Source of the DNA: Pararhizobium sp. A13
GTDB taxonomy: Bacteria > Pseudomonadota > Alphaproteobacteria > Rhizobiales > Rhizobiaceae
Reading direction: 5' to 3'
Length of the DNA stretch: 64,000 nucleotides
Assembly (NCBI RefSeq): GCF_040126305.1
Contig: NZ_CP149511.1
Span: forward strand, 558,001-622,000
The position numbers and the translations under genes were made by a program. This document shows positions 1 through 64,000 of the stretch, piece after piece (the first letter of the stretch is position 1; every line of letters begins with the position of its first letter). Under the pieces are notes generated by a model. The model saw nothing but the letters and a program-made list of their open reading frames with translations. It made no database searches and had not been told where the DNA came from.

Positions 1-286
1 CAACCCGTACAAGCAGGCCTATGAGCGCGGCGTCAAGCTGATCGGTGCGACGGCGCACTACGTCACCGCTGACCTCGATGAAGGCCCGATCATCGAGCAG
101 GATATCGCCCGCATCACCCATGCGCAGTCGGCCGAGGACTATGTCTCGATCGGCCGCGACGTCGAAAGCCAAGTGCTGGCCCGGGCCGTGCACGCCCACA
201 TCCACCACCGCACCTTCATCAACGGCAACCGCACCGTCGTCTTCCCGGCAAGCCCGGGCTCCTATGCGTCCGAGCGCATGGGCTGA
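1..286 (+). CDS. purU: Formyltetrahydrofolate deformylase, C-terminal part
   Basis: The reading frame is open from base 2 at the window edge to the TGA at 284-286, giving the last 94 residues. The product hydrolyses 10-formyl-THF to formate and THF. The visible residues are the catalytic formyltransferase-type domain: [20 protein letters not shown], then [11 protein letters not shown], whose Asp and the His of ATAHY belong to the hydrolase active site, and the family ending ...[19 protein letters not shown]. folD begins four bases after the stop, so the two are probably co-transcribed. In rhizobia this pair handles C1 units released by demethylation of betaines and similar substrates (family knowledge). 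The N-terminal ACT domain lies outside the window. Confidence 0.93.
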
Positions 287-289
287 GCT

Positions 290-1189
290 ATGGCATCCAT
301 TATTGATGGAAGACAGGTAGCCACTTCAGTCATTGAAGCCGTAAAAACCGCGTCTGAGGCGCTGCAGGAACAGACCGGCGTCAAGACCGGTCTGGCCGTG
401 GTTATCGTTGGCGACGATCCGGCAAGCCATGCCTATGTCTCGGCTAAGAGCAAGATGGCCAAGGAGTGCGGTTTTACCTCGGTGCAGCATACGCTGCCGG
501 AGGAAACGACGCAGGAGGAACTCGCGGCGCTGGTGCAGACCTTGAACAAGGACGAAAGCCTGCACGGTATCCTCGTGCAGCTTCCGCTGCCCAAACATCT
601 CAACTCCGACCCGATCATCCAGTCCATCCTGCCTGAAAAGGACGTCGACGGTCTGCACGTCGTCAATGCCGGCAAGGTCGCGACCGGCGATCTCGATGGC
701 GGTCTCGTCTCCTGCACGCCGGCTGGCGCCATGGTCTTCGTCAAGCGCACGCATGGTGAGGATCTTTCCGGTCTCAACGCTGTCGTCATCGGCCGCTCCA
801 ACCTGTTCGGCAAGCCGATGGCGGCACTGCTTTTGGCGGCCAACGCGACGGTGACGGTTGCGCATTCGCGCACCAAGGATCTGCCTGGCGTCTGCCGTGG
901 CGCCGATATCCTCGTTGCCGCCGTCGGACGCCCGCAAATGGTCAAGGCCGATTGGGTCAAGCCCGGCGCGACTGTCATCGATGTCGGCATCAACCGTATT
1001 GCCGCTCCCGAACGCGGTGATGGTAGGTTCCGCCTGGTCGGTGATGTCGCCTTCGAGGAATGCGCAAAAGTTGCCAGCGTCATCACGCCGGTTCCAGGTG
1101 GCGTCGGCCCGATGACCATCGCCATGCTGATGGCAAACACCGTGATCGCGGCATTTCGTTCAGTCGGTATGGCGCCACCCGAATTCTAG
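290..1189 (+). CDS. folD: Methylenetetrahydrofolate dehydrogenase / methenyl-THF cyclohydrolase
   Basis: Bifunctional cytosolic enzyme interconverting 5,10-methylene-THF, methenyl-THF and 10-formyl-THF with NADP. The 299-residue length is normal. Family motifs are in order: [13 protein letters not shown] with the catalytic Lys (about residues 50-62), [24 protein letters not shown], the NADP-binding [18 protein letters not shown], and the C-terminal [21 protein letters not shown] at 290 follows the purU stop by three bases, suggesting translational coupling. With PurU it forms a formyl/methylene-THF balancing pair. It is likely an accessory copy dedicated to catabolic C1 units; that is inferred from its partner and catabolic surroundings, not shown. 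Confidence 0.95.
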
Positions 1190-1325
1190 CCGGCGCGCCA
1201 CGTCCCAGAAGGGAGCTCGGAATGTTGTCCATGAGCAAATCAGGCGCCTAGGCGGTCGTTGCGCAGGGAACGCTTGAGTTCGTCAAAATATATTGAGGCT
1301 CCTGAGAGCTTTTACAGCGAGTCGC

Positions 1326-2093
1326 CTACCGCAGCACCAGTCTCAGCGCCTTTTGCGCCTCCATCAACAGCGGCAGATAACGTGCAGCCATCTCGGCTGC
1401 TGGCACATGGACGGCAGGTGCGCCGATATTGATCGCAGCAACGACACGGCTGCGGTCGTTTTCGACCGGGACGGCGATCGAGCAAAGGCCAAGTTCCAGT
1501 TCCTGGTCGATTACGGCGTAACCTTCGGCACGGACACGGCGCAATTCTTCCATCAGCACGTCCGGATCGGTCTTCGTCAGCGGCGTGTTGACCTTGAGGT
1601 CCGAGCGATCGAGGATGTTGCGCGCTTCCGCTTCCGGCAAGGCTGCCAGAAGGACGCGTCCCATCGAGGCGCAATAGGCCGGCAAACGCGAGCCTGGCGA
1701 CAGGTTGATCGACATGACGCGCTTCTGCGAGGCGCGGGCGATATAGACGACATCGGTTCCGTCCAGCACGGAGGCCGATGCGCTTTGTCCCGCTTTTTCA
1801 GAGAGGTGATCGAGGTAAGGCTGAATCAACAGCGGCAGAGGCGTGGCGGACAGGTAGGCATGTCCGAGCCGCAGGACCTTCGGCGTCAGCGTGAAGAACT
1901 TGCCGTCGTAGTCTGCGTAGCCGAGCTCGGCGAGCGTCAAGAGACAGCGCCGCACCGTCGCGCGGTCGAGGTCTGTGAGCTTTGCAGCTTCGGCAATAGT
2001 CAGCCTTGGCCGTGTTTCTCCAAAGGCTTCGATGACCGTCAGTCCTCGGGCAAAACCACTGACAAAATCCGATTCTCGCATAACGACCTCCAC
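1326..2093 (-). CDS. pcaR: IclR-family regulator of the pca genes
   Basis: 255 residues. The N-terminal winged HTH has LTIAEAAKLTDLDRATVRRCLLTL at about residues 29-52. A C-terminal IclR effector domain follows, with VYIARASQKRVMSINLSPGSRLPAYCASMGRVLLA and the closing VAAINIGAPAVHV. This matches the PcaR/PcaU/PobR subgroup of IclR, which senses beta-ketoadipate or protocatechuate and usually activates pcaIJF. It is transcribed divergently from pcaI across a 128-bp gap holding two inverted repeats, as expected for a regulator acting on itself and its target. The function is assigned from family resemblance plus the pcaIJF neighbour. Confidence 0.85.
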   Translation of the reverse strand: MEVVMRESDFVSGFARGLTVIEAFGETRPRLTIAEAAKLTDLDRATVRRCLLTLAELGYADYDGKFFTLTPKVLRLGHAYLSATPLPLLIQPYLDHLSEKAGQSASASVLDGTDVVYIARASQKRVMSINLSPGSRLPAYCASMGRVLLAALPEAEARNILDRSDLKVNTPLTKTDPDVLMEELRRVRAEGYAVIDQELELGLCSIAVPVENDRSRVVAAINIGAPAVHVPAAEMAARYLPLLMEAQKALRLVLR

Positions 2094-2111
2094 TCTAAAA
2101 CCAGCCTAGTA

Positions 2112-2157
2112 TGTGCGATATACGAACAAATGTCAAATAACGCACAAAATATTTGAC
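2112..2157. promoter_or_regulatory. Probable PcaR operators in the pcaR-pcaI intergenic region
   Basis: TGTGCGATATACGAACA (2112-2128) is a near-palindrome of the form TGTkCG-N5-CGmACA, a shape typical of IclR-family sites. Just beside it, GTCAAATA (2132-2139) and TATTTGAC (2150-2157) form a perfect 8-bp inverted repeat around AACGCACAAAA, which carries another CGCACA half-site. The block lies about 65-110 bp before pcaI and 20-65 bp before pcaR. Binding is inferred from symmetry and position. Confidence 0.5.
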
Positions 2158-2221
2158 GGCTGGCGGATTTGAGCGCTTATTTGCGCCACACCAAACCTGA
2201 GACCCTGAGGAGGAGAATGCC

Positions 2222-3070
2222 TTGGCGCGATTGACTTCGCTGGCGGAAGCCATTTCCGAGAATGTGAAAGACGGCGATACGGTCGCCATGGAGGGGTTCA
2301 CCCATCTGATCCCTTATGCCGCCGGGCATGAGGTGATCCGGCAGGGCAAGAAGGATCTCTTCCTGATCCGTATGACGCCCGACATTCTCTATGACCAGCT
2401 GATCGGCGCGGGTACTGCACGCGGCATGAAGTTCTCCTGGGGCGGAAATCCCGGCGTCGGCTCGCTGCATCGTTTTCGCGACGCCGTGGAGAACCAGTGG
2501 CCGCGCCCTCTTGAAATCGAAGAACACAGCCATGCGGCGATGGCCAATGCTTACGAGGCAGGTGCGGCCAACCTTCCCTTCGCGATGCTTCGCGGTTATA
2601 TCGGCGCCGACTTGCCCAAGGTAAACCCGAATATCAAGCAGGTCACCTGCCCCTTCACCGGCGAGGTCCTGGCTGCCGTTCCGGCCATTCGCCCGGACGT
2701 GACGATCATCCATGCGCTGCGAGCCGACCGGAAAGGCAATGTGCTGCTCGAGGGTATAGTCGGCGTCCAGAAGGAAGCCGTGCTGGGAGCGAAACGCTCG
2801 ATCGTCACTGTCGAGGAAATCGTCGATGAATTGAACCCGCCGTCGCCCAATTCCGTCGTCCTGCCGTCCTGGGCGGTAACGAACGTTGTCGAGGTACCCG
2901 GCGGCGCCTTCCCGTCCTATGCGCAGGGCTACTACCCGCGGTCCAACGCATTCTACATCGCCTGGGACGAGATCGCCCGCGATCGTGACAGCTTCCAGAA
3001 ATGGATTGACGAAAACGTCATGAAGGCCGCTCCGGAAGACTTTGCCAAGCATGCGAAGAAAGCTGCGTGA
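2222..3070 (+). CDS. pcaI: 3-oxoadipate CoA-transferase subunit A
   Basis: Transfers CoA from succinyl-CoA to beta-ketoadipate together with PcaJ. 282 residues, CoA-transferase family I alpha subunit, with GDTVAMEGFTHLIPYAAGHEVIRQGK near the N terminus and FSWGGNPGVGSLHRFRDAVE for the glycine-rich CoA loop. TTG at 2222 is chosen because GAGGAGG at 2207-2213 sits at good spacing. The nearer ATG at 2217 is in another frame and stops after five codons. A clean 11-base gap to pcaJ, with its own GGAGG, supports an operon pcaI-pcaJ-pcaF under PcaR. The alpha subunit is longer than the enterobacterial AtoD type but typical for this rhizobial group. Confidence 0.92.
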   Translation: MARLTSLAEAISENVKDGDTVAMEGFTHLIPYAAGHEVIRQGKKDLFLIRMTPDILYDQLIGAGTARGMKFSWGGNPGVGSLHRFRDAVENQWPRPLEIEEHSHAAMANAYEAGAANLPFAMLRGYIGADLPKVNPNIKQVTCPFTGEVLAAVPAIRPDVTIIHALRADRKGNVLLEGIVGVQKEAVLGAKRSIVTVEEIVDELNPPSPNSVVLPSWAVTNVVEVPGGAFPSYAQGYYPRSNAFYIAWDEIARDRDSFQKWIDENVMKAAPEDFAKHAKKAA

Positions 3071-3080
3071 GGAGGTAACG

Positions 3081-3863
3081 ATGAGTGATTTCACCCCCAC
3101 CGAAATGATGACCATCGCCGCTGCCCGCGCGCTCACCAATGACGACGTCTGCTTCGTCGGTATTGGCGCGCCCTCGGCCGCCTGTAACGTCGCCCGCCTC
3201 ACCCATGCGCCGGATATCACGCTGATCTACGAAAGCGGCACGGTCGGGACGAAGCCGGATGTGCTGCCACTGTCGATCGGTGACGGCGAACTGTGCGACA
3301 CCGCCCTCTTCACGGTCTCGGTGCCCGAGATGTTCCGCTACTGGCTGCAGGGCGGACGCATCACCACCGGCTTCCTCGGCGGCGCCCAGATCGACAGGTT
3401 CGCCAACCTCAACACTACGGTGGTCGGTCCCTATGAGCAGCCGAAGGTCCGCCTGCCCGGCGGCGGCGGTGCGCCGGAGATCGCCAGCAATTGTGGCCAG
3501 ATCTTCATCACCATGGCACTCTCCAAACGCGGTTTCGTCGACAAGCTGAATTTCATCACCTCGATGGGACACGGTGAAGGCGGCAACCACCGCGAACGGC
3601 TGGGCATGAAGACCAAGGGCCCGACCCGCGTCATCACCGATCTCTGCATCCTGGAACCTGATCCCGTCACCAAGGAGTTGACTGTCGTCTCGATCCATAA
3701 GGGCGTGACGCGCGAGCAGATCGTCGAGAATTGCGGCTGGCCTATCAAGTTCGCAGATCAGGTAATCGAGACGCCCGTACCGACCGAGACCGAGCTGGAG
3801 ACGTTGCGCGACATCAACGCCCGCACGAAGAAGGCCCATCAGGGCGATAAGGAGGCTGCGTGA
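3081..3863 (+). CDS. pcaJ: 3-oxoadipate CoA-transferase subunit B
   Basis: Beta subunit of the heteromeric beta-ketoadipate:succinyl-CoA transferase, 260 residues. TLIYESGTVG (about residues 52-61) contains the Glu that forms the CoA thioester in family I beta subunits. LPGGGGAPEIASNCGQIFI follows, then the conserved RVITDLCILEPD. ATG at 3081 is preceded by GGAGGT at 3071-3076; an upstream ATG in frame at 3042 lies inside pcaI and lacks a ribosome site. The stop overlaps the pcaF start as TGATG. Its place between pcaI and pcaF fixes the role. Confidence 0.93.
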   Translation: MSDFTPTEMMTIAAARALTNDDVCFVGIGAPSAACNVARLTHAPDITLIYESGTVGTKPDVLPLSIGDGELCDTALFTVSVPEMFRYWLQGGRITTGFLGGAQIDRFANLNTTVVGPYEQPKVRLPGGGGAPEIASNCGQIFITMALSKRGFVDKLNFITSMGHGEGGNHRERLGMKTKGPTRVITDLCILEPDPVTKELTVVSIHKGVTREQIVENCGWPIKFADQVIETPVPTETELETLRDINARTKKAHQGDKEAA

Positions 3864-5065
3864 TGGCTGAAGCCTATATCTGCGACTATATCCGCACCCC
3901 GATCGGCCGCTTCGGCGGCGCGCTGTCGTCCGTTCGTGCCGACGATCTCGGTGCTGTCCCGTTGCGGGCGCTGATGGAGCGCAATGCTTCCGTCGATTGG
4001 CAGGCCATCGATGACGTGGTCTTCGGCTGCGCCAACCAGGCCGGCGAAGACAATCGCAACGTCGCCCGCATGTCGCTGCTGCTCGCGGGCCTGCCACTCG
4101 AAGTCTCCGGTACGACGATCAATCGGCTCTGCGGCTCGGGCATGGACGCCGTCATCGCAGCCGCACGCGCCATTCGCGCGGGCGAGGCGGAGCTGATGAT
4201 CGCCGGTGGCGTCGAGAGCATGTCGCGCGCACCCTTTGTCATGCCCAAGGCGGAAAGCGCCTTTTCCCGCTCCGCCGAAATCCATGACACCACCATCGGC
4301 TGGCGTTTCGTCAACCCGCTGATGAAGAAGCAATACGGTGTCGATTCCATGCCTGAAACCGGCGAGAACGTTGCCGAGGATTACAAGGTCAGCCGTGAGG
4401 ATCAGGATGCCTTTGCCGTCCGCTCGCAGAACAAGGCGGCAGCCGCACAGGAAAGCGGACGGTTGGGGCAGGAGATTACCTCCGTCACGATCCCACAGCG
4501 CAAGGGCGATGCTGTCGTCGTCGACAAGGACGAGCATCCGCGCGCAACCACGATTGAGGTGCTCGCCAAGCTCAAGGCGCCGTTCCGTGAAGGCGGGTCG
4601 GTCACCGCGGGCAATGCCTCCGGCGTCAATGACGGTGCCGCCGCGCTCATCATCGCCTCCGAAGCCGCAGCGAAGAAATATGGCCTGACGCCGATTGCGC
4701 GCATCATGGGTGGCGCGGCGGCCGGCGTGCCGCCGCGTATCATGGGCATCGGTCCCGTTCCGGCGTCGCGCAAACTGATGGCGCGGCTCGGACTGCAGGC
4801 GAAGGATTTCGATGTCATCGAACTCAACGAAGCTTTCGCGTCCCAGGGGCTGGCCGTGCTGCGCGAGCTTGGCATCGCCGGCGACGATCCGCGTGTCAAT
4901 CGCAACGGCGGCGCCATCGCTCTTGGCCATCCGCTCGGCATGTCCGGCGCCCGGATCACCGGCACGGCGGCGCTCGAACTTAACCTGAGAGGCGGCCGCT
5001 ATTCGCTGTCGACCATGTGCATCGGGGTAGGGCAGGGCATTGCGGTTGCGCTGGAGCGCGTGTGA
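3863..5065 (+). CDS. pcaF: 3-oxoadipyl-CoA thiolase
   Basis: Cleaves beta-ketoadipyl-CoA to succinyl-CoA and acetyl-CoA, the last step of the beta-ketoadipate pathway. 400 residues, thiolase family: active-site Cys in NRLCGSGMDAV (about residue 90), GGVESMSRAP, the GNASGVNDGAAAL loop, VIELNEAFASQGLAVLREL, NGGAIALGHPLGMSGAR with the catalytic His, and the C-terminal CIGVGQGIA with the second Cys. The ATG at 3863 overlaps the pcaJ stop; GTG at 3860 is in frame but less likely. A strong hairpin follows the stop, ending the operon. Confidence 0.94.
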   Translation: MAEAYICDYIRTPIGRFGGALSSVRADDLGAVPLRALMERNASVDWQAIDDVVFGCANQAGEDNRNVARMSLLLAGLPLEVSGTTINRLCGSGMDAVIAAARAIRAGEAELMIAGGVESMSRAPFVMPKAESAFSRSAEIHDTTIGWRFVNPLMKKQYGVDSMPETGENVAEDYKVSREDQDAFAVRSQNKAAAAQESGRLGQEITSVTIPQRKGDAVVVDKDEHPRATTIEVLAKLKAPFREGGSVTAGNASGVNDGAAALIIASEAAAKKYGLTPIARIMGGAAAGVPPRIMGIGPVPASRKLMARLGLQAKDFDVIELNEAFASQGLAVLRELGIAGDDPRVNRNGGAIALGHPLGMSGARITGTAALELNLRGGRYSLSTMCIGVGQGIAVALERV

Positions 5066-5070
5066 ATATT

Positions 5071-5102
5071 AAAAACGGCGGCAATACTCGGCCGCCGTTT
5101 TC
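5071..5102 (+). terminator. Rho-independent terminator after pcaF
   Basis: AAAACGGCGGC (5072-5082) pairs with GCCGCCGTTTT (5091-5101) around an 8-base loop. It lies 6 bases after the pcaF stop and carries flanking A and T tracts, so it could work in both directions. Confidence 0.85.
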
Positions 5103-5109
5103 GTTCTCA

Positions 5110-5240
5110 ACGATCCAAGAGCAATCCTCAGCTCCCGTCTCTTCCTTATTCCTGAAAATGCCATTACATCGGTCATGCCGCCAAGATGGCCGATACGGAA
5201 GACCGTGCCAGCAACGTCGCCCAATCCCGCACCAAAGGCG
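5110..5240 (-). pseudogene. Remnant of a class V aminotransferase (serine/alanine-glyoxylate type)
   Basis: On the minus strand, one frame reads FGAGLGDVAGTVFRIGHLGG followed by MTDVMAFSG (about 5240-5155). This closely resembles the C-terminal segment of serine-glyoxylate or alanine-glyoxylate aminotransferases, where GLG-VAGKVFRIGHLG is conserved. Nothing upstream in any frame supplies the rest of the enzyme, and downstream residues no longer match. It is a short decayed fragment between the pcaF terminator and the ABC operon. The rest of 5245-5386 shows no gene. Confidence 0.55.
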
Positions 5241-5386
5241 GGGAGGGGAGGGCGGATAAAAAGACGCGGCAGCAGCAAGATTGCCGCTACCGCGCTCTTG
5301 GGGCAAAGGCCGCACCGCCTTGCCCACCGCCTCGATCGCTTCGCTTGGGGAGAGGCAAGTGATGCGATCGAGGAAAAAACGACTGA

Positions 5387-6412
5387 TTACGCAGTCTTGC
5401 GTTTCTTCTGTCGATAGACGTCGACGACGACGGCGGCGATGATGATGAGGCCCTTGACGATTTCCTGGTAGTAGGCGTCGACGCGCAGGAAGGTGAAGCC
5501 GGAGGTCATGACGCCGAGGATCACCGTTCCGATCACCGTGCCGGTGATGCGGCCGACGCCGCCGGTCAGCGAGGTGCCGCCGATGACGGTGGCGGCGATC
5601 GCATCGAGTTCGTACATCACGCCCATGCCGGCCTGCGCCGTCTGGGCGCGGGCCGCCGTCACGACGCCGGCCAGCCCCGCCAGCATGCCGGCGATCGCAT
5701 AGACCTTGATCAGATGCGCCTCGACATTGATGCCCGAGACCCGGGCCGCCTGGACGTTGGCGCCGATCGCATAGGTGAACTTGCCGTAGCGGGTATAGCG
5801 CAGGGCGATGTGGAAGATCAGCGCGACGACAAGGAAGACGACGACCGGCCAGATACCGGTGCCGATGAAGTTGAACTGGTCGGTGAGGCCCGACACCGGC
5901 TGGCCCTTGGTGTACCACTTCGACAGGCCGCGGGCCGAGACCATCATGCCGAGCGTGGCGATGAAGGGCGGGATCTTGGTGCGGGCGATCAACTGGCCAT
6001 TGATGACGCCGGCCAACAGGCCGATGCCGAGGCCAAGGCCGATCGGCACGATCGCCGGCAGGTCGGTCAGCGACGGATACAGCGCCCGCGGCCAGGTCGA
6101 GGCCTGCGCGACGCTGGCGGCGATCATCGCCGTCATGCCGACCACCGAGCCGGAGGACAGATCGATGCCGCCGGTGATGATCACCTGGGTGACGCCGACG
6201 GCGATGATGCCGATCACCGCCACCTGCAGGATCATGATCGTCAGGCGCTGTGGGTTCATCAGGAAGCTCTGGCCGACGAAGATCCAGCCGAGCACCTCGT
6301 AGACCAGCGCGATGCCGATCAGCACCAGGAAAATGTTGAATTCCGGCGGGATGCGCCGCTTGCTCGCCGTCGGCGTCAGCGTGGTGCCCGAGGCCTCTGC
6401 TTTGATGCTCAT
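5387..6412 (-). CDS. Sugar/inositol ABC transporter permease (RbsC type)
   Basis: Inner-membrane permease of a ribose/inositol-class importer, 341 residues. About ten hydrophobic segments, including IFLVLIGIALVYEVLGWIFV, VAVIGIIAVGVTQVIITGGI and FVALIFHIALRYTRYGKFTY-type stretches. The motif VQAARVSGINVEAHLIKVYA with the following AGLAGVV is the EAA-like coupling loop of the BPD_transp_2 family. ATG at 6412 follows GGGAGGATACGACT; the longer in-frame start at 6436 has no ribosome site. It is last in the operon binding protein - ATPase - permease. Substrate is inferred as inositol or an inositol derivative from the linked moc-type genes. Confidence 0.88.
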   Translation of the reverse strand: MSIKAEASGTTLTPTASKRRIPPEFNIFLVLIGIALVYEVLGWIFVGQSFLMNPQRLTIMILQVAVIGIIAVGVTQVIITGGIDLSSGSVVGMTAMIAASVAQASTWPRALYPSLTDLPAIVPIGLGLGIGLLAGVINGQLIARTKIPPFIATLGMMVSARGLSKWYTKGQPVSGLTDQFNFIGTGIWPVVVFLVVALIFHIALRYTRYGKFTYAIGANVQAARVSGINVEAHLIKVYAIAGMLAGLAGVVTAARAQTAQAGMGVMYELDAIAATVIGGTSLTGGVGRITGTVIGTVILGVMTSGFTFLRVDAYYQEIVKGLIIIAAVVVDVYRQKKRKTA

Positions 6413-6454
6413 AGTCGTATCCTCCCTGATGGCCATTTTTTCAAACGCGCGCCA

Positions 6455-7993
6455 TCACTGCGCTGCAAGTTCCATTACCTTGATCTGGCTGGCTTCGGCC
6501 CGATTAAGGAACCCGGTGACCCGGCCTTCGTGCATGACCATGATGCGGTCGCTCATGCCGAGCACCTCGGGCATTTCCGACGAGATCATGATGACGGCGA
6601 CGCCGTCGCGGGCCAGCTCCGTCACCAGCCGGTGGATTTCCGCCTTGGCGCCGACGTCGATGCCGCGGGTCGGCTCGTCAAGGATCAGGATGCGCGGATT
6701 GGTCAGCAGCCAGCGGCCAATCAGCGCCTTCTGCTGGTTGCCGCCGGAGAGGTTCTCGATGCGCTCCTCAAGGTTCGGCGTCTTCACCCGCAGCTTGCGG
6801 GCCATCTCCTCGCATTGCGCCGAGACGCCCTTCTCGTCGACAAAGCCCATCGTCACGAACTTGTCCTGCAGCACGGCGATCTGCATGTTTTCCAGAATGT
6901 TGAGGATCAAAAGGCAGCCGGTGTCCTTGCGGTCCTCGGTCAGGAACGCCATGCGGTGTTTGATCGCTTGCGTCGGCGAGGCGATCGCCACCGGCTTGCC
7001 GTTGATCCGGACCGAGCCGGAGGTGGCCGGCGTCACGCCGAACAGCGTTTCGGCGACATTCGAGCGGCCGGAACCGACCAGACCGGCAACACCGAGGATT
7101 TCGCCGGCGCGCACCTCGAACGAGACATCGTGGAAGACATCCTTCAGGCACAGGTCCTTGACCGACAAGACGACGTCGCCGATCGGCACCTCCTCCTTCG
7201 GGAACATCTGGGTGATCTCGCGGCCGACCATCATGCGGATGATGTCGTCGCGCGTCACATCGCTCGAGGCATGCGTGCCGATATACTTGCCGTCGCGGAA
7301 CACCGAGAACTCGTCGGCGATCTCGAACAGCTCGTTCATCTTGTGGGTGATGTAGACGATGCCGATGCCCTGGCTGCGCAGGTCGCGGATGATCTCAAAC
7401 AGATGCGCGACCTCGCGCTCGGTCAGCGCCGAGGTCGGCTCGTCCATGATCAGAACGTCGGACTCGTACGACACCGCCTTGGCGATCTCGACCATCTGGC
7501 GGTTGGCGATCGACAGGTCGCGCACCTCGGACTGCGGATCGAGCGCGATGTTCAGCCGCGTAAACAGCGCCGCCGTCATCCGGTTCATCTCGCGGTGATC
7601 GACGAAGCCGAGACGGGTCAACGGTTCGCGGCGGATCCAGATGTTTTCCGCGACCGTCATGAATGGCATCAGGTTGAGCTCCTGATGGATCATCGCGATG
7701 CCGTTTTCCAGCGCATCCAGCGGCGATTTCAGCTGGATGTCGACGCCCTTGAACCTCACCTCGCCCCGGTCGGGCGTGTAGATGCCGGCGAGAATCTTCA
7801 TCAGCGTCGATTTGCCGGCGCCATTCTCGCCCATCAGCGCGTGCACCGTGCCGCGCTTCAGCCGGAACGACACATCGTCGAGCGCCACCACGCCCGGAAA
7901 CTCCTTGCGCACGCCTTCAACGGCAAGCAGATATTCCGCATTCGGCACCGCCCCACTCGCACGCACCGCCGCCATCGTTGTCGGACTGACCAT
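6455..7993 (-). CDS. Sugar/inositol ABC transporter ATP-binding protein (RbsA/MglA type, two ATPase domains)
   Basis: 512 residues with two fused nucleotide-binding domains, the hallmark of the carbohydrate CUT2 class. Domain 1 has Walker [11 protein letters not shown] near residue 45, the signature region [17 protein letters not shown] and Walker [12 protein letters not shown]. Domain 2 has [12 protein letters not shown] as a degenerate Walker A, signature [16 protein letters not shown] and Walker [13 protein letters not shown]. Such asymmetry is normal in this class. ATG at 7993 is preceded by AGGGAGGCATCAGAAC; the earlier in-frame start has no such site. 42 bp separate it from the permease. 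Confidence 0.92.
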
Positions 7994-8147
7994 TGTTCTG
8001 ATGCCTCCCTGTCGCCTCATCGGCCGGAACCCGTGCCCGCAGGCATTAGGGGTTCTCTCGTGGTTTCATCGGGCGCGCAGCGCGTCGTCCGTCATAAAAA
8101 CCGGGCAAACCGGAGCGCGGTCGGGCCGCGCTCCGGGTATCTTTGGC

Positions 8148-9080
8148 TTAGTTCTTGGCCTGGTAGTCTTTGAGGTTGGCCGGGGTTACCAGTTCGAAGG
8201 GAATGTAGACCTTCTTGTCGACCGTTTCACCGCGGGCCAGTTTCAGCGCCGCGTCGAGCGAGCCCTTGCCCTGACCGGCAGCGTTCTGAAACACGGTGAC
8301 ATCGAGGTCGCCTTCAGCCATGGATGCAAGCGCGTCCTGCGTCGCATCGACACCGCCGATGACGACGCTGTCCATGGAGCGGCCGGAAGCCTTCAGGGCC
8401 TGGATGGCACCGATCGCCATTTCATCGTTATTGGCGATGACGGCATCGAATTCCAGACCGGCCGACAGCCAGTTGGTCACAAGGTCGGCACCCTGGGTGC
8501 GCGACCAGTTGGCCGTCTGCTCTTCGACGATCTCGATGCCCTTGCAGGCGTCGGTGGCAATGACGTCATGCACGTCCTTGGTACGCATGCGGGCCGCCTG
8601 GTTGGAAAGCTCGCCCATCATGACGACGGCCTTGCCCTTGCCGCCGAGCAGCTTGCAGACTTCCTGGGTTTCCAGCGTGCCGGATTCCGCTTCGTTGGAT
8701 GCAACGAAAGCCTGCTTTTCCGGAAGGCTGTCGATGTTGCTCGGCTCGCGGTTGACGTAAACGAGCGGGATACCCGCATCTGCGGCGATCTTCGACATGG
8801 CGGCCGTCGCATCGGTGTCGACCGGGTTGACGATGATGGCATTCACGCCGGCAGCGATGAAGTTCTGGATCTGGCTCTGCTGCTTGGCAACGTCGTTCTG
8901 GGCGTCTTCGACCTGCAGCGTTACGCCGTCGAGCGTCTTGGCGTAGTCCTGCATGCCGTTGCGCAGAACGGTCAGGAAGTTGTCGTCGAACAGTGCCATC
9001 GAGACGCCGACCGTCTCGGCGGCATGCGCTGCCGTCGACATCATCACCGCCAGAGCCGCGCCCATGATCATTTTCTTCAT
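8148..9080 (-). CDS. Periplasmic sugar/inositol-binding protein (IbpA/MocB-like)
   Basis: 310 residues with a clear Sec signal peptide (MKKMIMGAALAVMMSTAAHA, cleavage AHA-AE) and a periplasmic binding protein type 1 fold of the RbsB group: GVSMALFDDNFLTVLRNGM, NFIAAGVNAIIVNPVDTDA, IPLVYVNREP, and FDAVIANNDEMAIGAIQALK. ATG at 9080 is chosen because GGAGGAAAG lies just before it and the signal peptide starts there; the open frame runs on to 9227 without any. A GGAA-N6-TTCC palindrome lies about 150 bp upstream. The close relatives I recall are myo-inositol and rhizopine binding proteins of rhizobia; the exact ligand is not readable from sequence. Confidence 0.9.
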   Translation of the reverse strand: MKKMIMGAALAVMMSTAAHAAETVGVSMALFDDNFLTVLRNGMQDYAKTLDGVTLQVEDAQNDVAKQQSQIQNFIAAGVNAIIVNPVDTDATAAMSKIAADAGIPLVYVNREPSNIDSLPEKQAFVASNEAESGTLETQEVCKLLGGKGKAVVMMGELSNQAARMRTKDVHDVIATDACKGIEIVEEQTANWSRTQGADLVTNWLSAGLEFDAVIANNDEMAIGAIQALKASGRSMDSVVIGGVDATQDALASMAEGDLDVTVFQNAAGQGKGSLDAALKLARGETVDKKVYIPFELVTPANLKDYQAKN

Positions 9081-9230
9081 GATGTACTTTCCTCCACAAA
9101 ATGGTGTCCGGCGACCACCCTCCACAAGCCGGAGGCACCCCCGCTCCCCGGCGATGCCCGTTTCTTTTCGCCTGCCTCTCCCGTGGCAAGCCATCAAAAC
9201 AGAATAAACAAACCGACTGTTTGACAATAC

Positions 9231-9244
9231 GGAATATGTATTCC
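9231..9244. promoter_or_regulatory. IolR-type box upstream of the binding-protein gene
   Basis: GGAATATGTATTCC is a perfect 14-bp palindrome of form GGAA-N6-TTCC, the box attributed to the RpiR-family inositol regulator IolR in Sinorhizobium meliloti (recalled, not searched). It overlaps AT-rich promoter sequence with TTGACA at 9221-9226, and lies 151 bp before the start of the importer operon on the minus strand. Confidence 0.5.
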
Positions 9245-9314
9245 ATTTTTTACTAAGCCGTCAAGTGCGCGACGGCCTATATTCACGCAAAAAACCAGGC
9301 GATGCGCTGCTGGT

Positions 9315-10127
9315 TCAGACCTTTGCCGTCAGGAACGCCATGCTGTCACGTACGGCTGCCGAGACGTCGCTCAGCTGATGCACCTCCGGCGAGAAAGGTT
9401 CGAACGAAAAAGGCCCGCCATAGCCGCTTTCCCGCAGTCTTTTCATCTGGCCGGCGTTGTCGAGCCGGTCGCCGGCACCCACCAGCACGCGGTGCGGGTC
9501 GCGCATGTCGCTGACAGTGACAGCGGGATCGGCGACACCGGATATGTGGACAAGGCCCGTCAAGTCAGGATGGAATGTTTCTTCCCCAGCGAGATGATGG
9601 TGGAATGTGTCATGCACGATTTTGAAAGTACCTTCGCCTTCCACATCCCGAATACCTTCCGCCGCCTCGGTTTTCGAACGCAGCGAGCAGATCTCGAAAC
9701 CGAGCGGTTCGACGAGGCCGATGATACCCGCTTCATCCAGCATCGGTCTCAGCGCCGTCAGCGCCTGCCGCAAATTGGCCTGCCGCTCACCATCCCCCTG
9801 GCCGCTGCCATCGTTGACTGGAACGAGAACCAGCGCCTTGGCGCCACAATCGCGCGCGTAAGCGACAAGGTCCTGCGCCTCACGGGCGCGATCACTGTTC
9901 CATTCGTTGAACCGCTGCAGCGCATTGATCGAGATGATCGTCAGCCCGTGCCTTTCAGCAAGAGCCCGGACCGTTGCGGCAGGCGTGCCATCGATGATGG
10001 CGTTGCCGTCAAGATCGTTGCGGATTTCGACGGCCGAAATACCGAGCGATGCGGCCAGCGCGAAAAAATCCTCCAGCGGCAAGGCCGGCGCGGTCATGTG
10101 GTTGAGAGCGAATGGGATGGTCGTCAT
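9315..10127 (-). CDS. MocC/IolI-like TIM-barrel sugar isomerase
   Basis: 270 residues, AP-endonuclease-2/xylose-isomerase-like TIM barrel. Probable divalent-metal ligands are Glu in GLVEPLGFE, Asp-His in KIVHDTFHHH, His in LVHISGV and Glu in FSFEPFSPE. The family includes MocC of rhizopine catabolism and the inosose isomerase IolI; substrate here would be a keto-inositol or similar. It lies between the LacI regulator and the importer genes on the same strand, with a LacI-type palindrome about 170 bp upstream. No Gfo/Idh/MocA dehydrogenase is present in the window, so the oxidation step expected before this enzyme must be encoded elsewhere. Confidence 0.82.
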   Translation of the reverse strand: MTTIPFALNHMTAPALPLEDFFALAASLGISAVEIRNDLDGNAIIDGTPAATVRALAERHGLTIISINALQRFNEWNSDRAREAQDLVAYARDCGAKALVLVPVNDGSGQGDGERQANLRQALTALRPMLDEAGIIGLVEPLGFEICSLRSKTEAAEGIRDVEGEGTFKIVHDTFHHHLAGEETFHPDLTGLVHISGVADPAVTVSDMRDPHRVLVGAGDRLDNAGQMKRLRESGYGGPFSFEPFSPEVHQLSDVSAAVRDSMAFLTAKV

Positions 10128-10295
10128 AGGCGATGTTCCTCCTGCAAATATGTCCGAAGGGCAGGGCGGCGACGCGGCATGCCGTTTCGCGGCTGCGCAC
10201 CCTTGATCGGGATTGCAGCATCAGCAGCTTATCGCCGCGCAGTCAAAGCAGAACATGCCGTTCCTCTTGCATCTGTGAAAGAATGCGAACACAGA

Positions 10296-10313
10296 ATGAT
10301 GAAATACTATCAT
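10296..10313. promoter_or_regulatory. LacI-type operator upstream of the mocC-like gene
   Basis: ATGATGAAATACTATCAT carries perfect 5-bp arms ATGAT/ATCAT. Read on the minus strand it aligns with the 11411-11427 palindrome as xTGATAGxATxTxATCA. The two sites bracket the lacI-type gene, as expected for one regulator controlling the isomerase/importer side and its own promoter. Confidence 0.5.
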
Positions 10314-10328
10314 ATGGCGCGAGAGCGC

Positions 10329-11360
10329 TCAGATATTCTCCGGCGTGAAAATGTCGAAGGGGAGGAACGTCTGACCGGGAACAGCGGCAAGGCCGCGATC
10401 GATGGCGCCGACCATCAGGCCGACCAGTTCGCGCGCGAGTTGGGCGACGGGTGTCGCAATCGCCATCGTGACAAGATCCTCTGCGAGCGCTGCACGCGAC
10501 TCCGGCGTCAATTCATTGACGACAACCAGCAGCTTGCCGGCCAGCTTCTCCTCAGCCAGGGCCGAAATAGCGCCCTCCATTCCGCCACCGCAGACATAAA
10601 AGCCGATCAGGTCAGGGTGGCGCTGCAACAGGTTCAGCGTCGCCTCATGGGTGATCTCGGCCGTCTCGAGGTTGACCAGCGTATCAAGCACTTCGAATTC
10701 GGGCGCATTCTCCCGAAAATAGGATCGAAAGCCAATCTCGCGTAGTTCATGACCGTGAAAGCGGTGGCTGCCGACGAAGGCGGCCACCTTTCCCGGTTTG
10801 GTCGCCGCCTTTGCAATCATCCAGGCTGCAGTGCGGCCGGCTTTCCTGTTGTTGAGACCGACATAACCTTCACGCACGCCGGTCGCGAAGTCAGAGAGAA
10901 GGGAGAAAACCGGAATCCCTCTTTCTTTCAGTTCCTCAACCACCGTCGTCACAGCCGGATAGTCGGGTCCGACGAGTGCGATCGCCTGATTGCGCGCTGC
11001 CATGGCCCGCAGCTTCTCCGTGATGGCCGTGGGCGTCGAACTTGCAGTAAAGTCGATCTGTGGAACGACGCGGATGCTCGGTGCGGACAGCGCCGCGTTC
11101 TCGATCTCCCTCGCCATGGACTGGTAGAAAAACTGATTGGGCTTCTGCAGGATGAAGCCCAGCCGGTATTGCGGGAGATCCTCGAACACCCTTTGCCGCA
11201 GCAGGCCGACCGCATGGTAGCCTATCGATTTGGCCGCATCGTAGACCCGGCGGGCTGTTTCCTCGCGCACCCGGTGACGTCCGTTCAGCACCCGATCAAC
11301 GGTGGCGACGCTGACGCCGGCAGCCTTCGCAAGATCGGCAATGGTCGGTCGTCCGCTCAT
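10329..11360 (-). CDS. LacI-family transcriptional regulator of the moc-type locus
   Basis: 343 residues. The N-terminal LacI HTH is PTIADLAKAAGVSVATVDRV with the hinge-proximal NGRHRVREETARRVYDAA. A periplasmic-binding-like sensor domain follows (GLNNRKAGRTAAWMIAKAA, VVNELTPESRAAL). ATG at 11360 is preceded by CAGGAGAACAC, so the earlier in-frame ATG at 11375 is unlikely. The sensor type (DVRVLNGRHRV subgroup) is close to regulators of inositol or sugar importers. Two similar palindromes flank the gene. It probably represses mocC-like/importer genes and the divergent oxygenase genes until an inositol-type inducer binds; this is inferred from layout. Confidence 0.87.
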   Translation of the reverse strand: MSGRPTIADLAKAAGVSVATVDRVLNGRHRVREETARRVYDAAKSIGYHAVGLLRQRVFEDLPQYRLGFILQKPNQFFYQSMAREIENAALSAPSIRVVPQIDFTASSTPTAITEKLRAMAARNQAIALVGPDYPAVTTVVEELKERGIPVFSLLSDFATGVREGYVGLNNRKAGRTAAWMIAKAATKPGKVAAFVGSHRFHGHELREIGFRSYFRENAPEFEVLDTLVNLETAEITHEATLNLLQRHPDLIGFYVCGGGMEGAISALAEEKLAGKLLVVVNELTPESRAALAEDLVTMAIATPVAQLARELVGLMVGAIDRGLAAVPGQTFLPFDIFTPENI

Positions 11361-11410
11361 GTGTTCTCCTGACATAAGCCATCATTCTGTCGAGCCAGCT
11401 TTGATGTGTT

Positions 11411-11427
11411 TTGATAGAATATATCAA
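11411..11427. promoter_or_regulatory. LacI-type operator between the regulator and mocD
   Basis: TTGATAGAATATATCAA is a perfect palindrome (TTGATA/TATCAA, 5-base centre), 51 bp before the regulator start and 88 bp before the mocD-type start. It shares a core with the site at 10296-10313. Confidence 0.55.
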
Positions 11428-11514
11428 GGCTGCATTGAGCCGCCGCGAAAGTCAACCTATCCTCATGATCACAGGACAAGGCGCATCCGGAAACAATGCG
11501 CAGGGAGGATAAAG

Positions 11515-12600
11515 ATGACCAGGGTTGCCACGAAACGCGACTACAGCCTGCTGGGGCGCGATGCCCAGGCCGCCGTCGAAAGCGGACTTGCCGCTGCTGA
11601 GTGGTATCACACCGACATTCCGCGCAAGCAGATGAAGGAGTTGATGAAGCGTGAGGACGGACCGGCCATCCGTGACACCATCCTGTGGCTTGGCAGCATG
11701 GTCGTGTGCGGCGCTCTCGCTATCTATTTCTGGGGTTCCTGGTGGTGTGTGCCGTTCTTCCTTGTCTATGGCGTCATGTACGGTTCGGCCTCGGATTCGC
11801 GCTGGCACGAATGCGGCCATGGCACGGCCTTCAAGACGCGCTGGATGAACGATGCGGTCTACGAGATCGCCTGCTTCATGATCATGCGCAATCCGGTGAC
11901 CTGGCGCTGGAGCCATACACGCCATCACACGGACACCGTGATTGTCGGCCGTGACCCGGAAATCGCCGTCATGCGCCCCCCGGACCTGCTGCGCCTGGTC
12001 CTCAACTTCTTTGGTATTCTCGATGTCTTCCATGCGACGATTGACATGGTCCGCAACGCCGCCGGTGTGATCAGCGCCGAAGAAAAGACCTTCATCCCAG
12101 AGCAGGAGCAGCCGCGCGCCATCCGCATCGCCCGCATCTGGCTGGCGATCTATGTCGCGACGATCGCCCTTGCAGTCACCATCTCATCGATCCTGCCGCT
12201 GATGCTCATCGGCCTGCCGCGCCTCTATGGCGCCTGGCACCATGTGCTGACCGGCCTGTTGCAGCACGGCGGTCTTGCCGACAATGTCATCGATCATCGG
12301 CTGAACAGCCGCAGTGTCTACATGAATCCCTTCAGCCGGTTCGTGTACTGGAACATGAATTACCACGTCGAACACCACATGTTCCCGATGGTTCCCTACC
12401 ATGCGCTGCCGCAGTTGCATGAGATGATCAAGCACGACCTGCCGGCGCCGAACAAATCGATCACCGAAGGCTATCGCGAAATGATCCCTGCCTTCCTGCG
12501 TCAGCTCAGGAACGAGGACTATTTTCTCAAGCGCGAATTGCCGCCGACGGCCAAGCCCTACCGGGAAGAGCTACACGCCGAACCGATCGCCGCCGAATAG
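11515..12600 (+). CDS. mocD: MocD-like membrane di-iron oxygenase (fatty-acid desaturase superfamily)
   Basis: 361 residues, integral membrane di-iron enzyme. All three histidine boxes are intact: RWHECGHGTAF (about residues 100-110), WSHTRHHTD (about 135-143) and NYHVEHHMF (about 280-290). Hydrophobic segments lie at 58-95 and 205-245. ATG at 11515 follows GGGAGGATAAAG. The order desaturase-like oxygenase, Rieske ferredoxin, FAD ferredoxin reductase is that of mocDEF, which in rhizobia O-demethylates the rhizopine 3-O-methyl-scyllo-inosamine to scyllo-inosamine. Similar trios also occur beside betaine catabolism genes, so the true substrate may be another methylated compound. The gene symbol reflects family and order, not proven function. 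Confidence 0.78.
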   Translation: MTRVATKRDYSLLGRDAQAAVESGLAAAEWYHTDIPRKQMKELMKREDGPAIRDTILWLGSMVVCGALAIYFWGSWWCVPFFLVYGVMYGSASDSRWHECGHGTAFKTRWMNDAVYEIACFMIMRNPVTWRWSHTRHHTDTVIVGRDPEIAVMRPPDLLRLVLNFFGILDVFHATIDMVRNAAGVISAEEKTFIPEQEQPRAIRIARIWLAIYVATIALAVTISSILPLMLIGLPRLYGAWHHVLTGLLQHGGLADNVIDHRLNSRSVYMNPFSRFVYWNMNYHVEHHMFPMVPYHALPQLHEMIKHDLPAPNKSITEGYREMIPAFLRQLRNEDYFLKRELPPTAKPYREELHAEPIAAE

Positions 12601-12635
12601 ATCGGTGCCCTGAACAATATCGACTGGAGGAAAGC

Positions 12636-12950
12636 ATGAGCAATTGGGTGAAAGTCTGCGCGACGGACGAAATCGACGAAGAGGATGTCATCCGCTTCGA
12701 TCACGCGGGCAGGACGTTCGCAGTTTATCGCAGCCCCGATGACGAATTCTTTGCGACCGATGGCCTCTGCACGCACGAGAAAATCCATCTTGCTGAGGGG
12801 CTGGTGATGGACGACATCATCGAATGTCCGAAACACAATGGCCGGTTCAGCTACAAGACCGGCGAAGCCAAGGGTGCGCCCGTCTGCGTCGACCTCAAGA
12901 CCTACCCGGTCAAGGTCGAAGGCGGCAGCGTCTTCATCTCGGTTGCCTGA
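12636..12950 (+). CDS. mocE: MocE-like Rieske [2Fe-2S] ferredoxin
   Basis: 104-residue soluble Rieske ferredoxin. The two cluster motifs are CTHEKIHL (C-x-H, about residues 45-52) and CPKHNGRF (C-x-x-H, about 66-73), as in the MocE and naphthalene-dioxygenase ferredoxin group. It would pass electrons from the reductase encoded next to the membrane di-iron oxygenase before it. ATG at 12636 has GGAGGAAAGC just upstream. The gap of 35 bp behind and 13 bp ahead indicates one transcript. Confidence 0.88.
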   Translation: MSNWVKVCATDEIDEEDVIRFDHAGRTFAVYRSPDDEFFATDGLCTHEKIHLAEGLVMDDIIECPKHNGRFSYKTGEAKGAPVCVDLKTYPVKVEGGSVFISVA

Positions 12951-12963
12951 GAAGGACCACATC

Positions 12964-14190
12964 ATGTCGCACATCGTCATCATCGGGGCAGGGGAGTGCG
13001 GTGCGCGCGCCGCCTTCGCGCTGAGGGAAAGGAATTTCGAGGGGCAGATCACGCTCGTCGGCGCCGAAGAGCATCTTCCTTACGAGCGCCCGCCGCTGTC
13101 GAAGGACGCGCTGCTCAATGGCCTCGAACCGAAACTCGTTTCGGACGCAGCCCGCTATGCCGATGCAGGGATCGACGTTCTGACCGGCCTCAGCGTCGAG
13201 AGTATTGACCCCGCCGGCAAGACCGCACGTCTCTCCGATGGTCAAATCCTTGCCTATGATCGCCTGCTGTTGACGACTGGCGCCCGGCCTCGGCCCTTTC
13301 CAGGGCTTTCAGGCGCCAATCATCGTATCAGGACACTGCGCACCCACGGCGACGCCGTTGCGATCCGCGCCAGCCTGCAGCCGGGCGCGCATCTGGCCAT
13401 CATCGGTGGCGGCTTCATTGGTCTGGAGCTTGCCGCAACCGCCCGCAAGCTCGGCGCGAAGGTAACGCTGCTTGAGGGCCTGCCACGCATTCTCAGCCGC
13501 GGCGTGCCCGAAGAGATCGCCGCCGTGGTCGCTGCAAGGCATCAAGCGGAGGGTGTAGGAATCCTCTGTGGCGTCAAAATCCAGAGCTTGGACGAGAGCC
13601 GCGACGACGCGAAAGTCCTGCTTGAGGATGGTCGCGTGATTGCCGCCGATCTGATCGTCGTCGGCATCGGCGCCATCCCGAATGTCGAGCTCGCCCGCGA
13701 TGCAGGACTGGCAATCGACAACGGCATTGCCGTCGACGAGCATTTGCAGACATCCGCACCGGATATCTTCGCCGCCGGCGACTGCTGCTCTTTCCCACTG
13801 ACGCATTATGACGGCCGCCGCGTGCGGCTGGAGGCCTGGCGCAATGCGCAGGACCAGGGCACGCTTGCCGCCGCCAACCTGCTCGGTGCAGCGGAGGCGG
13901 TGTCGGCCGTGCCGTGGTTCTGGTCGGATCAGTACGATCTCACGCTGCAGATCGCCGGCCTCGCTGACGGCGCGACGCAGGCCGTTTGGAGGCATGTCGC
14001 AGAGGACGCCGTCATCCTCTTCCATCTCGATGCTGACGGACGCCTGATTGCAGCCAGCGGCATCGGCCCGGGAAATAGCGTCGCCCGCGACATCCGTCTG
14101 GCCGAAATGATGATCGCAGCGCGTGTTCGTCCTGATCCCGTGGCGCTCGCTGCGCCGGGGACCAAGCTGAAGACATTGCTTGCGGCCTGA
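12964..14190 (+). CDS. mocF: MocF-like FAD-dependent ferredoxin reductase
   Basis: 408 residues, class of BphA4/putidaredoxin-reductase-like NAD(P)H:ferredoxin reductases. FAD-binding HIVIIGAGECGARAAFALRE at the N terminus, LPYERPPLSKD, the NAD(P)-binding AIIGGGFIGLELAATARKLG (about residues 145-164), and DIFAAGDCC for the FAD phosphate loop, then VRLEAWRNAQDQG. ATG at 12964 is preceded by AGAAGGACCACATC. It completes a three-component oxygenase with the preceding genes: NAD(P)H, FAD reductase, Rieske ferredoxin, membrane di-iron site. Confidence 0.88.
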   Translation: MSHIVIIGAGECGARAAFALRERNFEGQITLVGAEEHLPYERPPLSKDALLNGLEPKLVSDAARYADAGIDVLTGLSVESIDPAGKTARLSDGQILAYDRLLLTTGARPRPFPGLSGANHRIRTLRTHGDAVAIRASLQPGAHLAIIGGGFIGLELAATARKLGAKVTLLEGLPRILSRGVPEEIAAVVAARHQAEGVGILCGVKIQSLDESRDDAKVLLEDGRVIAADLIVVGIGAIPNVELARDAGLAIDNGIAVDEHLQTSAPDIFAAGDCCSFPLTHYDGRRVRLEAWRNAQDQGTLAAANLLGAAEAVSAVPWFWSDQYDLTLQIAGLADGATQAVWRHVAEDAVILFHLDADGRLIAASGIGPGNSVARDIRLAEMMIAARVRPDPVALAAPGTKLKTLLAA

Positions 14191-14315
14191 AGCGCCGGGA
14201 GACACCCGTTTCCTGCGGGGGCGTCTTCAGCCGAATCCCACCGCCTCTAATTCGAAATTACCACAAAATCAGTCGGTGGCGGCCCCTGACCGCCGACCGC
14301 GATAGGGAGAGATCA

Positions 14316-15107
14316 ATGAGACACCGCCGCCCGACCGTGGCCGACCTTCTGTCAATGAAGGGCAAGCGCCAACTCAGCATGTTGCGCGTCGAAACGCTGG
14401 ATGAGGCCGACGCCGCAGAGCGGGCGGGCGTCGATCTGGTTTCCGTGCCGCCTGCCTTGCTTGGGCCAGCCTTCCGCGAGGCGGCTCCGTCGGTCTTTGC
14501 CTTTCCCGGCCTTGAATATGGTGATTTCGTCACCGCGGAAGAGTATATCCGCGCGGCATTCCAGGCGCTGAAGGACGGCGGAGATGCCGTCTATTGCGCG
14601 GCCGGTCTCCAGACGGTGCGCCGCATGCGCGACGAGGGGATTCCGGTCTGCGGCCATCTCGGCCTTATTCCCTCAAAAGCCACCTGGACCGGTGGTTTCC
14701 GCGCCGTCGGCAAGACGGCGCTCAGTGCGCTGGAGATCTGGCGCCAGACCAAGGCGCTCGAGGAAGCCGGCGCCTTCGCCGCTGAAATCGAAGTCGTGCC
14801 CGGCGAAGTCGCGAGCGCGATCAGCAAACGCACCTCAATGCTGATGCTCTCCATGGGCGCCGGCACTGGCTGCGACGCGCAATACCTCTTTGCCGACGAC
14901 GTGCTGGGCGCGAACAAAGGCCATGTTCCGCGCCACGCCAAGATCTACCGCAACTTCGCCGCCGAATACGACCGCCTGCAACAGGAGCGCATCACCGCCT
15001 TCTGCGAATACGTCGCCGACGTGAAGTCCGGCGCGTATCCCGGCAAGCCGCATCTGGTCGGCATCGAGCCGGCGGAACTGGAAGCATTTCTGGCGGCGCT
15101 GGGTTGA
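14316..15107 (+). CDS. PanB-like ketopantoate hydroxymethyltransferase paralogue
   Basis: 263 residues, phosphoenolpyruvate/KPHMT TIM-barrel family: GVDLVSVPPALLG near the start, PVCGHLGLIPSKATWTGGF for the active-site segment, AFAAEIEVVPGEVASAISKR carrying the conserved Glu, and GAGTGCDAQYLFADDVLG. True PanB transfers the hydroxymethyl group of methylene-THF to alpha-ketoisovalerate. Several consensus positions differ (YGDFVTAEEY in place of the usual MVTAYD start), so it may not be the biosynthetic enzyme. AGGGAGAG precedes ATG 14316. It lies 125 bp after the mocF-like gene. A link to C1 units released by demethylation is a guess from position. Confidence 0.72.
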   Translation: MRHRRPTVADLLSMKGKRQLSMLRVETLDEADAAERAGVDLVSVPPALLGPAFREAAPSVFAFPGLEYGDFVTAEEYIRAAFQALKDGGDAVYCAAGLQTVRRMRDEGIPVCGHLGLIPSKATWTGGFRAVGKTALSALEIWRQTKALEEAGAFAAEIEVVPGEVASAISKRTSMLMLSMGAGTGCDAQYLFADDVLGANKGHVPRHAKIYRNFAAEYDRLQQERITAFCEYVADVKSGAYPGKPHLVGIEPAELEAFLAALG

Positions 15108-15172
15108 GAGGGCTCGCGCAGCGACAAAACGATAATACGTATATGTATGAACGTCTCGCCGGAGCAGGATCG

Positions 15173-15240
15173 TGGCGCAGCGCGCCAAAGTTTTTCAATC
15201 AGGTAACTCCCAAGCCGTCCGGCCCCGAGGGAGTTTCGCT
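15173..15240 (+). pseudogene. VapB/VagC-type antitoxin remnant
   Basis: GTG at 15173 opens a frame reading AQRAKVFQSGNSQAVR, the near-invariant start of VagC/SpoVT-AbrB antitoxins. The expected next residues LPREFRF are present only after restoring one lost base near 15222, so the frame reads PRGSFA and stops. The homology then ends abruptly at about 15238, where a transposase fragment begins. The matching toxin fragment lies on the other side of the insert. Confidence 0.65.
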
Positions 15241-15740
15241 TAGTCGAACACGAAAGCCGTCCGACTTCTTGCCAGAACAGGTCTTTGTGGGCGCTTGCGT
15301 ACATATGTTGGTCGCTTTGGTTCAACGTAATCTGGATCGAGCAGCCTTTTGGCAAAGACTTCGGGCACACCCTTGGCGAGAGCCTCCAGGTACGCTTGCC
15401 GACGCTCTTGCTTGGTCCGGTCACGCACCTGTTCCATGAGCGGCTTGAGGACCGGAGGCCTGCCGACGATGGCGCGGTAGCTGGCGTGACCGACCTCGTG
15501 GCCGATGGCGCCAAGACTGTCGAACGACGCGCGGTACTGCCGCCGCCGGTTCCAGCGGAAGACAAACTCCTGAAGGTAGATGTCGAGGTGACGACGGCGG
15601 ACGCCGTGGTAGACGCTCATCATCCAGCGCTTCATCAGCGAGAAGACGCGGTGTATGCGCTTGAACCAGAGATGGTTGGCGAGTGTCGGCCGCCAGAACC
15701 TCAAGATATGGTTAAACCGGAGCTAGAGGGATAAGCCGTA
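15240..15740 (-). mobile_element. IS1595-family transposase fragment
   Basis: Frame 15704-15240 encodes HRVFSLMKRWMMSVYHGV with RRRHLDIYLQEFVFRWNRRR, the C-terminal half of an ISXO2-type DDE transposase (IS1595 family). The N-terminal zinc ribbon and first catalytic Asp are absent, and no terminal inverted repeats could be found at the edges. It separates the antitoxin and toxin halves of one TA locus, replacing the junction and the toxin N terminus. It cannot be active. Family assignment is by recognition of the VHRVFS-LKRW motif. Confidence 0.7.
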
Positions 15741-16094
15741 AATCGAATCGACTTATGGGACGCATTCTCACCTGCTCCGAAGGTGAAATCGGCCTTTCGA
15801 ACATCGTTGTGCATGCGTTGTACTACGGCGCTTCTCGAAGTCAGCGGGTTGAAGCCAATCTCGGAACCTGCGTCTTCTGACGCAGAATTTTCCTCTGTTC
15901 GAATTCGATCGAGATATGGCGCAACATGCTGGCGAGGCGCCACGCTGGCAGCTTTCGGAGCGCCCATCGGCCCTTTCGATACATTGATCGCAGCTCAGGC
16001 GAAAGCACGCAACCTCATCATTATCACCAACAATACTCGCGAGTTTCAACGCGTCGATGGGTTACGGGTCGAAGACTGGACACTGGACGGCTGA
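15741..16094 (+). pseudogene. VapC-type PIN-domain toxin remnant
   Basis: Three frames read in sequence give a VapC C-terminal half: GEIGLSNIVVHALYYGASRS at 15780-15840; then from about 15869 a second frame reads LRLLTQNFPLFEFDRDMAQH; and after about 15932 a third reads GAPIGPFDTLIAAQAKARNL, then IIITNNTREFQRVDGLRVEDW. The conserved Asp of GPFDTLIA and TNN-REF are intact, but two frameshifts and loss of the N terminus (with the first PIN Asp) mean no active toxin. It pairs with the antitoxin scrap at 15173-15240. Confidence 0.7.
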
Positions 16095-16100
16095 CAAGCT

Positions 16101-18270
<2,170 letters not shown>

Positions 18271-18274
18271 GTGG

Positions 18275-19075
18275 CTACCTCTCGGCACGCTTGCGCCCGG
18301 TGGAATAGCCGAGTTGCTCGGACAGTTCGTGCGCGGCGGCAAGCAGGCTATCAAGATAGGCCTGACGATTGCGTAACCCGTCTTCCTTTGGCGTGACAAG
18401 GCAGAGCGTGGCGACGCATTGACCATCGGCCTGATGCACCGGCACGGCGAAGCAATGGGTGAAGGTCTCCACCTCGCTGTTGAAGGTGAAATAGCCATCG
18501 ATGGTTGCCTGCCGGACTTCGGCGATGAACCGCGCCGGATCCAGCCGCTTGCCACTTGGTACAATGAAATCGTCGGCGGGAATGAAATCGACAATCTCAG
18601 CATCGGTGAGATGCGCCACCAGCAGCCGTCCGGAAGCCGTCCACGGGATCGGCACGAGCTCGCCGATATTGGAGGAGATGCGGAATGCGCGCACGCCTTC
18701 GCGCATCATCGCAACCGTATATTTGTTGCCCTCCAGCAGGCACATCTGCGCGGTTTCGCGGGTTTCTTCCGCCAGCCGCGACAGCAAATCCTCGGATTCG
18801 CGCATTAGATCGAACTGATCGGCATAGGCCGTGCCGAGGAAATAGAGCTTGCGACCCAAAAACACGCGGCCGTCGCCACCCTGATAGTCCAGCATGCCGT
18901 GGCGCAAGAGAAGATTGATCAGCTCGTAGACGGACGAGCGCGGCGCGCCGATCTCGACGGCGATCTCGTTCGGCCGCATCGGTTGACGCTTTGTCCGCAG
19001 GAATTCGAGAATTTCGAAGGCACGATCGAGGCCCCGCGTGCGCCGCGATACGATGTCTTCTGCGCCATCGGCCAT
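18275..19075 (-). CDS. IclR-family transcriptional regulator of the amino acid locus
   Basis: 266 residues: winged HTH with MRPNEIAVEIGAPRSSVYEL at about residues 33-52, and an IclR sensor domain (ISSNIGELVPIPWTASGRLL, FTHCFAVPVHQADGQCVATLCLV). ATG at 19075 is used because it begins the compact form; a longer frame to 19132 has no ribosome site. It is the last gene of the minus-strand run starting with the ABC binding protein, 58 bp after RidA. It probably controls the importer and the divergent D-amino-acid enzyme through the palindrome at 22680-22697. It is not the pca regulator: that one sits beside pcaI. Confidence 0.85.
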   Translation of the reverse strand: MADGAEDIVSRRTRGLDRAFEILEFLRTKRQPMRPNEIAVEIGAPRSSVYELINLLLRHGMLDYQGGDGRVFLGRKLYFLGTAYADQFDLMRESEDLLSRLAEETRETAQMCLLEGNKYTVAMMREGVRAFRISSNIGELVPIPWTASGRLLVAHLTDAEIVDFIPADDFIVPSGKRLDPARFIAEVRQATIDGYFTFNSEVETFTHCFAVPVHQADGQCVATLCLVTPKEDGLRNRQAYLDSLLAAAHELSEQLGYSTGRKRAER

Positions 19076-19133
19076 TCGATCTGTCCTCGTCAAAAAGTTA
19101 AGAGCGCGACCTTTGCAAGCCGCGCCGGGCATT

Positions 19134-19523
19134 TCAAGCCCTGTCCGTCCGATAGGCGATGCAATCGACTTCCACCTTGCAATCGACCATCATCCGCGAC
19201 TGCACGCAGGCGCGGGCTGGCGGGTTGGCGCCGAAATACTCGGCATAGACGCCGTTAAAGCTCCAGAAATCGCGCGGATCATCAAGCCAGACGCCGACGC
19301 GGACCACGTCCTCGATACCGTATCCTGCCTCATGCAGGATGGCGATCAGGTTCTCGATGGCCCTGCGACTTTCGGCGAGGATGCCACCGCGGATGATCTC
19401 GCCGTTTTCCATTGGAACCTGGCCGGAAACATGGAGCCAGCCATTGGCTTCCACGGCACGGGCGAAGGGCAGGGGCTGTCCACCGGCACCGGTTTCGCCG
19501 GCACCATAACGCTTGATGGTCAT
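19134..19523 (-). CDS. RidA/YjgF-family enamine/imine deaminase
   Basis: 129 residues. RidA proteins hydrolyse reactive 2-aminoacrylate-type enamines and imines released by PLP enzymes. Family features: LHVSGQVPMENGEIIRGGIL, the middle AILHEAGYGIEDVVRVGVWL, and the closing ARACVQSRMMVDCKVEVDCIA with the conserved Arg at the position that binds the substrate carboxylate. Its place in an operon with an amino acid importer and near a D-serine dehydratase-like enzyme fits a protective role against the enamine made by hydroxy-amino-acid dehydration. That pairing is inferred. Confidence 0.9.
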   Translation of the reverse strand: MTIKRYGAGETGAGGQPLPFARAVEANGWLHVSGQVPMENGEIIRGGILAESRRAIENLIAILHEAGYGIEDVVRVGVWLDDPRDFWSFNGVYAEYFGANPPARACVQSRMMVDCKVEVDCIAYRTDRA

Positions 19524-19605
19524 GAGGTTTCTCTCTTTTGTCTTCTGTTTTTTGAATGGAACGGGATGCGGGCGGAAAACCGCTTCACACTTTTAACCAT
19601 CCCGT

Positions 19606-20376
<771 letters not shown>

Positions 20377-20389
20377 GATGATCGAGCCC

Positions 20390-21061
20390 TCAGGACGGAA
20401 CGGCGGTCTTGCGTTCGACATATTTGCCGAACCGCTCGATGCCGTAATTGATGACGAAGTAGAGAAGCCCGGCGAAAAAATAGAACTGCAGGCTCAGGAA
20501 ATTGCGTGAGATGATTTCCTGCGTGCGCAAGAGCAACTCGGCGACGCCTATGACCGAAAGCAGCGTCGAGGCCTTGACCATCTCGGCCGCCGTGTTCACC
20601 CAGGCGGGCAGGAACTGCCGTAGTGCCTGCGGCCAGAGCACGTAGGCGAATGTCTGGCGGAAGGTCAGCCCGATCGCCTTGGCGGCTTCGGTCTGCCCCT
20701 TGGGGATCGCCTGCAATCCGCCGCGCACGATCTCGCCGACATGCGACGAGCAGAAGATCGCCAGAGCCAGAACGCCGGCCTGGAACGGCCCAAGCTCGAT
20801 ACCGACCGTGGAGAGCACATAATAGCTGGCGAGAACCAGCACGAGCACCGGCGTGCCGCGGATGAAGTCGGTATAGGCGCGCATCACGAGCCGCAGCACC
20901 CGGTTGCCGTAAACGAGCGACAGTCCGACGAGAACCCCGAGCAGCGATCCGGCTATGATCGAGAGAAGCGAGATCGACACGGTGACGCCAAGCCCCTTCA
21001 GGATAACGAAGCGGGCGATCCAGAGCTGATCGAAGAAGGCGGAGAAATCCGTCATGGTCAT
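20390..21061 (-). CDS. Polar amino acid ABC transporter permease 2
   Basis: 223 residues, HisM/GlnP family inner-membrane subunit. Hydrophobic segments at about 25-50, 60-80, 95-115 and 185-210; the EAA-like loop is [20 protein letters not shown] followed by [10 protein letters not shown]. Its ATG at 21061 overlaps the stop of the preceding permease as ATGA; a second ATG six bases on is also possible. The pair forms the heterodimeric membrane channel of the importer. Confidence 0.9.
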
Positions 21062-21723
21062 CACCTCGGAACGACAAGCCGCCGCTCGACCAGACGCATC
21101 AGCGCGGCGAGCACGGAACAGGTGGAGACGTAGAGGCCCGAAGCGACGATCCACGTTTCGATGACCCGGAAGGTCTCGACATTGATCTTGCGCGCCTCGA
21201 ATGTGAGTTCCGGTACCGCGATGGCTGCTGCCAGCGACGTATCCTTGAACAGCGAAATCACGGTCGAAGACAGCGACGGGAGCACGTTGCGCAGCATCAA
21301 TGGCACGATGATCGAGACGCGGATCTGCATCGGCGTCAGCCCGATGGCGAGCCCGGCTTCCGTCAGTCCCCTCGGGATGGAGATGAGCCCGGCACGAAAC
21401 ACTTCCGCCAGATAGGCGCCGGAATAGATCGACAGGACCGCGATGAAACTCTCGATCTTGCCCAGCCGCACCCCCATCTGCGGCAGGGCGAAATAGGCAA
21501 AGAGAACCAGAACGAGGATCGGCAGGTTGCGGATGATCGTGACATAGGTCGCGGCCGGCCGCTGCACCCAGCCGTTCTTGGCAGTGAGTGCAAAGGCCAC
21601 CAGAAGGCCGATGACGGCACCGATCAGGATGGAAATGAAAGCCAGGCCCAGGCTGAGCAGCAGACCCTCGAGAAGCTGGTCGAAGCTGCGCCAGACGGCG
21701 GCGAAATTGAGCGTATAACCCAT
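21061..21723 (-). CDS. Polar amino acid ABC transporter permease 1
   Basis: 220 residues, same family as its neighbour: LLLSLGLAFISILIGAVIGL near the N terminus, NLPILVLVLFAYFALPQMG, and coupling loop EAGLAIGLTPMQIRVSIIVP. It begins 76 bp after the binding protein and overlaps the next permease by one base, so the operon order is binding protein, permease, permease, ATPase, RidA, IclR. Confidence 0.9.
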   Translation of the reverse strand: MGYTLNFAAVWRSFDQLLEGLLLSLGLAFISILIGAVIGLLVAFALTAKNGWVQRPAATYVTIIRNLPILVLVLFAYFALPQMGVRLGKIESFIAVLSIYSGAYLAEVFRAGLISIPRGLTEAGLAIGLTPMQIRVSIIVPLMLRNVLPSLSSTVISLFKDTSLAAAIAVPELTFEARKINVETFRVIETWIVASGLYVSTCSVLAALMRLVERRLVVPR

Positions 21724-21799
21724 GGCGGCATCCTGCCGTAGAGGGTGGAGGAAGGACGAAGGGCCAAAACCCTTCGTCCCAACGACTTGCCGTTCGGTC

Positions 21800-22648
21800 T
21801 TATTTGTACTCGACTGGGAAACCGATCTGCGGCGGCGTCAGGTCCTTGCCGAACCAGGTCTTGAACGACTTGGCATAGAAGTCGAACTCGACGCCGGTCA
21901 TAGCCTCATGCAGCGCGGTGTTGACGAAGTTCAGCCAATCCTGGTCGCCGCGCTTGACGCCGCAGGCATAGGTCTGCGGGTTCCAGCCATAGCCGGCATC
22001 CTTGTAGCGGCCCTGGTTCTGGGTCATGTACCAGGCAAGCGACGACTGGTCGGTCGCCGCCGCATCGGCACGGCCGGATTCGAGCGCCTGATAGATCAGG
22101 TCGACGGATTCATACTGGTCGACAGTCGCCTCGGGCAGGGCGGCATGCACCATGTCCTCGGCATAGACGTTCTGCAGAACCGAAATGGTGACCGCCGAAC
22201 CGGCCGCCTTCAGCGCCGCGTAGTCGGCATACTTGCCGTCAGCTTTCATCATCAGTCCGACGCCTTCCCGGTAATAGGGAATGGTAAAGGCGATCTGCTG
22301 GGCGCGTTCACCGGTGACCGTCATGAACTGGCAGGTGAGATCCACCTTGTCGGTGGTGATGTTGGGGATGCGCGCATCCGACGACTGGTTGACGTATTCG
22401 ATCTTGTCGGGATCGCCGAACAGCGCCTTGGCGACGATGCGGCCCATGTCGACATCGAAACCCTGGAGTTTGTCCTCGGCGCTCTTGAAATGCCACGGCG
22501 CGTTGGTGCTGCCGGTGCCGAGCACGAGGTGGCCGCGGGCCAGAACCTCGTCGAGCTTGCTGGTCGCCTGCTGGGCGGCTGCGGGCATTGCGGAAAGGAT
22601 GAAAGCGGTTGCCAGCGAAAGCGCGCTGGTGCGGAGCGAAATGATCAT
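21800..22648 (-). CDS. Periplasmic amino-acid-binding protein
   Basis: 282 residues with signal peptide MIISLRTSALSLATAFILSA ending AAA-QQ. SBP_bac_3 family: LDEVLARGHLVLGTGSTNAP, LQGFDVDMGRIVAKALFG, the FTIPYYREGVGLM stretch and LESGRADAAATDQSSLAWY. ATG at 22648 is preceded by AGGGGAACATC. It starts the importer operon, 191 bp from the divergent D-threonine-aldolase-like gene. The ligand is probably a polar or hydroxy amino acid; sequence alone does not say which or whether the D-form. Confidence 0.9.
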   Translation of the reverse strand: MIISLRTSALSLATAFILSAMPAAAQQATSKLDEVLARGHLVLGTGSTNAPWHFKSAEDKLQGFDVDMGRIVAKALFGDPDKIEYVNQSSDARIPNITTDKVDLTCQFMTVTGERAQQIAFTIPYYREGVGLMMKADGKYADYAALKAAGSAVTISVLQNVYAEDMVHAALPEATVDQYESVDLIYQALESGRADAAATDQSSLAWYMTQNQGRYKDAGYGWNPQTYACGVKRGDQDWLNFVNTALHEAMTGVEFDFYAKSFKTWFGKDLTPPQIGFPVEYK

Positions 22649-22679
22649 GATGTTCCCCTGATGAACGGTCATTTTTTGG

Positions 22680-22697
22680 TGTCCAGTATTATGGACA
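22680..22697. promoter_or_regulatory. Palindromic operator between the importer operon and the D-amino-acid enzyme
   Basis: TGTCCAGTATTATGGACA is a perfect inverted repeat (TGTCCA/TGGACA, 6-base centre), 32 bp before the binding-protein start. A further TGTCTG half-like element follows. The IclR gene of this locus is the likely ligand; this is inferred from location. Confidence 0.5.
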
Positions 22698-22839
22698 GGT
22701 GTCTGTTTTACTGGATTGACGTATTCAGCGCCAGGATGCATAAATTGTCAAGACTTGGCCGGATAGGAATCGGCGCACCAGGCGTGCAGCATTTTCTTCC
22801 GCCTGAAATTGCATCGGAAATTTTTCTTTCGGAGATCCC

Positions 22840-23916
22840 ATGGACAAGGCCGCAGCGACGCTCCAGACCGTGAATACACCGGCCGTCCTGGTCGATCTCG
22901 ATATCGCCCGGCGCAACATCGAGCGTTTTCAGGCCTATGCCGATGCGCACGGGCTGAAGGTCCGCCCGCATATCAAAACGCACAAACTGCCGGCGGTGGC
23001 GGAAATGCAGCTCAGGGCAGGGGCCGTGGGCATCACCTGCCAGAAGGTGTCCGAGGCCGAAGCGATGGTCGCCGGCAGCCTCGAGATCCGCGACGTGCTG
23101 ATCACGTACAACATCCTCGGCCGGGAAAAGCTCGAGCATCTGGCGGCGCTCGCCCGCACGGTGACGCTCAGTGTCGTCGCCGACAACGAAACGGTGATCG
23201 AGGGCCTTTCGGCGGCGTTTGCCGCCGAATCCGCGCCGTTGTGCGTTCTGGTCGAATGCAATACCGGCGCCGACCGCTGTGGCGTACCGACGCCGGAAGC
23301 CGCCGCAACGCTTGCGCAACGCATCGCCAAGGCTCCGGGCCTCGTCTTCGGCGGCTTAATGACCTATCCGCCGGCAAATGGCGCGGCTGCGGTCGAATCC
23401 TTCATGACCCGCGCCAAGGCGTTCCTCGAGGCGGCCGGCATTGCAGTCCCCGTCATCACCTCCGGCGGCACTCCGTCGATGATGCATGCGGCCGAGGCAC
23501 CGGTGACGACCGAATACCGCCCCGGCACCTATGTCTACAACGACCGCTCGCTGGTCTCGCGCGGCGTCTGTGGCTGGGATGACTGCGCCTTGACCGTACT
23601 CGCGACCGTCGTCTCGGTCCCCGCCGCCAACCGCGCCATCATCGATGCCGGTTCAAAGGCGCTGACCTCCGACCTGCTCGGCCTCTCAGGCTACGGCCAC
23701 GTTCTTACCCGCGACGACATCGCCATCGACCAGCTCTCGGAAGAACACGGCCGCCTCATCAGCGAAGGCCCGATCAATCTGAGGGTCGGCGACAAGCTGC
23801 GCATCGTCCCGAACCACGCTTGCGTCGTCACCAACATGGTCGATGCGGTCCATATCGTGGAACAAGGAGAGATTTCCGGCCTTTGGCCGGTTGCGGCGCG
23901 CGGGCGGATTGTTTGA
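22840..23916 (+). CDS. D-threonine aldolase / D-serine dehydratase-like PLP enzyme (DSD1 family)
   Basis: 358 residues, fold-type III PLP enzyme (alanine racemase-like barrel). TPAVLVDLDIARRNIERFQ opens the barrel; RPHIKTHKLPAVAEMQL carries the PLP Lys at about residue 49-52; EVxTGADRCGV, SGGTPSMM and EYRPGTYVYND follow. The C-terminal NHACVVTNMVD supplies the His and Cys of the metal site seen in D-serine dehydratases and D-threonine aldolases. These enzymes act on D-beta-hydroxy amino acids, giving glycine plus aldehyde or a 2-oxo acid plus ammonia. RBS-like GGAGAT precedes the ATG. The divergent importer and RidA support D-hydroxy-amino-acid catabolism. Confidence 0.85.
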   Translation: MDKAAATLQTVNTPAVLVDLDIARRNIERFQAYADAHGLKVRPHIKTHKLPAVAEMQLRAGAVGITCQKVSEAEAMVAGSLEIRDVLITYNILGREKLEHLAALARTVTLSVVADNETVIEGLSAAFAAESAPLCVLVECNTGADRCGVPTPEAAATLAQRIAKAPGLVFGGLMTYPPANGAAAVESFMTRAKAFLEAAGIAVPVITSGGTPSMMHAAEAPVTTEYRPGTYVYNDRSLVSRGVCGWDDCALTVLATVVSVPAANRAIIDAGSKALTSDLLGLSGYGHVLTRDDIAIDQLSEEHGRLISEGPINLRVGDKLRIVPNHACVVTNMVDAVHIVEQGEISGLWPVAARGRIV

Positions 23917-23996
23917 GGAAGACGGTAATAGCGCCCTTGGCGCATCCGCAATCTGTGCAAATTGCAGCCATCTTCGTCTCCGACTGAAAACAAAAG

Positions 23997-24018
23997 GAGG
24001 CCCGCTGGGGCCTCTTTT
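23997..24018 (+). terminator. Rho-independent terminator after the DSD1-type gene
   Basis: GAGGCCC (23997-24003) pairs with GGGCCTC (24008-24014) around GCTG, followed by TTTT and preceded by AAAA. It lies 81 bp after the stop. Confidence 0.8.
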
Positions 24019-24109
24019 CAAATCAGACAGCTTCGTGAAAACGTAGATTTGCGCCAAGGCAGCAGACCTCAGTCCTCTTGCTCCGCCGCCGCCTTGCAGG
24101 TGGAACGGA

Positions 24110-24228
24110 GTATCGTGGCTAATCCGGCGAGCGACGCTGCGATGCAGATGTCGCGCGCGATCGCTCGCGTGAAAGCGGCCCGATCTGCATCGAGCCGCGC
24201 TGGCACATTGCTGTTGAGTTTACGATAC
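24110..24228. repeat. Nested inverted-repeat block (RIME-like or structured RNA)
   Basis: Three symmetric layers share one centre: GTATCGT (24110-24116) with ACGATAC (24222-24228), GATGCAGAT (24141-24149) with ATCTGCATC (24183-24191), and a GC-rich core with GCGCGATCGCTCGCG at 24155-24169. Flanking bases next to the middle arms also pair in part. No gene is visible here. It lies at the end of the HpaI-type gene and could be a repeated intergenic element or a strong folded 3' end. Confidence 0.5.
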
Positions 24229-24236
24229 CGCAGGCA

Positions 24237-25058
24237 TCAGTAGGATTTTTGCAGGCGGTTCGTCGTCGCAGCCTTGTTACCGTCGGACTTACAAAGTTCG
24301 CGATAATCGGCCATCGCCGACAGCCCGGCATCGCGAAGCAATGCCACATCGTGCGGGCCGGCGATAACGCGATAGCCCCGATCGATCAGCTCACCGACGG
24401 AAGCGCCGGCGTTCGGCACGGTGCCCATAATCTTGCCGGAAGCAAGGATTGCATCTTCGGCCCGGCGCACGAGTTCGCGCACATCCGGATGGCTGGTCTG
24501 CTCCAGCCGGCCGATTGATCCCGCCAGATCGTTGACGCCGATGAAGATGATGTCCGCACCTGCGACGGCGGCAATCGCCGTGGCGTTCTCGACCGCCGTA
24601 TAGGACTCGATCTGTACGGCGATGAGCATGTTCTCATTGGCCTTGTGGATGTAGTCCGGCTCCAGCCCGAAGGTGGAGGCGCGCACGACGCCGGCCGCAT
24701 AGCCGCGAATACCGTCCGGCGGGTACCGGCAGGCTCTCACCGCCGCAAGTGCCGCTTCCGCCGTATCGACCGAGGGGATCATGACCGATTGCACGCCAGC
24801 ATCGAGCACACGCTTCAGGAAGACATGATCGTTCCAGGGGATACGCACCAGCGCTGGCGAAGGCGTCGTCTCGACCGCTCGCAGCGTGTCGATGATCTCG
24901 CGGGTTTCGCCGACCCCATGCTCATGGTCGACGAGCAGGAAGTCGAAACCCACATGACCAAGGATTTCGGCATTGGTCGGCGAGCCGCCGCCGACCCAGC
25001 ATCCGAAGGCGACATGACCGGCGGCAAGATGGGCTTTCAGGCGGTTGGTTGTGTACAT
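24237..25058 (-). CDS. HpcH/HpaI-family class II aldolase
   Basis: 273 residues; TIM-barrel aldolases of this family reversibly cleave 2-keto-3-deoxy or 4-hydroxy-2-oxo acids to pyruvate plus aldehyde, using a divalent metal. Family segments: FDFLLVDHEHGVGE with the catalytic His, ALVRIPWNDHVFLKRVLDAG, VMIPSVDTAEAALAAVRACR, YPPDGIRG, and the metal ligands in AVQIESYTAVEN (Glu) and FIGVNDLAGSIG (Asp). ATG at 25058 is the likely start; the frame continues to 25097. It follows the TRAP transporter genes, so the imported compound is probably an acid sugar or similar carboxylate that ends in this retro-aldol step. Confidence 0.85.
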   Translation of the reverse strand: MYTTNRLKAHLAAGHVAFGCWVGGGSPTNAEILGHVGFDFLLVDHEHGVGETREIIDTLRAVETTPSPALVRIPWNDHVFLKRVLDAGVQSVMIPSVDTAEAALAAVRACRYPPDGIRGYAAGVVRASTFGLEPDYIHKANENMLIAVQIESYTAVENATAIAAVAGADIIFIGVNDLAGSIGRLEQTSHPDVRELVRRAEDAILASGKIMGTVPNAGASVGELIDRGYRVIAGPHDVALLRDAGLSAMADYRELCKSDGNKAATTNRLQKSY

Positions 25059-25134
25059 GAGCAGGGAGCCTCGATTTTGATTGGGAGATGAGGGCATGGA
25101 GAGAAATCACCCTCCATGCCGATGTCTATAGGTC

Positions 25135-26148
25135 TCAGCCTCCGGCGCGGACGCGCTGGATTGTGTCTTTGAGCGCTTTCACCAGTTCCGGGTTTGCGGA
25201 AGCGGCAAACTTGTCGGCAACCGGTTTGGTATTCTCACGGAAGCGAGCGATTTCCTCGGGCGGCAGCCTGGTCACCGTCATGCCCGAAGCAGCAAGCGCC
25301 TCGACGGCTTTTGCATCCGCATCGCGGGAGAGCTGGCGCTGGAAGGTCGCCGCCTCGCTTGCTGCTGCCTGAAGCAGATCCTTCTCGTCCTGGTCCAATT
25401 GCTCCCATAGCGACTTGGAGAACAGCAGCACCATCGGATTGTAGGTGTGACGGGTCAGGGTGATGTATTTCTGGACCTCGTTGAGCTTCGCCGTCAGGAT
25501 GCTCGGCGCCGGGTTTTCCTGACCATCGACTGTTCCGGTTTCGAGCGCGGTATAGACCTCCGGGAAGGGCATGGGCACGGCGTTGGCCCCGAGCGCCTGG
25601 AACATTTCCAGATAGATCGGCGATTGCACGACGCGGATTTTCAGGCCTTCAATGTCGTCGACTTTTTCGACCGGGCGGCGGCTGTTGGTCAGGTTACGGA
25701 AACCGAGTTCCCAATAGGCAAGAACGACAAGGTTCTTTTCCGCGAGCTCACCGGCAAAAGTCTTGCCGACCTCACCGTCCATCACCGCATCGGCTTCCTT
25801 GGTGTTTTCAAACAGGAACGGCAGATCGAGCAGAGCGAAATCGGGCGCGAGGCTCGCCATCAGGCCGGCATTCATGACCGACATCTGCAGCAGACCGCCC
25901 TGCAGCGAAGCGACCGACTGAAGGTCGCCGCCGAGCATGCCGGCCGGAAACACTTTGACGTCGATCTTGCCACCGCTCTTTTCCTTGACGATCTCGGCGA
26001 ACTTGCGCTGGCCGATCACTAGCGGCGAGCCTTCCGCGCCGGCGCTGGCGAAACGGATGGTCTGTTCGTGGATTTCGGCGCTTGCCGCAAGCGGCGAGAC
26101 CGAAGCCAGCATGAGGCCGGCCATGAGTGTCATGAGAGTTTTACGCAT
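25135..26148 (-). CDS. TRAP transporter substrate-binding protein (DctP type)
   Basis: 337 residues with signal peptide MRKTLMTLMAGLMLASVSPLA ending ASA-E (periplasmic). DctP family: IRFASAGAEGSPLVIGQRKFAE, VFPAGMLGGDLQSV, then EGLKIRVVQSPIYLEMFQAL with the Arg that clamps the substrate carboxylate, PMPFPEVYTALETGTVDGQE and the closing helices. It is third in the operon DctQ-DctM-DctP-aldolase. The ligand is a carboxylate (family knowledge); the exact compound is not readable. Confidence 0.92.
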   Translation of the reverse strand: MRKTLMTLMAGLMLASVSPLAASAEIHEQTIRFASAGAEGSPLVIGQRKFAEIVKEKSGGKIDVKVFPAGMLGGDLQSVASLQGGLLQMSVMNAGLMASLAPDFALLDLPFLFENTKEADAVMDGEVGKTFAGELAEKNLVVLAYWELGFRNLTNSRRPVEKVDDIEGLKIRVVQSPIYLEMFQALGANAVPMPFPEVYTALETGTVDGQENPAPSILTAKLNEVQKYITLTRHTYNPMVLLFSKSLWEQLDQDEKDLLQAAASEAATFQRQLSRDADAKAVEALAASGMTVTRLPPEEIARFRENTKPVADKFAASANPELVKALKDTIQRVRAGG

Positions 26149-26186
26149 ATCGCTTCCTCCTTGTTACGATGCGAAATTTCTGAAAA

Positions 26187-27467
26187 TCAACGCCCCAGCC
26201 AGGCGGCGGGTACGGTGACGAGTTCGGGAAAGGCGATCATCAGCGCCAGCACGACGAGCTGCGCGACCATGAAGGGCGTGACACCCCTGATGACGGTTTC
26301 CATATTGATTCGTGAAACGCCGGCGACGACATTGAGCACAGTGCCGACGGGCGGCGTGATCAGGCCGATGGAATTGTTGATAATGAACAGCACGCCGAAA
26401 TAGATCGGGTCGATTCCGGCTGCCTGAACCACCGGCACCAGCACTGGCGCAAGGATGAGGATGGTCGGCGCCATATCCATCGCCGTGCCGACGATGACGA
26501 CGATGATCATGATCATCAACATCAGCAATTTCGGACTGTCCATGAAGGGTGAGAGCAGCTCGACCACCTGTCCGGGCAGGTCGGCGATGGTGATCAGCCA
26601 GGCCGAAACGAGGGCCGCGGCAACGAGGAAGATGACGACGCTGGTCACCTTGGCGGAAGAGACGAAGACCGCATAGATCTGGCCGAGGCGTAGTTCGCGG
26701 TAAACGCAGGTGGCGACGAACAACGAATAGACGGCGGCGACCACGGCGGCCTCGGTCGGTGTGAACAGGCCGAATTTTAGGCCGAAGATGATGATGATTG
26801 GCAGGCCGAGCGCCCACAGGCTTTCCCGAAATGCGATCAGCCGCTCCGTCGCGGTGGCGCGCGGTCTCAGTTCGATCTGTTCCTTGCGCACCATGATCCA
26901 CCAGGCAACGGCAAGGCCGGCACCGATCATCAGGCCCGGCGCGATGCCCGCCATGAAAAGCTTGGAGATCGACAGATTGGCGGTGACGCCGAAGAGGATG
27001 AAAGCGATGGAGGGTGGGATAATCGGCCCGATGACCGACGCTGAGGCCACAAGGCCGGCCGAGCGCGCTTTGTCATGCCCGGCCTTGACCATCATCGGTA
27101 CCAAGAGCGCCCCGAGTGCCGCCGCATCAGCAACCGCGGAACCCGACAGTGCCGAAAGAACACAGGCCGCGATGATCGCCACATAGCCGAGCCCACCACG
27201 CACATGTCCAACCAGCGTCAGGGCAAGCGCCACGATCCGTTTCGACAGGCCGCCGGTATTCATCACCTCGCCCGCCAGCATGAAGAAGGGAACCGCAAGC
27301 AGCGTGAAACTATCCGTGCCGCTCACCAGGTTCTGCGCCAGGATCTGCGGATCGAACATGGCGAGCTGCACCATCAGGGCCACCCCGCAAATGAGCAGCG
27401 CATAGGCGATGGGCATACCGATTGCCATGGCGGCGAGAAGCGAGGCGATGAAAACGAGAATCGTCAT
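26187..27467 (-). CDS. TRAP transporter large permease (DctM type)
   Basis: 426 residues, about twelve membrane segments, including MTILVFIASLLAAMAIGMPI at the N terminus, GGLGYVAIIAACVLSALSGS and VIFLVAAALVSAWLITIADL. The motif GSAVADAAALGALLVP and PPVGTVLNVVAGV are typical DctM positions for Na-coupled uptake. ATG at 27467 begins the first helix; the longer frame to 27503 is less likely. It is 108 bp after the small permease. Confidence 0.92.
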   Translation of the reverse strand: MTILVFIASLLAAMAIGMPIAYALLICGVALMVQLAMFDPQILAQNLVSGTDSFTLLAVPFFMLAGEVMNTGGLSKRIVALALTLVGHVRGGLGYVAIIAACVLSALSGSAVADAAALGALLVPMMVKAGHDKARSAGLVASASVIGPIIPPSIAFILFGVTANLSISKLFMAGIAPGLMIGAGLAVAWWIMVRKEQIELRPRATATERLIAFRESLWALGLPIIIIFGLKFGLFTPTEAAVVAAVYSLFVATCVYRELRLGQIYAVFVSSAKVTSVVIFLVAAALVSAWLITIADLPGQVVELLSPFMDSPKLLMLMIMIIVVIVGTAMDMAPTILILAPVLVPVVQAAGIDPIYFGVLFIINNSIGLITPPVGTVLNVVAGVSRINMETVIRGVTPFMVAQLVVLALMIAFPELVTVPAAWLGR

Positions 27468-27575
27468 TGCGGACCAACCTTTGCCGACGATGCCCGGGAT
27501 CACATCCGGTCAGATCGCGGCTGCAAGCTCTGAAGAGGCACCGGTGCGGTACCAGGAAAATCGGGACGTGCCGGC

Positions 27576-28133
27576 TCAGCGTGGCGGCATACCGCTGCCG
27601 GAGGGCGGCAACGCGCTGATATCAAAATCCTCTTCCGACTCTCTAACCCCGATCAGTTCCTCATCGCTCATCCGTCCACTAAGCGAACGGATGAGCGAAA
27701 GGCAGAACCAGCCGGCGGCAAGCACGGTGAAGATCAGCACCGGCACGAAGAACCAGGCCTGCGACACGCCCATGACCGGCGTCGTCATGCCCAGATTGAT
27801 CCCTGCCTGACGCCAGGTGCCCGAGAAGATCAGCCACGTCGTGTAGAGCATCAGCAGGTTGGAAAGTGCAAAGCAGGCGATACGCCCCTTGCGCGAGAGC
27901 CGGCGCACCAGTGTGTCGACGCCGAGATGGGCCTGTTCGAAGAGCGTCACAGCCGCGCCGAGAAACACCATCCACACGAACAGAAGCCGCGACAGCTCAT
28001 CCGACACCGAAATGCCGGTGTTGAGCGCGTAGCGTAGCACGACATTGCCGAACACCAACACGAGCATGACCGCCAGGCAGGCGGCGATGACGAATTGCAT
28101 CGGGTTCAGCAGAAACTTGCGGATCGCTATCAA
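27576..28133 (-). CDS. TRAP transporter small permease (DctQ type)
   Basis: 185 residues, four membrane helices: FVIAACLAVMLVLVFGNVVL, ELSRLLFVWMVFLGAAVTLF (a DctQ hallmark), ACFALSNLLMLYTTWLIFSG and AWFFVPVLIFTVLAAGWFCL. The start is taken as TTG at 28133 because GGAGGA (complement of 28141-28146) lies 7 bases before it, with no good site before the ATG codons at 28163 or 28190. It starts the TRAP operon, about 160 bp from the nearer LacI-type operator. Confidence 0.85.
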   Translation of the reverse strand: MIAIRKFLLNPMQFVIAACLAVMLVLVFGNVVLRYALNTGISVSDELSRLLFVWMVFLGAAVTLFEQAHLGVDTLVRRLSRKGRIACFALSNLLMLYTTWLIFSGTWRQAGINLGMTTPVMGVSQAWFFVPVLIFTVLAAGWFCLSLIRSLSGRMSDEELIGVRESEEDFDISALPPSGSGMPPR

Positions 28134-28216
28134 GAGTGCCTCCTCCAGGAACGGCCGCCACATGACTATGCGTATCGTTGCCGACCGCACAGCCGCCTCC
28201 CGGCAGCCTTGCTTGA

Positions 28217-28308
28217 TGTAAGCGCATACATAGCAGTTTCACATGCATTGTCAATCAAATGTAAAGAGGCTGGAAAACAACTGGAAAAATGGTCTGTAAG
28301 CGTATACA
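28217..28308. promoter_or_regulatory. Paired LacI-type operators between TRAP operon and regulator
   Basis: TGTAAGCGCATACA (28217-28230) and TGTAAGCGTATACA (28295-28308) are two near-identical semi-palindromes with the central CG typical of LacI sites. They are 78 bp apart centre to centre, about seven helical turns. The second is 31 bp before the lacI-type start and the first is about 84 bp before the DctQ start, so both divergent promoters can be governed, perhaps with looping. Confidence 0.7.
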
Positions 28309-28339
28309 TATCTAATCGATTGAGGAACGAGGAGAACTC

Positions 28340-29386
28340 ATGGCGCGTGGAGCAAAAGACGGTAACGGGCATTCGGGACCGCGAGCGCTGGATGTGGCGG
28401 CGCTGGCCGGCGTTTCTACGGCCACCGTCTCACGCGCCTTCAATGCTCCGGAAAAGGTCGTCCCCGAGATTCGCGAAAAGGTTCTCCAGGCAGCGGCCGA
28501 ACTCGGCTGGATGCCGCATCCGGCCGGTGCCGCACTGGCGAGCCGGCGCACGTGGCTTGCCGGCGTGCTCATCCCGACGCTCGACAACGATGTCTTCGCC
28601 TCGCAGGTCGGCGCATTGCAGACGCGGCTCTCGGCCGATGGTGTCACCGTCCTGATCGGCTGCTCCAACTACGACGCCGACCAGGCCGCCAATCAGGTGC
28701 GCACCATGCTGGCGCGCGGCGTCGAGGCGCTCGCCATCGTCGGCGAATCTCATCGGCCCGGGATGTTCGAGACCATCACGGCGCGCGGCGTGCCGTACGT
28801 GGTGACCTATTCCCATCGCCCCGGCTCCCCACATCCCTGCGTCGGATTCGACAATGCCGCCGCTTTCCGCCGCATTGCTCGACACCTGCTCGATCTCGGG
28901 CATCGTGATTTCGCCCTGATCCATCAGCCGTCGATCGATAACGACCGTGTCGTCGCCCGCCTCAAGGGCTTGCGCGAGACGCTGGCCGAAGAAGGGCTGG
29001 CACTCAGGCCGCAGCATGTGCGCGAGGGGCCTTCGAGCATCGTTTTCGGCCGGCAGAGCCTGCGGGCAATCATGGAGGCGCCCGGGCCGCGCCCGACTGC
29101 GGTGATCTGCGGCAACGACGCACTGGCAATCGGCGCGCTGATCGAAGCCCGCGTCCTGGGGCTGCGTGTACCGGACGAGCTTTCGATAACGGGTTTCGAC
29201 GACGCTGCGATGGCCGAGCAAACCGATCCACCCCTGACAACCATGCGCGTCGATAACGCCGAAATCGGCAAGCAAGCGGCAGACTATCTCCTGGCCTGCC
29301 TGAGCGGCAAGATTCCTGCCCGTCCGGCACCACTTGAGAGCCGCCTGATCCCGAGAGCCTCGACGGGCCCCGCGCCGCGACTGTAA
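28340..29386 (+). CDS. LacI-family regulator of the TRAP/aldolase operon
   Basis: 348 residues. HTH ALDVAALAGVSTATVSRAFN at about residues 16-35, hinge VLQAAAELGWMPHPAGAALA, then a GntR-like periplasmic-binding sensor domain with AGVLIPTLDNDVFASQVGAL, TAVICGNDALAIGALIEARV and LSITGFDDAAMAEQTDPPLT. The ATG at 28340 has AACGAGGAGAACTC upstream. The subgroup resembles GntR (gluconate) regulators, in line with an acid-sugar inducer. It probably represses the divergent TRAP genes and itself through the paired TGTAAGCG sites. Confidence 0.88.
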   Translation: MARGAKDGNGHSGPRALDVAALAGVSTATVSRAFNAPEKVVPEIREKVLQAAAELGWMPHPAGAALASRRTWLAGVLIPTLDNDVFASQVGALQTRLSADGVTVLIGCSNYDADQAANQVRTMLARGVEALAIVGESHRPGMFETITARGVPYVVTYSHRPGSPHPCVGFDNAAAFRRIARHLLDLGHRDFALIHQPSIDNDRVVARLKGLRETLAEEGLALRPQHVREGPSSIVFGRQSLRAIMEAPGPRPTAVICGNDALAIGALIEARVLGLRVPDELSITGFDDAAMAEQTDPPLTTMRVDNAEIGKQAADYLLACLSGKIPARPAPLESRLIPRASTGPAPRL

Positions 29387-29766
29387 CTCGGGTCTGTGGC
29401 TCAGCGCCAAGGGTTGAGCCCGCTGCGACAACGATCTGGAACTGCATAAACTGAAAGCGAAATGGGGTCGCGATCGCCGCCGGCCGCCACTTTGACGTCG
29501 AATTTTGTTTGAATATCAACATATTGCCTCCAACAGCGAGGGGCAGCCTTCGGTTCCGGTTCACAATCCTGTTCAATCCGCGGACCCACGCCACTTCGCG
29601 TTTGACCGTCAACGCCTCTGCCTACTGGATTCGCATTTCAGCGGGGACTATCCAATTCGCGCAATGTTCTCACATCCAGTATTGCCGCCAATTGACAGGG
29701 GAAAGCCGATACCGAAGATGCCGCAGCTGCGAGCACTGTATGCTCGCCAATCGAAAGGAATTGAAT
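29387..29766. other. Intergenic region without a supported gene
   Basis: 380 bp between the LacI gene and the carbonic anhydrase. A frame open from 29509 joins the carbonic anhydrase frame but its translation lacks family features and the true start is at 29767. I see no RNA, repeat or clear promoter here. Confidence 0.5.
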
Positions 29767-30519
29767 ATGGAACGGCGTGACTTCCTGAGGGGGCTGGCCT
29801 TGCTTGCCGCCTGTCCGCTCTGCGTCAAAACCACTTTTGCAGCGGAAGGCGTCCATTGGAGTTATGAAGGTGAATCGGGTCCTGAGCATTGGGGTTCGTT
29901 GAGCAAGGACAACAGCGCTTGTGCGGCCGGTTCGCAGCAATCGCCGCTCGACATCAGGGGTGCGGTCAAGGCTGATATTCCAGACCTTGCGACCGACTGG
30001 AAGAGCGGCGGCACGATCCTCAACAACGGGCATACGATCCAGGTGAAAGCGGCGCCCGGCGGCACGCTCCGTCGCGGCGAAAAGACCTATGAACTGGTGC
30101 AATACCATTTTCACGCGCCGAGCGAACACCTGATCGAGGGAAAGTCCTTCCCGATGGAGGTGCATTTCGTCCACAAGCACGTCGAAACGGGGGCGCTTGG
30201 CGTATTGGGCGTTTTCCTTGTTCCTGGAGCCCCCAATACGACCTTTGCCAGCCTAGCGGCCGCTTTTCCGCAAAAGGCCGGTGAGGAGGTCACATTTGAC
30301 GGGGTAGATCCGACCGGGTTGCTGCCGCCCTCACTCGCATATTGGGCCTACGAGGGCTCGCTGACGACACCGCCCTGCAGCGAAATCGTTGACTGGATGG
30401 TGGCGATGAACCCAATCGAGGTGGACGCTGCCGATATCAAGAAGTTCACTGCACTGTACTCGATGAATGCGCGGCCGGCGCTTACTGCCAATCGCCGCTA
30501 TATCCTGAGCTCCAGCTAA
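29767..30519 (+). CDS. Secreted alpha-class carbonic anhydrase
   Basis: 250 residues. The start MERRDFLRGLALLAACPLC is a twin-arginine-like signal with a Cys near the cut site, then HWSYEGESGPEHWGSL, the classical alpha-CA opening. Zinc ligands: two His in QYHFHAPSEH and the third in VHFVHKH; QQSPLDI, SLTTPPCSEIVDW and the gatekeeper TTPPC are present. It interconverts CO2 and bicarbonate in the periplasm. ATG at 29767 has AAAGGAATTG before it. A strong terminator follows. Nearest neighbours do not suggest a special role. Confidence 0.93.
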   Translation: MERRDFLRGLALLAACPLCVKTTFAAEGVHWSYEGESGPEHWGSLSKDNSACAAGSQQSPLDIRGAVKADIPDLATDWKSGGTILNNGHTIQVKAAPGGTLRRGEKTYELVQYHFHAPSEHLIEGKSFPMEVHFVHKHVETGALGVLGVFLVPGAPNTTFASLAAAFPQKAGEEVTFDGVDPTGLLPPSLAYWAYEGSLTTPPCSEIVDWMVAMNPIEVDAADIKKFTALYSMNARPALTANRRYILSSS

Positions 30520-30528
30520 GTTCTCAAA

Positions 30529-30562
30529 GCAGGGCGCGGGCGGTTTTCCACCCGCGCCCTGC
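30529..30562. terminator. Strong bidirectional terminator between carbonic anhydrase and CBS gene
   Basis: GCAGGGCGCGGG starting at 30529 pairs with CCCGCGCCCTGC ending at 30562, with a short GG/CC extension around TTTT. It lies 9 bp after the carbonic anhydrase stop and 46 bp beyond the stop of the convergent CBS gene, so it may serve both. Confidence 0.85.
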
Positions 30563-30608
30563 TTCCTTCTGCACGAAGATAGAGTTGACGGACACTCGGT
30601 CGCAGTCG

Positions 30609-31055
30609 TTACCCGCTGACGCTTGCAGTCTGCGAATGCATCCCGCCCGGCTGGGAAATTCCTGCCAAAGCTTCTCCGGCGGCCCCGTTGGCGCCCGAAG
30701 TTGCCAGATCTCCAAGCGACAGTATGCCAACGAGACGTTTGTCTCGGTTGATCACGGGAAGACGCCGGAGTTGCTGATCGCCAAGGTTTTCCAGCACGTC
30801 GTGGGTATCGTCGTCCTCATAGCAGTATTTTACTTCGCGGGACATGACGTCGGCGATCCTAGATTGCGGCCCCATGCCTTTGGCCACCGCGCGCACGGCA
30901 ATATCACGATCGGTGATCATTCCCACCAGGCGGTCGTTGTCGCGGACGGGAACAACCCCCGCGTCGATTTCCGCCATGATTGACGCTGCTTCCTGGATCG
31001 TTTGGTCGGGGCTTGCAATGCGAACATCACGCGTCATAGCTTCACTAACTCTCAT
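30609..31055 (-). CDS. CBS-pair domain protein
   Basis: 148 residues almost entirely two CBS domains: MRVSEAMTRDVRIASPDQTI, then VVPVRDNDRLVGMITDRDIA, VMSREVKYCYEDDDTHDVLE and RRLPVINRDKRLVGILSLGD. CBS pairs bind adenine nucleotides and act as energy or stress sensors; free-standing ones are often under the general stress response in rhizobia. ATG at 31055 is preceded by CAGGAGGAAGCG. An EcfG-like promoter fits about 35-60 bp upstream. Partner protein unknown. Confidence 0.88.
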   Translation of the reverse strand: MRVSEAMTRDVRIASPDQTIQEAASIMAEIDAGVVPVRDNDRLVGMITDRDIAVRAVAKGMGPQSRIADVMSREVKYCYEDDDTHDVLENLGDQQLRRLPVINRDKRLVGILSLGDLATSGANGAAGEALAGISQPGGMHSQTASVSG

Positions 31056-31089
31056 CGCTTCCTCCTGTTTTGGGTGCCCTATCTCCTGC

Positions 31090-31114
31090 AACACGCGGCC
31101 TTCGAAATTGTTCC
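31090..31114 (-). promoter_or_regulatory. Possible EcfG general-stress promoter for the CBS gene
   Basis: On the minus strand GGAAC (complement of 31110-31114) is followed after 17 bases by GTT (complement of 31090-31092). GGAAC-N16/17-GTT is the alphaproteobacterial EcfG consensus. Transcription would start about 28 bases before the gene's ATG, leaving room for its GGAGG. The match is short, so moderate confidence. Confidence 0.4.
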
Positions 31115-31525
31115 CGTCTTTGAGCTTGCAGGAAATAAAACTCAGAGCGTGTCTGAGGACGAAATGAAAAACGAAAGACCTATTGACCCAACTCTAAAGG
31201 TTGACCCGTGACAACGATCTGAAAACGCTGCAAAAAATGAATAGGAGTGGGGGACGTTCGGCGCCCGGCGTTACCCCACCTCTGCATTAAATTGCGTCTG
31301 AGATCGTGCTCCACCGGCGAGAGGCCAGCCGTCGGTTCTGTGGCGCAATTTGCTGATCAAGCTGTCGCGGTCAAAGTTTGGCCGAATTCACCCTTACAGT
31401 CCGGGCTCCGCCTCAACGCTTTGTGACGCCAAAGAACGATTGATGCAGCAGGCGGCAAGAAGGCATTGGGGAGCTGGCACCGTCAAGGAGAGTGGCAGAC
31501 GAAGGCTGATCGCCGAGGGGTGTTT
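31115..31525. other. Intergenic region without a supported gene
   Basis: About 410 bp between the CBS gene and the acyltransferase gene, which point away from each other. Short frames are present but none has recognisable features. It must hold the promoter of the glycan cluster, which I cannot place. Confidence 0.45.
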
Positions 31526-32719
31526 ATGTCGAATACACGCGACCGGCAGTTGGATGGGCTGCGAGCCATTGCCGTCACGATGGTGCTGTACGCACATTTT
31601 TTCGCCACGGACGGGTCCCAATGGGGTCACCTCGGCGTGCGTCTGTTCTTCGTGCTCAGCGGATTTCTGATAACACGGCTGCTTTTGGATGCGCGCGGCG
31701 CCGACCGGTACCAACCAACTACTGCATTGAAATCATTCTATATACGTCGCGCACTGCGCATATTTCCTCCCTATTTCGCCATGTTGGGCTTCATCTGGAT
31801 TGTCAATCTCGAAGGCGCCCGAGGTAACCTGATGTGGCACGCGCTCTACCTGTCGAACTTCTGGTATGCCCTGCAGGATGAGTGGACGCCTTGGGTTCTG
31901 TGTCACACATGGAGTCTGAGCATCGAGGAACAGTTCTATATCGTCTGGCCGCTGGTGATCCTGCTGGCGCCCCGCCACATGATTGAGCGGATTTGCATCG
32001 CCGTCATTGCATGCTCGTTGGCATACCGCTTCTTCTGGCCCGTGACCGGGACGCCGTCTCTCATGCGTGATCTGCTGCCTTCAGCGTCGATGGACGCGCT
32101 GGCATCGGGGGCGCTGCTGGCCGCTTATCGAGCCAGAAGTCCGTCCTGGCCGCAATGGATGAGGCTGAGCTGGATGCCGTTTGCCGGTGCCTTTGTCATC
32201 CTGCTGTGGCTGAAATCGACACCGATGACGCCAACGCTTGAGTGGGCAACCTGGATCGGCATCGAGGTTCTGCCCCTCGTACCACTTACAATGCTTGTGG
32301 GATGTTGTTCGGCGGGCCTTGGAGGATATCTCGGCCGGCTGGCCGAGCTCCCGCCGCTGACTGCACTGGGGCGCATCAGCTATGGCGTCTACCTTTTCCA
32401 CCCGATCGTGCTCTCCCTGGTGGTCAAAGCTCAACCCTGGATTCCCGTCAATGTTTCGCAGCAGGGTCCCGGACGGTTTGTGGTCGCGGGCGCAGCCACA
32501 GTGATGCTTGCCTCGATTTCCTGGTCGGTCTTCGAAAAGCGGCTCAATCTGCTCAAACGCCACTTCCCCTACGCCGCTCCTCGAGACCGCAGCCCTGCAG
32601 CATCATTCGCGCATGCGGGCAATCCGGTTGAGGTGGTTCACGGCAGAAGGGACCATCCGTCCGTGATTCATGCACGCGCCAATCGCGGCGACGTTTTTCA
32701 AACCTCCGATCTTCAATAA
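31526..32719 (+). CDS. Acyltransferase 3 family (OafA/YrhL-type) membrane protein
   Basis: 397 residues, around ten membrane segments. The start MSNTRDRQLDGLRAIAVTMV is the family hallmark (RQLDGLRAIA), with the catalytic His in LYAHFF and Arg in LGVRLFFVLSGFLITRLLLD. WSLSIEEQFYIVWPLVILLA is a conserved family block, and GRISYGVYLFHPIVLSLVV lies near the C terminus. Such proteins O-acetylate or otherwise acylate surface polysaccharides, Nod factors or lipid-linked sugars. ATG at 31526 is chosen over a longer frame since it opens with the conserved motif. It leads the glycan cluster. Confidence 0.88.
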   Translation: MSNTRDRQLDGLRAIAVTMVLYAHFFATDGSQWGHLGVRLFFVLSGFLITRLLLDARGADRYQPTTALKSFYIRRALRIFPPYFAMLGFIWIVNLEGARGNLMWHALYLSNFWYALQDEWTPWVLCHTWSLSIEEQFYIVWPLVILLAPRHMIERICIAVIACSLAYRFFWPVTGTPSLMRDLLPSASMDALASGALLAAYRARSPSWPQWMRLSWMPFAGAFVILLWLKSTPMTPTLEWATWIGIEVLPLVPLTMLVGCCSAGLGGYLGRLAELPPLTALGRISYGVYLFHPIVLSLVVKAQPWIPVNVSQQGPGRFVVAGAATVMLASISWSVFEKRLNLLKRHFPYAAPRDRSPAASFAHAGNPVEVVHGRRDHPSVIHARANRGDVFQTSDLQ

Positions 32720-32735
32720 ACACGCGAGCTGAACC

Positions 32736-33839
32736 ATGCCCGTTCCACTGGTCTCCGTCCTGCTGCCTGTCTACAATGGCGAACCCTATCTGGCTGCAGC
32801 GCTTGAGAGCATCCTGCGCCAGGATCATGGGCGCCTGGAGGTCATCGCAATCGACGATGGCTCGACGGACCGCTCGCTGGAGATCCTGCAGCGGTATCGA
32901 AAGGCCGACGATCGTATTTCCATTGTCTCTCGGGAGAACCGCGGCCTCATTGCGACATTGAACGAGGGCTTGGCCATCGCGAAGGGCGACCTTATCGCCC
33001 GGATGGACGCCGACGACATTGCCTATCCGAGGCGTTTTTCCCGTCAGGTTTCATTGTTTATGCAGCAGCCTGAGCTTGCGATCAGCGGCACGGGCATCGA
33101 TCGCCTTCTCGGCAATCGAATGGTGCGCGGTACGCCCAATCCGATCTATCAGTCGGGAAATTGGCACATATTGTCGATGTTCTTCACCATCTTCATGCAC
33201 TCGACCGTGATGTATAACCGGCGGGTCATACCGGACGAGATGCTGGTCTATGACGCCAGCTATGTGCATGCGGAAGACTTCGATCTGTTCAGGCGGATTA
33301 CCGGCCGCTTTCCCGCAGCGATGATCGATGAGAGCCTGGTTGCCTATCGTATCCACGACGACAGCGTCACCAACAAGCATAAGCGGTTGATGCGTCAAAC
33401 GCATCTGAAGATTGTCGCGGAGAACCTCGAGCGCGAATCTCTTATCGACGATCCCGATGCCCTGCGCGACATTGGTGTCGCGGTAACGTCCGATACCACG
33501 CGACGGGCGGCCGAATTCATTCTCTCGCTCGAAGCGAAAATCTCCGCTCGCCCCGCGGCGGCGCGGTCCAGCTATGAGGACGGCGCCCTGTGTTTCTTTT
33601 ATTTCCTTTACCAGCTCATCAACGATGCGGAGCAGCCACAGCTGACGCATGAGTTTCTGACTCGGACAGGAAAATGGGGGCTCATTCGACGCCGGGAGCG
33701 ATACGGCCTGCGCGCCGGTACTTACGCGCCGTGGTGCAGTCGTCTCTCACTTGCGGCAACCAGGCGGCTCGATGCGCTGTCGCGGTACTTTGAGTCCGTG
33801 CCTGCCGCCACCGTGCTGCCGCAGCATGGGCTTGGTTAG
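32736..33839 (+). CDS. GT2-family glycosyltransferase
   Basis: 367 residues. N-terminal GT-A fold: VSVLLPVYNGEPYLAAALES, VIAIDDGSTDRSLEIL, and the metal-binding RMDADDIAYPRRFSRQ (DxD-type) at about residues 88-103. HAEDFDLFRRI holds the likely catalytic ED. The C-terminal 130 residues do not resemble a known domain. It follows the acyltransferase by 16 bp and touches the next transferase. It probably builds a repeat unit on a lipid carrier at the inner membrane; sugars unknown. Confidence 0.88.
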   Translation: MPVPLVSVLLPVYNGEPYLAAALESILRQDHGRLEVIAIDDGSTDRSLEILQRYRKADDRISIVSRENRGLIATLNEGLAIAKGDLIARMDADDIAYPRRFSRQVSLFMQQPELAISGTGIDRLLGNRMVRGTPNPIYQSGNWHILSMFFTIFMHSTVMYNRRVIPDEMLVYDASYVHAEDFDLFRRITGRFPAAMIDESLVAYRIHDDSVTNKHKRLMRQTHLKIVAENLERESLIDDPDALRDIGVAVTSDTTRRAAEFILSLEAKISARPAAARSSYEDGALCFFYFLYQLINDAEQPQLTHEFLTRTGKWGLIRRRERYGLRAGTYAPWCSRLSLAATRRLDALSRYFESVPAATVLPQHGLG

Positions 33840-33840
33840 C

Positions 33841-34866
33841 ATGGCTCCGGAACGTCGCGAAATCGTGCAAGAGCGCGCCCGGGCCATTGCCGCCGCTCCG
33901 TCATCTGCTGAGCGACGCGAACCGCTGGCGAGCTTCATTGTCTGCACGCGAAACCGCTCCGCGGCTCTGGAGGCCTGCATCAGATCGATTGAAAGAGCCT
34001 GCCGGTCTCATGCCACGGTCACGAGCGAGCTCGTGGTGGTCGACAACGGTTCAACGGACGACACGGCCGAACGGTTGATCCGTATCGCCGCGACGTCAAA
34101 TCTTGCGATTACGCTTGTAACGGAGCCGCGTCCGGGCCTGGCCGCCGCCCGCAATGCAGGAATGGAACGGTCGCGCGGCCGGATACTGATCTTCATCGAT
34201 GACGATTGCGAAGTCGACTGTCATTACCTGCAAGATTTGGAGCGGCATTACGCGACTGGCGAGCGGTGTATCATCCGCGGCGGTCGCGTCGAACTCGGCA
34301 GCCCGCTCGATTTCCCCTTTACAATCAAGCGGTCGCAGGCGCGCGAGCGTTTTACCCCCGATGTTCATCCTGGCGGCTTCATATTGGGCTGCAACATGAC
34401 GATGCATCGTGAGATTGCACTTCAGGTCGGCCATTTCGATGAGCGGCTTGGAGCTGGCAGCGCCCTGAAGTCGGCCGAGGACACGGACTACCTGGTACGG
34501 GCTTTTCAACTCGGCATCCCGATTGAATATGTTCCCGACATGACCGTCCTTCACTATCATGGTCGAAATACCCGCGAGGCGATCGAAAGACTTCACCGAG
34601 ACTACAGCCTTGGGAATGGAGCGCTTTGCCTGAAACACATTCTCAAGGCTCCCTGGCTGCTTCGTCATTTTTGCTGGTCCATGAGGTCTGCGTGGCGGGA
34701 ACTTTTTGGCGGCCCCCGATTCGATCCTGAGGTTTCTCTGTCCCACTGGCCAATCGTGCTCATGAATTTGCTCGGAGCGGCCAAGTTCGCGCGCCTTGCC
34801 ATAACCAGGCGGGCGCAGCCCCCGGAAGTAACCCAGATCAAACAGGCGACTCGTTCGCTGAGGTGA
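33841..34866 (+). CDS. GT2-family glycosyltransferase
   Basis: 341 residues, GT-A fold: SFIVCTRNRSAALEACIRSI, LVVVDNGSTDDTAERLI, RGRILIFIDDDCEVDCHYLQ (DDD metal site), GGFILGCNMTMHREIALQVG and ERLGAGSALKSAEDTDYLVR with the catalytic ED. The closing FRxxGAAK helices may sit on the membrane. ATG at 33841 lies one base after the previous stop; an in-frame ATG at 33826 is an alternative. It overlaps nothing but is tightly coupled on both sides. Confidence 0.87.
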   Translation: MAPERREIVQERARAIAAAPSSAERREPLASFIVCTRNRSAALEACIRSIERACRSHATVTSELVVVDNGSTDDTAERLIRIAATSNLAITLVTEPRPGLAAARNAGMERSRGRILIFIDDDCEVDCHYLQDLERHYATGERCIIRGGRVELGSPLDFPFTIKRSQARERFTPDVHPGGFILGCNMTMHREIALQVGHFDERLGAGSALKSAEDTDYLVRAFQLGIPIEYVPDMTVLHYHGRNTREAIERLHRDYSLGNGALCLKHILKAPWLLRHFCWSMRSAWRELFGGPRFDPEVSLSHWPIVLMNLLGAAKFARLAITRRAQPPEVTQIKQATRSLR

Positions 34867-34874
34867 TATCAATC

Positions 34875-36674
34875 ATGTTGAAATTCCTCCTGCCGGGCCT
34901 TGAAGTACTACGCAGCACGCTGGGTCGACAGTGGCGCCTGCTTGCGGCTGTCGTTGTTCTGGGGCTGGGCAGCGCCGTGCTTGAAGGCACAGGCATTGGT
35001 CTCATTATCCCGATGCTCAGCATCATTGCCGGTCAAAAGGATGACGCGGGCGTAGGCGGACTATCTGCCGTCTTCGAACAGGTGGGATCGGGCTTCGACG
35101 ATGGCGAACGATTGATGGTGATCTCCGTTGCCGTCCTCGCATTGATCACCCTGAAGAACATTCTGGCATTTGCGAATACCGTCCTTACCAACTTCATCTA
35201 CGGCAAAGCCAGCCATGCCATACGAAGCGCGCTCGCGGATCAGCTCTTGCGGGTTGGGTACCCATTTTTCCTGCAACAAAGCCCCGGGCGATTGCTGAAC
35301 ATTATTTCCAACGAGTCCTGGCGTGCGTCGGATGCGATGCAGACTGTCCTTGGCGCAATCGTGAACGCATCGGCCGCCGTCATTCTGCTCGTCTTCCTGC
35401 TGCTCCTGTCATGGCAGATGACGTTGTGCGTCGCGCTCGGCCTCGTGCTCGTCCAGCTTGCGCATGCGGTCCTGTCGGCCAGCCTCAAAAATCCGAGCCG
35501 TACTGTCACATCCCTCAACAGCGAACTTGCCGCCAGAATGCTCCACCTCGTTCACGCCGGACGGCTCATCCGCGTGTTCGGGCAGGAACCGCGAGAAAAG
35601 GCCGTCTTCGATACTGCATCGGACGCAGTTCGAAAGGCAGGCTTCGTCCTCCAAACCCGGCAGGGCGCTCTGCCGCCACTGACTGAAGTGCTGCACTCGG
35701 CTCTGTTTCTGGCAGCGGTCGTGAGCGCATGGGCATTGGGAGTGACGTTTCCCGTTATTGTGGCGTTCGTCGTCCTGCTCTACCGGTTGCAGCCGCATAT
35801 CCGCGCCCTGCAGTTGGCGTGGAGCCAAATACAGGGCTGGAGTGGCTCTTTGGAAGAGGTGCGATGGCTGCTCGATTCGTCAGACAAGCCGCCACCGCCG
35901 GCCGGCGACGAACCGGCTCGGGGCTTGCGCCAGCAGATCAAATTTGACCGCGTGACATTCAAGTACCCCGGCTCAGACGCACGGCCTGGCGTGCTGCGCG
36001 CCGCAACATTTGAAATCCGGAGCGGCTGCTCGACCGCCATCATCGGTCGATCGGGCGCCGGAAAGACGACGATCGTCAATCTTCTGTGCCGGTTTGTTGA
36101 GCCCGATCAGGGCCATATTCTGATTGACGGGATGCCTCTGAACAGAATCGATCCGGCCGAATGGCGAAGCCAGATTGCCCTTGCCAGCCAGGATCTTGAA
36201 CTGGTGGACGGCACTATTCTGGAAAATATCACCTATGGTCAGCGTGCTTCGACAGCCGATGCGGAGCATGCCGCCCGGCTTGCCGAGGCGCACGAATTTG
36301 TCGAGAAACTACCCCAAGGCTATGAAACGATCGTCGGCTATCGTGGCGCAAGTCTGTCGGCCGGGCAGCGCCAGCGGATAGCGCTGGCAAGAGCCTTGGT
36401 GCGGGATCCCGAGATCCTCATTCTCGACGAAGCCACAAACGCCATGGACGGCCTGTCGGAAGCAGCAATCGTCGAGACCTTGAGGTCGAGGGCCGGTCGC
36501 CGCACGACCATCGTGATCAGCCACCACCGCAGCACGATTTCGTTCTGCGACGACGTCGTCATCCTCGGCGAAGGCCGCGTGACGAACCAGGCTCCGTTTG
36601 CCGACGTCGCCTCCTTGAGCATGGACCAGCTCTACGAGCACGAAATGGACGAAACACGTCTTTCTTCGCGCTAG
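34875..36674 (+). CDS. ABC exporter with fused membrane and ATPase domains (lipid/glycan type)
   Basis: 599 residues, MsbA-like half transporter. N-terminal six-helix domain (AVVVLGLGSAVLEGTGIGLI, FLLLLSWQMTLCVALGLVLV), then an ATPase domain: Walker A IIGRSGAGKTTIVNLL (about residue 390), Q-loop ALASQDLELVDGTI, signature SLSAGQRQRIALARAL, Walker B ILILDEATNAMD and H-loop VISHHRST. ATG at 34875 has GAGGTGAT at good spacing; the GTG at 34863 overlaps the previous gene. It probably exports the product of the two glycosyltransferases, as PglK-type flippases do; no Wzx or Wzy is encoded nearby. Confidence 0.88.
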   Translation: MLKFLLPGLEVLRSTLGRQWRLLAAVVVLGLGSAVLEGTGIGLIIPMLSIIAGQKDDAGVGGLSAVFEQVGSGFDDGERLMVISVAVLALITLKNILAFANTVLTNFIYGKASHAIRSALADQLLRVGYPFFLQQSPGRLLNIISNESWRASDAMQTVLGAIVNASAAVILLVFLLLLSWQMTLCVALGLVLVQLAHAVLSASLKNPSRTVTSLNSELAARMLHLVHAGRLIRVFGQEPREKAVFDTASDAVRKAGFVLQTRQGALPPLTEVLHSALFLAAVVSAWALGVTFPVIVAFVVLLYRLQPHIRALQLAWSQIQGWSGSLEEVRWLLDSSDKPPPPAGDEPARGLRQQIKFDRVTFKYPGSDARPGVLRAATFEIRSGCSTAIIGRSGAGKTTIVNLLCRFVEPDQGHILIDGMPLNRIDPAEWRSQIALASQDLELVDGTILENITYGQRASTADAEHAARLAEAHEFVEKLPQGYETIVGYRGASLSAGQRQRIALARALVRDPEILILDEATNAMDGLSEAAIVETLRSRAGRRTTIVISHHRSTISFCDDVVILGEGRVTNQAPFADVASLSMDQLYEHEMDETRLSSR

Positions 36675-36738
36675 CGGTAGACGCTCTTTCTCGGGAACCC
36701 GTGGGCGCAACAGGCCCCCGGCGGCGTTGGCAATACCG

Positions 36739-37209
36739 CTACGCTCCGGTTACGGTCAGGACGACGATTTCCTCTTGGTGTCCCGCTGCTTCAAACTCGA
36801 CGACATCGCCGGGGCCTGCCCCCTCCAGCGCTCGCGCAAGAGGCGATGTCCAGGCAATTGCGCCGGCCGCGGGATCGGCCTCATCCTCGCCGACGATGTG
36901 AAGCTGTTTGGCCTTGCCGCCGCGTTTGATGGTGACATGGGTTCCAAACGCGACCGCCGGCGGCGTCGCGATGGGTTCGACGATCTCCATGGTGGCATGA
37001 CGTGCATGCCAGTATCGAAGGCCCCGCTTGAGAGCGGCGAGCGTATCGCTGTCTCCGCCTGCTTCAACCTGTTGGCTCAGCGTTGCGATCGCGTGTTCGA
37101 TCTGACGCGCGCCGTTCGGCGTTACGAGATTGCGGGCCGCGCTGATTGGACGCTCGGGCAGGGGCGGGGGAGGGGCGTCGTCGATTTCTCGCGTAAATGC
37201 TGGGTTCAT
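36739..37209 (-). CDS. GreA/GreB C-terminal-domain protein
   Basis: 156 residues. The C-terminal half (VAFGTHVTIKRGGKAKQLHI, VGEDEADPAAGAIAWTSPLA, RALEGAGPGDVVEFEAAG) is the FKBP-like domain that docks Gre factors on RNA polymerase. The N-terminal part is short and lacks the coiled coil with acidic tip needed for transcript cleavage, so it is more like Rnk or GreAB-type regulators. ATG at 37209 is preceded by GGGAGGAGAAAATC. It may modulate RNA polymerase under stress (inference). It is 98 bp from the next gene on the same strand. Confidence 0.82.
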   Translation of the reverse strand: MNPAFTREIDDAPPPPLPERPISAARNLVTPNGARQIEHAIATLSQQVEAGGDSDTLAALKRGLRYWHARHATMEIVEPIATPPAVAFGTHVTIKRGGKAKQLHIVGEDEADPAAGAIAWTSPLARALEGAGPGDVVEFEAAGHQEEIVVLTVTGA

Positions 37210-37227
37210 GATTTTCTCCTCCCATAG

Positions 37228-37252
37228 GAACGCATAATACGCTTTTGCGTTC
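37228..37252. promoter_or_regulatory. Inverted repeat upstream of the GreA/B-like gene
   Basis: GAACGCA (37228-37234) and TGCGTTC (37246-37252) form a perfect inverted repeat, 19 bp before the start codon. On the plus strand it reads GGAAC-N16-CGTT, an exact EcfG-type promoter; on the minus strand CGAAC-N16-CGTT, one mismatch. Direction and use are unclear. Confidence 0.35.
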
Positions 37253-37307
37253 GATTTTGGCGGCTTGAAAAAGGAACGGCCACGGAATTTCCCTGAGCCT
37301 GACAACC

Positions 37308-37772
37308 TCAGCCGTCGAGGGGTCGCCCTTCCGACTGCAATATCCTCTTTTTCAGCTTGGTGCGGCGATCCCGAATGATGTGATCGACCTTTCCGGCAAG
37401 CACGTGATCCGGTTCACTCTCCGCCGCTTCCTTCAAGAGCAGCGTCAAACGCTTCAGTTCCGTCTCGTCGAGATGTTCTATGCCCATGAAGCGATTTTCC
37501 GCATCGCTGGTAAGGATCAGCTCGTCGAGTTTCGCTTGAACCGCCCTGCTGTCCCGGTTCTGCGAGTTTTGCAATACGAAGACCATCAGAAAGGTGATGA
37601 TCGTCGTTCCCGTGTTGACGACGAGTTGCCACGTCTCTGAAAAGTCGAAAAATGGACCGGTAGCGGCCCAGACGATGATACCGGTGACGGCAATGACGAA
37701 CGTGGCCGGCTTGCCGGTCAATTCGGCGACGCTTCCGGAAAATCTGGAAAAGAAGCTGGGCTTCTCGGGCAT
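37308..37772 (-). CDS. Low-affinity iron permease family small membrane protein
   Basis: 154 residues. Two hydrophobic helices (PATFVIAVTGIIVWAATGPF, QLVVNTGTTIITFLMVFVLQ), the conserved LQNSQNRDSRAVQAKLDELI, and a charged C-terminal helix (LLKEAAESEPDHVLAGKVDH). This is PF04120, named after yeast Fet4, but the bacterial proteins are much shorter and transport has not been shown for them. GGGAGGAAAACC lies before ATG 37772. It is often near stress genes in rhizobia; here it lies upstream of the GreA/B-like gene. Confidence 0.82.
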   Translation of the reverse strand: MPEKPSFFSRFSGSVAELTGKPATFVIAVTGIIVWAATGPFFDFSETWQLVVNTGTTIITFLMVFVLQNSQNRDSRAVQAKLDELILTSDAENRFMGIEHLDETELKRLTLLLKEAAESEPDHVLAGKVDHIIRDRRTKLKKRILQSEGRPLDG

Positions 37773-38035
37773 GGTTTTCCTCCCTTGGGAATAGGCATGT
37801 CAGAAATTCCCGGTGGCGGCGGAAGTTCCGGTCGTCGCCGTCCAGTCATCAAATAGAATCTGCGGCGTGGCGTTTCTCCGATGATACGAGCAGGCGTGTT
37901 GGCAAACAGTGTTCATTGGGACACCATGAAAATTCAATGTACGCGCCACATGAGCGGCTGCGCTGCCTGCGGGCCCTCGACGTGGTAGGATACACGGCTG
38001 TCGCTTGATCGACGATCGAAAGGGTGGGCAGAGAT

Positions 38036-40210
38036 ATGGAGAGGCGGCTCACCGCGATACTTGATGCCGATGTGGTCGGCTATAGCCGCCTCATGGGAGA
38101 GGATGAGGGCGGCACGCTGGCCCGACTGAAGGCCTGCCGCCGCGAGTTGGTCGATCCCGCCATAGAAGAGTTCCACGGCCGGATCATCAAGCTCATGGGT
38201 GATGGTGCGCTGGTTGAGTTCGCGAGCGTTGTTGACGCAATCCAGTGTGCCGCCGTGATCCAGCGGAAAATGGCCAGCCGCGATCAGGGCGTATCCGAGA
38301 CACAGCGGATTCAGTTTCGCATCGGCGTCAATCTCGGTGACATCATTGTCGAAGGCGATGACATTTACGGCGACGGCGTCAACATAGCCGCCCGCCTGCA
38401 GGGGCTGGCCCAGCCAGGCGGCATCTGCATATCCGGCACAGCGTTCGATCACGCGGTGCACAAGGCCGATGTCGGCTTCTCAGTTCTCGGTGAGCAGCAT
38501 CTGAAGAACATTGCCGACCCGGTTCGCGTCTATCGCATTCTGCTCGACCCCTCGCAGGCAGGAAAGGTCGTTGCCGCAACGCGCCTTCCCGGCCGACGGG
38601 CTATGATCCTGGCAACGGTCGCAGCGCTGCTGATCACGGCCGCCGCAATTGTCTTCGCAACGCAAGGGCCGTTTGCGCCGCAACGGCTATCCGTCGCGGT
38701 GTTGCCGTTCGTCAATTTGAGTGGCGACCCCGGCCAGGACTATTTCACCGATGGCATTACCGATAACCTGATCACCGATCTCGCCAAGCTTTCGGACCTT
38801 GACGTCATCGCCCGCAATTCGGTGTTCGCCTACAAAGGCAAGGCCCGCGTTCCGGCCGACATCGGCCGCGATCTCGGTGTCCGCTTTGTCATCGAGGGCA
38901 GCGCGCAGCGGACCGGCGATCAAATCCGCGTCAATGCGCAGCTCATCGATGCCGCAAGCGGCGACCATCTGTGGGCGAACCGATTTGACCGCGCCGCGGG
39001 AGGTGTATTCACGTTACAGGACCAAATGAGCCGGCAGATCGCCGAAGCGCTCGGCCTGGAGCTCACTCAGTCCGACACTGAGCGGATTGCCCGTCCGCCG
39101 ACTGCGAATCTCGAAGCATACGACTACTACCTGCGGGCCGAGCAGGCGGCGCGCACCGGCCGGCGGTCCCGGATGCTTGAGGCACTGGCGCTCTTTGATA
39201 AGGCCGAGGCGCTCGACCCCAGTTTTGCAGATGCCTTCGCAGCCGACGCTCGGGCCACGGCTTATGTCTGGCGAAGCGCCTACGACGACGTGCTACAAAG
39301 CGCATTGGCGCGAAAAAGGGCCTACGACAAGGCGAGCCGCGCCCTGGCGCTTGATCCCGACCTGTCATCGCCTTACGCCGTTCTCGCCGTCATGCAGGTC
39401 GTGGACCGCCGCTACGAGCAGGCGATCGCTACGGCGCAGCAGGCCGTGTCGCTTGGGTCCGCCGATGCCGAAGCGCAAATGGCCGTTGCCTACGTTCAAT
39501 TGTTTTCCGGTAACCATGCCGAAGCCGCAGCGGCCGTCGAGACGGCGCTGAGATACGATCCGAACCTCTCCGCCGTCGATCGGCTCACGGCAGGTCTGGT
39601 CTTTTTTCTGCTGCGCGAAAACGCGAAGTCCATCGACAATTTCGAACGCGCTCGCGATGGTTCGCCGGGCAACGGCGATTTCGCTACGCCGCTTGCTCTG
39701 GCCTATGTCCGGGCCGGTCGTCTTGATGACGCCCGCGCGGTTGTCGCCGATGGTCTGCGCCTTTTCCCCCGAAGCGATTGCCTGGCGGGCTGGCGGCTCA
39801 GCCTTGGCCATTTCCGCAACGAGCGGGATCTCGCCTCCATCCTCGATGCCCTGCGCGAGGCCGGCCTGCCCGAATGGCCGTTCGGCTTCAAGGGAGACGA
39901 GCGTAATCGGCTGCACGGTGACGAGATCGCAAGCATCGTCGTTGGCAAACTCCTGCGGGGAAAGACCGAGCCCTCGGGAAGCCCGGCACTCATGCAGATC
40001 GAACCGGACGGCAAGGCGGCATTCCGCTCGATGACGCAGATGATGACCGAGAGGGTCTTCGTCGACAGGGACATGCTCTGCGAGCAAAGTGAAAATGCAT
40101 TCGGTCAGGCCGATTGCGGTCCGGTCTATAGGCGAACGAAGCCGTCCGGCGAAACCGGCTACACCTACGCCAACTCCAGCAAGGTCTTTCACTTCTCGCC
40201 GGCGAAATAG
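38036..40210 (+). CDS. Class III adenylate/guanylate cyclase with TolB-like and TPR domains
   Basis: 724 residues. Cyclase domain at about 1-165: RRLTAILDADVVGYSRLMGE (first metal Asp), IIKLMGDGALVEFASVVDAI (second metal Asp region) and YGDGVNIAARLQGLAQPGGI. One membrane helix MILATVAALLITAAAIVFAT at about 185-205. A FlgO/TolB-like segment follows (SVAVLPFVNLSGDPGQDYFT, then ADIGRDLGVRFVIEGSAQ), then TPR repeats (about 360-560). Such proteins are expanded in Rhizobiales and make cAMP in response to unknown inputs. ATG at 38036 is preferred to GTG 38024. Stands alone, without an operon partner. Confidence 0.9.
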   Translation: MERRLTAILDADVVGYSRLMGEDEGGTLARLKACRRELVDPAIEEFHGRIIKLMGDGALVEFASVVDAIQCAAVIQRKMASRDQGVSETQRIQFRIGVNLGDIIVEGDDIYGDGVNIAARLQGLAQPGGICISGTAFDHAVHKADVGFSVLGEQHLKNIADPVRVYRILLDPSQAGKVVAATRLPGRRAMILATVAALLITAAAIVFATQGPFAPQRLSVAVLPFVNLSGDPGQDYFTDGITDNLITDLAKLSDLDVIARNSVFAYKGKARVPADIGRDLGVRFVIEGSAQRTGDQIRVNAQLIDAASGDHLWANRFDRAAGGVFTLQDQMSRQIAEALGLELTQSDTERIARPPTANLEAYDYYLRAEQAARTGRRSRMLEALALFDKAEALDPSFADAFAADARATAYVWRSAYDDVLQSALARKRAYDKASRALALDPDLSSPYAVLAVMQVVDRRYEQAIATAQQAVSLGSADAEAQMAVAYVQLFSGNHAEAAAAVETALRYDPNLSAVDRLTAGLVFFLLRENAKSIDNFERARDGSPGNGDFATPLALAYVRAGRLDDARAVVADGLRLFPRSDCLAGWRLSLGHFRNERDLASILDALREAGLPEWPFGFKGDERNRLHGDEIASIVVGKLLRGKTEPSGSPALMQIEPDGKAAFRSMTQMMTERVFVDRDMLCEQSENAFGQADCGPVYRRTKPSGETGYTYANSSKVFHFSPAK

Positions 40211-40227
40211 ACGCGATCCAGTCGAGG

Positions 40228-40740
40228 TTAGTGATACTGATCCAGTTCGAGAACGGCTGCGACCTTTGGCCAGTTGCCGTCGGCCTTCGGTACTTCCGCG
40301 GCCGCGTGGGTGGCGAACCACTCCGCAGCGTCCTTGGCGTAGATCAGGTAGAGCTTGCCGTCGATGATCTTGAAGGCTTCCGGATCGATATTGATCGTGA
40401 CCGACCCGAACGCAACCTCGCCCGCACAGTAGCCGCCGTATTGAGGCGCATATTTGGTTGGCTCGCTGATGAACATTTCGCGGTGTTTCGCATTGGCGAA
40501 ATGCCACGGCGTTCCCAGCCATTCGTAGGAGAATGTCTCGGAGCCCTTCACCGGCTTGCCTTCGGTGAAGTAGGCGACCGCGTCGTATCCCATGATCGCC
40601 ACGCCGCCGAAGTAGCCCGTGTTCACCGAGTCGTCGGCGAAAGCCGATGGTCCGCCGGCGGCCGCTGCGCCGACCAGGACGAACAGCGCCACAGAACCTC
40701 GAATGCCTCGCGCGAAACCGCTTTTGGTCATTGCATCCAT
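40228..40740 (-). CDS. Secreted YHS-domain protein
   Basis: 170 residues with a signal peptide ending AFA-DD (about residue 36). The YHS region reads YFGGVAIMGYDAVAYFTEGK, then WLGTPWHFANAKHREMFISE and YAPQYGGYCAGEVAFG; this short module is thought to bind metal, with Cys and His available. ATG at 40740 has GCAGGAGGCACA before it. It is 13 bp after the ankyrin gene on the same strand, probably co-transcribed and both secreted. Function unknown; similar pairs occur in many alphaproteobacteria. Confidence 0.85.
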   Translation of the reverse strand: MDAMTKSGFARGIRGSVALFVLVGAAAAGGPSAFADDSVNTGYFGGVAIMGYDAVAYFTEGKPVKGSETFSYEWLGTPWHFANAKHREMFISEPTKYAPQYGGYCAGEVAFGSVTINIDPEAFKIIDGKLYLIYAKDAAEWFATHAAAEVPKADGNWPKVAAVLELDQYH

Positions 40741-40753
40741 TTGTGCCTCCTGC

Positions 40754-41347
40754 TCAATCGTGGATTTCCATGCACTTCGCGTAATCTTGCTCGCCGAGGA
40801 AGCTGGCCGGAGGGCAGGTCGCGCCATGCCGCTTGAACAGCCGGACGATGTCCGTGTTGCCCTTCCAGAATGCGCGGGTGATCGGCGTGTAGCCGTGAAC
40901 CTCTGCATGGCCGACATCGGCTCCCTCAGCGAGCAGAAACGTGGCGAGAGCGACGTGGTTTTCCTCCCCGGCAACCATCAGCGGCGTGACACCCGCTTTA
41001 TTGGCTGCGTCGTCGAGCGTCGCCCCGCGGCCAATAAGCAGCTTGCTGATCGGCAAGCTGCCGGAATAGGCCGCGGCATGAAGCGGCGTAAAGCCGCCCG
41101 AGTTGCGCGCCATAACGTCGGCACCTTTGCCGATCAGCAATTCGGCTATGGCGACTTGGTTTGCGAGAGCGGCGTTTATGAGGGGCGTTGCTTGGTCGCG
41201 TGTCCGGCTGTCCACAGCTGCACCCGCGGCCAGAGCCTGCTCGACGGCGGCGGTTTCTCCAGCTGCGACGGCGTCGAACAAGGGATCACCCGCGGCCGCC
41301 ATTGTCGCCGCGAAAATCAATGCTACCGATGCCAGCAACCCGCGCAT
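40754..41347 (-). CDS. Secreted ankyrin-repeat protein
   Basis: 197 residues. Signal peptide MRGLLASVALIFAATMAAAG, then about five ankyrin repeats of 33 residues, e.g. TPLINAALANQVAIAELLIG, TPLHAAAYSGSLPISKLLIG, TPLMVAGEENHVALATFLLA and TPITRAFWKGNTDIVRLFKR. A C-terminal tail holds two Cys that could form a disulfide in the periplasm. Ankyrin repeats bind proteins; the partner may be the YHS protein that follows. Start at 41347 is set by the signal peptide. Confidence 0.87.
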   Translation of the reverse strand: MRGLLASVALIFAATMAAAGDPLFDAVAAGETAAVEQALAAGAAVDSRTRDQATPLINAALANQVAIAELLIGKGADVMARNSGGFTPLHAAAYSGSLPISKLLIGRGATLDDAANKAGVTPLMVAGEENHVALATFLLAEGADVGHAEVHGYTPITRAFWKGNTDIVRLFKRHGATCPPASFLGEQDYAKCMEIHD

Positions 41348-41490
41348 GACCGGACCTTCGAGGTTGCTTAAAAATAACATGGGCCCCGGATTTTGGCTAG
41401 GCAGCGTCTCAGGGGATGCTGCACCGACGACAGGCTGCGGAGTGTCGCGCAAATTCAGGGGCGGCCTCATAAACGTGATCGACCCATCTA

Positions 41491-41564
41491 TTGACTTGGA
41501 CAGACTTTCGATTTACGACTGACGAAAATCAAAATTCGTCAGTCGTAAATCGAAAGTCTGTCCA
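41491..41564. promoter_or_regulatory. TetR-gene promoter overlapped by a perfect 30-bp inverted repeat
   Basis: Bases 41497-41526 and 41535-41564 are exact reverse complements, 30 bp each, around an 8-base centre (AATCAAAA). The arms include TTTACGACTGACGAA and its complement. TTGACT (41491-41496) and TACGAC (41514-41519) at 17-bp spacing fit a sigma-70 promoter, placing the -10 inside the left arm. The right arm ends one base before the TetR ATG. The pattern suits a TetR operator giving self-repression; transcription starting near the centre would leave only one arm in the mRNA. Confidence 0.65.
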
Positions 41565-41565
41565 G

Positions 41566-42168
41566 ATGGATGATATTGCCGACACCCTCGAAGCCACGCG
41601 GCAGGAAAACATCACCCGAATCCTCGATTCGGCGGAGCGGCTTTTCCGGCACTATGGGTACTCCAAGACCACCGTCGCCGATGTCGCGCGTGATCTTGGC
41701 ATGTCGCCGGCCAACATCTACCGTTTCTTTGCCTCGAAAACTGAAATTCACCAGGCGGTCTGCGGCCGCATGCTCGCGGGCAGTTACCAGCAGGCCCTTG
41801 AAATCTCCCGTCTGCCGATCAGTGCCGCCGACCGTTTGCGCCGGTACCTCTATACGCAGCATCAGCTTGTTCTGACGGCCATGCTCGACCAGGAGAAGGT
41901 GCATGAAATGGTCGTCGTTGCCATCGAGCGCGACTGGCATGTCATCGAGAAGCATATCGACCGGATACAGGAACTCGTCGAAGAGATTATCCGGCAGGGC
42001 ATTCAGGCTGGCGAATTTGCCGAGCAGGACGCTGCTGCCGCGTCTCGCTGCTTCGGGGCGGCGACGGTCAACCTGTGCCACCCGCAGATGGCGGCGCAAT
42101 GCCTCAGCAAGCAGAACCGGGCAACGCCGGAAGAGCTCGTCGAATTTGCCATCAAAGCCTTGAGATAA
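41566..42168 (+). CDS. TetR/AcrR-family regulator of the RND pump
   Basis: 200 residues. HTH: ENITRILDSAERLFRHYGYS and KTTVADVARDLGMSPANIYR with FFASKTEI (about residues 12-60), then a helical ligand domain ending EELVEFAIKALR. The start at 41566 is taken because the HTH follows at the usual distance; upstream codons lie in the inverted repeat. No purine-rich ribosome site is visible, so translation may be weak. It lies 53 bp before the RND adaptor gene on the same strand and very likely represses all three genes until a toxic compound binds. Confidence 0.9.
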   Translation: MDDIADTLEATRQENITRILDSAERLFRHYGYSKTTVADVARDLGMSPANIYRFFASKTEIHQAVCGRMLAGSYQQALEISRLPISAADRLRRYLYTQHQLVLTAMLDQEKVHEMVVVAIERDWHVIEKHIDRIQELVEEIIRQGIQAGEFAEQDAAAASRCFGAATVNLCHPQMAAQCLSKQNRATPEELVEFAIKALR

Positions 42169-42221
42169 ACGGAAGCCCTGGCGGCGCCGTTTGAAATTGT
42201 TTGTTTTTCAGGATTACGAAA

Positions 42222-43361
42222 ATGTCGTCGATCAGTCATAGCTGTACCCGGATGTCGTCCTTCACTTTTCTGGCTGCCGCGCTCCTTGCACTCGCCGCCT
42301 GCTCGGAGGAGAAGGCCGAGACCAGGGAGATCCTCCGCCCGGTCAAGGTGGTTGAGATCGCGCAGGCGAACGACACCCGGACGCTCGACTACTCGGGGTC
42401 GGTGCGCGCCCGCGTCGAAATGAACCTCGGCTTCCGTATCAGTGGCAAGATCAGCGGGCGCCTCGTCGATATCGGCGAGAAGGTCAAGTCCGGCGATTTG
42501 CTCGCCCGCATCGACCCCGCCGACTACGAGCTTGCCGTGCAAAGCGCGCGGGCAAGCCTCGATGCGGCCGAACGGCAGGTCGAGACCGCGGAGCTGGCCC
42601 GCAACCGCGCCGAACAGCTCTTTGTCAAGAACGTCTCGCCGAAATCGCAACTCGAACAGGCTCAGCTTAGCTATGACCAGGCGGTCGCCACCCGCGACAC
42701 AGCCCGCTCGGCACTCGACCAGGCGAAGAATCAGGTCAGCTACACCGATCTGAAATCCGACCAGAACGGCATCGTCACCGCCATCAATGCCGATGTCGGC
42801 CAGGTCGTGGGTTCGGGGACGCCGGTCGTGACGGTTGCGGTCGACGGTGAAAAGGAAGTTCTGGTGGCAGTGCCGGAATCGGACATCGCCCAGTTCAAGC
42901 CGGGAAAGATCGTGGCGGCCAAATTCTGGTCCGATGCCGCCTTGACACTGCGGGGCAGGGTTCGCGAAGTCGCAGGCAGCGCCGATCAGCAGTCGCGCAC
43001 CTTTGCCGTCCGCATCAGCCTGCCGAACGACCCCAAGGTCCTGCTCGGCATGACCGCCAATATCGAGGCCTCCGCCGACAGCGCACGCCAGCTTGTCTCC
43101 ATTCCGTTGAGCGCTCTGACAAAGAAGGATGATCAGCCGATCGTCTGGACGGTCGACCGCGCTGCTGCGACCGTGCATTCCCGCCCGGTCAAGATCGCCG
43201 ATTTCGTCGGCGACGGCGTGCGCATCGCCGAAGGGTTGAAGCCCGGCGATGTCGTCGTTTCCGCAGGAACGCAGTTCATGACGGAGGGACTGAAGGTGAA
43301 ACTGGATGGCGCAGCAGGGCAGCAATCGGCCTTGGCCGACACTGCCACTCTGACGCGCTGA
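42222..43361 (+). CDS. RND efflux periplasmic adaptor lipoprotein
   Basis: 379 residues, membrane-fusion protein. Lipoprotein signal FTFLAAALLALAAC with lipobox Cys at about residue 27. Lipoyl halves (FRISGKISGRLVDIGEKVKS and DLKSDQNGIVTAINADVGQV), a coiled-coil hairpin (AARASLDAAERQVETAELAR-type, about 105-175) and a beta-barrel domain. ATG at 42222 follows CAGGATTACGAAA; the TTG at 42201 is in frame but has no site. It bridges the inner-membrane pump encoded next to an outer-membrane TolC-type channel that must come from elsewhere. Confidence 0.92.
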   Translation: MSSISHSCTRMSSFTFLAAALLALAACSEEKAETREILRPVKVVEIAQANDTRTLDYSGSVRARVEMNLGFRISGKISGRLVDIGEKVKSGDLLARIDPADYELAVQSARASLDAAERQVETAELARNRAEQLFVKNVSPKSQLEQAQLSYDQAVATRDTARSALDQAKNQVSYTDLKSDQNGIVTAINADVGQVVGSGTPVVTVAVDGEKEVLVAVPESDIAQFKPGKIVAAKFWSDAALTLRGRVREVAGSADQQSRTFAVRISLPNDPKVLLGMTANIEASADSARQLVSIPLSALTKKDDQPIVWTVDRAAATVHSRPVKIADFVGDGVRIAEGLKPGDVVVSAGTQFMTEGLKVKLDGAAGQQSALADTATLTR

Positions 43362-43392
43362 TCCTGGTTTGATCGAGAACGGAACGAAGCCG

Positions 43393-46300
43393 ATGAACAC
43401 CTCCACCGATCAAAAGCAGTCCTTCAATCTCTCCCGCTGGGCGATCGAGCATCCGAGCATCGCGCGCTTCCTGTTCGGCCTGATCCTCATCACCGGCGTT
43501 TTGGGCCTGATGCGCATGGGCCAGAAGGAAGATCCGGATTTCACCTTCCGCGTCATGGTTGTGCAGGCGATCTGGCCGGGCGCCTCAATTGAGGAGATGG
43601 AAGACCAGGTCGTCAACAAGATCGAGCGCAAGCTGCAGGAAACGCCACATCTCGATTTCGTCCGCTCATACACCCGCCCTGGCAGTGCCATCATCACGCT
43701 GCAGGTCGAGGGCGACACCAACGCCGCGCAGGTTGCAGACGCGTTCTACCAGGTTCGCAAGAAGGTCGGGGATATCGAAAACGAGCTGCCGCAGGGCCTG
43801 CTCGGTCCCTATTTCAACGATGAGTTTGGCGATACCTTCATCACGCTGCACTCACTGAGCGGTGACGGCTACAGCTACCCCGAGCTGAAGAAGTTCGCCA
43901 TCCAGGCGCGTGACATGCTGCTAACGACGCCCGGCGTCGAAAAGGCCGTCATCATCGGCGATCAGCCGGAGAAGGTCTATATTGACATCTCCTCCAAGGT
44001 TCTCGCCACGCATGGCCTGACGCTGACTGATGTCCAGAATGCCATCAAGGGCCAGAACAATGTCGATCCAGCGGGCTCCGTCGATACCGGCAGCCGCTCC
44101 GTGCGCATCGCTGTCGATGGCGGCGTGACCAAGCCAGCGGATATCCGCGAGTTGCGACTGAGGGCCGGCGACCAGGTCACTCGTCTCGGCGATATCGCCG
44201 CCGTGTCGTCCGGGCTCGAAGATCCCTATCAGCGCAAATACCGCTTTAACGGCGAGGACAGCGTCCAGCTCGGCGTCGTCATGGCCAAGGGCTTCAAGGT
44301 GACAGACGTCGGTGCTGCCGTCGAGGAAACCTACAAGCGCTTCGGATCCGCGCTGCCCTATGGCGTCAAGGTCGACCAGATTGCCAACCAGCCGGAGGTC
44401 GTGACCGACGCGGTCAGCGAATTCATGCATGCTCTCGGCGAAGCGCTGGTGATCGTGCTCGTTGTCTCCTTCCTGTCGATCGGCTGGCGCTCCGGCCTGG
44501 TGATCGCCATTGCCATCCCGCTCGTGCTCGCCGCCACCTTTGCCATCATGTACGAACTCGGCATCGACCTTCAGCGCATTTCGCTCGGAGCCCTCATCAT
44601 CGCGCTCGGCCTGCTTGTCGATGACGCGATGATCGTGGTCGAGATGATGGAACGCAAACTCGAGGAGGGGCTGCACAAGGTCGATGCAGCGAGTTTCGCC
44701 TATTCCTCGACCGCCTTTCCGATGCTGACCGGCACTTTGATCACCACGGCCGGCTTCATCCCCGTCGGTTTCGCGGCCTCGACCGCCGGCGAATATGTGC
44801 GCTCGTTGTTCTACGTCGTCGGGATTGCGCTGGTCGTATCGTGGTTCGTGGCGGTCTATTTCACGCCCTGGCTTGGCTATATGATCCTCAAGCAGCGCCA
44901 TCATGCCGGGGAGCATCACGACGTTTTCGATACGCGCTTCTACCGCCGCCTGCGCGCCACTGTCGGGTGGGCCGTGCGCCACCGCGTCATCGTACTTTCG
45001 CTGACGCTGGTCACCTTCGCCACCAGCCTGTGGGCCTTCCAGTTCATTCCGAAAAACTTCTTCCCGCAGTCCTCAAGGCCTGAAATCCTCGTCGATCTCT
45101 GGTTGCCGGAAGGCACCAGCATCAGGGAAGTGGAGGCACAGGCCAAGGCGCTGGAAGCGAAGATGATGGACGACGAGGACAAGAAGTTCATCGCCACCTA
45201 TATCGGCGAAGGCGCGCCGCGCTTCTTCCTGCCGCTCGACCAACAGCTGCGCAATCCGAACTTCGCCCAGCTTCTCGTCATGGCCAACGATGAACCGGCC
45301 CGCGAGCGGCTGATCGTCAAGTTGCGGGGCATCCTTGCGCAGGACTTCCCGTCGATCCGCAGCAAGGTCGATCGCCTGTTCCTCGGTCCCCCAACCGGCT
45401 GGCCTGTCCAGATGCGCGTCATGGGGCCGGATCGTGCCGAGGTCCGCAGGATCGCCGACGAAGTGAAGGCGAAGTTTTCCGAAAACCCGCAGCTCGGCGC
45501 CATCCACGACGACTGGCTGGAGCCAGTTCCTGCCATGAAGCTGGTGATCGACCAGGATCGTGCCCGCGTTCTGGGTGTGACGTCGCAGCGCATTCGCCAG
45601 ATGCTGCAGGCATCGATGACCGGCGCGCCGATCGATGATTTCCGCGACGGCGAGGAAACCGTATCCATCGTCGCCCGAGAACCGGAAACAAGCCGTCACC
45701 TGCTGTCGGCGGTGGATTCGGTCTACATCCCGACGGATTTCGGCAGTTTCGTACCCCTGTCACAGGTCGCCAAGGTCGTCCCGGTTCTGGAACAGGGTAT
45801 CGAATGGCGCCGCAACCGCCTGCCGACGATTACGGTGCGCGGCACCTTGCCGGACGGCGTGCAGCCGAACGACGTGGCGATGAAGATGTATGCCGACCTG
45901 AAGCCACTGCGCGACGGACTTGCGCCGGGCTATACGGTCGAGATCCAGGGCGGTGCCGAAGATTCCGCCAAAAGCCAGCAGTCGATCGCCGACAAGGCGC
46001 CGGTCATGCTTGCCGTCATCGTCGTGCTCTTGATGATCCAGCTGCAGCATTTCGGCAAGGCGATGCTGGTCTTGGCGACCGGCCCGCTGGGCATTATCGG
46101 TGCGGCCGCGGCCCTCCTGATCAGCGGCGCGCCTTTCGGCTTCGTCGCCATCCTCGGCGTCATCGCTCTGCTCGGCATCATCATGCGCAACTCGATCATC
46201 CTCGTCGATCAGATCGACCAGGATATTGCTGCCGGCATGGAACGATCGGAAGCGATCATCGGTTCGGCCGTGCGCCGTTTCCGGCCGATCGTGCTGACGG

Positions 46301-46536
46301 CAATGACGGCTGTGCTGGCGCTGATCCCAATCTCGCGCGGCGTTTTCTGGGGCCCACTCGCCTTCGCCATGATGGGCGGCATCCTCGTCGCCACCGTGCT
46401 GACGATCCTCGTGCTTCCAGCCGGCTATGCCCTATTCTTCGGGAAAGAGCCAAAGAAAAGTGTTGCCGAACCCGAGCAAGTGAACGAGGAACCGGAGCCG
46501 GAAGCGATGTATCCGGCATCCTTGGCCGCCGAGTAA
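43393..46536 (+). CDS. RND multidrug efflux pump, inner-membrane subunit
   Basis: 1047 residues, AcrB-like. N-terminal helix IARFLFGLILITGVLGLMRM, porter domains and twelve membrane helices. In helix 4, LIIALGLLVDDAMIVVEMME supplies the two Asp of the proton relay, so this is the HAE-type drug pump and not a heavy-metal HME pump. GFIPVGFAASTAGEYVRSLF and VRRFRPIVLTAMTAVLALIP are further family blocks. ATG at 43393 lies 31 bp after the adaptor. Substrates are unknown. An Fe-S or TolC gene does not follow. Confidence 0.93.
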   Translation: MNTSTDQKQSFNLSRWAIEHPSIARFLFGLILITGVLGLMRMGQKEDPDFTFRVMVVQAIWPGASIEEMEDQVVNKIERKLQETPHLDFVRSYTRPGSAIITLQVEGDTNAAQVADAFYQVRKKVGDIENELPQGLLGPYFNDEFGDTFITLHSLSGDGYSYPELKKFAIQARDMLLTTPGVEKAVIIGDQPEKVYIDISSKVLATHGLTLTDVQNAIKGQNNVDPAGSVDTGSRSVRIAVDGGVTKPADIRELRLRAGDQVTRLGDIAAVSSGLEDPYQRKYRFNGEDSVQLGVVMAKGFKVTDVGAAVEETYKRFGSALPYGVKVDQIANQPEVVTDAVSEFMHALGEALVIVLVVSFLSIGWRSGLVIAIAIPLVLAATFAIMYELGIDLQRISLGALIIALGLLVDDAMIVVEMMERKLEEGLHKVDAASFAYSSTAFPMLTGTLITTAGFIPVGFAASTAGEYVRSLFYVVGIALVVSWFVAVYFTPWLGYMILKQRHHAGEHHDVFDTRFYRRLRATVGWAVRHRVIVLSLTLVTFATSLWAFQFIPKNFFPQSSRPEILVDLWLPEGTSIREVEAQAKALEAKMMDDEDKKFIATYIGEGAPRFFLPLDQQLRNPNFAQLLVMANDEPARERLIVKLRGILAQDFPSIRSKVDRLFLGPPTGWPVQMRVMGPDRAEVRRIADEVKAKFSENPQLGAIHDDWLEPVPAMKLVIDQDRARVLGVTSQRIRQMLQASMTGAPIDDFRDGEETVSIVAREPETSRHLLSAVDSVYIPTDFGSFVPLSQVAKVVPVLEQGIEWRRNRLPTITVRGTLPDGVQPNDVAMKMYADLKPLRDGLAPGYTVEIQGGAEDSAKSQQSIADKAPVMLAVIVVLLMIQLQHFGKAMLVLATGPLGIIGAAAALLISGAPFGFVAILGVIALLGIIMRNSIILVDQIDQDIAAGMERSEAIIGSAVRRFRPIVLTAMTAVLALIPISRGVFWGPLAFAMMGGILVATVLTILVLPAGYALFFGKEPKKSVAEPEQVNEEPEPEAMYPASLAAE

Positions 46537-46554
46537 CGCGCTGTGACCTGCAGA

Positions 46555-46594
46555 GAACACCGCTGAAAGTCGCTATTCGCTTTTAGCGGTGTTC
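46555..46594 (+). terminator. Hairpin terminator after the RND operon
   Basis: GAACACCGCTGAAAG (46555-46569) pairs with CTTTTAGCGGTGTTC (46580-46594) over 15 bp with one G-T pair. It lies 18 bp after the stop. There is no T-run, so it may act as an RNA-stabilising 3' end rather than a full terminator. Confidence 0.6.
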
Positions 46595-46691
46595 AATCGA
46601 TTTATGGTCCGGCGAGCCATCCGCTACGCGCATAGCGCATGGCTGCTCTGCAAAATTCTGCCTACGATTTAAGCGAGAATCATGTATAGTC

Positions 46692-46851
46692 AAATTATCG
46701 AAGCGATGCACCTCCTCCCGCAAAGCTGCGATTGCGAGTGTCCTTACTCCTCCTCCCAGAGGGCACTTGCGGAATGGCGACACTCCTCCTCCCAGTCGCC
46801 GTTCGGTTCTATTTGAAAGCCTGCCGCACCTCCTCCCGCGGCAGGCTTTTT
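46692..46851 (+). ncRNA. Tandem cuckoo/CcsR-type small RNA array, four anti-SD hairpins
   Basis: Four consecutive hairpins each expose CCTCCTCCC in the loop, at 46711-46719, 46749-46757, 46785-46793 and 46829-46837. Stems: 46697-46704 with 46725-46732 (one mismatch); 46734-46743 with 46761-46770 (10 bp, two G-T pairs); 46773-46781 with 46795-46803 (9 bp); 46819-46827 with 46838-46846 (9 bp perfect), the last followed by TTTTT. The stems differ in sequence while the loops agree, the signature of selected RNA structure. Known alphaproteobacterial relatives (CcsR of Rhodobacter, cuckoo RNAs) are stress-induced and often follow a DUF1127 gene; none is here. TATAGT at 46685-46690 may be the promoter -10. 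Confidence 0.85.
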
Positions 46852-47067
46852 CGTTTGTGGTCTTGGAAGACAAAAGCCGCCTGCCCTTGACTTGCCATGG
46901 CTCACAAGAGCGTCGTCAGCCGGAATGCAGGGAAACCCGCGCTCGACGAGATCGCGCCGTCGGCGCAATCAAATGGATCGCTTGCGTCCTCGCAAGCAGG
47001 CCTCCTTTCTCCCGTTACCCCGGAATTGGCAGCAAGTGCCACAAAGCGGCAAGTTCTCGAAGATTGC

Positions 47068-47155
47068 TTTCAATTAGTCACCCAGAAGATTTCAAATGGT
47101 CACCACGTGACTTTCAATTGGTCATAGCCGTACTTTCAAACGGTCACCAAGGAGC
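47068..47155 (+). repeat. Four direct repeats at exact 22-bp spacing before the AAA-ATPase gene
   Basis: TTTCAATTAGTCACC (47068), TTTCAAATGGTCACC (47090), TTTCAATTGGTCATA (47112) and TTTCAAACGGTCACC (47134) share TTTCAA-N3-GTCA and start exactly 22 bp apart, about two helical turns, with unrelated 7-bp spacers. The ribosome site AAGGAG of the ATPase gene falls in the last spacer. The array suits a protein that binds along one DNA face. It looks like iterons but no replication gene is present; a promoter operator is more likely. Confidence 0.75.
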
Positions 47156-47161
47156 GAAGCT

Positions 47162-47605
47162 GTGGCGATTTATTCAAGACTCGTTGAGCACCGCGTCAAC
47201 GACGCTCTGTCAGACACTCGTGTCGTATTGATCGTTGGCCCCCGTCAATCCGGGAAGACAACGCTTGCCAAGAAGACGGCCAAGGCGGTCACTGCCACGG
47301 CCCGCAAAAGCGCCGTCTTGTTCTACAATACCCTGCGGCACGGTATGGAATACAGCGATCCGGGAGCCTCCCACTACGAGGAGAATTACCGTCGACGCGT
47401 CCTCACCAATCTCGAGCGAAGAGCAAAGTCGTTCGGGTATACCCTACAGCCCGCGCCAACATCCGGCTGAATGTTTCTTAGGAATTGCGGGAAAGTGTTG
47501 ATCCCGACCAACGGCCTGGACGTTTCCTCCTTACGGGATCGGCTAATCTTATGACGCTGCCACGGGTGGCGGACTCGCTCGCAGGGCGCATGGAGATCCC
47601 GCGTT
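47162..47605 (+). pseudogene. AAA ATPase (DUF4143-type) gene broken by an insert
   Basis: GTG at 47162 starts a frame reading VLIVGPRQSGKTTLAKK (Walker A), then homology ends at about 47280. It resumes at about 47482: VDPDQRPGRFLLTGSANLMT followed by LPRVADSLAGRMEI (to about 47600), the segment after Walker B in AAA_14/DUF4143 ATPases. Between them is an IS110-type transposase end. Walker B and the whole C-terminal domain are missing, so no active ATPase is made. These ATPases are common in bacteria but their role is poorly known. Confidence 0.75.
47281..47480 (+). mobile_element. IS110-type transposase C-terminal fragment inside the ATPase gene
   Basis: The frame 47281-47470 reads TATARKSAVLFYNTLRHGME, then YSDPGASHYEENYRRRVLTN and LERRAKSFGYTLQPAP. 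I recognise this as the C-terminal end of an IS110-family transposase (TATARK-A-LFYN-LRHG, YE-RYR-RV--NL-RRAK-FGY). The rest of the element is absent. IS110 elements lack inverted repeats, so ends cannot be checked that way. It is fused in frame to the ATPase start, giving a chimeric frame. Confidence 0.6.
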
Positions 47606-47610
47606 ACTGT

Positions 47611-47631
47611 CCTCGAAAAATTTGAAAGTCT
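47611..47631 (+). promoter_or_regulatory. 21-bp element shared with the purine-degradation promoter region
   Basis: The 21 bases here (beginning CCTCGAAAAATTTGAAAG) recur exactly at 60813-60833, in the same orientation. The inner TCGAAAAATTTGA has partial dyad symmetry. Here it lies 236 bp before the purine permease start. The intervening 47632-47866 shows no gene; no riboswitch that I can recognise. Confidence 0.55.
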
Positions 47632-47866
47632 TTCGCTTTCGCCGTCGAAATGGACGGCTAGCGATCCGGCTTGCGAAAACGCACAATCATGACGCCGTAA
47701 ATGAGGCCTCCGGCATCCCTTGGCGGGACGCGGGACCCTGATCGGGCAGGAGCCCCGACAAGTCGTGACGATTTGAAGATCGGTACAAATAGGTGGTCGC
47801 CGGAGGAGAAGGCGGTCCGCCAATGATATTTGCCGGGATTGGATTATTCCGGCTAAGGGAGGAAAT

Positions 47867-49159
47867 ATGTTTGAACGGCTCTTCAAGCTGAGTGAGCACA
47901 ACACGACGGTCCGCACCGAGCTGGTCGCCGGCCTGACGACATTTCTCACAATGTCGTACATCATCTTCGTCAACCCGGACATCTTGTCGACCACCGGAAT
48001 GGATCGCGACGCGATCTTCGTCGCGACCTGTATCGCCGCAGCGCTCGGCTCGGCGGTTATGGCGCTCGTCGCCAACTGGCCGATCGGCATGGCACCGGGC
48101 ATGGGCCTTAACGCCTTCTTCGCCTTCACGGTGGTTGCCGCACTCGGCTTCACCTGGCAGCAGGCTCTGGGCGCGGTCTTCATCTCGGGCCTGATTTTCG
48201 TCTTCCTGACGGTCACTGGCATTCGCAGTTGGCTGATCGCCGGCATCCCGCATTCACTGCGCAGCGCAATCGCCACCGGTATCGGACTTTTCCTCGGCAT
48301 CATAGCGCTGAAGAATGCTGGCATCGTCGTCGACAATCCGGCAACGCTGGTCGGTCTCGGCAGCCTCAAGGCAACCGGGCCGCTGCTGGCGATCTTCGGC
48401 TTCTTCGTCATCGCCGTGCTCGACGCGCTGCGTGTCCGCGGGGCCATCCTGATCGGCATTCTGGCCGTGACCGTGCTGTCATGGATTACCGGCGTCAGCG
48501 AGTTCCGCGGCATTGTCTCGATGCCGCCGAGCATCGCGCCGACCTTCCTGCAGCTCGACATCGTCGGTGCCCTGCATGGCGGCCTGTTCCATGTCATCCT
48601 CGTCTTTGTTCTGGTCGAAGTCTTCGACGCCACTGGAACGCTGATCGGTGTCGCCAAACGCGCCAATCTCATCCAGGAAGGCAAGCGGAGCCGCCTCGGC
48701 CGGGCGCTTCTTGCGGATAGTACCGCAATCGTCGCCGGTTCGCTGATCGGCACCAGCAGCACCACCGCCTATGTCGAAAGCGCCTCTGGCGTGCAGGCCG
48801 GCGGGCGCACGGGTCTGACTGCTCTCGTCATTGCCATCCTGTTCCTCGCCTCGCTGTTCATCTCGCCTCTCGCCGGCTCGGTCCCGACCTATGCGACGGC
48901 GCCGGCGCTGCTTTACGTGGCAGGCCTGATGATGCGCGAACTGACGGAAGTCGAATGGGAAGACCTGACGGAAGCCGCACCGGCCGCGCTGACGGCGCTT
49001 GCAATGCCCTTCACCTACTCGATCGCCAACGGCCTCGCCTTCGGCTTTATCAGCTACGTCGTCCTGAAGGTGTTCACTGGCAAATGGCGTGTGCTGCATC
49101 CGGCAACGATGATTGTCGCGGCACTCTTCATCATCCGCTTCGCCTTCTTCGCGGATTGA
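47867..49159 (+). CDS. NCS2-family purine permease (AzgA/PbuG type)
   Basis: 430 residues, twelve or more membrane segments. Family motifs: ELVAGLTTFLTMSYIIFVNP at the N terminus, GMAPGMGLNAFFAFTVVAAL, the substrate-site block HVILVFVLVEVFDATGTLIG (about residues 243-262) and GTSSTTAYVESASGVQAGGR. AzgA-like members import adenine, guanine and hypoxanthine with protons. ATG at 47867 is preceded by AAGGGAGGAAAT. The purine-degradation genes at 58.8-64 kb share an upstream 21-bp element, which supports purine import for catabolism. Confidence 0.92.
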   Translation: MFERLFKLSEHNTTVRTELVAGLTTFLTMSYIIFVNPDILSTTGMDRDAIFVATCIAAALGSAVMALVANWPIGMAPGMGLNAFFAFTVVAALGFTWQQALGAVFISGLIFVFLTVTGIRSWLIAGIPHSLRSAIATGIGLFLGIIALKNAGIVVDNPATLVGLGSLKATGPLLAIFGFFVIAVLDALRVRGAILIGILAVTVLSWITGVSEFRGIVSMPPSIAPTFLQLDIVGALHGGLFHVILVFVLVEVFDATGTLIGVAKRANLIQEGKRSRLGRALLADSTAIVAGSLIGTSSTTAYVESASGVQAGGRTGLTALVIAILFLASLFISPLAGSVPTYATAPALLYVAGLMMRELTEVEWEDLTEAAPAALTALAMPFTYSIANGLAFGFISYVVLKVFTGKWRVLHPATMIVAALFIIRFAFFAD

Positions 49160-49193
49160 TGGATAGGGCGGGGCAGCTCGCCGCGCCCGCCGA

Positions 49194-49948
49194 TAGTTAC
49201 CCCCGACCAGGACGTTGTCCGCCCCGAAGGGGGCGGACAACCGCAGGACCACGGCGTGGTCGCGATCGGCGAGCACGAATTCCCGATCGGCCGTGTCTAC
49301 AAAGTAGAAGGTGATACCTGGCTCACGCTTAAGGGTGCCGCCGCCAACCCGCCGCGCGTGGGCGACCTCGCGGCGGTCTCCGTCAACGCTGAGCGGCGAC
49401 GCGAGCTGTCGCGCAGCCACACCCTGTGCCACCTCATGATGGCGGCAGGCAAGGCGTGCCTTGAGGACTTCGACAGCAAGGGTGCGGCGATCGACGAGAC
49501 AGGCAGGTAGGTCAGGATCAGCTTCCGCACCACTTCGGTCTTCGACGAGATTGCGATCAACATGATGGATGCTGTCGTCAGGCACCTCATCGCCAAGGAC
49601 GCGCCCGTGACCTTCGCCACAGTCAAGTCCCTTGAAGACGGGGCAAGCCGCTATTCGCGCTGGCGTGTCGACTCATCGCTCGGTCTTACCGGCAAGATCC
49701 GCGTCGTCGATATCGCCGGTATCGATGCGAACCCGTGTTCAGGTTCGCATGTGAAAAGCACTGGCGAAGTTGGCCCGTACATCTTCTCGCAAGAGGAGAC
49801 GCGGGAAGGCGATCTTCATCACTTCCATGCGGAACGCACGGCGACCTGGATGTACTGGTTTGGTGAAGAATTGCTGATCGGCTTCGACTGGCAGGCGCTT
49901 CACGCACGGACGGCCTATCTTCGTCACCAACGCAACCTCTGCCGCTAG
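49194..49948 (+). pseudogene. AlaX-type alanyl-tRNA editing protein, broken by an in-frame stop
   Basis: One frame reads RPEGGGQPQDHGVVAIGEHE, later ELSRSHTLCHLMMAAGK, then TAG at 49508-49510, and continues in the same frame with SFRTTSVFDEIAINMMDAV and IDANPCSGSHVKSTGEVGPY. The HxxxH of SHTLCH and CxxxH of CSGSH are the zinc site of AlaX trans-editing enzymes, which hydrolyse Ser- or Gly-tRNA(Ala). The N terminus before PEGGG is missing. A perfect hairpin (49215-49225 with 49230-49240) lies over the PEGGGQ codons and could end NCS2 transcription. Reading through the TAG is possible but the lost start argues for decay. Confidence 0.75.
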
Positions 49949-50743
49949 CAAGCTGCCTCTTTCCGGTTCGCATGACGGCGCTTCCAAGGGGGCGCCGTCT
50001 TGCTTTTCGCCCAGCATGGACAGGTTTGCCGTCGAAAACCCCGTGTGGGTGCCCTGCCGTCTTTGGCGCGATCAAGTTCGGTTGGCGTCCCCTAGCAGGT
50101 GCGCGCTGTCGGCAAGCGGAAGCCCGCAGGCTGTCTTCCCCCGATGGGCTTCCATCCCTGACGCCGTTCTGCTGCTTGCGCCGCGCCTGCCACAAGGGAG
50201 GCTCGGCCGCGGTCAATTTCATTTCGAATCCAATCGCTCCGGTCGCGACCTTGTGGCGGCCGGACCTGGCGGTCGGCCAGGAATTGCTCCGGCAAGGCCC
50301 ATTCGGTAACGTCTGGTGCCACTTTTGGGGGGCTGCGGCCGGACGGATGCCAATCAACCATCCGCATTCAGCGCTGAAGATGGCTTCTCCTCGGGCGTTC
50401 ATCAAAGCATTTTTTCAGTGGCTGACGTGTCCGGCTAAATGGGAGAGTTTCAGCGGCCAACTATTTGGAAATCCCAGGATGCACCTGAATTCGCATAAGT
50501 TCGTATCCTTTCAAGACCAGGGAGCAAGAAGCTTTGGCTCGAGATCGATCTTGAGAGTTGGCCACAGCGTGCTCGCCACTGGAATGGGCAAGCGCCGTAG
50601 GGTTGCTGGTTGAGAAAGATCAGGCGGAAAAGGAGAATTATTGCGCATGTGAGATGCGTGATAATCAGAATGTTCTCGCCGTGCTGCAGACGAAATACGT
50701 CATATATAACGAGTTATCGCAAGATATCGTTCATATTTGGAAT
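49949..50743. other. Region without a supported gene
   Basis: 795 bp between the AlaX pseudogene and hipA. Frames as long as 240 codons are open on both strands but their translations lack domains and look like high-GC noise; the +strand frame from 49972 contains no recognisable motif. The last 150 bp turn AT-richer near the hipA end. I see no RNA or repeat. Confidence 0.45.
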
Positions 50744-51976
50744 TTAGGTAGCGAGCGCTATCTCAGTCTGATCGTTTATGAAGGCGGGTTCATACTGGCG
50801 CGCCAAGGAGCCGGAGACGCCCACCTGTCGAAGCGCCTCACGCCATTCATCAAAAATACACCGCACCGCAGCACGGACCATCCTACGAGCGTCTGCTTCG
50901 GCGATCTCGAAAAACTCGCAGGCTTCCAGCGCCAGACGGATCGATCGGTCATGCACGCCACCTTCCAGTATCGCCGTTTCGAGATGCGGATTGCGGTCAG
51001 GCGCGGGGTTCACATCGAAAACCGGAGACAATCGCCAGCGGCCGGCTCCCACATAGAGGAAGCCGTGATTCTTCAGATGGTCATCCTTGTTCGACACAAG
51101 GATGGTGAAGATCAGGCGCAGAAAAAGTTCGCGGAAATCGGCCTGCGGATCAGCGGCATTTGCCCGCATGAAGTCGATGATCTCCGTATAGGAACCGATC
51201 TCTGTCCCGGTCTTGCCAAGGGCTGTGCGGGCCGAGATGTAGGGAATACGTGCGGTCCCGCGCCGGTCGAACCGCCGAATCAGAGCGACCGGGAATGGCG
51301 TGTCGGCGAGTTCCAGCCTGACTTCCGGCGTGCGGATGCCGCAGGCCCGGGCGAGGCGGAGCGTGGCGACCTCGATGCACTCGATCGGCTGCTGGTCATG
51401 AACCGAGGTGAACTTGGCGAGCCAGAGCGCGTCGCCATCGCGGACATTGGCCTTGGGACGCGCACCGCCCGAACCGCCCGCACCGGCGAGCGCCTGCATG
51501 TCCTCGGGGGATATCTCCTTGCCTTGCTCATAGGCCCGGGCGATGGCGGTGATCGCTTGCAGATCGACTAGGCGTGGCACAGCATCGGCCGCCCCACCCC
51601 GGATAATTTGCCCTGCATCGTCGAGAAACCGCAAGGCCCCCTGCCGGCAAGTGTCATCGGACAGGGTCAGATATTCGAATTCGGAAAGGCCGTTGCCATA
51701 GGCGCGCGCGAGAAGTCTGCGGCCCCAACTATCCGGCGTGGCGTCGGCGAAGACGCCCGCCAAGGCGTCGCGCATGTTTCCGGGCTGACCAGATGTGTGA
51801 AATGGCCCAGCTTCAAGGGGAAAGGTCGGCTGCACGGCAAAGGCGCGAGGATTCTCGATCCAGGCGGGATCATAGGCGAAGGTCGAGAACTGCCGCGGCC
51901 CGGCCTGCGTGAAACGAAGCTGGCCAACCTGTGTCAGGCTCTCGCCGAGAACGACATGGGCGTTGAATTCAGGCAT
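50744..51976 (-). CDS. hipA: HipA-type serine/threonine kinase toxin
   Basis: 410 residues. HipA kinases phosphorylate translation components (GltX in E. coli), causing dormancy until balanced by HipB. Core features: GGSGGARPKANVRDGDALWL (P-loop-like, about residues 150-170), ECIEVATLRLARACGI with FPVALIRRFDR, catalytic NKDDHLKNHGFLYV (Asp base) and PVFDVNPAPD (Mg-binding Asp). All appear intact. ATG at 51976 overlaps the hipB stop as ATGA, coupling the two. The N-terminal subdomain (VVLGESLTQVGQLRFTQAGP) is present, so this is a full-length HipA. Confidence 0.92.
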   Translation of the reverse strand: MPEFNAHVVLGESLTQVGQLRFTQAGPRQFSTFAYDPAWIENPRAFAVQPTFPLEAGPFHTSGQPGNMRDALAGVFADATPDSWGRRLLARAYGNGLSEFEYLTLSDDTCRQGALRFLDDAGQIIRGGAADAVPRLVDLQAITAIARAYEQGKEISPEDMQALAGAGGSGGARPKANVRDGDALWLAKFTSVHDQQPIECIEVATLRLARACGIRTPEVRLELADTPFPVALIRRFDRRGTARIPYISARTALGKTGTEIGSYTEIIDFMRANAADPQADFRELFLRLIFTILVSNKDDHLKNHGFLYVGAGRWRLSPVFDVNPAPDRNPHLETAILEGGVHDRSIRLALEACEFFEIAEADARRMVRAAVRCIFDEWREALRQVGVSGSLARQYEPAFINDQTEIALAT

Positions 51977-52353
51977 CAGAATGACGCACCGTCCGGATCG
52001 ACGACATCCGAATCATCCTGTGCCGTCTTACCCTTGGCCTTCTGCCTGCGCAGTGTGGTCGCAAAAGATCGTCCGCGACGCGGCTGGCGTTCGGCGGTCA
52101 GCGCTAGACCCAGATCATCCTTGCGGATGTCGATCAGGTCGGCCAGCCGGTCGACAAGACCAAGCACGACCAGGATATCCGCGAGCGTGCCGATCCCGAC
52201 ACCGGGATCTCCCTTTTCCAAGCGCGCGACGGTGCTCGGCGACGTGCCCGCGCGCACCGCCAGATCGGCCACGGCGATGCCGCGCCGCAAACGAGCGCCG
52301 CGGACGTCGTGTCCGAGCCTTTCGAGCGCAGACTTTGATTTCGGCGATCCCAT
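51976..52353 (-). CDS. hipB: HipB-type XRE antitoxin
   Basis: 125 residues. XRE HTH: LGHDVRGARLRRGIAVADLA followed by VRAGTSPSTVARLEKGDPGV (about residues 11-50), a helical dimerisation part, and a charged Arg/Lys-rich tail that is longer than in E. coli HipB and may contact HipA. ATG at 52353 starts the conserved region; a start at 52392 is possible in frame. AT-rich DNA upstream (52354-52410) carries short symmetric pieces such as CATATATG, perhaps its operator. Confidence 0.88.
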   Translation of the reverse strand: MGSPKSKSALERLGHDVRGARLRRGIAVADLAVRAGTSPSTVARLEKGDPGVGIGTLADILVVLGLVDRLADLIDIRKDDLGLALTAERQPRRGRSFATTLRRQKAKGKTAQDDSDVVDPDGASF

Positions 52354-52410
52354 AGCAATAGTCCAGATACGACAATTAAAAATCAATATCACATCATATA
52401 TGACTGATTA

Positions 52411-52866
52411 CTGAATTCGACAAGGGCCGCCTAGCAAAACTTCGGCCGGCTACCGACTCGTTGGGAAGCCACTGGCCGCCAAGGCAATTGACCCTCCCGG
52501 TACAACCGCTGATCATACACTGCAGCCCCTTCGCTTCTATCAGCGAACAGGGTTGGGCATGATCCGATTTTGGGCACGGTTTCTGGCTGGCAGCTTTCGG
52601 GTGCAAACACGCGAAAACCCGACGTCAATGACCAGGCACCGGCGCGATCGATATCTCTGCTAGATCGGATGACCGGCATCAATCGGGGCCAGCGGACCCA
52701 ATCGCCCCGTTCAATTGGGATATGGGCACCTACTATTGGAACTGAGCGCAAAGCAGATCCGCCTATGTGCACGCTATTCTACACTACAGCCATCTCCCCC
52801 TCTGAAGCCGCTTTACTTCGCCTAGGGATTTGACGCAGATTCTATCTGTGAATTCCGAGCAGGAAA
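52411..52866. other. Region without a supported gene
   Basis: About 455 bp between hipB and the LysR gene. Short frames on both strands have no recognisable features. No repeat, RNA or integration site is evident. Confidence 0.45.
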
Positions 52867-53787
52867 CTAGAGGCCGCTGGGTGCTTCTGGTTCAACGCAC
52901 TGAATATAATTCCGTACTGAGGCGCTGTCGCCGTCGGTCCGCCACAGAAGCCTCATTTCCATCTGAGGCATCGGGTCGCTCACCTCGATGTAGGCCACGC
53001 CGGGGAAATTCAAAGACTTCATCGGCGACGGGACGAACGCCACTCCAAGCCCAGAGGATACGTACGTCATGAGGCTCATGATGTGGCTTGTCCTGTAGAC
53101 GTGTCGAGGCGACAGGTCCGGCAGGGATGTCATCACGCCCGCGATGTTCGAGCGACCATCTGGCTCTGCATAGACGGCAAGACTTTCACCGGACACCTCG
53201 GATACCGCAGCTGCCTCGCGACCCGCCAGCCGGTGGGTGTCCGCGACAGCCAGGAGCCATGGCCACGCTCCGACATTGCTGGACGTCACGCCGTTGGGCT
53301 CTATGCCCGTCGTCGCGGCATATCCGACGTCGATCTCGTTTCTGAGAAGGGCGTCGGATACCTCGCTGCTCGGCATCTCTTTCAGCGTCACGTTAACGCT
53401 CGGCCATTCGGACCGAAAACGCCTGATGGAGGTGGAGATCAATCCCGCGATGGCGGCGTTCGCTCCGTATCCCAGGCGCAGTGTTCCGGTCGCTCCGCGC
53501 GCGAAATCCCTGACGGTGTCGATCGCCGATCCGACCAGCGCCAGCGCGGCGTAGCTCTCGCGAAGAAATTCCCGTCCCGCCTCGGTCAACTCGACGCGTC
53601 GTTTCGACCGTTCAAGCAGTTCGACACCGAACATGCGCTCGAGGGACTTGATCTGCGCGGTCAGCGCAGGCTGCACGATGTTCAGGCGGGCGGCGGCGCG
53701 TCCGAAGTGGAGTTCCTCGGCGACCGCGACGAAGTACCTGAAGTGCCGGAGTTCGATACCCGACAGACGATGGTCTGGCCTTTCCAA
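52867..53787 (-). CDS. LysR-family regulator of the adjacent efflux genes
   Basis: 306 residues. HTH: FVAVAEELHFGRAAARLNIV followed by QPALTAQIKSLERMFGVELL at about residues 18-57; then a two-lobe effector domain (GTLRLGYGANAAIAGLISTS, YVSSGLGVAFVPSPMKSLNF). The start 53787 gives the normal N terminus. It is divergent from the EmrA-like gene over 93 bp that contain a good palindrome. LysR regulators of this CatR/BenM-like subgroup usually activate on binding an aromatic or drug-like compound; which one is not readable. Confidence 0.9.
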   Translation of the reverse strand: MERPDHRLSGIELRHFRYFVAVAEELHFGRAAARLNIVQPALTAQIKSLERMFGVELLERSKRRVELTEAGREFLRESYAALALVGSAIDTVRDFARGATGTLRLGYGANAAIAGLISTSIRRFRSEWPSVNVTLKEMPSSEVSDALLRNEIDVGYAATTGIEPNGVTSSNVGAWPWLLAVADTHRLAGREAAAVSEVSGESLAVYAEPDGRSNIAGVMTSLPDLSPRHVYRTSHIMSLMTYVSSGLGVAFVPSPMKSLNFPGVAYIEVSDPMPQMEMRLLWRTDGDSASVRNYIQCVEPEAPSGL

Positions 53788-53821
53788 CAGTAATCACTCC
53801 TGATGATTAATGATGATCGAA

Positions 53822-53843
53822 AACCTATTGGAAATGATAGGTT
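53822..53843. promoter_or_regulatory. Palindromic LysR-type site between regulator and efflux genes
   Basis: AACCTAT (53822-53828) and ATAGGTT (53837-53843) form a perfect inverted repeat around TGGAAATG. It is 38 bp before the EmrA-like start and 35 bp before the regulator start. Position and shape fit a LysR site acting on both promoters. Confidence 0.55.
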
Positions 53844-53880
53844 GGAATGTGCTTTCTGTCACTATGAAAAGGATAGAAAC

Positions 53881-55002
53881 ATGCTCCAGCAGACTCCGCC
53901 CAAAGGTCCATCGCTTGTCGTCGCACAGCCCGCCGAGGCTGCCGCCGCGAAGCCTTCCCGCGACTACACGAAACTCCTCGTCCCGCTGATGGTTGTCGCG
54001 GCGGTCTGCGTTCTCGTCGGCGTGAGCTCCCAGCGCTGGGACAGGTGGATGGCGGGGGCGGACACCCAGACGACGGACAACGCCTATGTCCGCGCCGAAC
54101 TCAGCCGCCTCAGTGCGCGGGTCCCGGGGAACGTCAGCATCATCCACGTCGGCGATTTCGACCGGGTCAAGGCGGGAGAAGTGTTGGTCGAGATCGACGC
54201 GTCGGACTACTTGGCCAAGCAAGCCCAGGCGAAAGCCGCGCTAGATTCCGCGCTCGCCCAGCTTAGCAACCTCGATAACCAGAAGACCCTTCAGAAGGCG
54301 GCCATACGTCAGGCGGAGGCCCAGTCGGCAGTCGCGAAAGCCAATGCGGCCTTGGCGAAGACGGAGGCGGATCGGCAGGTCGCGTTGACGGAAAAAGGCG
54401 TGGGTACCCAGCAGAAGAACGAGCAGGCCCAAGCTGCGGTGCAGTCCACGGCCGCGACCGCCTTGGCGGCGGAGGCCTCGGTCGCCTCGCAGGAGGCTCA
54501 GCTCGAATATGTTGAAGGACAGGCGGACCAACTGACCGCAAATGTGGAGGCGGCCAGAGCTAGCCTGAAGGCCGCCGATCTCGCCGTCTCATATACGAAG
54601 ATAACCGCTCCTTTTGACGGTGTCGTCAGCGAGCGGCAGGTCCACGTCGGAGACTACGTGACGGTGGGCACGAATTCGATTTCCATTGTGCCTCTGCCTG
54701 ATGTTTACATCATCGCCAACTTCAAGGAGACCCAGCTCGGCCGCATGCAGGAAGGGCAGATCGCCGACGTCACCGTAGACGCGATCCCGGGAGAGACGTT
54801 CAAGGGTCACGTGAGCCGACTCTCTCCGGCGTCGGGTTCGCAGTTCGCACTGCTTCCCGCCGACAATGCCACGGGCAACTTTACCAAGGTCGTCCAACGA
54901 GTGCCCGTCAGGATCGACGTCGACGCCTCTCCTGCGTTGGAACGCCTGCGCTCCGGAATGTCGGCGGTGGTCTCGGTAACGGTCGCCTCTGAAGGTCGAT
55001 AA
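53881..55002 (+). CDS. EmrA/HlyD-type membrane fusion protein
   Basis: 373 residues. One N-terminal membrane helix (LLVPLMVVAAVCVLVGVSSQ), then the EmrA sequence TDNAYVRAELSRLSARVPG (the TDNAYV signature), biotinyl-lipoyl half VKAGEVLVEIDASDYLAKQA, a long alanine-rich coiled coil (about residues 105-210), second half-lipoyl AVSYTKITAPFDGVVSERQV and NFKETQLGRMQEGQIADVTV. ATG at 53881 has AAGGATAGAAAC before it; an in-frame earlier ATG at 53803 overlaps the operator. Works with the MFS pump four bases after it. Confidence 0.91.
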   Translation: MLQQTPPKGPSLVVAQPAEAAAAKPSRDYTKLLVPLMVVAAVCVLVGVSSQRWDRWMAGADTQTTDNAYVRAELSRLSARVPGNVSIIHVGDFDRVKAGEVLVEIDASDYLAKQAQAKAALDSALAQLSNLDNQKTLQKAAIRQAEAQSAVAKANAALAKTEADRQVALTEKGVGTQQKNEQAQAAVQSTAATALAAEASVASQEAQLEYVEGQADQLTANVEAARASLKAADLAVSYTKITAPFDGVVSERQVHVGDYVTVGTNSISIVPLPDVYIIANFKETQLGRMQEGQIADVTVDAIPGETFKGHVSRLSPASGSQFALLPADNATGNFTKVVQRVPVRIDVDASPALERLRSGMSAVVSVTVASEGR

Positions 55003-55006
55003 GGCA

Positions 55007-56581
55007 ATGGCCGAATTCTTGCGATTGGCGCTCCCGTTCCGAAGCACCGGAAGGGAAACCCATCATCCAATACTCGCCGTCTGCGCCGTACTCCTCGGAC
55101 CGTTCATGGTGGGCTTCCACAGCCGCCTGTTCGGGATCGGCCTGGTCGACCTCCGCGGCGCTTTCGGTCTGAGCGTAGACGAGGGGGCTTGGCTCAGCAC
55201 GCTCGCGACCGCGCCCCAGATCGTGCTCGCCCCCGCCGTAGCATGGCTTGCTGCTGCCTTCGGCATCCGACGCGTCATGGTCGTGCCGGCTCTGATCTAT
55301 GCCATCGTCTCGCTTTTGATCCCGTTTACTCGGGACTTCAGTGAACTCGCGATCCTCCATGTCCTCCACGGGACGCTCCTCGGCATCTTTGTCCCGGCGA
55401 CCCTGATGATCATCTTCCGGAACCTGCCCGTGAAGTGGTGGACAACGGCAATCGCAATCTATGCTTTTCGCGGCGCGTTCACGGCGAACTCGGGAACGGC
55501 GCTCCTGGACTTCTACGTGCAGCATTTCGGTTGGCAATATCTCTATTGGCAGGACGTAGCCCTGGCACCGCTCTTGGCTTTCCTCGCATACAATGGCGCG
55601 CCGCGCGAGAACGTAAACTTGGACCTCGTGCGCCGTGCGGACTGGGGCGGCATGCTTTTTCTTGGCACGGGCATGGCCCTCCTCTTCGTCGCCATCGATC
55701 AGGGAAATCGCCTGGACTGGTTCGAGAGCGGGCTTATCGTCTCGGCGTTCGTCGGCGGGCTGGTGCTGGTCGTCGCCTTCCTGGTGAACGAGATGGTGGT
55801 CGCGCATCCGTGGGCCAGCTTCGGGGCCATCGGCGCGCGCAACGTCATCCTTCTTTTGTCGATAGCGCTGCTCTACCTGATGAGCAGCCTTTCGAACTCC
55901 ACGTTGATCCCGAACTACCTGACGACGGTAGCCCAGCTCCGCCCAGAGCAGATCGGTGCCACCTTGCTGAATTGGGTTTGTGTTCCCTTGATCCTGATGA
56001 CACCGATCGCGGTCTGGGCGATGCACCGGACCGACGGACGGTTCGTCTTGTTCACGGGTCTCTGCTGCTTTGCGGCCGCCGCTCTCATCGGCACTGGACT
56101 GTCGCCAGACTGGAACGGTGACAGTTTCCGCACGATGTGCGCCCTCCAGGGGGCGGGCCACATCCTGACCTTCCTGCCGATCATCATCCTGACCGTGGCG
56201 AACGGAGACCCGAAAAAGGCTATTGCGGTCGCGGCTTATATTCAGGTCATCCGGCTGCTCGGCACCCAGACGGCGCAGGCGTTGATAACCACCTATCTCC
56301 GCAAGGGCGAACAGTTCCACTCGTATTTGACCGGTCTCAACCTGGAGCGCGGCTCGGAGGCGTCTGTCTCAGCGCTTTCGGCGCTCGCCCACAAGATGGC
56401 GGGTGCGGGACAGGCGATGTCCCAGAGCCGAGCGACGGCCGTACTCGCGCAGCAGGTCCAGAAGCAGGCGAACGTCCTTTCGTTCATCGACGCCTTCTGG
56501 CTGACGTTCTTCTGCGCCGTGGGCGGTCTCGTTATCCTCGCTTTCGTGACCAAAGCTCCGAAGGGGCCTCTTTCAGCATAG
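55007..56581 (+). CDS. MFS multidrug transporter, DHA2/EmrB-type (14 helices)
   Basis: 524 residues, about fourteen membrane segments. ILAVCAVLLGPFMVGFHSRL opens the first helix, then LSVDEGAWLSTLATAPQIVL and FRGAFTANSGTALLDFYVQH; IGTGLSPDW and VIRLLGTQTAQALITTYLRK occur in the second half. This is the inner-membrane pump partner of the EmrA-like protein. The stop is followed directly by a glyoxalase scrap. The usual DHA2 motif C is changed, so the drug range cannot be guessed. Confidence 0.9.
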   Translation: MAEFLRLALPFRSTGRETHHPILAVCAVLLGPFMVGFHSRLFGIGLVDLRGAFGLSVDEGAWLSTLATAPQIVLAPAVAWLAAAFGIRRVMVVPALIYAIVSLLIPFTRDFSELAILHVLHGTLLGIFVPATLMIIFRNLPVKWWTTAIAIYAFRGAFTANSGTALLDFYVQHFGWQYLYWQDVALAPLLAFLAYNGAPRENVNLDLVRRADWGGMLFLGTGMALLFVAIDQGNRLDWFESGLIVSAFVGGLVLVVAFLVNEMVVAHPWASFGAIGARNVILLLSIALLYLMSSLSNSTLIPNYLTTVAQLRPEQIGATLLNWVCVPLILMTPIAVWAMHRTDGRFVLFTGLCCFAAAALIGTGLSPDWNGDSFRTMCALQGAGHILTFLPIIILTVANGDPKKAIAVAAYIQVIRLLGTQTAQALITTYLRKGEQFHSYLTGLNLERGSEASVSALSALAHKMAGAGQAMSQSRATAVLAQQVQKQANVLSFIDAFWLTFFCAVGGLVILAFVTKAPKGPLSA

Positions 56582-56814
56582 ACCTGCCGGACGACCGCAG
56601 CGCCGTGAAAACGCTGGTGACGGACGCCGGTGCGAAATTCATCGACGGCAAGTTTGTCGATTTCCCTGATCCATGGGGCAACCGCATAGAGGTCGTGGAG
56701 TACAGGGCCCTCCAGTTTTCAAAGACCGATGAAGTGCTGAAGTCGATGGGACTGGCGCTCGACAAAAGCCCCGAAGCCGTCGAGGAGCTGCGGAAAAAGG
56801 GAATGACAAAATAG
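56582..56814 (+). pseudogene. Glyoxalase/VOC-family C-terminal fragment
   Basis: A frame running into the stop at 56814 reads VTDAGAKFIDGKFVDFPDPW, then GNRIEVVEYRALQFSKTDEV and an acidic tail ending ELRKKGMTK. FPDPWGNRIEVVEY is the conserved end of VOC metalloenzymes, with the metal-binding Glu. There is no start or N-terminal half; the homology begins right after the MFS stop. It marks a deletion or rearrangement joint. Confidence 0.7.
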
Positions 56815-56996
56815 GATTGAAGAGAAAACCCGCATCTGCGGCTCAGCCGGGTTGTCACTCACACGTGTCGTCTTTCTGAACCTCGACGCTGCAGACTAGC
56901 GTGTTCCATTCTTGGAACATGACGGTAGCATCTTTCGAGTCTTGAGGTCGGGCGTTTCAAAGATAGATTCAGAGGCGAAACAAAGGTGCTGAATTC

Positions 56997-57545
56997 ATGA
57001 CCGATCATTCGATTGCGACAATCCCATCCGATCAGCCGCTACCTGCCGACGATCTGAGCCGAACTCTTGCGGTTGCCATGCCGGACGATCCGGCGGTACC
57101 GCACATCTCGCAGGCGGGGAACGTCTACACGATCTTGATCTCGGGAGAGCAGACGGAGGGGCGCTATTGCCTCATAGACATGCTGGTGCCGGACGGCGGA
57201 GGCCCGCCGCCGCACCGACACCAGTTCGAAGAAATGTTCACACTGCTCGAGGGCGAGCTGGAGTTCTCGTTTCGCGGTGAGACGCAGACCATCCGTGCGC
57301 CCGCATCCGTGAACATCCCCGCCAACGCGCCGCACCAATTCGCCAATCGGTCGGGAAAGATGGCGCATATGCTGTGCATGTGCACGCCGGCCGGACAGGA
57401 AGAATTCTTCCTTTCGGTGGCCGATCGGATTCCCGATCGCCAGTCTCCAGCGCCGAAGCCCGACGCAGCGAAGCAGGCGAAGAAAGCAGAACTTATGAAA
57501 ACTCTGGCTCCCAAGTACCGAACCGAGTTCCTCCAGCACACCTGA
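56997..57545 (+). CDS. Cupin-domain protein
   Basis: 182 residues, one cupin barrel. GGGPPPHRHQFEEMFTLLEGELEF supplies the first cupin motif with His-x-His and Glu metal ligands, shown in pieces as PPPHRHQFEEMF and LLEGELEF; PANAPHQFANRSGKMAHMLC gives the second motif with the last His. The N-terminal 50 and C-terminal 40 residues are unremarkable. It likely binds a divalent metal and may be an isomerase or dioxygenase. It lies in an isolated pair with the hydrolase that follows; no firm role. Confidence 0.82.
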   Translation: MTDHSIATIPSDQPLPADDLSRTLAVAMPDDPAVPHISQAGNVYTILISGEQTEGRYCLIDMLVPDGGGPPPHRHQFEEMFTLLEGELEFSFRGETQTIRAPASVNIPANAPHQFANRSGKMAHMLCMCTPAGQEEFFLSVADRIPDRQSPAPKPDAAKQAKKAELMKTLAPKYRTEFLQHT

Positions 57546-57656
57546 TACAGGGTCGCCCGTATACTCGGGTCACCTCTCCACACCAGCATTGCAACCTTGG
57601 CGCGACCGCGCGGTCGTGGGGTTCACAGTGCGACCAGAATAGAAAGAGCGACAGCC

Positions 57657-58595
57657 ATGACAAACGCGATGAGGAATATAGACGGATTTGGCTCGGTGGC
57701 GGGCGTACCCAAGCTCCCAAAGGGCTTTTCCGAGGTCTTCAGCAGCTATCGGGTAGAGGCGAACGGGATCGGCTTGCACGCGGTCATCGGCGGGGAGGGA
57801 CCGCCACTTCTGCTGCTTGGCGGCTGGCCGCAGAACTGGTTTGCGTGGCGGTATCTGATGTTGCCACTCAGCCGCGATTTCACGGTGATCGCAGTCGATG
57901 CGCGCGGCGTCGGTCTGTCCGACAAACCGGCCGACGGCTACGACGCCGACACCCTTGCTGCCGACATGTTCGCGCTCATGGACTCGCTTGGTCATGCCAA
58001 GTTCTCGATGGTGGGTCACGATGTCGGCCTGTGGGTCGGCTATGCGATGGCAGCTGACCGCCCGGATCGTATCGAGCGCATCGCCCTTGGCGAAGCCATC
58101 GTTCCAGGTTTGTCGCCATCCCCTCCGTTGCTCAGCGACGACCGTTGGACGAGCGACTTCCTTTGGCACTTCAATTTCAATCGCGCGTTGGGCGTCAACG
58201 AACGCTTGGTCGAGGGGCGGGAAGACCTGTACTTCGGCTACCAGTTCGACACCAAGGCCGGATCGATCGCCAACTTCCCCGCCTATGGCAAGGAGTTCTA
58301 CATCGAAACCATGCGTCGCGTTCCCGGCGCGTTGAAGGCCAGCTTCGACTACTACAGGGCAATCGATGATTCGATTCCGCAATATCGACGGCGCACGGAG
58401 AACAAGATCACGATCCCCATTCTGGCGTTCTCCGGTGCCTTGGCCTGCGGAGACATGGTCGCGAACGAATTGCGTTCGGTGGCGACCAACGTCGAGTCCG
58501 CAGTGATACCCGATTGCGGTCACTATCCCGCCGAAGAGCAGCCGACCGCACTACTCGAGGCGCTGCAGAGCTTTCTTCGTCCTTCGATGCGATGA
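57657..58595 (+). CDS. Alpha/beta-hydrolase (epoxide hydrolase-like)
   Basis: 312 residues. Oxyanion motif LLLGGWPQNWFAW, then IAVDARGVGLSDKP and the nucleophile elbow VGHDVGLWVGY with Asp as nucleophile (as in epoxide hydrolases and dehalogenases) where Ser would mark esterases. The catalytic His is in IPDCGHYPAEEQP near the C terminus. ATG at 57657 starts the conserved form. It may act on an epoxide or halogenated compound; the neighbouring efflux system and cupin hint at xenobiotic response, without proof. Confidence 0.85.
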   Translation: MTNAMRNIDGFGSVAGVPKLPKGFSEVFSSYRVEANGIGLHAVIGGEGPPLLLLGGWPQNWFAWRYLMLPLSRDFTVIAVDARGVGLSDKPADGYDADTLAADMFALMDSLGHAKFSMVGHDVGLWVGYAMAADRPDRIERIALGEAIVPGLSPSPPLLSDDRWTSDFLWHFNFNRALGVNERLVEGREDLYFGYQFDTKAGSIANFPAYGKEFYIETMRRVPGALKASFDYYRAIDDSIPQYRRRTENKITIPILAFSGALACGDMVANELRSVATNVESAVIPDCGHYPAEEQPTALLEALQSFLRPSMR

Positions 58596-58798
58596 TGACT
58601 GCCGAACACTCATCGCGTTGTCGCGAAGCCCGATTTTAGCGGGCCTTGTGACATTTGCTTATGGTGCTGCTTTTTTTGCATTGAAGGGTGGTCAGTGCGC
58701 TGTTCCCCCGGCCAACATGGTCAGACCCGAAGGACGAAACACAAACAAAAAGCAACTGGTCGCGACGGACCGGCCTTGAATACAGGCCAGACGGTCGA

Positions 58799-59284
58799 TC
58801 AGCAGATCAGGAACGGCTGTTCGTAGAAATGCTCTTCGAGATTGACGCCTTCGCCGCCGCGATCCACCACGGCGAATTCGGAGATGCCGTCCAGGGGTGT
58901 CAGAATGCCGTGCCAGACATTGCGGCCGATATTGACGCCCTGGCCGGGTGCAGTCTTGAAGGCGATCGGTTCGCCGGGACCATCAGCTGTTTCCTCTGCC
59001 ACGACGACGAGGAACGGATGCTCGCTTAAGGGAATGAACGCCTGGGTGCCGAGCGGATGGCGCTCGACCATGGTCAGTTCCAGCGGCAGCGGATAAGGTT
59101 CGCCGCGCAACAGGCTGATCATCGGACGGGCCTTCTCGCCCGTCGTCTCGATCTTGGCGAGGTCGTGGTAGCGCACGCATTTGCCCGCATTGATCGGGAA
59201 GCTTGGCGCACCCTCGGTTTCGAGAACCTCGCCGAACGGCGCGAAGGCCTCGCGGGTGAGCGCTCTGATATCGATCGTTTTCAT
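58799..59284 (-). CDS. allA: Ureidoglycolate lyase
   Basis: 161 residues. AllA splits ureidoglycolate to glyoxylate and urea, the last step of allantoin use in many bacteria. Visible family sequence: LTREAFAPFGEVLETEGAPS, MVERHPLGTQAFIPLSEHPF, VVVAEETADGPGEPIAFKTA, and GVNIGRNVWHGILTPLDGIS, then FAVVDRGGEGVNLEEHF. Length is right for the family. It begins 46 bp after the allantoinase-decarboxylase gene on the same strand. Confidence 0.93.
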   Translation of the reverse strand: MKTIDIRALTREAFAPFGEVLETEGAPSFPINAGKCVRYHDLAKIETTGEKARPMISLLRGEPYPLPLELTMVERHPLGTQAFIPLSEHPFLVVVAEETADGPGEPIAFKTAPGQGVNIGRNVWHGILTPLDGISEFAVVDRGGEGVNLEEHFYEQPFLIC

Positions 59285-59329
59285 ATGTCCTCCTCCTCAG
59301 AAATGTTGCCGGGATTTGCGGCCGGCCGC

Positions 59330-60748
59330 TCAGCCAGCCAGCATGTCGGTGAGGCGAAGCAGGGCAATCCGCTCCACCTGGCGGCAGGCCGTATCAAACT
59401 CGGTCTGCCGATCATTGACGATGCGCCGCTCGAAGGCGGTGAGAATATCGTCCTTCGTGAGACCTCTGACGGCGATGATAAAGGGAAAGCCGAAGGTCTT
59501 GACGTAGCGGCTGTTGAGGTCGGTGAAACGCACGCGTTCGGCATCCGTCAGCGCATCGAGCCCGGCGGACGCCTGCTCACTGGTCGAGCTTTCAGTCAGC
59601 CGTTTCGCCTGCGCAAGCTTGCCGGCGAGATCCGGGTGCGCATTGAGCACGCCAAGACGTTTCGCGTCGCTCGCTTCGCGAAAAACCGCCGCCAGCGCGG
59701 CGTGAAGCCCGATCGCCGTATCATTGGCAGGCCCGAGTTCTTCGGCGAAGGTGCGTCGGGCGATCCAGTCAGAATGCTCGAACACGCCGCCGAAGCGCGC
59801 GACGAATTCATCCTCCGTCAGGCGCGATGGACGGCTCTCGTTGGGTTGATAGGGATGCGCTTTTGCCCAATGGTCGGCAATATCGATGCGGCGGGCAAGC
59901 CAGATCTTGTCGTGGCTCTTCAGGTAGTCGATGAACCGGGTAAGCGCCGCAGCCCGCCCCGGCCGGCCGGCGAGGCGGCAGTGCAGGCCGATGTTCATCA
60001 TCTTCGGGGCGCCGGCCGCCCCTTCGGCATAAAGAACATCGAACGTATCCTTCAGATAGCTGAAGAACTGGTCGCCGCTGTTGAACCCTTGCGCGGTGGC
60101 AAAACGCATGTCGTTGGTGTCGAGCGTATAGGGAATGACGAGCTGGTGCCTGCCGTCATGCTCGTGCCAGTAGGGCAGGTCGTCGGCATAGCTGTCGGAA
60201 ACATAGGCAAATCCGCCTTCCTCGGTGACGAGATCGACGGTGTTAGCCGAGCAGCGGCCGGTGTACCAGCCAAGCGGCCGCTCACCGGTCACGATCGTGT
60301 GTATTCGGATCGCCTCGGCGATTTGCTGGCGCTCCTCGCTGGAATCCATGTCCTTGCACTCGACCCATTTCAACCCGTGCGAAGCAATCTCCCAGCCCGC
60401 TTCCTGCATTGCCGCGACCTGCGCCGGCGAGCGCTTCAGCGCGGTTGCAACGCCATAGACCGTTGCCGGGACCTGTCGCTCGGTCAGCAGCCGATGCAGC
60501 CGCCAAAAACCGGCGCGGGCGCCGTATTCATAGATCGATTCCATGTTCCAGTGGCGCTGTCCGGGCCAAGCCTGGGCGCCGACGATTTCCGACAGGAAGG
60601 CCTCGGATCCGGGGTCGCCATGCAGCACGCAGTTCTCGCCGCCCTCCTCGTAGTTGACGACGAATTGCACGGCAATGCGGGCGCCACCCGGCCAGACGGC
60701 GTCCTGCGGCGTCCCGCCATATCCATGCAAGTCACGGGGGTATCTCAT
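59330..60748 (-). CDS. puuE: Bifunctional allantoinase (PuuE) - OHCU decarboxylase
   Basis: 472 residues in two parts. Residues 1-300: PuuE-type allantoinase of the polysaccharide-deacetylase fold (RYPRDLHGYGGTPQDAVWPG, then NYEEGGENCVLHGD, WNMESIYEYGARAGFWRLHR, GWEIASHGLKWVECKDM). Residues 315-472: OHCU decarboxylase (EDEFVARFGGVFEHSDWIAR, NAHPDLAGKLAQAKRLTESS, FGFPFIIAVRGLTKDDILTA). It thus turns OHCU to (S)-allantoin and opens the allantoin ring, two neighbouring pathway steps. Fusion is known in rhizobia. It is divergent from hiuH. Confidence 0.93.
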   Translation of the reverse strand: MRYPRDLHGYGGTPQDAVWPGGARIAVQFVVNYEEGGENCVLHGDPGSEAFLSEIVGAQAWPGQRHWNMESIYEYGARAGFWRLHRLLTERQVPATVYGVATALKRSPAQVAAMQEAGWEIASHGLKWVECKDMDSSEERQQIAEAIRIHTIVTGERPLGWYTGRCSANTVDLVTEEGGFAYVSDSYADDLPYWHEHDGRHQLVIPYTLDTNDMRFATAQGFNSGDQFFSYLKDTFDVLYAEGAAGAPKMMNIGLHCRLAGRPGRAAALTRFIDYLKSHDKIWLARRIDIADHWAKAHPYQPNESRPSRLTEDEFVARFGGVFEHSDWIARRTFAEELGPANDTAIGLHAALAAVFREASDAKRLGVLNAHPDLAGKLAQAKRLTESSTSEQASAGLDALTDAERVRFTDLNSRYVKTFGFPFIIAVRGLTKDDILTAFERRIVNDRQTEFDTACRQVERIALLRLTDMLAG

Positions 60749-60812
60749 GAAGCCATTCCTCCTCAGCTTTCGATTGGCCGATTTTTTTACCGGAAAACGC
60801 GCGCGCTATTTC

Positions 60813-60833
60813 CCTCGAAAAATTTGAAAGTCT
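60813..60833. promoter_or_regulatory. 21-bp purine-locus element, copy at the divergent puuE-hiuH promoters
   Basis: Identical over 21 bases to 47611-47631 (begins CCTCGAAAAATTTGAAAG). It lies 65 bp from the puuE start and 80 bp before the hiuH start, a good place for a regulator of both. The chance of a 21-base match in 64 kb is far below 1 in 100, and both sites neighbour purine genes. Confidence 0.6.
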
Positions 60834-60912
60834 CGAAGGATAAGCCCGCTACCGCAGCGAAGTGGGTTGAAGGATAGTGGCCGAACGAATGCAGTTTTCG
60901 GAGGTGAAACGC

Positions 60913-61269
60913 ATGCAATCTCACACTGGTCGGCTGACGACCCATGTGCTCGACACGGCGCTCGGCAAACCGGCCGAAGGCCTGCGCATCGACCTTTTCC
61001 GCGTCGAGGGCGACAAGGCCGAGCAGATCGGCTCGATCCAGACCAATAGCGATGGTCGCTGCGACGCGCCGCTTCTCTCCGGCGAGCACATGAAGGTCGG
61101 AACCTACGAGCTGCGTTTCCATGCCGGCGACTATCTCGGATGCAAGGCCGGTGAGGTCTCCTTCCTCGACATCATCCCGATCCGCTTCGGCATCGCCGAC
61201 GAGACGGCGCACTACCACGTGCCGCTGCTTCTTTCGCCGTACAGCTATTCGACCTATCGCGGGAGCTGA
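60913..61269 (+). CDS. hiuH: 5-hydroxyisourate hydrolase (transthyretin-like)
   Basis: 118 residues. HIU hydrolase turns hydroxyisourate to OHCU. Conserved elements are [20 protein letters not shown] (catalytic His and family motif), the Arg in [30 protein letters not shown] with the C-terminal YRGS signature. ATG at 60913 follows GGAGGTGAAACGC; ATG 60889 and GTG 60877 are weaker starts. The xdhA ATG lies three bases after its stop, so hiuH-xdhA-xdhB are one operon. Uricase, which makes HIU, is not in the window. Confidence 0.94.
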
Positions 61270-61272
61270 GTG

Positions 61273-62754
61273 ATGACCGTCGACATCCGCAACACCATCC
61301 GTTTCCTGCTCAATCACCGCCTGGTCGAGCTTTCCTCGGTCTCGCCGGTCCAGACGCTGCTCGATTTCCTCAGGCTTGACCGCAATCTGCGCGGCACCAA
61401 GGAAGGCTGCGCCGAGGGCGACTGTGGCGCCTGCACGGTACTCGTCGGCCGGCTGCTCGACGGGCGGCTGAAATATGAGACCGTCAATGCCTGCATCCGC
61501 TTCGTCGGCTCGCTCGACGGCTGTCATGTCGTCACCGTGGATTCGCTCGCCAAGCCCGGCGGGCCGCTGCATCCGGTGCAGCAGGCAATGGTCGATACGC
61601 ACGCGTCGCAATGCGGCTTCTGCACGCCAGGCTTCGTCATGTCACTTTATGGCCTCTGGATGGAAAATCCGAAGCCGTCTGTCGAGGAAATCGAGAAGGC
61701 GCTGCAGGGCAATCTCTGTCGCTGCACCGGCTATGCCGCGATCATCCGTGCCGCCGAAGCGGTCCAGGGAATCGGCGATCTGAACAAGGATCCGCTCGTG
61801 CTCGAACGGGAAAAGATCAGCCAGCAGTTGGTGGGCCTCAAAGACGGCAAGCGTGTTGTGATCGGCGAGGGCGCCGCGCACTTCGTGCTGCCCGCGTCGG
61901 TGGATGATCTCGCCGAGATCTACCAGGCTGAACCGGAAGCCCGCATCGTCGCCGGCTCGACCGATGTCGGGCTGTGGGTGACGAAATTCATGCGCGACAT
62001 CTCGCCGGTGGTACACCTTTCCCACCTCGATGAACTTCGCCGAATCGCCGTCGACGAGAGCGGCATCACGCTGGGAGCGGGTGTCAGCTACAGCGAATCC
62101 TATCCGGTGCTCACCGAGCACTTCCCGCAACTCACCGAACTCTGGGATCGCATCGGCGGCCAGCAGGTGCGCAACATGGGCACCATCGGCGGCAATATCG
62201 CCAACGGCTCGCCGATCGGCGACACGCCGCCGGCACTGATCGCGCTTGCAGCTTCGGTGGTCCTGCGCAAGGGCACAGAGCAGCGCACTGTGCCGCTCGA
62301 GAGCTTCTTCATCGGATATGGCAAGCAAGACCGTTTGCCTGGCGAATTCGTCGAAGCCGTGCGCATCCCCTTCCTGAACGAGAATGCGCGTTACGCCGTC
62401 TACAAGATCACCAAGCGGCTGGACGAGGACATCTCCGCCGTCTGCGGCGCCTTCCGTCTGACCTTCGATGCCAACGGCAAGGTCGGCGATGCCGTGATCG
62501 CCTATGGCGGTATGGCCGGTACGCCGAAGCGGGCGGAGAAAGCCGAAGCGGCGCTGAAAGGCGCCCATTGGAACGAAGCCACGATCGAAGCCGCCATGGA
62601 CGCGCTGGGGGCGGACTACACGCCGCTGACCGACTGGCGGGCCTCGGCGGACTACCGCCTGCTGGTCGCAAAGAACCTCTTGCGTCGCTTCTATCTGGAG
62701 ACGCAGGGCGCCGAGCCCGTGCGGCTCGACCGCAAGATCAAGCTGGCCGTGTGA
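61273..62754 (+). CDS. xdhA: Xanthine dehydrogenase small subunit (Fe-S and FAD)
   Basis: 493 residues. Oxidises hypoxanthine and xanthine to urate with the XdhB subunit. Two [2Fe-2S] motifs: CAEGDCGACTVLVG with the plant-type cysteines, and CGFCTPGFVMSL with CRCTGY. FAD domain from about residue 190: RIVAGSTDVGLWVTKFMRDI and MGTIGGNIANGSPIGDTPPA, then a CO_deh_flav_C domain. ATG 61273 is preferred over GTG 61270. The Moco subunit starts 12 bases after its stop. Confidence 0.95.
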   Translation: MTVDIRNTIRFLLNHRLVELSSVSPVQTLLDFLRLDRNLRGTKEGCAEGDCGACTVLVGRLLDGRLKYETVNACIRFVGSLDGCHVVTVDSLAKPGGPLHPVQQAMVDTHASQCGFCTPGFVMSLYGLWMENPKPSVEEIEKALQGNLCRCTGYAAIIRAAEAVQGIGDLNKDPLVLEREKISQQLVGLKDGKRVVIGEGAAHFVLPASVDDLAEIYQAEPEARIVAGSTDVGLWVTKFMRDISPVVHLSHLDELRRIAVDESGITLGAGVSYSESYPVLTEHFPQLTELWDRIGGQQVRNMGTIGGNIANGSPIGDTPPALIALAASVVLRKGTEQRTVPLESFFIGYGKQDRLPGEFVEAVRIPFLNENARYAVYKITKRLDEDISAVCGAFRLTFDANGKVGDAVIAYGGMAGTPKRAEKAEAALKGAHWNEATIEAAMDALGADYTPLTDWRASADYRLLVAKNLLRRFYLETQGAEPVRLDRKIKLAV

Positions 62755-62766
62755 GGAGACGAGATC

Positions 62767-64000
62767 ATGAACGTGATGCAGCCCATCGACCGCATCCGCG
62801 GCGGCGTGCATGAAAAGGAACGCCACGAATCCGGCCACAAGCATGTGACGGGAACGGCCGAATATATCGACGACATGCCGGAGCCCGCCGGCACCCTGCA
62901 TGCCTATCTCGGCCTGTCTGAGCGCGCCCATGCTCAGATCCTGTCGATCAATTTCGACGCCGTGAAAACTGCTCCCGGCGTCATCGGTATCCTGGCGGCG
63001 GCGGATATTCCCGGCGAGAACGATGTCAGCCCGGCGCACAAGCACGACGATCCGGTCTTCGCCACCGAAAAGGTGGAATTCCACGGTCAGCCGATCTTCG
63101 CCGTCATTGCAGAAACACGCGATGCAGCCCGGCGGGCTGCGGCCAGGGTCAAGATCGAATACCGCGATCTGCCGCATGTCACCGACGTCATGGAAGCAGC
63201 GGCTGCCAATTATCCGCTGGTCATCGATCCCCTGAAGCTGGAGCGTGGCGATATCGCCGCCGGTTTTGCCAAGGCGAAGAATGTTGTCGAAGGTGAAATG
63301 CGTATCGGCGGCCAGGATCACTTCTATCTCGAAGGCCATATCTCCTTCGCCATCCCCGGAGAGGATGACGAGATCACCGTCTATTCCTCGACCCAGCATC
63401 CGAGCGAAACGCAGCATATGGTCGGCCAGGTGCTTGGCGTTCCCTCCAATGCCGTGACGATCAACGTGCGGCGCATGGGCGGCGCCTTCGGGGGCAAGGA
63501 AACGCAGGCAAACCTGTTTGCCTGCGTCGCCGCGTTGGCCGCGAAAAGATATCGCTGTGCGGTGAAAATCCGTCCGGACCGCGACGACGACATGACCGCG
63601 ACGGGCAAACGGCACGATTTCCACGTCGGCTACAAGGTCGGCTTCGACGACGATGGCCGTATCGAGGCGGTGGACGCCGTATTCTCGGCACGCTGCGGTT
63701 TTTCGGCCGATCTCTCCGGCCCGGTCACCGACCGCGCGCTGTTCCACGCCGACAACTGCTATTTCTACCCGAACGTCCGGTTGCGGTCGCGGCCGCTGAA
63801 GACCAATACCGTTTCCAACACGGCCTTCCGCGGCTTCGGCGGTCCACAGGGCATGGTCGGCGGGGAGCGGATGATCGAGGATGTCGCCTATGCGCTCGGC
63901 AAGGACCCGCTCGAAATCCGCAAACTGAACTTCTATGGCGGCGACGGGCGCAACCTGACGCCCTATCACCAGACCGTCGAGGACAACATCATCGGTCGCA
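62767..64000 (+). CDS. xdhB: Xanthine dehydrogenase molybdopterin-binding subunit, N-terminal part
   Basis: Open from ATG at 62767 to the window edge, 411 codons, no stop. It is the Moco-binding subunit where purine is hydroxylated. Residues seen: HVTGTAEYIDDMPEPAGTLH, then FHGQPIFAVIAETRDAARRA, GGQDHFYLEGHISFAIPGE (Gln and Glu of the aldehyde-oxidase fold), QHPSETQHMVGQVLG, RRMGGAFGGKETQANLFACV and NTAFRGFGGPQGM with the active-site Arg/Phe region. GGAGACGAGATC precedes the start. The rest and any XdhC chaperone lie outside. Confidence 0.95.
   Translation, partial: MNVMQPIDRIRGGVHEKERHESGHKHVTGTAEYIDDMPEPAGTLHAYLGLSERAHAQILSINFDAVKTAPGVIGILAAADIPGENDVSPAHKHDDPVFATEKVEFHGQPIFAVIAETRDAARRAAARVKIEYRDLPHVTDVMEAAAANYPLVIDPLKLERGDIAAGFAKAKNVVEGEMRIGGQDHFYLEGHISFAIPGEDDEITVYSSTQHPSETQHMVGQVLGVPSNAVTINVRRMGGAFGGKETQANLFACVAALAAKRYRCAVKIRPDRDDDMTATGKRHDFHVGYKVGFDDDGRIEAVDAVFSARCGFSADLSGPVTDRALFHADNCYFYPNVRLRSRPLKTNTVSNTAFRGFGGPQGMVGGERMIEDVAYALGKDPLEIRKLNFYGGDGRNLTPYHQTVEDNIIGR

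Follow-up and report, generated by a model that had tools for sequence, protein, structure and literature searches.

A likely ar14/cuckoo small RNA gene with four hairpins in Pararhizobium sp. A13

The array and its surroundings

The window, i.e., the whole stretch of 64,000 nucleotides from the soil bacterium Pararhizobium sp. A13 that was analysed (C2:558001–622000), carries four exact copies of CCTCCTCCC within 127 bp behind the end of an RND efflux operon. The copies start at 46711, 46749, 46785, and 46829, all on the forward strand (46711–46837), and no other exact copy was found on either strand of the 64-kb window. Dinucleotide shuffles of the window contained 0.52 copies on average, and only one shuffle in 100 reached four anywhere in the 64 kb, clustering not being required. 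The region 46692–46851 is predicted to fold into four hairpins (−68.2 kcal/mol, z −7.4; equal stability in 0 of 200 shuffles) with one motif in each of the four loops, and the motifs have mean probabilities of 0.98–1.00 of being unpaired. When the motifs were kept fixed and every other base of 46697–46853 was shuffled 500 times, no motif fell in a hairpin loop of its own in 420 shuffles, one did so in 78 and two, the maximum, in 2, compared to four in the real sequence. Exact search, fold and shuffles therefore bear out what had been read from the sequence only, namely that four motifs within 127 bp each occupy the loop of their own stem. The same sequence-only reading spoke of an sRNA cluster, but a single RNA containing four hairpins describes the array better than a series of separate sRNAs does.

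All four hairpins lie on the forward strand. Hairpin 1 (46697–46732, motif at 46711–46719), defined from fold and alignment, is the weakest and is imperfect in the window copy, where it has an internal loop and an A·G mismatch; the latter results from GCTGCG in the window copy at a place where all 27 other aligned arrays have GCTTCG. Hairpins 2 (46733–46771, motif at 46749–46757) and 3 (46772–46804, motif at 46785–46793) were taken from the fold and have six and four pairs, respectively, with two-sided changes among 28 aligned arrays, hairpin 3 being paired in 99.3% of cells. Hairpin 4 (46815–46850, motif at 46829–46837) is nearly invariant across the same arrays, with 100% of cells paired, and is a predicted Rho-independent terminator with a T run after its stem. 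This stem had been described as a perfect 9-bp hairpin; the nine G+C-rich pairs are there, and A-T and G-T pairs lengthen it to 13. A coding function of the array was rejected, as motifs 1 and 2 are spaced by 38, 39, or 40 nt among copies of the same lineage and a reading frame would therefore break.

The likely ends of the RNA can be transferred from Sinorhizobium meliloti. A search of a plasmid collection with 46692–46853 gave matches in 559 records, with a query coverage of 80% or more in 457, and S. meliloti 1021 pSymA matches positions 2–162 of the 162-nt query at 1328176–1328338 (84.3% identity, E 2e-36). The sRNA SmelA099 is listed there at 1328175–1328334 on the minus strand, with a length of 160 nt (PMC2873474). 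The alignment extends over the full length, start and terminator included, and places the SmelA099 ends at 46696 and 46854 of the window, which gives a predicted full-length sRNA of 159 nt on the forward strand. The sequence TATAGT (46685–46690, forward strand), earlier noted as a possible promoter, is identical in S. meliloti, where its end precedes the listed 5′ end of SmelA099 by 6 nt, and the surrounding TGTATAGTCAA is also identical between the two loci. TATAGT or TATATT occupies the same alignment columns in 18 of 18 same-genus copies (see below); a separate scan found the box at −26 in 17 of them and in the last (L068) picked TATCGT further upstream. Because the SmelA099 5′ end aligns at 46696 and TGTATAGTCAA is identical, TATAGT is very probably a real −10 box of an sRNA promoter, and conservation backs the earlier suggestion as well. 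The −35 region is, by eye, a poor match to the consensus.

A TGC-rich element, GGCTGCTCTGCAAAA (46641–46655, forward strand), lies 70 nt before the first motif and is found at the same offset (−70) in 17 of the 18 same-genus copies, the scan having chosen another stretch in L078. In 11 fetched four-unit copies of a second lineage a closer match to the palindrome TGCTGCANTGCAGCA, with 1–3 mismatches, is found at −70 or −71, while the element of the window lineage has 3–5 mismatches to it. By analogy with the LsrB box of NfeR1 (PMC10746234) the element may be an activator site, but its sequence departs from the sister-lineage palindrome, so that regulation by LsrB is no more than a lead.

Several other features were observed in the neighbourhood. 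An inverted repeat without a T run (46556–46594) directly follows the RND stop codon and may mark where the RND mRNA ends; a microRNA model gives a match there that is far under its cut-off. Downstream of the array there are four imperfect TTTCAANNGGTCACC repeats (47067–47149, found by eye), which we take to resemble insertion-sequence ends, next to an AAA-ATPase fragment of 102 aa (47162–47470). Further on, a HipA-like protein and an upstream helix-turn-helix gene (50744–52392, minus strand) make up a HipBA-type pair.

Family membership and conservation of the fold

The sequence-only reading had proposed a covariance-model search as a check on a cuckoo/CcsR-type assignment. The Rfam model ar14 (RF02344) matches 46729–46853 on the forward strand with 103.3 bits (cut-off 58.8, E 5.7e-18). 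This model has three hairpins and covers units 2–4, so that the extra hairpin of the window array is found at the 5′ end. As expected for ar14, whose members have two to four hairpins, each with an unpaired CCUCCUCCC, on variable stems and occur in multiple copies per genome on different replicons, the array has four such units and the genome seven such places. The range of two to four hairpins is that reported for the cuckoo family (PMC4504443), and the four-hairpin form has been in print since 2011, SmelA075 having three and SmelA099 four CCUCCUCCC hairpins according to PMC3927594. The models CcsR1 (RF02791) and ar7 (RF02342) stay below their cut-offs on the array (28.4 of 65.3 bits and 28.2 of 60 bits, respectively), and the adjacent co-transcribed DUF1127 gene that characterizes CcsR/CIN1 was not found at the window locus. 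Membership in CcsR was rejected on these two grounds, score and locus. The cuckoo part of the assignment thus stands, through the ar14 match and the full-length relative SmelA099, and the CcsR part does not: because the CcsR1 cut-off is not reached, the array is placed by its sequence in the rhizobial ar14/SmelA099 branch and not in CcsR itself.

Conservation of the fold was examined in an alignment of 28 arrays, i.e., 30 loci minus L083, a duplicate of L082, and the three-motif locus L091; L083 was likewise not refolded in the same-genus conservation set. When each sequence is folded by itself, all 111 exact motifs (four in 27 arrays, three in L089) are predicted to be entirely unpaired. The structure of L068 served as reference for covariation, and 92.4% of cells pair in it against 34–52% in slid versions, a comparison in which it is favoured because it was taken from one of the aligned sequences. 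Two-sided changes were found in 10 pairs (shuffled mean 7.0; 2 of 500 shuffles as high) and 47 cells (shuffled mean 20.4; 0 of 500), and the covariation score was 0.176 (shuffled mean 0.135; 0 of 500). The number of further pair types points in the opposite direction (30, whereas shuffles averaged 32.6 and equalled or exceeded it in 492 of 500 cases). Helix 2 is paired in only 76.3% of cells, mostly because the stem of the second lineage differs there, and among the 28 arrays helices 1 and 4 have no two-sided changes. Covariation therefore supports stems 2 and 3, while stems 1 and 4 appear simply conserved. The anatomy of the array, its family membership, the conservation of loops and stems and the conserved −10 box are direct observations.

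Copies in the genome and in relatives

Seven ar14 places, three on C1 and four on C2, were found in the genome (three contigs, 6.36 Mb in total), and by our own tally they hold 23 of its 61 exact motifs; a reversed-pattern control gave 56. One additional motif (L002, C1:2987689–2987697) lies about 10 nt past the second of two tandem ar14 matches and upstream of a DUF1127 gene, and another place (L177, C2:1404046–1404079) is a solitary hairpin 1 with its motif, 88% like that of the window, with no further units and no ar14 match. Among the 61 genomes searched, own included, ar14 was found at E ≤ 0.001 in 45 and above the cut-off in 37. With the window array as DNA query, in a sample of 41 genomes composed of the same genus and other families, to the exclusion of other genera of the same family, 25 were matched, i.e., all 25 of the same genus and none of the 16 from other families. 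Identity of the best copy reaches 91% or more in 18 of these 25 (own included). Two arrays of a relative (G006) depart from the usual number of units. L180:932–1122 (contig C7) has five motifs, one unit above the published two to four, through repetition of a 63-base stretch containing unit 3 and the start of the terminator (ar14 75.2 and 58.7 bits, the latter just below cut-off), and reflects either a recent duplication or an assembly error. L181:940–1022 (contig C10) has units 1–3 followed by a truncated terminator hairpin and unrelated sequence (ar14 58.3 bits, just below cut-off).

The same RND gene is found upstream of 13 of the 18 copies, clearly in 12 and with an RND tail split over two frames in the 13th (L081). 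Recent mobility together with the neighbouring mobile scars was considered and found unsupported, as the RND neighbour is common to these 13 copies and the other neighbours vary, and in six array-free RND loci that were checked blastn (E ≤ 0.01) found no trace of the array. Nearest to the window among genus-named records are Rhizobium herbae, Pararhizobium sp. YC-54 and Pararhizobium qamdonense; in plasmid p2 of the latter the array lies between genes for an RND permease and an amino-acid ABC transporter, in a gene table without RNA genes. A plasmid search with 45000–49500 matched 494 records, none over 80% of the query, and shows only that the RND gene is widespread.

The lack of a DUF1127 gene upstream had been presented as an oddity of this locus. 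There is indeed no DUF1127 match in the window, but none was found within about 1.5 kb on either side of any of the 18 copies of the window lineage, nor within the roughly 1 kb scanned on either side of SmelA099 (2 kb in all), so that its absence is normal for the lineage. The three-motif loci L091, L004, L006, and L007 are also without DUF1127. The genome has eight DUF1127 matches in all, three of which are neighbours of other ar14 copies at a distance of up to about 1 kb: the second four-unit copy (C2:1311332–1311488) has one upstream, and the tandem copies C1:2987707 and C1:2988005 have two downstream. In the second four-unit lineage a DUF1127 gene lies about 200 nt upstream in eight of 11 copies, the count referring to those fetched and leaving out further listed ones, and this lineage occurs in many of the same genomes as that of the window. 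The two lineages, one without DUF1127 and one mostly with it, hence provide a natural pair for studying the role of DUF1127 proteins for such RNAs.

Possible function and alternative explanations

We consider it highly likely that the array is the gene for a trans-acting sRNA of the ar14/cuckoo family, a counterpart of SmelA099, whose loops block ribosome-binding sites. RNA polymerase would start near 46696 behind the conserved TATAGT box and terminate at hairpin 4, and the four loops of the transcript would expose CCUCCUCCC unpaired, so that each could base-pair with an mRNA at a ribosome-binding site that contains GGAGG and thereby prevent translation, the four units being presumably redundant. 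By analogy with relatives the loops, which match ribosome-binding sites, most likely silence target genes at the level of translation; by the same analogy the RNA would be transcribed, cut to shorter fragments and induced by stress or nutrient conditions. At 3–10 nt before ATG the genome has 49 matches to GGGAGGAG and 74 to GGGAGGAA, while the reversed patterns give 7 and 3, respectively (in each case with one site counted twice). Many ribosome-binding sites could therefore pair over 7–8 nt, and the counts, which name no target, suggest many possible partners. The 16S rRNA 3′ tail was sought with two patterns for comparison with the host anti-Shine-Dalgarno sequence, neither of which matched. 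A well-studied relative, NfeR1, is reported to silence mRNAs through three redundant anti-Shine-Dalgarno loops, ntrB and ABC transporter mRNAs being among its reported targets, to rise under nitrogen limitation and salt shock, and to be activated by LsrB and repressed by NtrC (PMC10746234; PMC7143759). Stress induction has been reported for the relatives SmelA075, NfeR1, and CcsR.

Array and RND gene share a strand, with 160 nt between the RND stop codon and the predicted start, and as 13 of the 18 copies have this gene upstream, it is conceivable that the array represents only the terminator-containing 3′ UTR of the RND efflux operon and arises chiefly when that mRNA is read through and processed. 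This is very unlikely, as array and −10 box persist in the other five copies (L072, L073, L074, L078, and L080), where the 1.5 kb on each side contains no RND match, the RND stop codon is followed by an inverted repeat of its own, and the −10 box and listed start are common to S. meliloti. Conversely, among the best 80 of 331 RND loci, kept with their record titles, eight have a four-motif array 157–205 nt behind the RND match and 71 have none within 2 kb, i.e., 71 of the 79 with enough flank, the contig of L163 ending too soon. Some of the titled loci probably come from the same strains as the genomes searched, because their array sequences are identical. The persistence of five copies without the RND gene within 1.5 kb indicates that the array is a gene of its own.

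Such a gene could still have fallen silent. With seven ar14 copies in the genome the one in the window may be redundant, its hairpin 1 mismatch is confined to this genome among the 28 aligned arrays, and since only one of six NfeR1-type loci in S. meliloti was reliably detected by northern blot under the conditions described (PMC7143759), the window copy could be silent too. Yet its four loops, stems 2–4, terminator and −10 box are intact and kept in 18 same-genus copies, and we regard a decaying or unexpressed paralogue as quite unlikely. It is also possible to imagine that the loops do not act on chosen mRNAs and serve as a general mimic of the 16S rRNA tail, and hence as a broad brake on translation, or as ligand for a protein of the DUF1127 type. 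The motif is generic and common to all seven copies, pairable ribosome-binding sites are numerous, the DUF1127 protein CcaF1 reportedly binds RNA and contributes to the maturation of the related CcsR RNAs (PMC10253847), and the genome has eight DUF1127 matches; against this, NfeR1 has specific reported targets (PMC10746234; PMC7143759) and the window copy has no DUF1127 neighbour, which makes such a role unlikely. A more speculative idea, which we hold to be highly improbable, is that hairpin number works as a dial, units with frozen loops being duplicated and lost (compare L180), and that the four-unit copy is a multivalent 16S-tail mimic damping translation broadly. If so, the four-unit copy, which most of the genus has kept and which lacks DUF1127 and has its own promoter, would not be silencing a few mRNAs.

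Relation to described RNAs

Within the ar14/cuckoo family the array is a further, well-made but ordinary member. We found nothing in it beyond what is published except for small variations such as the hairpin 1 mismatch, and it opens no new kind of system; what it adds is a conserved cuckoo RNA of the Pararhizobium clade with four units, whose likely ends and promoter were obtained by transfer from SmelA099. CcsR1–4 of Rhodobacter sphaeroides (RF02791) share with it CCUCCUCCC in hairpin loops and have a reported stress role, but have two hairpins each (PMC3927594, on RS0680a) and sit behind the DUF1127 gene ccaF1 with an RpoHI/HII promoter (PMC10253847), and the array differs from them in staying below the CcsR1 cut-off and in having no DUF1127. 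The ar7 RNA is likewise an alphaproteobacterial sRNA with C-rich loops, whose model cut-off the array does not reach. NfeR1 (Smr14C2, SmelC397; RF02344) has in common with the array the loops, the terminator unit and the presence of several copies per genome; it is reported to have three hairpins and a promoter controlled by LsrB and NtrC (PMC10746234), while the window array has an additional 5′ hairpin and another upstream element. The closest likeness is to SmelA099 (smrA6) on pSymA of S. meliloti, which has the same four CCUCCUCCC units, −10 box, start and terminator. Their sequences differ by about 16%, with stems 2 and 3 accounting for much of the difference. Hairpin 1 has a continuous outer stem in SmelA099 and a mismatched one in the window copy, and the third motif of SmelA099 is partly paired in the predicted fold, which counts against an exact likeness, that of the window being unpaired. 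The spacing of the motifs is similar in the two RNAs, with 37, 36, and 46 nt in SmelA099 and 38, 36, and 44 nt in the window.
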